Shown here: positions 1-23,097 of the stretch, in pieces
Layout: the number at the start of each line of letters is the position of its first letter
How positions within the stretch are numbered: position 1 is the first letter of the stretch
DNA from: a virus
Virus record (IMG/VR): IMGVR_UViG_3300036791_000089
Coordinates: 1-23,097 of that record
Length of the DNA: 23,097 bases
Strand: one strand, 5' to 3'
The notes under the pieces: generated by a model
Seen by the model: the letters and a program-made list of their open reading frames with translations, nothing else
Database searches by the model: none
Told to the model about the DNA's origin: nothing
Position numbers and translations under genes: made by a program

Positions 1-1
1 C

Positions 2-109
2 CGGGCCGTCCGCGCCAAACACGGCGACAAGGTCACGACGACCGGCCCGACCAAAGGCGTCCTCCATCGCGCCGGCACCCGCAAGGGCGGCGCACGGCGG
101 CGCAAGTGA
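2..109 (+). CDS. C-terminal fragment of an unknown protein
   Basis: Only the last 35 codons are inside the window; the frame is open from base 2 to the TGA at 107-109. The visible tail is rich in Lys and Arg and ends in GGARRRK, which suggests a nucleic-acid-contacting C-terminus, but no family is recognisable. The stop overlaps the GTG start of the next gene (GTGA at 106-109), the coupling style used through the whole cluster, so this is probably the last part of a real upstream gene of the same operon. Confidence 0.55.
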   Translation, partial: RAVRAKHGDKVTTTGPTKGVLHRAGTRKGGARRRK

Positions 110-390
110 AACGCGCCGACCTCTGGGCCCGCCTCGGCGAGCTCGCCGACATTCGCCTACTCGACAGCGCGACCATCGTCGGCCTCGACGGCGAACCCAT
201 CCTCGAGCTCGAACCCATCGGCATCGTCGCCTACCGCATCGCCGTCGGCGACTGGGCCGTCGTCATCCCCATCCCCGCCGAGCTCGCCGGCTCACGCGCC
301 GCGCATTACGTCGTCGCGCGCCGAGTCATCGACCACGCCCGCGACGCCGGCCCGGAGCTCGAGCCGTTCCTCGAGCAGCTCGCCGCATGA
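106..390 (+). CDS. Hypothetical protein, 94 aa
   Basis: GTG start chosen because it overlaps the preceding stop; the gene ends in an ATGA overlap with the HNH gene. The protein is small, acidic to neutral and looks globular: a predicted helix at the N-terminus, a beta-rich middle (residues about 25-60, with alternating hydrophobics and the motif DWAVVIPIP), and a C-terminal helix containing several Glu. No motif ties it to a known function. Its place directly before the HNH and terminase genes suggests a packaging or late-early role, but that is inference from position only. Confidence 0.65.
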   Translation: MKRADLWARLGELADIRLLDSATIVGLDGEPILELEPIGIVAYRIAVGDWAVVIPIPAELAGSRAAHYVVARRVIDHARDAGPELEPFLEQLAA

Positions 391-857
391 GGTCGACGAC
401 GCCGCACCTATGCGCCGAGCCCGGATGCCCGACGATCGTCGACGGCGCCGGGCGCTGCGCCGCCCACGGCTCGAGCCCATGGGATCGCTGGCGCTGCACG
501 GCCGAGGGCAGGCGCCGAGCGACCGGCTACGGCTGGCGCTGGACCCGAGCGCGCAACGACTACATCGGCCGGCATCCCCGCTGCGAACGCTGCGGCGCCG
601 ACGCCGCCGAGGTCCATCACCGCGACGGTCGCATGCCGAGCGAGCCCGGCGCCAACGTCGACAGCAACCTCGAATCGCTATGCAGGCGTTGCCATCGCCG
701 CGCACGGGTCGGCGTTGCCGCCGCGCGCAACGGGGGTGGGGTAGCACCGCGGCGCGAACTTGTCTCGGCGGGACGTCCGGCCGCGAACCCGACAGAAATC
801 GGGCACGAGCCGTCATTGCCGGCGCTTACGCCGCCGCCAACACGGGCGCGAGCATGA
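387..857 (+). CDS. HNH endonuclease next to terminase
   Basis: 156 aa. The N-terminus carries a zinc-knuckle-like set (C9, C14, C24, H27). The HNH core follows: a C66-x2-C69 pair, the catalytic-type HHRD at 77-80, N94 in the NLESLC segment, and C99-x2-C102-H103, a complete Cys4 HNH domain. After residue about 110 the tail is low-complexity. HNH proteins of this kind lie beside the terminase genes of many cos-packaging phages (HK97 gp74 is the best known) and stimulate specific cleavage of packaged DNA by the terminase. Here it sits directly before the small terminase, with an ATGA overlap at both ends. Function as the packaging-associated nuclease is inferred from family and position. Confidence 0.88.
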   Translation: MRSTTPHLCAEPGCPTIVDGAGRCAAHGSSPWDRWRCTAEGRRRATGYGWRWTRARNDYIGRHPRCERCGADAAEVHHRDGRMPSEPGANVDSNLESLCRRCHRRARVGVAAARNGGGVAPRRELVSAGRPAANPTEIGHEPSLPALTPPPTRARA

Positions 858-1288
858 CGCGCCGCTCGAGCTCGAGCTCGCCGGTGCCCCGCCCGCCGCG
901 CGGGCTCGACGCGAGCGGCCGCGCGGCATGGCGCCGCGGCGCCGCGGTCCTGCTCGAGCTCGGCGAGCCGGTCGAGCTCTCGCTCGAGCCCTTGGTCGCC
1001 TACGCGCGGGCGGCGAGCGACGTCGCCGAGCTCCGTCGGCAGTGGGCCAAGGCCGGCCGGGCCGGGACGATCGAGGGCGCGCGAGGTCTGCCGGTCGTCA
1101 ACCCGCAGCTCGCCGCGATCGACAAGGCCGAGCGGTTGCTGCTCGAGCTCGGCGCGACGCTCGGGCTCGACCCGCAGGCGCGCCGGCGCCTCTCGAGGCG
1201 TGTCGGCGCCGGCCGGCCGCCCGGCGCGGCGTCGTCGGCGGATCGGGCGGCGCCGCCGAGGCGCCGGCTCAAGGCGGTTAGCGAATGA
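854..1288 (+). CDS. terS: Terminase small subunit, P27 family
   Basis: 144 aa. The same frame is open from far upstream, but the ATG at 854 overlaps the HNH stop as ATGA and the sequence upstream is out-of-frame HNH coding, so this start is preferred. Residues about 17-65 are helical. Residues 80-115 hold the segment typical of P27-type small terminases: VNPQLAAIDKAERLLLELG followed by LGLDPQARRRLS. The C-terminal tail is basic and Arg/Pro rich. Small terminases recognise the packaging site on phage DNA and hand it to the large subunit, which is encoded three genes downstream. The N-terminus is a Ser-rich low-complexity stretch. Confidence 0.85.
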   Translation: MTRRSSSSSPVPRPPRGLDASGRAAWRRGAAVLLELGEPVELSLEPLVAYARAASDVAELRRQWAKAGRAGTIEGARGLPVVNPQLAAIDKAERLLLELGATLGLDPQARRRLSRRVGAGRPPGAASSADRAAPPRRRLKAVSE

Positions 1289-1515
1289 GCGCGGTCGAGC
1301 TCGAGCATGTCGAGCCGCGCGAGGGGATCGCGGTCGTGCATGGGCCCGACGGCGCCTACCTCGGCTCGATCGGCGTCGAGCGCTGGCAGCGGGTCGTCGA
1401 CGTCGAGCGCCGGCGCGAGCAGGACCGCGCGCTCGAGCAGCGCGCGCTCGAGGCGCTCGAGCGGATCGCCGGCGCGCTCGAGCTCGAGCATGCCGACCGA
1501 CGGGCGCGAGGATGA
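1285..1515 (+). CDS. Small coiled-coil protein, 76 aa
   Basis: ATGA overlaps at both ends (1285-1288 and 1512-1515). The first 35 residues look beta-rich (GIAVVHGPDGAYLGSIGVERW). The remainder is one highly charged helix, rich in Glu, Arg and Leu with a heptad-like Leu/Ala pattern, probably a coiled coil. I recognise no family. It lies between the two terminase genes, so a structural or accessory packaging role is possible; nothing in the sequence shows this directly. Confidence 0.6.
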   Translation: MSAVELEHVEPREGIAVVHGPDGAYLGSIGVERWQRVVDVERRREQDRALEQRALEALERIAGALELEHADRRARG

Positions 1516-1649
1516 CCGCCGTCGCGTCGTCGAGCTCGCCGACGGCATGGATTGACCATGGGCCCGCGTCGCTCGACGATGACGAGCGCCGCCGGCGCCG
1601 TCGTGGGCGTCGGCTCGTTCGCCGGCCGGCGCGCAGGGGGCCCGGATGA
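1512..1649 (+). CDS. Very small basic ORF, 45 aa
   Basis: Forty-five codons from ATG 1512 to TGA 1647-1649. It is accepted because both ends are ATGA overlaps with its neighbours, which exactly fills the gap between the coiled-coil gene and the large terminase. The product has a Ser/Ala-rich start, the segment PTAWIDHGPASLDDDE and then a run of mostly Arg residues to the end. The Arg-rich tail could bind DNA, or could simply reflect GC-rich sequence. No family is recognised. The alternative is that it is only a translational bridge that keeps ribosomes running into the terminase. Confidence 0.45.
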   Translation: MTAVASSSSPTAWIDHGPASLDDDERRRRRRGRRLVRRPARRGPG

Positions 1650-3157
1650 CGGTCGTCGAGCTCGGCGTCGAGCGCTGGGAGGCCTACGCGCAGGCGACCC
1701 GGGCCGAGCATTTCGCGCACTGGGCCCGGGCGCATTGCGTCCAGTCGGTCGATCGTTTCGCCGGCCTGCCGCTCGAGCTCGAGCGTTGGCAGCTCGAGAT
1801 GATGAGCGAGGCGCTCGCCGAGCTCGAGCCGGACGAGGCGTATTGGCTCGTCGTCGCGCTCGTCATCCCGAAGAAAAACGGCAAAACGAGCCTGCTCGCC
1901 GCCTACGCGCTCTACCACTTGCTCGAGGACGAGGGCGCGCCGGAAATCCTGCTCGCCGCGGCGACCGACAAGCAGGCCGGCCGGCTGTTTACGACGGCGG
2001 TCCGGTTCGTGCGCTCGGACCCGTGGCTCTCGGCGCAGCTCGTCGTCCGCGAGCATGAGGGCGAAATCTCGCGGGTCGACGGTTTCGGGTCGCTGTTTCG
2101 ATTCTCGGCCGACACCGGCGCCGCGTCGGGCTACAACCCGTCATTGGTCGTCGCCGACGAGCTCAAGGATTGGACGACGCCGCGCCGGCGGCGTGTCTGG
2201 GCCGACATTGCGACGGCCGGCCTCGCTCGCGACTACGTCCATCTGCTCGTTATCTCGACGGCCGGCGAGCCCGAGGAGCGCGTCGACGGGATTCTCGGCC
2301 AGTTGATCGACGGCAACGAGCTCGAGGGCGAGCTCGAGCGCGTCGGCAAGCTCACCATTTCGCGCAACCACGCCGGGCGGACGCTCGTCTACAACTACGA
2401 CGCTCGGACGCTCGACTCGGGCGACCTCGACGCGATCAAGGCGGCGAACCCGGCGTCGTGGGTCACCCGCGAGCGGCTCGGCGAGCTCTCGGCGTCGCCG
2501 ACGTTGACGCCCGGGCGCTTCCTCCAGCTGCACGGGTGCGTCTGGGCGACGAGCGAGTCGGGCTACCTCGAGCTCGAGGCGTGGAGGGCGCTCGAGGCCG
2601 AGGGGGCCGAGCTCCACGCCGGCGACGAGCTCGCCGTCGGCTTCCGCGGCGCCGATAGCTGCGCGCTCGTCGCCTGTCGGCGCTCGGACGCCGTCCTGTT
2701 CACGCTCGAGGTCTGGGAACCGGCCGGCGGCCGGCGCGTCGAGCTCGAGGACGTCGACGACGCGCTCATGGCCGCGGCCGAGCTCTACAACGTCGACGCC
2801 GTCTACGCGTCGGCGACGCCGGCATGGGCGACGCTCGTCAACGCGTGGCGCCACGTTTTCGGCAAGCGCGAGGTCGTCGACGTCGACGTCGCCTCGCCGG
2901 GCCCGCGGACGGCGCAAATCACGGAGCGGTTTCGCGCCGACGCGCTCGCCGGCCGGGTCCGCCATGACGGCGACCGTCGGCTCGCGCGTCATGTCGTCGC
3001 CGCGCGGTTGCAACGGTCGCGCAACCTCCCCTACCTCGCCGAGAGCTCGAGGGCCGGCTCGCCGATCGCCGGCGCGCTCGCCGCGATGCTCGCGTGGGAG
3101 GCCCGGACGTTGCTAGGCCCGGTCGAGCGCCGGCGGAAGGGCCCGGTTAGCTTCTGA
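1646..3157 (+). CDS. terL: Terminase large subunit
   Basis: 503 aa, a normal length. The ATPase domain shows a Terminase_1-type Walker A at about 75-82 (PKKNGKTS), Walker B at 167-172 (LVVADE) and a coupling motif at 202-207 (VISTAG). The protein powers DNA translocation through the portal, the next gene, and cuts the concatemer. The C-terminal RNase H-like nuclease is recognisable from VGFRGADSCALV (331-342), a Trp-containing strand near 390-405 and RHDGDRRLARHV (439-450). Two positions where I expect conserved acidic residues look changed: Arg333 in the first strand, and SATPAW in place of the usual DPPxW. The start is set by the ATGA overlap at 1646. Confidence 0.93.
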   Translation: MTVVELGVERWEAYAQATRAEHFAHWARAHCVQSVDRFAGLPLELERWQLEMMSEALAELEPDEAYWLVVALVIPKKNGKTSLLAAYALYHLLEDEGAPEILLAAATDKQAGRLFTTAVRFVRSDPWLSAQLVVREHEGEISRVDGFGSLFRFSADTGAASGYNPSLVVADELKDWTTPRRRRVWADIATAGLARDYVHLLVISTAGEPEERVDGILGQLIDGNELEGELERVGKLTISRNHAGRTLVYNYDARTLDSGDLDAIKAANPASWVTRERLGELSASPTLTPGRFLQLHGCVWATSESGYLELEAWRALEAEGAELHAGDELAVGFRGADSCALVACRRSDAVLFTLEVWEPAGGRRVELEDVDDALMAAAELYNVDAVYASATPAWATLVNAWRHVFGKREVVDVDVASPGPRTAQITERFRADALAGRVRHDGDRRLARHVVAARLQRSRNLPYLAESSRAGSPIAGALAAMLAWEARTLLGPVERRRKGPVSF

Positions 3158-4647
3158 TGAGCTCGGTCGAGCTCTCGACGAGGTCGAATGACCCTCGGAC
3201 CGACCCCGAGCAGCTACGCGACACGATGCTCGAGGCGCTCGCCGCCCGGCAAACGGCGCTCGCGCGCTTCGACAGCTACTACCGCGGCGACCACAAACTC
3301 CTGTTCGCGACGGTCAAGTTTCGAGAGACGTTCGGGCTGCTTTTCTCGGCGTTTTCGGACAACTGGTGCGACCTCGTCGTCGACGCGAGCGCGGAGCGGT
3401 TGCGCGTCGACGGGTTCCGGTTCGGCGGCAAGGACGAGCAGGCCGACGCCGACGCGTGGGAGCTCTGGCAGCGCAACGGGCTCGACGCCGAGAGCGAGCT
3501 CGCGCATACGGACGCGATCAAGCTCGGCGCCGCCTACGCGCTCGTCTACCCCGACGACGGCGGCGAGCCCGGCATCCAGCTCGAGTCGCCTACCAACGCG
3601 ATCGTCCTCGTCGACCCGGCGCAAGGCCGCAAGCGGCTCGCCGGCCTGCGCGACTGGGTCGACGAATGGGGCGCCGAGCATTGCGTCCTCTACACGTCGA
3701 GCGACGTCATCTGGTGGTCGCGCGAGGGCGTCAACAAAACATGGCTCGAGGACGTCGGGACGGGCCGAAACCCGCTCGGCGTCGTCCCGCTCGTCCCGTT
3801 GCCGAACATGCCGACGCTCTCGAGCAGGCAAGGCCGGTCGGATATCGAGCGCGTCATCCCGGTCCAGGACGCCGTCAACAAGCTCTGCGCCGACATGATC
3901 GTCGCGTCCGAGTATGCGGCGTTTCCGCAACGGTGGATGACCGGCGTCGAGATTCCCGTCTACCCCGAGGGCGACCCGAACGCGGGGCAGCCGCTCCCGT
4001 CGTTCACGTCGAGGTTTCTCGCCGGCGCCGGCTACACGTGGGCCGACGAGAGCGACAACGCGAAGATGGGCAACTTCGCCGTCTCGGACCTCGGCATCTA
4101 CGCGCGAGCGATCGAGATGTTGGTCCAGCACATCGCGGCGCAAACGAGGACGCCGCCGCATTACCTCCTCGGCGCGATGGGCGCCTTTCCGTCGGGCGAG
4201 TCGCTCAAGGCGACCGAGACGGGGCTCGTCGCCAAGGTTCGCCGCAAGCAGCTCTCATTCGGCGAGGGCTGGGAGGAGGTCATGCGTCTAGCGTTCGCCG
4301 TCGCCGGCGACGACAAGCGCGCGAACGCGACCGACTGCGAAACGATCTGGATGAATCCCGAGTCGCGCTCGACGGCCGAGATTGTCGACGCCGGCGTCAA
4401 GCTTGCGTCGATCGGCGTCCCGCGCGAGGCGGTCTGGGAATACATCGGCGCGACGCCGGCGCAAATCTCGCGCTGGGTCGCGATGGGCGCCGAGACGGAG
4501 GGCCCGCCGGTCCAGGCGCGCGAAACGATCGCCGCGAGCCCGGGCGAGGCCTCGGCGGTCGTGCCCGGCACGCCGGGCGCGCCGGCGAAACCGGCCGCGC
4601 CGCCGACGACAGCCGTTGAAACCACGACGACCAAGGGAGGCCCGTAG
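3157..4647 (+). CDS. Portal protein, SPP1 Gp6-like family
   Basis: 496 aa. Starts at the ATG of a TGATG junction with terL. The family is recognisable from an N-terminal helical region with RFDSYYRGDHKL (residues about 37-48), the clip/stem region around the PLVPLPNMP segment, and the long helix region with RTPPHYLLGAMG and FPSGESLKATETGL (about residues 330-360), a strong signature of Phage_prot_Gp6-type portals in actinophages. The portal is the dodecameric channel at the capsid vertex that docks the terminase and later the connector. The last 60 residues are Pro/Ala/Thr-rich and probably disordered. It is followed at once by the scaffold gene. Confidence 0.93.
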   Translation: MSSVELSTRSNDPRTDPEQLRDTMLEALAARQTALARFDSYYRGDHKLLFATVKFRETFGLLFSAFSDNWCDLVVDASAERLRVDGFRFGGKDEQADADAWELWQRNGLDAESELAHTDAIKLGAAYALVYPDDGGEPGIQLESPTNAIVLVDPAQGRKRLAGLRDWVDEWGAEHCVLYTSSDVIWWSREGVNKTWLEDVGTGRNPLGVVPLVPLPNMPTLSSRQGRSDIERVIPVQDAVNKLCADMIVASEYAAFPQRWMTGVEIPVYPEGDPNAGQPLPSFTSRFLAGAGYTWADESDNAKMGNFAVSDLGIYARAIEMLVQHIAAQTRTPPHYLLGAMGAFPSGESLKATETGLVAKVRRKQLSFGEGWEEVMRLAFAVAGDDKRANATDCETIWMNPESRSTAEIVDAGVKLASIGVPREAVWEYIGATPAQISRWVAMGAETEGPPVQARETIAASPGEASAVVPGTPGAPAKPAAPPTTAVETTTTKGGP

Positions 4648-5228
4648 TGGCTGACGAATCCTCGGGCGACGCCGGCGCGAGGCCGGCCGAGCCCCCGGCC
4701 CCGGAGGGCGCGAGGCCCGAAGGGCGCACGACCGGCGAGGGCGCGAGGCCCGATCCCGGGACAAACGACGCCGACACGCTCCGCGAGCAGGGCAAGGAGG
4801 CGCTCGAGAGGGAACGCAACGCGAGGCGCGAGGCCGAACGTCGCGCGACCGACTCCGAGCGCCGACTCGCCGAGCTCGAGGACGCCGGCAAAAGCGAAAT
4901 CGAGCGGGCCATCGCCCGGCTCGATCGGCAATCGGCCGAGCTCGACCAGAAAACGAGCCGTGTTGCCGAGCTCGAGAGCAAGCTCGCCGAGCGCGACCTG
5001 CTCGAGCTCAAGCGCGAAATCGCCCTAGACGTCGGTATCCCGCTCGAGGCGGCGCACCGGCTACAGGGCACCGACGCCCGCTCGATCAAAGCCGACGCGA
5101 CTCGCTACCTCGAGGAGCGCAAGGCCGGCGCCGTAGGCGACTTCGGCGGAGGCCGCGGAGGCTCGGCGAGCGGGGCGCGAGGCGTCGACATGAACCGGCT
5201 AATACGCGAGGCGTCGGGGCGCCAATGA
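4647..5228 (+). CDS. Capsid scaffolding protein
   Basis: 193 aa, GTG start at the TAGTG junction with the portal, with AAGGGAGG about 8 bases before it. The N-terminal 45 residues are Pro/Gly/Glu-rich and disordered. Residues about 46-120 form a long, highly charged coiled coil (repeated RREAERR-, LAELED- and LESKLAERDLL-type segments). The C-terminus is Gly/Ser-rich and ends in MNRLIREASGRQ, a short helical hook of the sort seen at the end of many actinophage scaffolds. Acidic coiled-coil proteins between portal and major capsid genes are scaffolds that guide procapsid assembly. No protease gene is visible nearby, so how it is removed is unclear. Confidence 0.82.
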   Translation: MADESSGDAGARPAEPPAPEGARPEGRTTGEGARPDPGTNDADTLREQGKEALERERNARREAERRATDSERRLAELEDAGKSEIERAIARLDRQSAELDQKTSRVAELESKLAERDLLELKREIALDVGIPLEAAHRLQGTDARSIKADATRYLEERKAGAVGDFGGGRGGSASGARGVDMNRLIREASGRQ

Positions 5229-5239
5229 CGACGTCCTGA

Positions 5240-5253
5240 CCCTCGAGAGAGGG
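5240..5253 (+). promoter_or_regulatory. Hairpin covering the capsid gene ribosome-binding site
   Basis: CCCTC (5240-5244) and GAGGG (5249-5253) form a perfect 5-bp stem closed by the GNRA-type tetraloop GAGA (5245-5248). The 3' arm plus loop make up the purine-rich Shine-Dalgarno stretch of the major capsid gene, 7 bases before its ATG at 5261. This is the only longer gap (32 bases) in the head gene cluster. The structure is seen in the sequence; a role in setting capsid translation is inference. Confidence 0.4.
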
Positions 5254-5260
5254 CTACTCG

Positions 5261-6205
5261 ATGCCATACAACAACACGATCAGCCGTTCCGAGGCCGCCG
5301 CACTCATCCCCGAGGAGGTCGCCGCGGAAATCATCACGCACCTCCCGGCGCAGTCGGCCGCGCTCTCGATGTTTCGCTCCGTCCCCATGTCGCGGGCACA
5401 AGTGCGCATCCCGGCCGAGTCCGCGCTCGCCGTCGCCTACTGGGTCGCCGGCGATACGGGGCTCAAGCAAACGAGCGAGATGAACTGGGCCAACCTCTAC
5501 CTCAACGCCGAGGAGCTCGCCGTCATCGTCACGATCGCCGAGGCGGTCCTCGACGACGCCGCGTTCGACATCTGGGCCGCGGTCCGGCCGAACCTCACCG
5601 AGGCGATCGGCCGGGCGCTCGACGCCGCGATTTTCCTCGGCACGAACATTCCGGCGTCATGGCCGGCGGCGATCGTCCCGGCCGCGGTCGCAGCGGGCAA
5701 CACGGCGACCGAGGGATTGACGCCCGACAAGGGCGGGATCATGGGCGACCTCTCGGCCGTCTACGCGACCGTCGAGGCCGACGGTTTCGACGTCAACGGC
5801 GTTATCGCCAACCGGACGATCAAGGGCAAGCTACGCAACGCCCGCGCGACGACCGGCGAGGCGCTCGCCGACGCGCCGCCGTCGGACGGGACCGAGGCGT
5901 ACGGCGTCCCGGTCATTTACCCGATGCGTGGTATGTGGCCGGCGCCGGCGACTGGCGCCGTCGAGGCAATCGCCGGCGACTTCTCGCAGGGGCTCCTCGG
6001 CGTCCGGCAGGACCTCACGTTCAAGGTCCTCGATCAGGCCGTCATCCAGGACAACACGGGCGCGATCATGTTCAACCTCGCGCAGCAGGACATGGTCGCG
6101 CTCCGCGTTACGGCGCGGTTCGCATTCCAGGTCCCGAACCCGCTCACCTACGACCAGCCGGCGGCCGGCTCGCGCTACCCGTTCGGCGTCCTGGCGCATG
6201 CGTAA
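5261..6205 (+). CDS. Major capsid protein, HK97 fold
   Basis: 314 aa. ATG 5261 with the Shine-Dalgarno GAGAGAGGG just before it. Recognisable as a Phage_capsid family protein: N-terminal arm (about 1-35) with ALIPEEVAAEIITHL, the E-loop region around AYWVAGDTGLKQTSEMNWANLYL (about 59-81), a spine helix (AFDIWAAVRPNLTEAIGRALDAAIF), P-domain and A-domain segments, and a C-terminal strand with ALRVTARFAFQVPNP. It forms the icosahedral shell. There is no long N-terminal delta domain, matching the separate scaffold gene. Its stop overlaps the next small gene (TAATG). The product should be highly abundant. Confidence 0.93.
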   Translation: MPYNNTISRSEAAALIPEEVAAEIITHLPAQSAALSMFRSVPMSRAQVRIPAESALAVAYWVAGDTGLKQTSEMNWANLYLNAEELAVIVTIAEAVLDDAAFDIWAAVRPNLTEAIGRALDAAIFLGTNIPASWPAAIVPAAVAAGNTATEGLTPDKGGIMGDLSAVYATVEADGFDVNGVIANRTIKGKLRNARATTGEALADAPPSDGTEAYGVPVIYPMRGMWPAPATGAVEAIAGDFSQGLLGVRQDLTFKVLDQAVIQDNTGAIMFNLAQQDMVALRVTARFAFQVPNPLTYDQPAAGSRYPFGVLAHA

Positions 6206-6405
6206 TGGCCGCGCCCGAGACAACGCATGAGCTCGGCGACCCGGGTTGCACGGACCCGGGCGTCCTGCCCGAGGATCACGTCTACGTCATCGCGCTCGAC
6301 GCCGGATGGTTCGGCGACCCGTCGATACCGAAGGACGAAATCGACGACAACGAGCAATACACGGTCGCCGGCGTCATCGCCGCGGCCGCGAAGGAGGCCG
6401 CATGA
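6205..6405 (+). CDS. Small capsid-linked protein A, 66 aa
   Basis: Starts at the ATG of a TAATG junction with the capsid gene and ends in an ATGA overlap. Acidic protein with an N-terminal Asp/Pro-rich part, then YVIALDAGWFGDP and a C-terminal DDNEQYTVAGVIAAAA. The pattern 'aromatic-x3-L-(D/E)-A-G-(W/Y)-x-G-x-P ... TVAG ... AAA' recurs in the next gene, so the two look like tandem paralogues. Position directly after the capsid gene suggests a decoration or head-completion protein, but no family is recognised and the role is inferred from place only. Confidence 0.7.
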   Translation: MAAPETTHELGDPGCTDPGVLPEDHVYVIALDAGWFGDPSIPKDEIDDNEQYTVAGVIAAAAKEAA

Positions 6406-6620
6406 GCGAAAGCGAGACGACCGAGACGACCTCGACGACGAGCTCGCGCAAGCGCTCGAGCTCGCGGTCGAAAGCGCGCTCGAGCGAGGGCGGCAAGGTC
6501 GTCGAGACATACGACGACGGGCTCGAGGCCGGCTACATCGGCGGGCCCATCGACGAGGACGACCATACGGTCGCCGGCGAGGTCGCCGCGGCCGAGACGA
6601 GCCGGGAGGCGAGCGATTAG
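6402..6620 (+). CDS. Small capsid-linked protein B with Ser/Thr/Glu-rich head, 72 aa
   Basis: ATG 6402 in an ATGA overlap with protein A. Residues 1-30 are almost only Ser, Thr, Glu, Arg and Lys, probably disordered. Residues about 34-66 resemble the core of protein A: YDDGLEAGYIGGP followed by DEDDHTVAGEVAAA. It ends at TAG 6618-6620, which overlaps the ATT start proposed for the next ORF. Function is unknown; a disordered, charged leader on a small capsid-linked core would suit a head decoration or a head-tail joining factor. Confidence 0.68.
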   Translation: MSESETTETTSTTSSRKRSSSRSKARSSEGGKVVETYDDGLEAGYIGGPIDEDDHTVAGEVAAAETSREASD

Positions 6621-6816
6621 CGCACCTCTCGACGAGGAGGCCCGGGCGGCGCTATGGCGCGAGCAGCAGGCCGAGCGGATCGCCTACCAGCGCGAGGTCT
6701 GGCTCGGCCTACAGGCGCCGCCCGGGCCCGCCGAGGCCGTCCGCGAGGCGTGGGAACCGATCCTCGCGTGGCAGCTCGAGCGCGACATAGAAACCGACCC
6801 CGAGGAGGACCCATGA
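6616..6816 (+). CDS. 66-aa ORF with a probable ATT start codon
   Basis: The gap between 6620 and 6813 is filled by an open frame with good coding character: a charged helical protein containing DEEARAALWREQQAER, VWLGLQAPPGP and AWQLERDIETDPEEDP. There is no in-frame ATG, GTG, TTG or CTG, either inside it or back to the upstream stop near 6405. An ATT at 6616 overlaps the previous stop (ATTAG), exactly where the cluster normally has ATGA, and GGAGG at 6605-6609 lies 6 bases ahead. The ORF ends in ATGA with the connector gene. I infer translation from AUU as in bacterial infC. Alternatives are frameshifting from protein B or a sequencing error. Function unknown. Confidence 0.6.
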   Translation: MSAPLDEEARAALWREQQAERIAYQREVWLGLQAPPGPAEAVREAWEPILAWQLERDIETDPEEDP

Positions 6817-7355
6817 GCTCGACCGAGACGCCCGTCGACCCGCTTACGATCCCGTGGCGGCCGACGGTCGACGACGTCGCCGCGCTCATCCGCGCTCGCA
6901 CGAAGGACGCGAGCGCGAACGAGGTCGGGACGTTCACCGACAAGACTCGCCCGACCGACGCCGAGGTCGAGCAGCTCATCACGAACGGCTGCGCCAAGGT
7001 CGCGAGCGTCGTCGGCTGGGACATTCCCGTCGACGCGAACGCCGAGGGCTCGCACCTCGCCGCCATCTGGGCCGCCTGCGAGGTCGAGCTCTCCTACTGG
7101 CCCGAGCAGGCGCGGAGCGAGCGGTCGCCGTATGCGCAACTGCTCGCCATGTACGAATACGACATAGCGCCATTCGCCGAGTTCGTGGCGCAGCTCACGC
7201 CGCCGGGCGCGGGCACGATCGGCGCCCGGGCCGGGACCTTCTACTCGCCGTCGGCGACGGCGGCGTGGGCCTACCAGTTCGGCTACGGCCTCGTCGGCAT
7301 CGCCGACGTCGTCAACGTCGGGCTCGGCGGCGGCGGCTCGAGGCGCCGGCGATGA
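6813..7355 (+). CDS. Head-tail connector (adaptor) protein
   Basis: 180 aa; ATG overlaps the preceding stop and GAGGAGG lies about 7 bases upstream. The N-terminal half is helical with DDVAALIRARTKD and RPTDAEVEQLITNGCAKVAS, followed by HLAAIWAACEVELSYWPEQARSE. This is the usual pattern of HK97 gp6-like adaptors in actinophages, which bind under the portal ring and begin the neck. The C-terminus is Gly/Arg-rich and probably disordered. The frame is open upstream to 6654, but that part is out-of-frame coding of the ATT-start ORF, so the overlapping ATG is preferred. Confidence 0.78.
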   Translation: MSSTETPVDPLTIPWRPTVDDVAALIRARTKDASANEVGTFTDKTRPTDAEVEQLITNGCAKVASVVGWDIPVDANAEGSHLAAIWAACEVELSYWPEQARSERSPYAQLLAMYEYDIAPFAEFVAQLTPPGAGTIGARAGTFYSPSATAAWAYQFGYGLVGIADVVNVGLGGGGSRRRR

Positions 7356-7813
7356 AAGCTCCCGAGCCGATGCTCGAGGCGCGCGGGACCGCCAAGGCGG
7401 CCGCCGACTTGACGGCGATCGGCGAGCGCGGCTCGGACATTCGCCGCGTCGCCGAGCAAATCCGGACCATCTACCGGCACTCGAACGCGCGACGATTCGC
7501 GAGCAACGGGCTCGGCGCATGGCCGGCGCTCGCCGCGTCGACCGTCGAGCGCAAACAGGCCGGCGGCTACGACTCGCGGCCGATGCGCCGCTCGGGCGCG
7601 CTCGAGGCGGCGTTGACGTCGCCGAGCTCGAGCGACCAAGTCGACGAGCGCGACCGCTCCGAGCTCCGGTTCGGCACGACGCTCCCCTACGCCGGCTACC
7701 ACGACACCGGCACCGGCGGCGAGAAACGGCGCGAGCTCGTCGAGCTGACGCCGGCCGAGCGCGACCAGGTCACGACGCTCCTCGGCGCCTACATCGCGGG
7801 GGCCGAGACATGA
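7352..7813 (+). CDS. Neck / tail-completion protein (Mu gpG- or HK97 gp10-like)
   Basis: 153 aa, ATGA overlaps at both ends. The N-terminal half is helical (GSDIRRVAEQIRTIYRHSN). The middle contains a Ser-Arg-Leu region with RRSGALEAALTS, and the C-terminal half has LRFGTTLPYAGYHDTGTGG, close to the pattern 'F-G-t-x-x-x-Y-A-x-x-H-x-x-G' of virion-morphogenesis and tail-completion proteins. In contractile phages this family closes the proximal end of the tail or the neck. The position between the adaptor and the tail-terminator-like gene agrees. The exact class, stopper or completion protein, is uncertain. Confidence 0.68.
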   Translation: MKAPEPMLEARGTAKAAADLTAIGERGSDIRRVAEQIRTIYRHSNARRFASNGLGAWPALAASTVERKQAGGYDSRPMRRSGALEAALTSPSSSDQVDERDRSELRFGTTLPYAGYHDTGTGGEKRRELVELTPAERDQVTTLLGAYIAGAET

Positions 7814-8472
7814 CCGAGACGGCATGGCCGTCGATTTTCGGGCCGCTCGTCGCCGGCGGCGACGTCGAGCAATGGGTCCTCGACCTCCTGCAGACGTGGT
7901 TTTCGACATACCTCGCCGAGGTCGAGCGCCAACACGGCTACGGCGGGAACGACCTACCGCGGCCCCGCGGCTGGGCGGTCGGCCCGACCTTCGACAAGTG
8001 GCCCGAGGACCAGCTCCCGGGCGTCCTCGTCGCGAGCCGAGGCGTCCCGACGCCCCCGGTCAAGCGCGGCTCGGGCGGCTACGAGGCGCGCTGGCAAATC
8101 GAGCCGGGCGTCATCCTCTCGGCGCGAACGCAAACCGAGACGCATGCGCTCGCGATGCTCTACGGGCTCGCCATCCGCGCGCTCATGATCCAACGGCCGT
8201 CGCTCGACGGCTACGCCGAGGCCTCGACATGGCTCGGCGAGGCCTACGACGACCTCGGCTACGACGACTCGCGCTCGCTCTACGCCGTCCGCGAGCTGTT
8301 CGCAGTCGCCGTCGTCGACGTCACGTTCACGGGCGCCGGCCCGGTCACGCCGGACGTCCCGCTCTCGCCCGACGACACGGTCCCATGGCCGGACTGGCAG
8401 CCCGTCGAAACCGTCGACGTCGACGTCGTCAACGTCGCCGCCGATCAATCGCTACCCGAGGAGGAGGAATGA
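7810..8472 (+). CDS. Probable tail terminator or neck protein
   Basis: 220 aa, start in the ATGA overlap at 7810. Features: WVLDLLQTWFSTYLAEVERQ near the N-terminus, PRPRGWAVGPTFDKWPEDQLPGVLVAS (about 50-75), a beta-rich middle and a helix (ETHALAMLYGLAIRALMIQRP). This resembles the fold order of tail-terminator proteins (lambda gpU-like), which cap the tube and sheath before head joining. The C-terminal 50 residues are Asp/Pro-rich. The gene immediately precedes the sheath gene, the usual site for a terminator in contractile phages. No specific family is recognised from sequence alone. Confidence 0.6.
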   Translation: MTETAWPSIFGPLVAGGDVEQWVLDLLQTWFSTYLAEVERQHGYGGNDLPRPRGWAVGPTFDKWPEDQLPGVLVASRGVPTPPVKRGSGGYEARWQIEPGVILSARTQTETHALAMLYGLAIRALMIQRPSLDGYAEASTWLGEAYDDLGYDDSRSLYAVRELFAVAVVDVTFTGAGPVTPDVPLSPDDTVPWPDWQPVETVDVDVVNVAADQSLPEEEE

Positions 8473-9779
8473 GGCCCGGAGTTGACGTCATTTCGAGAGC
8501 TCTACCACCGCCGAGGTCGGCGCCGACCGATACCGGCGTCGCGTTCGTCATCGGCGAGACGGCGACCGCCGTCGTCCCGGCGCCGCCCGACGTCGGGCTC
8601 GTCCGTTCGATGACGGAATACGTCGCGACGTTCGGCGACCGCGGCAGCGGGCCCGAGCAAACGACCTACGACGCCGCCGACGTCTATTTCCAGGAGGGCG
8701 GCTCGCAGCTCTACGTCGCGCGCACGAATCCCGGGACGACGACGGCGAGCGAGCCGCCCGCGATCCCGTCGAGCGACGAGCTCGAGCGCATGAGCCGAGC
8801 GGAGCTCGACGCGCTCGCGACCGACCTCGGCCTCGACCCGGTCGGGTTCGCGACCAAGGCCGACGTCATCGCCGGCATCGGCGGCGTAGCGCCGGCGGTC
8901 GCCGACCCGACGATCTCGGCCGCGCTCGCCGCTCTCACGAAGGACCTCGGGCCCGGGCAAGTGTTTATCGCCGACCCGACGCTCGCGAGCGTCGCCGATA
9001 ACCAGTCGGCGCTACTCGCGCATGCGGTCGCCAACAATCGCGTCGCGCTGCTCTCATGCGCCGACGGCCCGGCGAGCGCGATCGAGGCCGCCGCGACGGC
9101 GCTCAATACCGACGCAAACGCCCGCTACGGGGCCCTGTTCGCGCCGAGCGCGATCGTCCCGGGCGTCGTCGCCGGCACGACCCGGACCGTCCCCTACTCG
9201 GCGCTCGAGGCCGGCATCATCGCCCGGAACGACGTCGCCTACTCGCCGAACCAGCCGGCCGCCGGCGACCTCGGACAGTCCGTGTTCGGGCTCGACGTCT
9301 CGGGCCACTACACCGACCTCGAGTATCAAACGCTCAACACGGCCGGCGCGTCGATGGCGCGGCTCATCTACGGCGGCGTCCGCACCTACGGCTACCGGAC
9401 GGTCGTCGACCCGGTCGCGATGCCGCAATGGCTCATGCTCGGCTGGGCGCGGCTCAACATGGCGATTACGGCCGAGGCCGAGGCGATCGGCGAGCATTAC
9501 GTTTTCTCGCAGCTCGACGGTCGCGGGCTGACGTTGAGCGAGTTCGGCGGCGAGCTCTCGGCGATGCTGCTCGGCTACTTCAACGAGGGCTCGCTCTACG
9601 GCGACACGCCGCAGGACGCCTACTCGGTCGACGTCGGCTCGAGCGTCAACACGCCCGACACGATCGCCAACGGCGAGCTACACGCCGTCATCTCGGTCCG
9701 CATGTCGCAGGATGCCGAGTGGGTCGTCATCGAAATCGTCAAGGTCGCCTCGAATCAGGCTCTACCGGCGGCCGCGTAA
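8469..9779 (+). CDS. Tail sheath protein
   Basis: 436 aa; ATGA overlap at 8469, Shine-Dalgarno GAGGAGGA just upstream. N-terminus RPGVDVISRALPPPRSAPTDTG is the classic sheath opening. AFVIGETA and the segment FGDRG...YDAADVYFQEGGSQLYVAR follow. The C-terminal region has VAYSPNQPAAG, a YRTVVDP segment, WLMLGWARLNMAITAEAEAIG and a final beta strand pair ending in VVIEIVKVAS. These are conserved sheath features, so the tail is contractile. Residues about 101-137 (SSDELERMSRAELDALATDLG and on) look like a small helix-extended-loop-helix (HeH/SAP/Rho-N-like) module inserted between the N-terminal domain and the core, which is unusual in a sheath subunit. Confidence 0.92.
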   Translation: MRPGVDVISRALPPPRSAPTDTGVAFVIGETATAVVPAPPDVGLVRSMTEYVATFGDRGSGPEQTTYDAADVYFQEGGSQLYVARTNPGTTTASEPPAIPSSDELERMSRAELDALATDLGLDPVGFATKADVIAGIGGVAPAVADPTISAALAALTKDLGPGQVFIADPTLASVADNQSALLAHAVANNRVALLSCADGPASAIEAAATALNTDANARYGALFAPSAIVPGVVAGTTRTVPYSALEAGIIARNDVAYSPNQPAAGDLGQSVFGLDVSGHYTDLEYQTLNTAGASMARLIYGGVRTYGYRTVVDPVAMPQWLMLGWARLNMAITAEAEAIGEHYVFSQLDGRGLTLSEFGGELSAMLLGYFNEGSLYGDTPQDAYSVDVGSSVNTPDTIANGELHAVISVRMSQDAEWVVIEIVKVASNQALPAAA

Positions 9780-9782
9780 ATC

Positions 9783-9792
9783 GGAGGGAGGG
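9783..9792 (+). promoter_or_regulatory. Doubled Shine-Dalgarno before the tube gene
   Basis: GGAGGGAGGG lies 5 to 14 bases before the ATG at 9798 and holds two overlapping copies of the GGAGG core. Few genes in the window are preceded by a free, strong site. This one sits before the tube gene, whose product is needed in many copies. Similar purine blocks stand before the tail-tip gene (18805-18815) and the 66-aa gene at 19731 (19717-19725). Confidence 0.6.
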
Positions 9793-9797
9793 AAACC

Positions 9798-10208
9798 ATG
9801 CGCAAGGATCAGCACCGCGTAACCGTCGTCGTCGACGGCCGCAAGCTCGGCGTTTTCGACGTCATGACCGGCGGCGAAACCGACTCGGACGAGCTCAAAT
9901 ATCGGCCCGGGGGGATGGGCGCGGTCATCTCGCTCGGCGGCGTCGTCACGGTCGGGCAGCTCATCGTCTCGAGGCTCTATGAGCTGCAACGCGACCATCT
10001 GACCGTCCACTGGCTGCTTGGCCGCGTCGGCAAGGGGCAAGTGACCGTCAACAAAGCCATCCTCGACCCGAACGGCAACGCGTTCGGCTCGCCGCTCGTG
10101 ACCAAGGGCATCCTCAAGCGCGTAACGCCGCCCGAGGTCGACTCGAACGCGACCGGCGACGCCGCCGTTATCGAGCTCGAAATCACGCCCGAGGGCGTGG
10201 TTACATGA
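9798..10208 (+). CDS. Tail tube protein
   Basis: 136 aa, ATG 9798. The sequence begins KDQHRVTVVVDGRKLGVFDVMTGGETDSDELKYRPGGMG. It continues with GQLIVSRLYELQRDHLTVHWLLGRVGKGQVTVNKA and ends in VIELEITPEGVV. The alternating beta pattern, the early 'sG-G' region and the final antiparallel strand match inner-tube subunits of contractile phages (P2 gpFII / VgrG-Hcp-like fold). Position directly after the sheath gene is the standard order. It builds the inner tube through which DNA passes. The next gene begins in an ATGA overlap. Confidence 0.85.
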   Translation: MRKDQHRVTVVVDGRKLGVFDVMTGGETDSDELKYRPGGMGAVISLGGVVTVGQLIVSRLYELQRDHLTVHWLLGRVGKGQVTVNKAILDPNGNAFGSPLVTKGILKRVTPPEVDSNATGDAAVIELEITPEGVVT

Positions 10209-10753
10209 GCGCGACCGACGAGCGGGCGACGTGGCTCGACGAGACGGACGAGCTCGAGCCCGAGCCGGTCGAGGTTTCGCCGGCCGGCTCGGTCCTCGAC
10301 GTCATCCGCGAGCGCCGGTCGGCTCGAGCGACCGCGCAGGAATACGAGATGCCCGTCCCGGGCTACGGCGGCCTGCTCGTCCTGCGCTGCGCACCGCTGC
10401 GAGGCGAGACGTTGACGACGCTCCGCGTCCGGCTCGAGCGGTCGAAGGACCCGGCGCGCGACTTCGCGCTCGCGGCCGACATTCTCATCGCCGTATGCGA
10501 GGACGTCGTCGCGCGCCGGACACCGGGCGCCGAGCTCGAGCCGCTCGACCCGACAGGCGAGCCGCTCGAGCTCAACGAGCGACTCGCCGAGCTCCTCCAC
10601 TTCGACGCGACGACGGCGCGGCAGCTCGTCCGCGAGCTGTTCGGCAAGGCGCCGTCGCCCGAGCTCGCCGTCGGCGACGCCGTCGGCGACTACCTCGCGT
10701 GGGCGCAGGGCGCCGACGCCGACCTCGACGACGGGCTCATGGGGGAATCTTGA
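10205..10753 (+). CDS. Tail assembly chaperone, first ORF
   Basis: 182 aa. After an acidic leader (WLDETDELEPEPVEV) it shows a compact alpha/beta domain: a VLDVIRERRSAR helix, EYEMPVPGYGGLLVLRC, helices with TLTTLRVRLERSKDPARDFALAADILIAVC and a long C-terminal helical part ending DDGLMGES. Length, acidic character and place between the tube and tape-measure genes match the gpG/gpE-type chaperone that coats the tape measure during tail assembly. In many tailed phages this ORF is joined to the next by a -1 frameshift. The next ORF here is in the -1 frame and begins at the stop (TTGA), which fits that scheme. Confidence 0.72.
   Translation: MSATDERATWLDETDELEPEPVEVSPAGSVLDVIRERRSARATAQEYEMPVPGYGGLLVLRCAPLRGETLTTLRVRLERSKDPARDFALAADILIAVCEDVVARRTPGAELEPLDPTGEPLELNERLAELLHFDATTARQLVRELFGKAPSPELAVGDAVGDYLAWAQGADADLDDGLMGES
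10741..10747 (+). promoter_or_regulatory. Possible -1 frameshift site (GGGGGAA)
   Basis: The last codons of the first chaperone ORF read ATG GGG GAA TCT TGA. The run G-GGG-GAA lies two codons before the stop. A P-site tRNA on GGG could slip back one base and still pair with GGG; the A-site pairing would be weaker (GAA to GGA), so this is not a perfect slippery heptamer. Slippage would fuse the first ORF to the -1 frame at 10750-10947. TTG initiation of the second ORF is the alternative. Confidence 0.3.
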
Positions 10754-10947
10754 GCGGGGGGTCGATCGACGTGGCCGCGGCGATGGCGGTCATGGGGCTT
10801 CCCGCGATGCGATTCCTGACGACGGAGGACCGCGAGGAGCGGCTCCTCCTGCTCGCGCTCGCGAACCGCGCGGCGCGCGTCTACGACCTCCTGCAACGCA
10901 ACCTCGCCGTCCACATCGTCAACGCCTACGCGAAAGTGCGGCGCTAG
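10750..10947 (+). CDS. Second tail-assembly-chaperone ORF
   Basis: 65 codons from a TTG that overlaps the preceding stop (TTGA 10750-10753); a GTG at 10771 is another possible start. The protein is small and helical: DVAAAMAVMGLPAMRFLTTEDREE, LLLLALANRAARVYDLLQRNLA, ending AYAKVRR. Short helical ORFs just before the tape measure are usually the C-terminal 'T' part of the chaperone pair, made only as a frameshift fusion. The GTG of the tape measure follows the TAG with no gap. Whether it is made alone or only as a fusion cannot be told from sequence. Confidence 0.62.
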   Translation: MSGGSIDVAAAMAVMGLPAMRFLTTEDREERLLLLALANRAARVYDLLQRNLAVHIVNAYAKVRR

Positions 10948-12624
10948 GTGGCCGACATTGTCGAGCTCATCCTCCAGCTGCGAAACGTCTCGGAGTTCGT
11001 GTCGGGCGCGAAACAGGCGTCGACGGCCGCCGGCGACATTGGCGACAAAACCGAGGAGGCCGGCAAGAAGGCGTCGAGCGGTTGGAAAGGCCTAGCGAAG
11101 TGGGCCGGCGGCGCCGCCGCCATCTACGGCGCGACGCGATTCGTCAAGGGCGCCGTCTCGGCGACCGAGGACCTCGCCAAGGCGACGATTACCGTCTCGC
11201 GCACGACCGGCATGGATACCCAGACGTCGAGCGAGTGGGCGGCGCTCATGAAAGAGCGAGGCGTCTCGACCAAGCAGTTTCAAACGTCGCTCGTCAAGCT
11301 CTCGAAAACGATGGAAACGTCCCGGACCGGGACCGTCAAGGAAAACGCGACCGTCAAGGCGCTCCGCGCGCAAATCGACGCCGTCTCGGCCGCCGGCGGC
11401 AAGAAGGCGCCGGCCGAGCTCGCCAAGCTCTCGAAAGCGATCGCGACGGCGCAGGGCGCCGGCCTCAAGGCCCGCTCGACGCTCGACGCGCTCGGCGTCT
11501 CGCAACGCGACGTCGCCAAGGGCAACACGGCCGACACGCTCTACAAGGTCGCCGACGCGCTCGAGCGCATGCGCAACCCGGCCCAACGAGCGGCGCTCAT
11601 GCAATCGCTATTCGGCCGCTCCGGGCAGGCGCTCCTCCCGATCCTCATGAAAGGCCGCGAGGGCGTCAAAAAGCTCCTCGACGAGCAAAAGGCGGCCGGC
11701 AACTACATCTCCGGGAAGGGGATCAAGTCGGCGAAGGACCTCATCCAGCAGCAACGCGCGCTCAATACGGCATTCGCCGGCGTCAAGGTCCAGCTCGGGC
11801 AAGCGCTCCTCCCGGTCCTCGTCTCGGCCGGCAAGTTCCTCGTCCAGCTCATGAAAATCATTCGCCCGCTGACGTCGAACGCGACCGCGTTCAAGGTCGT
11901 TATCGGCGCGATCGCCGCGGCGATGATCGCCTACAAGGTCGCGACGATCGCGGCGACCATCCAACAGCTCGAGCTCAACGCCGCCATGATCGCGAACCCG
12001 GTCGGGCTCATCATCGCCGGCGTCGCCGCGCTCGTCATCGGCGTCGTCGTCCTCTACAAGAAATGGAAGTGGTTTCACGACGCGCTCAACGCGACCTGGG
12101 CGTGGATCAAAACCAACTGGCCGCTCCTGCTCGCCATCCTCATCGGGCCATTCGCCGTCGCCGCGCTCGAGATTTACAAGCACTTCGACGCGATCAAGGG
12201 CGCCGTCCTCGGCGCATTCGACGCGATCAAGGGCGCGCTCCCGACCGTCGCTAACGCGTTCGTGACAGCGTTCGCGACCGTCAAGAACGCCGTCCGCGGC
12301 GCGCTCGACTTCCTCATCCGCGGCTGGAATAGCCTGCAGTTCAAAATCCCCGGCGTGCACGTCGGGCCCGTGCACTTCGGCGGCGTCACGCTCGGCGTCC
12401 CGCAAATCCCGCTACTCGCGCAGGGCGGCGTCGTCTCGAGCGCCGGCATGGCCGTCGTCGGCGAGGCCGGCCCGGAGCTCGTCTCGCTCCCGGCCGGCGC
12501 CGGCGTCACCCCGCTCGACGCCGGCCTACGCCCGCTCGAGATTGTCGTCCCGGTCATGCTCGACCGGCGCGAAATCGCCCGCGCCGTCGCCCGCGTCGCG
12601 TCCGACCAGTTGGCCCGCGCATGA
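10948..12624 (+). CDS. Tape measure protein
   Basis: 558 aa, GTG start directly after the preceding TAG. The N-terminus is a helical, Ala/Lys-rich region with a small hydrophobic segment (KWAGGAAAIYGATRFVKGA, about 51-69). The segment with LFGRSGQALLPILMKG (221-235) is a typical tape-measure feature. Residues about 312-370 and 391-408 are strongly hydrophobic and could form three or four membrane segments. The C-terminus has AQGGVVSSAGMAVVGEAGPELVSLPAG (491-517), the recurrent end motif of tape measures. It sets tail length and is ejected into the host membrane. At roughly 1.5 angstrom per residue the length implies a short tail, on the order of 80 nm. Confidence 0.92.
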   Translation: MADIVELILQLRNVSEFVSGAKQASTAAGDIGDKTEEAGKKASSGWKGLAKWAGGAAAIYGATRFVKGAVSATEDLAKATITVSRTTGMDTQTSSEWAALMKERGVSTKQFQTSLVKLSKTMETSRTGTVKENATVKALRAQIDAVSAAGGKKAPAELAKLSKAIATAQGAGLKARSTLDALGVSQRDVAKGNTADTLYKVADALERMRNPAQRAALMQSLFGRSGQALLPILMKGREGVKKLLDEQKAAGNYISGKGIKSAKDLIQQQRALNTAFAGVKVQLGQALLPVLVSAGKFLVQLMKIIRPLTSNATAFKVVIGAIAAAMIAYKVATIAATIQQLELNAAMIANPVGLIIAGVAALVIGVVVLYKKWKWFHDALNATWAWIKTNWPLLLAILIGPFAVAALEIYKHFDAIKGAVLGAFDAIKGALPTVANAFVTAFATVKNAVRGALDFLIRGWNSLQFKIPGVHVGPVHFGGVTLGVPQIPLLAQGGVVSSAGMAVVGEAGPELVSLPAGAGVTPLDAGLRPLEIVVPVMLDRREIARAVARVASDQLARA

Positions 12625-13367
12625 CGGCCGCGGCGCCGGCTACCGGCTGGGTCCGCGTCGTTTCGAGCGACCCGCCCGTCTCGCTGACCGTCCGGCTCGG
12701 CGACGGCCGCCCGAACGTCGACGCCGGCTACGGCGGGTGGTCCGAGGTCGCTCGGCCGCGCCGGCGGCCGCTCTCAATCTGGGTCGGCTCGCCCGGGCTA
12801 CGCATGACGCTCCCGGTCGTCCTCGACGGCTTCCGCGCCGGCCGGTCGGTCGAGCGGCAAATCTCGCGGCTCGAGTCGCTCTCGCTCCCGACGGCGAGCG
12901 ACGGGGCCCCGCCGCGCATCCGGCTCGTCGCCCGGGGCGGCGCCGTCCCGCACACCGATCGAGTCTGGGTCGTCGACTCGCTGACGTTCGCCGACGGCGC
13001 CATCATGAACGCCGCCGGCGACCGGACCCGGCAGCCGGTCACGGTCGCGCTCCTCGAATACATCGCCGACGTCCGCGTCAACGAGAAATCGACGACGTCG
13101 CAAATGCGAGCGCAGGCGGCCCGCGCGAAATCAAAGGCCGGCGCCGCGCGCAAACGGGTCGTCGCCGGGCATGGCCGGCCGAAAGCCGGCGCGTCGTCGC
13201 GGGCGAGCTCGAGCGCGCCCGTCGGGACGTTCGGCGCCGGCGAGGACCTCCTCTCGATCGCCGCTCGAGAGCTCGGCGACGCCGACCGCTGGGTCGAGAT
13301 TGCGGCGCTCAACGGCATCCGCGACCCGCGCTCGATCGCGCCCGGGCAACCGTTGAGGTTGCCATGA
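12621..13367 (+). CDS. Baseplate / tail-tip protein with C-terminal LysM
   Basis: 248 aa, ATGA overlap with the tape measure. The N-terminal 150 residues are beta-rich with VRLGDGRPNVDAGYGGWSEVARPRRRPLS, an RRxS-type segment and DRVWVVDSLTFADGAIMN, as in the small baseplate proteins that precede the hub in contractile phages (T4 gp53 or P2 gpX position). A basic, Ala/Ser-rich linker follows (about 150-200). Residues 203-248 (GAGEDLLSIAARELGDADRW... [21 protein letters not shown]) are a complete LysM domain. In baseplates a C-terminal LysM binds peptidoglycan or joins hub and tube. Its partner is the hub, encoded next with an ATGA overlap. Confidence 0.85.
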   Translation: MTAAAPATGWVRVVSSDPPVSLTVRLGDGRPNVDAGYGGWSEVARPRRRPLSIWVGSPGLRMTLPVVLDGFRAGRSVERQISRLESLSLPTASDGAPPRIRLVARGGAVPHTDRVWVVDSLTFADGAIMNAAGDRTRQPVTVALLEYIADVRVNEKSTTSQMRAQAARAKSKAGAARKRVVAGHGRPKAGASSRASSSAPVGTFGAGEDLLSIAARELGDADRWVEIAALNGIRDPRSIAPGQPLRLP

Positions 13368-15274
13368 GCGCGCTCGCGCTCGCCGCCGACGTCGACGTCG
13401 GCGTCCTCCTCCTCCAAGTCGCCGGCTCGAAAACGTCGCGGCTACGAATCGACCAGCGCGTCACCGACGGCCGGCTCGAACGGACGATGGACGGCGCCTC
13501 GACCGTAACCATCATGCTCGAGGACGCCGACCGGGCGCTCCTGCGCTCGGGCGCATTCTCTCGGCAGCTCGACCTCGAGCTCGACGGCGAATGGTGGCGC
13601 CTCGTCCAGGTCGCGAAGTCCGGCGACGGGCTAACGCTGACGTTCGAGGACCGCGCCGTCGCCTACCTCCGGCAGAACACGACGCCGCGCAAGGCGGCGC
13701 GCTCGGCGATGACCCGCGCGCAGTTCGCGCTCTCGATCGTCCGCGAGGTCAAGGCCGGCGGCGGCATCCCGTTCGTGTGCCCCGACGTCAACGTCAAGCA
13801 GCCGATAGCGAGCTCGAGCCAACAGCTCTCGACGAGCAAACGGCAGGCGACCGTCTCGCAAGGGCTCTCGCCCGGCGTCGAGCTCACCGTCAAGGGCGCG
13901 CCGGCGAGCTCGAGCCAACGCGCCTACGGGCAACGCGTCCTCGACGTCGCTAACTCGCTCAACGCCGGCGAGCGGGCCACGATGGCGCTCATGCAGGCCG
14001 TCATCGTCGAGTCGACCGTCCAAAACCTCAACTACGGCGACCGCGACTCGCTCGGCATCCTCCAGGTCCGCAGCTCGACCGCGGCCGGCATGGGCATCGA
14101 CAACCGCGACGTCGAGGCATGCTGCAACGCGTTCCTAACGCGCGGATTCTGGGGCAAGGGCGGCGCGATCGACATTGCCGCGAAAAACCCGTCGATGACG
14201 ACGGGCATGGTCGCGCAAAACACGCAAGGGTCCGGCGTCCCGACCGCCTACGACCAGTGGCGCGCCGAGGCGGCGAAGTGGGTCGCCGCCTACGGTGGCG
14301 CCGGCGCGACCGGGACGGGCTCGACGAGCTCGCTCGGCACCGCGGCGCCCTACCAGTTCCAGCGCGGCGGGACCGCCGGCACGGTCGAGGACAGCTGGAC
14401 ATGCCTGCAACGGCTCGCGAGCGAGGTCCAATGGCGCTGCTTCATGGTCGACGGCGCCGTCTACTTCGCGAGTGAGACGACGCTCATGAAAGCCGGCCCG
14501 CGAGCGACGCTCTCCGAGCAAACGCTCGGCGTCGACGTCATCGACTTCGACGTCGACAACGGCAAGGCGTCGAGCGAGGCGACCGTCACGGCGCGAATCG
14601 CCAAGCTCGGTTTCCCGCCCGGCGCCGTCGTCGAGCTCACCGACTGCGGGCCGGCCGACGGGCGCTGGCTCGTCCTCACCGTCGCGCGAGGAATCTTCGA
14701 CGCGTCGGCGACCGTCACGCTAAAGCGCGTCACGCAACCGCTACCCGAGCCGGCCGCCTCGACGAGCATCGGCTCGAGCTCGAGCTCGTTGGCGCTCGGC
14801 GGCTCGAGTTTCGCCGGCGCCGGCGGGACCGAGAGCCCGCTCGTCGACCGCGCCTACGCCGCCGCTACGGCGATCGACGCGAAACGCTACCCCTACGTGT
14901 GGGGCGGCGGGCATGCGCATTGCGGGACCCCGGACGGCGGGATAGCGGGCGGCCCGGGTGGCGGAATCGGTTTGATCGGCTACGACTGTTCGGGCTCAAC
15001 GTGCGCCATACTCGCCGCCGCCGGTATGGGTTACAGAATCGGCGGGCCCGCCGAGGCGAGCGGTCCAATCGCCGCGCATTGGGGCGACCCGGGCGAGGGT
15101 CAACTCATGACCGTTTGGGCGAACGCGATCCATGTTTGGACCGAGTTCAAAACGGCGAGCGGGCCGACCAACTTCAACACGGCCGACTACGGCAAGGGTT
15201 GGAGCGGAGCCGGTTTCAATCCACGGATGCCATCGACGGCCGGTTTCACGCCGAGACATTGGCCCGGGACATGA
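13364..15274 (+). CDS. Baseplate hub with two cell-wall hydrolase domains
   Basis: 636 aa; the ATG at 13364 overlaps the LysM gene stop, though the frame is open far upstream. Residues 1-175 and about 330-465 resemble hub proteins (P2 gpD / gp27-like; [19 protein letters not shown]). Inserted at about 186-310 is a lytic-transglycosylase-like domain: E216 in [24 protein letters not shown] and the later [14 protein letters not shown]. After a Ser/Gly linker (470-488) the C-terminus (490-636) is NlpC/P60-like: [11 protein letters not shown]542 in YDCSG and H590 in NAIHVWTEF. The protein would form the tail tip and open the wall during entry. The C-terminal part uses more T- and A-ending codons than its neighbours, suggesting later acquisition. 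Confidence 0.88.
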
Positions 15275-16581
15275 CGACGCGCATCGCCGACGTCCTCGAG
15301 CATCCGGCGCCGCCCGTCTCGGCGGTTCGGGCGCTCGTCGCGAACACGCCGGCGACGATCGACGACGACCTCTACGTGACCGTGCTCGCGTTTGACGGGC
15401 ACCGGCAGCTTTGGGGCCCGTGCCAGTGGGTCCCGTCGAATGGTTTGCCGGCGAAGGACGACGAGTGTTTGCTCGTCATTACCGAGGACGACGGGACGCC
15501 GTGGGCGTTGACGACGGCGCCCGTCTACGCCGCCGGCCAACCGGGGCCCGAGGGTCCGGAGGGCCCGCAAGGGCCGGCGGGACCGGCGGGCGCGACCGGG
15601 CCGCAAGGGCCGCCCGGGCCGCAGGGCTCGACGGGCGCGACCGGGCCGGCAGGCCCGCAGGGCGTCAAGGGCGACCCCGGCGTGACCGGGCCGCAGGGCC
15701 CGAAGGGCGATACCGGCGCGGCCGGGCCGCAAGGGCCGACCGGCGCGACCGGAGCTCAAGGCCCGCAAGGCAATCCCGGCGCGACGGGCGCGCAAGGGCC
15801 GGCCGGCGTAGACGGGAAAACGGTTCGCTCGGGTAGCGGCCCGCCGGCGGCGGCGCTCGGCGTCGACGGCGATTTCTACATCGACACGGCCGCGCATACG
15901 CTCTACGGGCCGAAAGCGGCGGGCGCGTGGGGCTCGCCGACGTCGCTTATCGGGCCGCAGGGCCCGCAGGGCGCGACCGGCGCTACGGGCGCGCAGGGCG
16001 CGCAGGGCCCGCAAGGGCCGACGGGCACGACGGGCGCGCAGGGCCCGAAGGGCGACCCGGGCGCGACCGGCGCGACCGGCGCGCAAGGGCCGCAAGGCGC
16101 GACCGGCGCCGCCGGCGCTCCCGGGTCGAAATGGTTTACGGGCGCGGGCGCGCCGCCCGGCGCGACCGGCATCGTCGGCGATTGGTACCTCGACTCGAGC
16201 GCCGGCGACTACTACGAAAAAACCGGGGCGTCGGCGTGGACGTTGCGCGGCAACCTCAAGGGCCCGACGGGCGCGACCGGCGCGCAGGGCCCGCAAGGCG
16301 CAGCCGGGGCGACCGGGTCGACGGGCGCGCAAGGCCCGCAGGGCGCGACGGGCGCGCAGGGCCCGCAGGGCATCCAAGGGCCGGCCGGCCCGAGCGGCGC
16401 CTCGACGTTCGTGTCGGGCTCGGGCGCGCCGGCGGCCGGCGTCGGCGTCGACGGCGCCATCTATCTCGACACGGCCTCGAGCCGGCTATGGGGCCCGAAA
16501 GCGGCGGGCGCATGGCCCGGCGCCGCGTTCGCGCGCGTCATGCCGCTAAACCCGACCTACGCGCAACTCAAGGCCGGATGA
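15271..16581 (+). CDS. Spike-like OB-fold protein with collagen stalk
   Basis: 436 aa, ATGA overlap with the hub gene. Residues 1-86 look like the OB fold of baseplate spikes: [20 protein letters not shown] then [23 protein letters not shown] and GTPWAL. Residues 89-183, 228-286 and 331-378 are pure Gly-X-Y collagen repeats (about 31, 19 and 16 triplets, rich in GPQ, GAT and GAQ). They are split by related globular modules at 184-227, 287-330 and 379-436. Those modules share GSGAP...GVDG-(D/A)-x-Y-x-DT and (for the first and last) GPKAAGAW. Collagen-like proteins in phages form trimeric fibres. By position (after gpD, before gp25 and gpJ) this is the spike slot; a side fibre is the alternative. 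Confidence 0.85.
15535..16404 (+). repeat. Collagen-coding tandem repeats (three blocks)
   Basis: Three blocks of 9-bp-phase GGN-NNN-NNN coding repeats, at 15535-15819, 15952-16128 and 16261-16404, encode Gly-X-Y triplets. Codons are dominated by GGC, GGG, CCG, CAG/CAA, GCG and ACG. Between the blocks, similar 20-25 bp stretches (near 15907 and 16493) encode the repeated GPKAAGAW segments. Such DNA recombines easily and can change stalk length. Confidence 0.9.
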
Positions 16582-16901
16582 GCGTCGCTATCCCGCATTT
16601 CGCATTGCCGTTCCGGTTCGTGTCGCCGGGCGCCGGCGTGACCGACCAAGACTCGCTCGACGAAATCGCCTATTGCGTCTACGCGATCCTCGTTTGCCCG
16701 CTCGGTTTCCGCGTCGAGTCGCCGCTGTTCGGTAATCCCGACCAAACGTTCGCGATGCCGGCGCCCGACCTCGACATGATCCGCAACGCGGTCGAGACGT
16801 GGGAGCCGCGCGCCGCGGCGTTACTCGCCGAGCATCCCGACCTAATCGACGAGCTCGTCGCTCGAGTCGAGGTCCTCGTCCAAATCCGATCGGAGGCGTG
16901 A
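16578..16901 (+). CDS. Baseplate wedge protein, gp25/gpW-like
   Basis: 107 aa, ATGA overlap. Contains [50 protein letters not shown]. This follows the GPW/gp25 pattern: an N-terminal beta hairpin, the conserved 'v-x-Q-d-s-x-eei-x-x-v-x-x-iL-x-tp-G-R-x-x-x-P-x-f-G' run and helices after it. It is part of the wedge that triggers sheath contraction. It lies just before gpJ, the invariant order in contractile phages. It ends in TGA at 16899-16901, three bases before the gpJ start at 16905. Confidence 0.8.
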
Positions 16902-16904
16902 GCG

Positions 16905-18086
16905 ATGCCCGGCTATATCCCGGTTCCCGTTGAAACCGAGCCGACCGACCTCGCCGGCGAGGCGTTCGATTACCTCGCGCAACAGGTCCCCGGTTGGTTG
17001 CCGGCCGAGGGCAACCTCGAGGCGTGGCTCATCGAGGCGCTCGCGCAGATCGCCGGCGAGCTCCGCGCGCTCGTCGCGCTCGTCCCGGACGCGATTTTCG
17101 CCTACTACGGCGAGAGCATCCTCGGCCTGCCGCCGTATCAGGCCGTGCAGGCGACCGCGCTCACGAACTGGAACACCGTCGACGCGGCCGGTTACACCGT
17201 GCCCGCCGGCACCGTAATAGCCGTCACGCCGCCGGCGTCGCCGACCGGCTACGCGTTCGCCGTCGACGTCGACGTCGTCATTCCTGCCGGCGCGAGTACC
17301 GCGACGAGCGTTACTTGCGTCGCGCTCGAGGCCGGCGCCGCGGCGAGCGGGCTCACGGGCACCGTCGAGGTCATCGACCCGCTCGCGTTCGTCTCGAGCG
17401 TGACGCTCAACCAACCGACGTCGGGCGGGCAGGACGCCGAGACGACCGACGCCTACCTCGCGCGGCTCTCGGCGCTCCTAACGTTGCTCTCGCCGCGGCC
17501 GATCCTGCCGCAGGATTTCGCCGTGTTGGCGCAACGGACGATCCCGGCGATTGCGCGGGCGGTCGCGATCGACCTCTACAACCCGGGCCCGCCCGTCGAC
17601 GCGAATGCTCCGCGTTGCGTTTCGGTCGTCGTTTGCGACTCGAGCGGCGAGCCCGTCTCGAGCTCGGTCAAGGCCGACGCCGACGCGCTGCTACAGGCGC
17701 AACGCGAGGTCAACTTTCTAACGTTCGTCCTCGACCCGACGTATCAGGCGATCGACGTTTCGTTCTCGGTCATGAGCTATCCGGGCTATGACCCGAACGA
17801 CGTCGCCGCGCGCGTCGTCTCGCAACTGACGACCTACCTCTCGCCGGCGTCGTGGGGCGTCCCGCCTTACGGCGACGTGTCGGCGCGCTCATGGATCAAC
17901 GCGACGAGCGTCCGCTACCTCGAGCTCGCCGAGCAAATCAACCGCGTCGACGGCGTCCATTACATCGTGACGCTCGCGCTATGCGCGTCGGGCGGGACGC
18001 TCGGGACGGCCGACGTTGCGCTCGCCGGCGTCGCGCCGATGCCGCGGCCGGGCTCAATCACCGGGACGGCGACGGCCGAGACATGA
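16905..18086 (+). CDS. Baseplate J-like wedge protein
   Basis: 393 aa, ATG 16905, just after the gp25-like stop. Typical gpJ features: EAFDYLAQQVPGWLPAEGNLEAWLIEALAQ at the start, PPYQAVQATALTNW, a beta domain (AAGYTVPAGTVIAVTPP, then VDVDVVIPAGASTATSVTCVALEAG) and SGGQDAETTDAYLARLSALL (about 168-187), the conserved 'GG-D-E-t-d-e-y-l-x-R' box. The C-terminal third has DPTYQAIDVSFSVMSYPGYDP and VRYLELAEQINRVDGVHYI. The protein is the wedge arm that joins the hub to the fibres. ATGA overlap with gpI. Confidence 0.9.
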   Translation: MPGYIPVPVETEPTDLAGEAFDYLAQQVPGWLPAEGNLEAWLIEALAQIAGELRALVALVPDAIFAYYGESILGLPPYQAVQATALTNWNTVDAAGYTVPAGTVIAVTPPASPTGYAFAVDVDVVIPAGASTATSVTCVALEAGAAASGLTGTVEVIDPLAFVSSVTLNQPTSGGQDAETTDAYLARLSALLTLLSPRPILPQDFAVLAQRTIPAIARAVAIDLYNPGPPVDANAPRCVSVVVCDSSGEPVSSSVKADADALLQAQREVNFLTFVLDPTYQAIDVSFSVMSYPGYDPNDVAARVVSQLTTYLSPASWGVPPYGDVSARSWINATSVRYLELAEQINRVDGVHYIVTLALCASGGTLGTADVALAGVAPMPRPGSITGTATAET

Positions 18087-18805
18087 GCTCGCGCAGCTAC
18101 CCGGAGCTCGAGCGCGTCCCGCGCCGGCGCGCGACGCCGCGCGACCTACCGGCGCCGCCGGCCGAGCTCGTCCCGGACGCGTTCGCCGGCCGGCTCTACG
18201 ACATGCTCGAGCCGCTCGCCGAGCAGGACCCGGTCGCCGGGTGGTCGCTCCTCATCCTTTGCAACGCGATCGGCGTCCCGTATGAGCTCGTCGAGGATTG
18301 GGTCCGCGACACGCCGGACGGGCCCGGGTGGTCGCTCCTCATGGACGTCGAGCGTTGCCCGCCCGAGGCGCTCCCGTGGCTCGCGCAGTTCGCCGGCGTC
18401 CGCATCCCGGCCGGCCTCGTCGACGTCGGCGAGCAACGCGATTGGGTCGCGTCGACCGACGGTTTCAAACGCGGGACGGCGAGCGCGCTCATCGGCGCCG
18501 CCCGCGCGACGCTCACCGGCGCACAAGCGGTCGTTTTTCGCGAGCGCGACGGCGCCGCGCAAGGAAACCCGGCGGCGCCCGATTACGCCTACTACTTGAC
18601 CGTCATTACCTACACGTCGCAAACGCCCGACCCGACGGCGACGCTCAACGCGCTCCTCGCGCAAAAGCCCGGCGGGATCGTCCTCAACTACTACACCGCG
18701 ACCGGGCAGGACTACCAAAACGTCAAGACCAACAATGCGACCTATGCGGCCGTAACCGCCGCCTACGTCGACTACAACGCGCTCAAGCTCGACGAGGCGA
18801 GCTAG
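18083..18805 (+). CDS. Tail protein I (wedge / fibre attachment)
   Basis: 240 aa, ATGA overlap with gpJ. The central region has PDAFAGRLYDMLEPLAEQDP, PPEALPWLAQFAGVRIPAG and QRDWVASTDGFKRGTASALIGAARATLTG. These are the 'P-x-x-xLpxLAx-lg-v' and 'R-x-x-i-x-x-a-x-x-x-h-r-x-k-G-T' features of the phage tail protein I family. The C-terminus is longer than in P2 gpI and beta/Asn-Tyr-rich (QDYQNVKTNNATYAAVTAAY), probably the surface that holds the next protein. It completes the J-I pair of the wedge. Confidence 0.82.
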   Translation: MSSRSYPELERVPRRRATPRDLPAPPAELVPDAFAGRLYDMLEPLAEQDPVAGWSLLILCNAIGVPYELVEDWVRDTPDGPGWSLLMDVERCPPEALPWLAQFAGVRIPAGLVDVGEQRDWVASTDGFKRGTASALIGAARATLTGAQAVVFRERDGAAQGNPAAPDYAYYLTVITYTSQTPDPTATLNALLAQKPGGIVLNYYTATGQDYQNVKTNNATYAAVTAAYVDYNALKLDEAS

Positions 18806-18817
18806 GAAGGGAGGGCT

Positions 18818-19717
18818 ATGCCGACGACACCTACTTACGCGTTGCGCTACCCGCAGGCGACCGACCCGGCCGACGTGCCGAGCGACATGCAGAAACTCGC
18901 GAGCGACGTCGACGGGGCGCTCGGCGCCGTCGGAATCCCAAAGCCGGTTGTAAACGGGCAATGGGTCAAGGGCTCGGGCGGCGCCGCGGTTTGGTCGCCG
19001 ATCGCCGCCTCGGACGTGCCCGGGCTAACCACGTACGCGCAGACAAACGTCGCGGGCGTTCAGGACGTCCCGTGGACGGGCGGCTCGGCCGTCGTGCTGT
19101 TTGACGAGTTCGGAGGCGGCGCGTCGGCGTCGATCCGTTCCTACGGCGAACCGCCGCGAGGCAACGGCACCGTCCTCGTCATCCGCAATCAGTTCGCGAC
19201 CAACGTAACGCTCGTCCACGGCGCGAGCGGCCTCGCCGCCGGGCAGGCGCCTTTCTATATGGCGGTCGGCGGCGCCGGGCTCAACACCGTTCTCGGCGCG
19301 GGAATGGCGATCACGTTCGTCTACGACGGCGCATGGACGGAGGCGAGCCGCGACACGTTCGCTTTCAATAACAACGCGAGCCAGGTCCTCAAGGGCAACG
19401 CGACGTGGGACTACGCGCTACGGCAAATCGTCGGCACGTCGATGGACGCGCGCTCGTCGCTGCAATACGGCTACGGCAACCTCGACATTGGCACGGCGAC
19501 CGCGGCGGCGCCGTGGAGCATCACCATCGGACTCCCGTTCGCTTGGCAGAATGCGCACCCGATTTTTTGGGGGACGGTTTGGCCTAACGGGACGTGGAAC
19601 GGGTTTAGCGTCATATCGCCCGGTAACCCGATCAACCTCAGCCAAGGCTCGATCGCCGTCGTCAACTCTGCTCAAGCGCAAAACGTAACTGCTCGCTGGT
19701 GCAGTATCGGATGGTGA
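18818..19717 (+). CDS. Tail-tip / receptor-binding protein
   Basis: 299 aa, ATG 18818 preceded by a strong GGAAGGGAGGG. The N-terminus (TYALRYPQATDPADVPSDMQKLASDVDGAL) is a common anchoring segment of actinophage tail fibres. Residues 55-170 are Gly/Ala/Val-rich beta sequence. The C-terminus (LPFAWQNAHPIFWGTVWPNGTWNGF...ARWCSIGW) resembles fibre C-terminal receptor-binding domains, which end in a similar Trp-containing strand. Codon use is less extreme (more ATC/GTT/TTT and AAT/AAC-rich). The gene stands right after gpI, the usual fibre position, and has no separate chaperone downstream. Receptor binding is inferred from position. Confidence 0.72.
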   Translation: MPTTPTYALRYPQATDPADVPSDMQKLASDVDGALGAVGIPKPVVNGQWVKGSGGAAVWSPIAASDVPGLTTYAQTNVAGVQDVPWTGGSAVVLFDEFGGGASASIRSYGEPPRGNGTVLVIRNQFATNVTLVHGASGLAAGQAPFYMAVGGAGLNTVLGAGMAITFVYDGAWTEASRDTFAFNNNASQVLKGNATWDYALRQIVGTSMDARSSLQYGYGNLDIGTATAAAPWSITIGLPFAWQNAHPIFWGTVWPNGTWNGFSVISPGNPINLSQGSIAVVNSAQAQNVTARWCSIGW

Positions 19718-19730
19718 AAGGAGGGAACGC

Positions 19731-19931
19731 ATGAGAATCGACGTGACCGTCACGCTCGGCGACGGCGACAGTTTCGCCTACACCGCCGAGGCGGCGGCGG
19801 CGCAGGTTATCGCCGCGCTCGGCGGCAACCCGACGACGGATTACTGCCAAGTGGTCCTCAGTCAGAACGCGCTCGGCTCGAGCGGCGTGGCACCCGAGCC
19901 GCCCGCGAACCTAGCCGCCGTGGGCGCATGA
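19731..19931 (+). CDS. Hypothetical small protein, 66 aa
   Basis: ATG 19731 with AAAGGAGGG seven bases upstream, one of the best ribosome-binding sites in the window. The protein begins with two beta strands (RIDVTVTLGDGDSFAYT), then an amphipathic Ala-rich helix (EAAAAQVIAALGG), a Cys-containing strand (YCQVVLSQNAL) and a Pro/Ala tail. Small alpha/beta proteins like this are common just after tail-fibre genes in phages of high-GC hosts, but I recognise no function. ATGA overlap possibility at 19928 with the next frame. Confidence 0.68.
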   Translation: MRIDVTVTLGDGDSFAYTAEAAAAQVIAALGGNPTTDYCQVVLSQNALGSSGVAPEPPANLAAVGA

Positions 19932-19987
19932 GGCTAATGGCTCGATGGCGCTCATTGCGTCAACGACAAACGAGAGGAGAGGAATCA

Positions 19988-20113
19988 ATGAGCGAGACGA
20001 CCGAGACGCCCGAGACGACCGAGACGCCGGCGCCGACCGAGCCCGGCACCGAGCCCGAGCCGACGACCGAGCCGACCCCCGAGCCCGACGACGACGACGG
20101 CGACGAGGAGTAG
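19988..20113 (+). CDS. Thr/Glu/Pro-rich acidic mini-protein, 41 aa
   Basis: ATG 19988 is preferred because GAGGAGAGGA lies about 4-13 bases ahead. An earlier in-frame ATG at 19928 (61 aa) overlaps the previous stop as ATGA but adds an Arg-rich leader unlike the rest. The product is nearly only Thr, Glu, Pro and Asp, ending PDDDDGDEE: a fully disordered acidic chain. Its opening (MSETTET) resembles that of capsid-linked protein B at 6402 (MSESETTETT). Function unknown. Confidence 0.5.
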   Translation: MSETTETPETTETPAPTEPGTEPEPTTEPTPEPDDDDGDEE

Positions 20114-20115
20114 CG

Positions 20116-20283
20116 ATGAGCGAGCTCGAGCTCGACCGGCGCGTCGATTGGCCGCCGCCGGCCGAGGACCCGCCGGTCGAGCGAGCTCATCGCGCGGCTC
20201 GCATCGCCGACCGCGACCGAGGCGTCGAGCTCGGCGACGTCCTCGACGACCACGAGGAGGCCCGTCGTGGCGCTGACACGTAA
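20116..20283 (+). CDS. Hypothetical small charged protein, 55 aa
   Basis: ATG 20116, two bases after the preceding stop. Starts SELELDRRVDWPPPAEDPPVE, then an Arg/Asp/Glu-rich helix ending EEARRGADT. Highly charged; no membrane segment and no recognised family. It overlaps the start of the endolysin gene by 17 bases, so its last codons contain the endolysin ribosome-binding site (GAGGAGG at 20254-20260). That overlap suggests its main effect may be translational coupling to the lysis gene. Confidence 0.55.
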   Translation: MSELELDRRVDWPPPAEDPPVERAHRAARIADRDRGVELGDVLDDHEEARRGADT

Positions 20284-21088
20284 ACCGATCCCGAGCCCGA
20301 ACTACTCGAGCCGCGGCGGCGCCTCGGTCCGGCTCATCGTCATCCACACGGCCGAGGGCGCCCGGACAATCGAGGAGCTCGGCAATTTCTTCGCGAGCTC
20401 GAGCTCGGGCGTCTCATCGCATACCGGCATCGACGACACGCCCGGCGTCGTCGGCGAATACGTCAAACGGCCGAACAAAGCATGGACGGCCGGCAACGCG
20501 AACCCGGTCGCCGTGCAAACCGAGCTATGCGCGTTCGCGAAATGGTCGGCCGCCGAGTGGGCGAACCATCCGAACATGCTCGAGAACTGCGCTCGCTGGG
20601 TCGCCGAGGAGGCCGCCTACTTCGGCGTCCCGATAACCAAGCTCTCGAGCTCGCAGGCGCAAGGGTCCGGGCGCGGCGTATGCCAACACGCCGACCTCGG
20701 CTCATGGGGCGGCGGTCACTGGGACTGCGGCGGCTCGTTCCCGATCGACGACGTCCTCGACATGGCTCGAGGAGGAGGAGGCGACGACGAGATGCCCGGC
20801 TACCCCGAGTGGTATTGGCATTGGTCAAGTTGGTACCTCACGACCGACCGCGACCCGGACACTCGGCCGGCGAGCGCGCCGGCGACGATCCCGGAGTGGG
20901 CGTGGGACGCAAACGACGAGGTCGGCCGGATCGGTAAGCGGTACGGGATGACAGTCGAGGAGCGCGACTGGCTCGATTGGTACCTCGCCGGCAGGACGGG
21001 CGAGCGGCCCGACGAGGTTCCCGAGACGATCCCGGACCGGTGGTGGGACGACGAGAAATGGGCGGTCGCGCGAGGCGCCGAGCCGTGA
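20267..21088 (+). CDS. Endolysin: N-acetylmuramoyl-L-alanine amidase
   Basis: 273 aa, GTG 20267 with GAGGAGG seven bases ahead. Residues about 20-168 form an Amidase_2/PGRP domain: VRLIVIHTAEG with zinc ligand H27, SSHTGIDDTPGVVGEYV, KAWTAGNANPVAVQTELCAFA and CQHADLGSWGGGHWDCGG, where H141 plus H151/D153/C154 would complete the zinc site. It cuts the amide between MurNAc and L-Ala. After a Gly linker (169-177) the C-terminal 95 residues are rich in Trp and contain two related segments, APATIPEWAWDAND and VPETIPDRWWDDEK, likely a wall-binding part. There is no signal peptide, so release needs a holin; the next gene is the candidate. Confidence 0.9.
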   Translation: MALTRKPIPSPNYSSRGGASVRLIVIHTAEGARTIEELGNFFASSSSGVSSHTGIDDTPGVVGEYVKRPNKAWTAGNANPVAVQTELCAFAKWSAAEWANHPNMLENCARWVAEEAAYFGVPITKLSSSQAQGSGRGVCQHADLGSWGGGHWDCGGSFPIDDVLDMARGGGGDDEMPGYPEWYWHWSSWYLTTDRDPDTRPASAPATIPEWAWDANDEVGRIGKRYGMTVEERDWLDWYLAGRTGERPDEVPETIPDRWWDDEKWAVARGAEP

Positions 21089-21342
21089 GCCTCGGCGTCG
21101 CGATTGTCGTCGGCGTCGTCGTCGTCGTCGCAATCGTGGTCGCCGCGCTCACGATCCGCCGCGACCGGGGGCTACGCATGACCCGGGTCGGGTGGTTCGT
21201 CGAGCGCGAGCGGTACCCGGCCGAGGACGTCGCGGCGCCCGAGCATGCCGAGTTACCGTCGTCGCTCCGCGACGCGCACGACGACGACGAGCCGGCGCCG
21301 CCCGACGACGAGCGCGACACGCTGATACGGCCGCCGCTCTAG
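21085..21342 (+). CDS. Holin candidate, one membrane segment, 85 aa
   Basis: GTG 21085 overlaps the endolysin stop (GTGA). Residues 2-25 (SLGVAIVVGVVVVVAIVVAALT) form one long, very hydrophobic segment of Val, Ile and Ala, followed by IRRDRG, a positive patch that predicts the C-terminus inside. The remaining 55 residues are hydrophilic and acidic (DAHDDDEPAPPDDERD). One-TM proteins of this size beside the endolysin are typically holins or holin antagonists. No family is recognised, so 'holin' rests on position and topology. Its stop TAG shares the CTAG at 21339-21342 with the convergent gene. Confidence 0.6.
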   Translation: MSLGVAIVVGVVVVVAIVVAALTIRRDRGLRMTRVGWFVERERYPAEDVAAPEHAELPSSLRDAHDDDEPAPPDDERDTLIRPPL

Positions 21343-21992
21343 ACGTGCGCGCGCCGGTCGAGCTCGGCCTCGCGACGGAGCTCGTGACGCTCGAGCGCGC
21401 GATGCGAGAGCTCGCGACGAAGTAGCGTCCCGCCGTGTCCGAGCGGCACGCGCGGGAGCGGGATGACGTTGAGGACGCAGCAGGCGACGAGCGCGACGAC
21501 GACGAGCGCGAGCCATGCGTCGAGCCATGCGCGCCGATAGAGCCGCCGATGCGACGTCCCGCCGGCCACGAGCCGGCCGTCATGGACGGCGCGCTCGAGC
21601 GTCGAGGCGCTGCAACGCGCATAGCGGGCCGCCTCGTCCTTCGTCATCCATCCGTCGTGCCCGGCCGCCCGCGCGAACGTTTGCGGGATGAGCGGCGCGA
21701 CGGTCGCTACATAGAGCTCGCCGCCGTTGACGGCCTGCGCCGTGAACGAGCAGCGAATCCGCTCGCCGTCGCGGGCGAGGAATGTCGTCGCGTCGGTCAC
21801 GATCTCGCCGGCGTCCATCGCCCGGACACGCGACGAGCGCGCCGCGTCCGGTGCGAGAAACTCGAACACTGACTCGCCGACGAGCTCGCGAGCTCGCCAT
21901 CCGATCATCGACGCGACCGAGTCGCCGACGACGACATAGTCGTGACCCCGGTCGACGAGGCAAACCGAATCGAGGAGCTTGCGCGTCGGCAC
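21339..21992 (-). CDS. PAS-HTH-TM regulatory protein
   Basis: 217 aa from a GTG at 21992, preceded by a GGGGGG purine block; the frame is open to 22175 but runs into the repeat region. Residues about 5-100 resemble a PAS sensor: DSVCLVDRGHDYVVVGDSVASMIGWRARELVGESVFEFLAPD, then TTFLARDGERIRCSFTAQAV and YVATVAPL. Residues 114-160 (GWMTKDEAARYARCSASTLERAVHDGRL...RRAWLDAW) are an excisionase/MerR-like HTH. Residues 159-183 (LALVVVALVACCVLNVIPL) are long enough to cross the membrane. A charged tail follows. The protein probably senses a signal and binds DNA at the divergent region; that function is inferred. It faces the excisionase and integrase genes. Confidence 0.75.
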   Translation of the reverse strand: MPTRKLLDSVCLVDRGHDYVVVGDSVASMIGWRARELVGESVFEFLAPDAARSSRVRAMDAGEIVTDATTFLARDGERIRCSFTAQAVNGGELYVATVAPLIPQTFARAAGHDGWMTKDEAARYARCSASTLERAVHDGRLVAGGTSHRRLYRRAWLDAWLALVVVALVACCVLNVIPLPRVPLGHGGTLLRRELSHRALERHELRREAELDRRAHV

Positions 21993-22040
21993 TACGTCCC
22001 CCCTTGTCCGTTCGAGCCGGCGCCGCCCGGTTGCCACTCC

Positions 22041-22069
22041 GGGATATCCGGTCCGACGCGAGCCCGCAA
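22041..22069 (-). promoter_or_regulatory. Possible leftward promoter for the PAS-HTH gene
   Basis: On the minus strand TTGCGG (complement of 22064-22069) and TATCCC (complement of 22041-22046) are 17 bases apart, the optimal spacing for a vegetative sigma factor. Transcription would begin near 22034, leaving a leader of about 40 bases before the GTG at 21992. Both hexamers are imperfect, so confidence is low. Confidence 0.3.
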
Positions 22070-22126
22070 CCGTTTCGACGCCGGCGCGGTAAAGGAAAAT
22101 CCCGCAAAATGGGCGAACTTCCGCTC

Positions 22127-22206
22127 GCGCGTCATAGCTCGGCACTGCGCGGCATAGCGCCGCAGGGCTCGTCACCGCGCGTCAATGCGCGTCATGGCGC
22201 GTCTCG
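22127..22206 (+). repeat. Eight head-to-tail 10-bp repeats
   Basis: Eight 10-base units in exact register, beginning at 22127, 22137, 22147, 22157, 22167, 22177, 22187 and 22197. Units 1, 6 and 7 contain GCGCGTCA followed by two variable bases, and unit 8 is GCGCGTCT plus two. In the eight units the bases G, C, C and C at positions 1, 2, 4 and 7 never change; position 8 is A in seven; positions 3, 5 and 6 vary little. Ten bases is about one helical turn, so all units face one side of the DNA. Likely a multi-site operator or excisionase-binding array. The neighbouring 10-base windows (22117 and 22207) do not fit. Confidence 0.8.
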
Positions 22207-22241
22207 ACGCTCGGGCGCCCGTGCGATAAAACGCCGAGCTC

Positions 22242-22484
22242 ATGGGCGGAACCACTAGCCGCGACGGCCACTACGACCCGCTCGAGCTGCTCACGCTCGA
22301 CGAGGTCTCGGCGCTCATCCGGCGCTCGCGGCGAGCGCTGACCGAGGACGTCGCCGCCGGCCGGCTACGCATCGTCAAGCTCGGCCGCTCGACCCGGGTC
22401 CCGCGCGCCGAGCTCGAGCGGTACATCGCCGAGGCGTCCGGTTACGATGGTCCAACACCCATCGACCGAGGAGGCACGTCGTGA
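22242..22484 (+). CDS. xis: Excisionase-like HTH protein
   Basis: 80 aa, ATG 22242, with only a weak Shine-Dalgarno. Residues 14-63 are an excisionase/MerR-type winged HTH (HTH_17): ELLTLDEVSALIRRSRRALTEDVAAGRLRIVKLGRSTRVPRAELERYI. 'LT-x-dEvA-x-L' and 'G-R-s-x-R-v-x-x-x-eLerY' are the family's hallmark words. Such proteins bend DNA at attachment sites to favour excision, or act as transcription regulators. It lies right before the integrase with a GTGA overlap, so it belongs to the recombination module, and the repeat array ends 35 bases upstream. Directing excision is inferred from family and position. Confidence 0.82.
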   Translation: MGGTTSRDGHYDPLELLTLDEVSALIRRSRRALTEDVAAGRLRIVKLGRSTRVPRAELERYIAEASGYDGPTPIDRGGTS

Positions 22485-23097
22485 CCACTAGCGCGACCGC
22501 CCTTTGGCCCGGCGTCGATATCAACGCGGGCCGCCCGCGCGTCCGAAAGTCCTTCAAGGGGTTTCCGCGCGTTATCGAGTATTACGACAGCGTCGAGGAG
22601 GCGAACGCTCGCGCGTTCGAGCTCGACCGCCGGCGCAAGGCCGGCCTAGCGCCGACCGACCCGACCGTCGGCGACGACACGCTCGCCGACGCCTGCGCGT
22701 CGCTACTCAAGTTCAAGGCCGTCGACGGCCTGACCGGCCGCGGCTACGCGTACTGGGAGCGGTCGCTCAAACCGTGGCGCGAGGGCCCGTTCGCCGAGGT
22801 CCCGCTCGAGCTCCTACGTCGCGCGCCGATCGAGGACGCGCTCGTCGAGCGCCGGGCGACGGCGCCGACGTCGGCGCGGAACGAGCGACAGGCGCTCATC
22901 GCTGCGCTCGAGCTCGCCGGCGAGCGCGGCGCGACGTTCGACCTCGCGATCCTGCGCATTCGCCCGATCGTCGTCGATGCGCGCGAGCGCCGGGCGCTCT
23001 CGGTCGTCGAGCTCGAATGGTTCGCCGCGCGTGTCGCGCCGATCGCCCGCCGGCTCGTCCTCCTGCAAGGGACGGTCGGCAACCGCATCGACGAGCT
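22481..23097 (+). CDS. int: Tyrosine-recombinase integrase, N-terminal part
   Basis: 205 codons of an integrase that continues beyond the window. GTG 22481 overlaps the xis stop and GAGGAGG precedes it. Residues about 18-55 (RPRVRKSFKGFPRVIEYYDS, EEANARAFELDRRRKAG) look like an arm-type DNA-binding domain. Residues about 65-165 form the SAM-like core-binding domain (ADACASLLKFKAVDGLTGRGYAYW, then NERQALIAALELAGERG). The catalytic domain begins near 172 with LSVVELEWFAARV and shows R202 in TVGNRIDEL, the first catalytic Arg (G-x-R-x-x-E-L). The remaining catalytic residues (Lys, His-x-x-Arg, Tyr) lie outside the window. It supports a temperate lifestyle by site-specific integration. Confidence 0.88.
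   Translation, partial: MTTSATALWPGVDINAGRPRVRKSFKGFPRVIEYYDSVEEANARAFELDRRRKAGLAPTDPTVGDDTLADACASLLKFKAVDGLTGRGYAYWERSLKPWREGPFAEVPLELLRRAPIEDALVERRATAPTSARNERQALIAALELAGERGATFDLAILRIRPIVVDARERRALSVVELEWFAARVAPIARRLVLLQGTVGNRIDE

Follow-up and report, generated by a model that had tools for sequence, protein, structure and literature searches.

The 23,097 bp of the window, meaning the whole stretch of DNA analysed here, make up a complete IMG/VR record, which is linear. It belongs to a contractile-tailed phage, with genes for terminase, portal, major head protein, tail sheath, tape measure and endolysin. At the 3' end of the record lie an excisionase gene, xis, and the start of a tyrosine integrase gene, int; the record stops inside int and therefore lacks the right-hand part of any att site. 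A gene for a PAS-HTH protein diverges from xis, and the space between the two holds an A-tract element, an array of 10-bp direct repeats and a putative promoter (Table 1). The GC-rich DNA of these phages is rich in short repeats, and a tail-region gene (15565-16371) carries collagen-like Gly-X-Y repeats.

Table 1. Features at the 3' end of the window
Feature	Position	Strand	Basis
PAS-HTH_17 gene, divergent from xis	21339..21992	-	HTH_17 31.2 bits; PAS models just under cut-offs
A-tract element GAAAATCCCG CAAAATGGGC GAACTTCCGC, imperfect dyad	22095..22124	+	By-eye and PWM alignment in relatives
Array, eight 10-bp direct repeats, consensus GCGCGTCAnn; putative Xis operator	22127..22206	+	Repeat scan, shuffles, relatives
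Putative xis-int promoter: -35-like TCGACG (22204-22209), 17-bp spacer, -10-like TAAAAC (22227-22232)	22204..22232	+	
xis, 80-aa excisionase-family winged HTH (HTH_17 / TIGR01764)	22242..22484	+	Pfam, TIGR, PDB profile, AlphaFold
int, tyrosine recombinase, N-terminal part, cut by record end	22481..23097	+	phrog_1 integrase

Relatives of the window integrase occur in Thermoleophilia genomes, and suggest a phage host in that class. Related viral loci (given L numbers below) came from a search with the baseplate protein, which yielded fifteen, and from an integrase profile, which yielded more. Searches of viral contigs with the integrase alone and the PAS-HTH protein alone found no relative; neither protein had a match in 50,697 phage records; and a search of genome contigs with the portal protein found nothing.

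The proteins of the locus

Xis exceeds the cut-offs of both models that describe small excisionase-like proteins: PF12728 (Pfam HTH_17; 35.3 bits, cut-off 27) and TIGR01764 (31.4 bits, cut-off 28.8). It is a small winged HTH protein linked to an integrase, as members of the HTH_17/excisionase family are. A profile built from eleven Xis-like proteins and searched against the PDB matched BldC best (6ama/6amk, E=3e-10), then the Xis of mycobacteriophage Pukovnik (4j2n, E=2e-7) and, weakly, P2 Cox (0.03). The AlphaFold model has a mean pLDDT of 75, higher in the core and low in the tails; Foldseek ranked 4j2n, BldC and RdfS first, with a best E of only 0.005, modest values that reflect the small size of Xis. 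The BldC family model NF033787 gave no match to the window Xis at E<=0.01, and in relatives it stayed below its cut-off of 77 (41.7 bits in L027, 27.3 in L008).

The int gene overlaps xis by 4 nt. Its product shares 51-55% identity with the integrases of L007 and L012; full-length integrases with a catalytic C-terminus are present in L007, L008, L011 and L012. That of L007 carries an insertion at residues about 300-340 resembling sigma-70 region 4 or a homeodomain-like HTH, at scores below curated cut-offs.

The PAS-HTH protein has a hydrophobic segment after its HTH, probably transmembrane. Apart from a weak match in L010, L008 alone among the loci searched has a homologue; the gene is absent from the records of L007, L012 and L027, which may be incomplete. 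HTH_17 proteins with hydrophobic, probably transmembrane segments near xis-int are found in the window, in L008 (about 6980-7698, minus strand), in L011 (14928-15455, minus) and in L016 (14868-15279, plus), with a PAS domain in the window and L008. The set could be one of membrane-anchored one-component regulators.

The repeat array

The units of the array read, in order, GCGCGTCATA, GCTCGGCACT, GCGCGGCATA, GCGCCGCAGG, GCTCGTCACC, GCGCGTCAAT, GCGCGTCATG and GCGCGTCTCG. Columns 1, 2, 4 and 7 are invariant, and columns 5 and 8 have one exception each. A sequence-only reading of the window had described eight 10-bp units here, in exact register and with four invariant columns, and had placed them in noncoding DNA; the first point is confirmed, coordinates included, and the second is very probably right (see below).

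The eight units have a mean pairwise identity of 0.69 (background 0.29, sd 0.037), and the array has the top 8-unit period-10 score within the 23-kb record. Among 200 windows generated by a first-order Markov model and scanned at periods 7, 8, 10 and 11, the highest score was 0.607. Dinucleotide shuffles of positions 22125-22226 (102 bp) gave P=0.0005 for period 10, which is the floor of the test, and P=0.002 for any period from 7 to 14. Repeats of periods 9, 12 and 18 elsewhere in the record are coding repeats. As a positive control, the period-10 scan was run on a 5-kb stretch of phage 186, where the seven Apl sites ranked first (with 3 and 6 units).

The array is very probably noncoding because it lies between two gene starts: that of the PAS-HTH gene, a GTG at 21992 directly preceded by a purine-rich RBS (GGGGGG) and comparable in place to the start of its L008 homologue, and that of xis at 22242. 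Two longer frames cross the array (21339-22175, minus strand; 21782-22258, plus strand); neither is supported.

The array in related phages

If the spacing matters, related phages should keep the 10-bp register while the bases diverge; the sequence-only reading had taken its loss in relatives as grounds for refutation. In four phages of uncultured, probably Thermoleophilia hosts (L007, L008, L012 and L027), the corresponding place holds a significant 10-bp array whose bases have diverged, which bears the expectation out for them; L016 is weak, and L011 and L013, both with the A-tract element, have no significant 10-bp array in the shuffle test. In six phages (the window, L007, L008, L012, L016 and L027) no period from 7 to 14 scores better than 10, and the any-period P is below 0.03 in all of these except L016 (0.39). 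The array consensus varies among phages (GCGCGTCA, GGCCGTCAT, GTGGCGC, CGTCA, CGCCA), as does the number of units.

L007, L008, L012, L016 and L027 share the layout: first an A-tract element and after it a GC-rich array of 10-bp units. It stands before the xis-int operon or, in L016, before an HTH-membrane gene and int. In L007, L008 and L027 a small ORF is the first gene of the operon, between array and xis.

One way to account for such an array is functionless tandem duplication by replication slippage. The near-identical unit copies of L007 and the abundance of short repeats in this GC-rich DNA would fit; the window units, however, have diverged by substitution while the exact 10-bp register was kept, and relatives keep register and place with other bases. 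Slippage without function is highly improbable.

Repeats occur in other loci as well. In the L010 record, in which no tyrosine integrase was found, four to five CGCCA units spaced at 10 bp (18346-18390) precede a gene region that encodes an XRE-like HTH and an HTH_17 domain. In L004 (8700-9060), noncoding-looking DNA holds degenerate 5-bp repeats of NNGGC type over about 350 bp.

The A-tract element and the putative xis-int promoter

The A-tract element lies directly upstream of the array and in the same 10-bp frame, so that the phased region measures about 11 turns in total. In relatives the element comprises two to three 10-bp steps, and a PWM trained on seven phages also picked out L013 and L015. 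A minus-strand terminator-like match overlaps it. This match favours a plain terminator; the conserved sequence, and the L027 element without a T-run, speak against one.

The heart of the element, CGCAAANTGCGSGAANTT, occurs 7 times in 399 Thermoleophilia genomes, against 0 for the reversed pattern, with host loci L113, L114, L115 and L116 among them; these are small counts, and some of the matches are orthologous. Twice, in L113/L114 and in L116, the host copy stands shortly upstream of a promoter-like sequence. A host regulator may recognise this motif. The element was also considered as an attB/attP core and rejected, the host matches being found in front of genes and apparent promoters and not at the ends of prophages; a riboswitch suspected downstream of two host copies found no support.

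Counted from the A-tract, the first CGNCA motif comes after 25 bp in the window, 24 in L007, 26 in L008, 16 in L016 and 34 in L027, that is, 4-6 modulo 10. Such a conserved phase is only suggestive, because there is some freedom in choosing the first motif, and in L016 and L008 the motifs further on change phase.

A strict sigma-70 scan reported no xis-int promoter. The TCGACG hexamer, a 17-bp spacer and TAAAAC form a plausible non-consensus one. The start codon is 9 nt beyond TAAAAC, and the xis-int transcript may be leaderless. Comparable -10-like hexamers are found in relatives (TAGAAC in L007 and L027, TAGAAG in L012, TAGCGT in L008), 9-19 nt before the first start codon of the operon; by chance, 20 bp would hold TA(G/A)AA(C/G) about 0.002 times. 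The array reaches into the -35-like TCGACG with its last unit, and in the four relatives with a placed hexamer, too, the array sits between the A-tract element and the -10-like hexamer. The array thus overlaps the upstream half of the inferred promoter.

Which protein the array may serve

The register kept in relatives, the placement between A-tract and hexamer, and the protein class of Xis together make it probable that the array is a cooperative operator of the adjacent Xis, controlling the xis-int promoter. An RDF-type tandem operator beside the excisionase gene, as originally proposed for these repeats, is supported by the profile matches of Xis and by the relatives. Xis is the sole HTH_17 match in the records (possibly incomplete) of L007, L012 and L027, all of which have arrays; this points to Xis as the likely ligand, and means that the PAS-HTH protein, which the sequence-only reading had brought in as a possible participant, is not needed. 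Several observations count against this operator. Motif and protein do not track each other cleanly, since L008 shares the CGTCA motif although its Xis has diverged; L011 and L013 combine the A-tract element with no significant array; the strict scan gave no sigma-70 promoter; and in L007, L008 and L027 a small ORF separates the array from xis.

A second perspective supposes that the main ligand is the divergent PAS-HTH protein, or a BldC-like protein of the host, and that the array acts as operator for a divergent promoter under the control of a sensor. The PAS-HTH gene does diverge from the array in the window and in L008 and is of the same HTH_17 class, and the directional bias of CGCAAANTGCGSGAANTT in host genomes would allow a host protein to act here. 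Yet arrays are found in records that lack the PAS-HTH gene, BldC favours AT-rich repeats (AATTNNNNC; PMC5859096) where the array units are GC-rich, and the host matches are few and in part orthologous; this arrangement is rather unlikely.

A mixed arrangement can also be imagined, in which the PAS-HTH sensor and soluble Xis share one array: the membrane-anchored sensor would tether or occupy it until a signal brought release. It is a long shot; if true, xis-int expression and prophage excision would be under the direct control of an environmental cue. What is less ordinary about the locus is in any case the divergent gene for the probably membrane-anchored PAS-HTH protein.

For the Xis operator, the following sequence of events can be proposed. 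Each 10-bp unit would be bound by one Xis monomer, through recognition helix and wing; head-to-tail contacts between neighbouring monomers would make the binding cooperative; and Xis would form a short, bent filament running into the -35 of the xis-int promoter. As Xis accumulated, the filament would cover the promoter and limit xis-int expression, an autoregulation whose sign, like the binding, cooperativity and bending themselves, is inferred. The same kind of site might also let Xis shape attP/attL DNA for excision.

The attachment-site question

The array may also serve as an RDF site at attP. Searches for attB with sequences of the window, L027 and L012 gave short chance-level matches or none, and in the 399 Thermoleophilia genomes the window sequence had short scattered matches only. 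No tRNA-like core was found in the window between 21995 and 22130; cores that seemed likely by eye beside the arrays of L024 and L027 had no Rfam support and were dropped.

L012 gives the best hint of a single protein that uses the same motif both at its promoter and at att. There a second GTGGCGC array lies 0.8 kb past int and faces an inverted copy across the palindrome GAGCCGCAAATGCGGCTC; perfect 23-bp direct repeats, 235 bp apart, enclose the inverted 10-bp arrays (17554-17811). Each 23-bp repeat consists of two 11-bp units (CGTGGTCCCCG in tandem, on both sides), putative Int arm repeats, from which the GTGGCGC array is distinct. The module resembles an attP in which arm sites and RDF sites are separate. 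In L005, 10-bp repeats of the ACACGACAGG type flank a tRNA 3' half directly after the integrase gene (2503-2675); the partial tRNA scores 18.6 bits, below the Rfam gathering score, which is weak support.

These two loci bear on a third account of the array, that its units are arm-type sites for the Int N-terminal domain and the array a part of attP. It lies directly before xis-int; integrase arm sites can also measure about 10 bp; and the L005 repeats, around what would be a typical att core, lend the account some substance. Eight contiguous head-to-tail sites nevertheless fit an RDF better than paired arm sites, the putative arm repeats of L012 differ from its GTGGCGC array, and no tRNA-like core was found in the stretch upstream of the window array. 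Arm sites are an unlikely identity for the units.

Comparison with known systems

The Xis operator proposed here has close precedents. The tandem sites bound by RDFs of this class are spaced by one turn (PMC7498355), and for some of these proteins the targets include both attP and their own promoter (PMC7498355, PMC11963761, PMC5859096). The direct repeats bound by Apl of phage 186 lie next to the RDF gene at a spacing of 10-11 bp, with seven of them at pR-pL and five at att; the binding is cooperative, bends DNA and represses promoters (PMC7498355). The window array resembles these operators in having one-turn direct repeats beside an RDF gene. Its units are better conserved, at 0.69 over eight units against 0.43 over six in phage 186. 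The sequence-only reading had thought eight units exceptional, a view that the seven of Apl at pR-pL (PMC7498355) do not sustain; eight against seven is no difference in kind.

The likeness stops at the surroundings. Apl sites lie between convergent lytic and lysogenic promoters, whereas the array is upstream of xis-int, with no repressor gene seen. Its neighbours are the divergent PAS-HTH gene and xis-int, and the portion of the window examined contains no CI-like repressor. A lysogeny switch, the role first suggested for the array, thus lacks backing: no repressor gene or operator was identified, and the convergent promoters beside a repressor gene that mark P2-like and 186-like phages were not seen at the array. 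With RDF tandem operators it shares repeats one turn apart, in a register kept in relatives.

Pukovnik Xis (4J2N), an actinophage excisionase described as binding head-to-tail on tandem repeats (PMC7498355), matches the window Xis most closely in fold and strongly by profile; the comparison is at the protein level. Streptomyces BldC (6AMA, 6AMK), the best profile match, is a wHTH protein that binds head-to-tail on variable numbers of direct repeats, four of them at smeA-sffA (PMC5859096). It differs as a cellular developmental regulator with AT-rich 9-bp repeats and no integrase linkage. RdfS of ICEMlSymR7A (8DGL), an RDF of the HTH_17 class to which the window Xis also belongs, binds attP and its own promoter and represses the latter (PMC11963761); there is no consensus repeat at RdfS sites, and the protein has an extra N-terminal helix. 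Like Pukovnik Xis and BldC, RdfS assembles head-to-tail. In KplE1, with TorI and IntS, the RDF controls the integrase promoter at att (PMC2951348), and xis and int, unlike those of the window, are not in one operon.

The head-to-tail RDF arrangement is already known, and the array is a well-supported further example in an unstudied phage group, carrying this mode of operator to the phages of an actinobacterial class that has hardly been studied. The relatives form a natural series in which unit numbers and bases vary and the 10-bp step is fixed; such a series would allow tests of the proposal that RDFs have low sequence specificity and a strong requirement for spacing.
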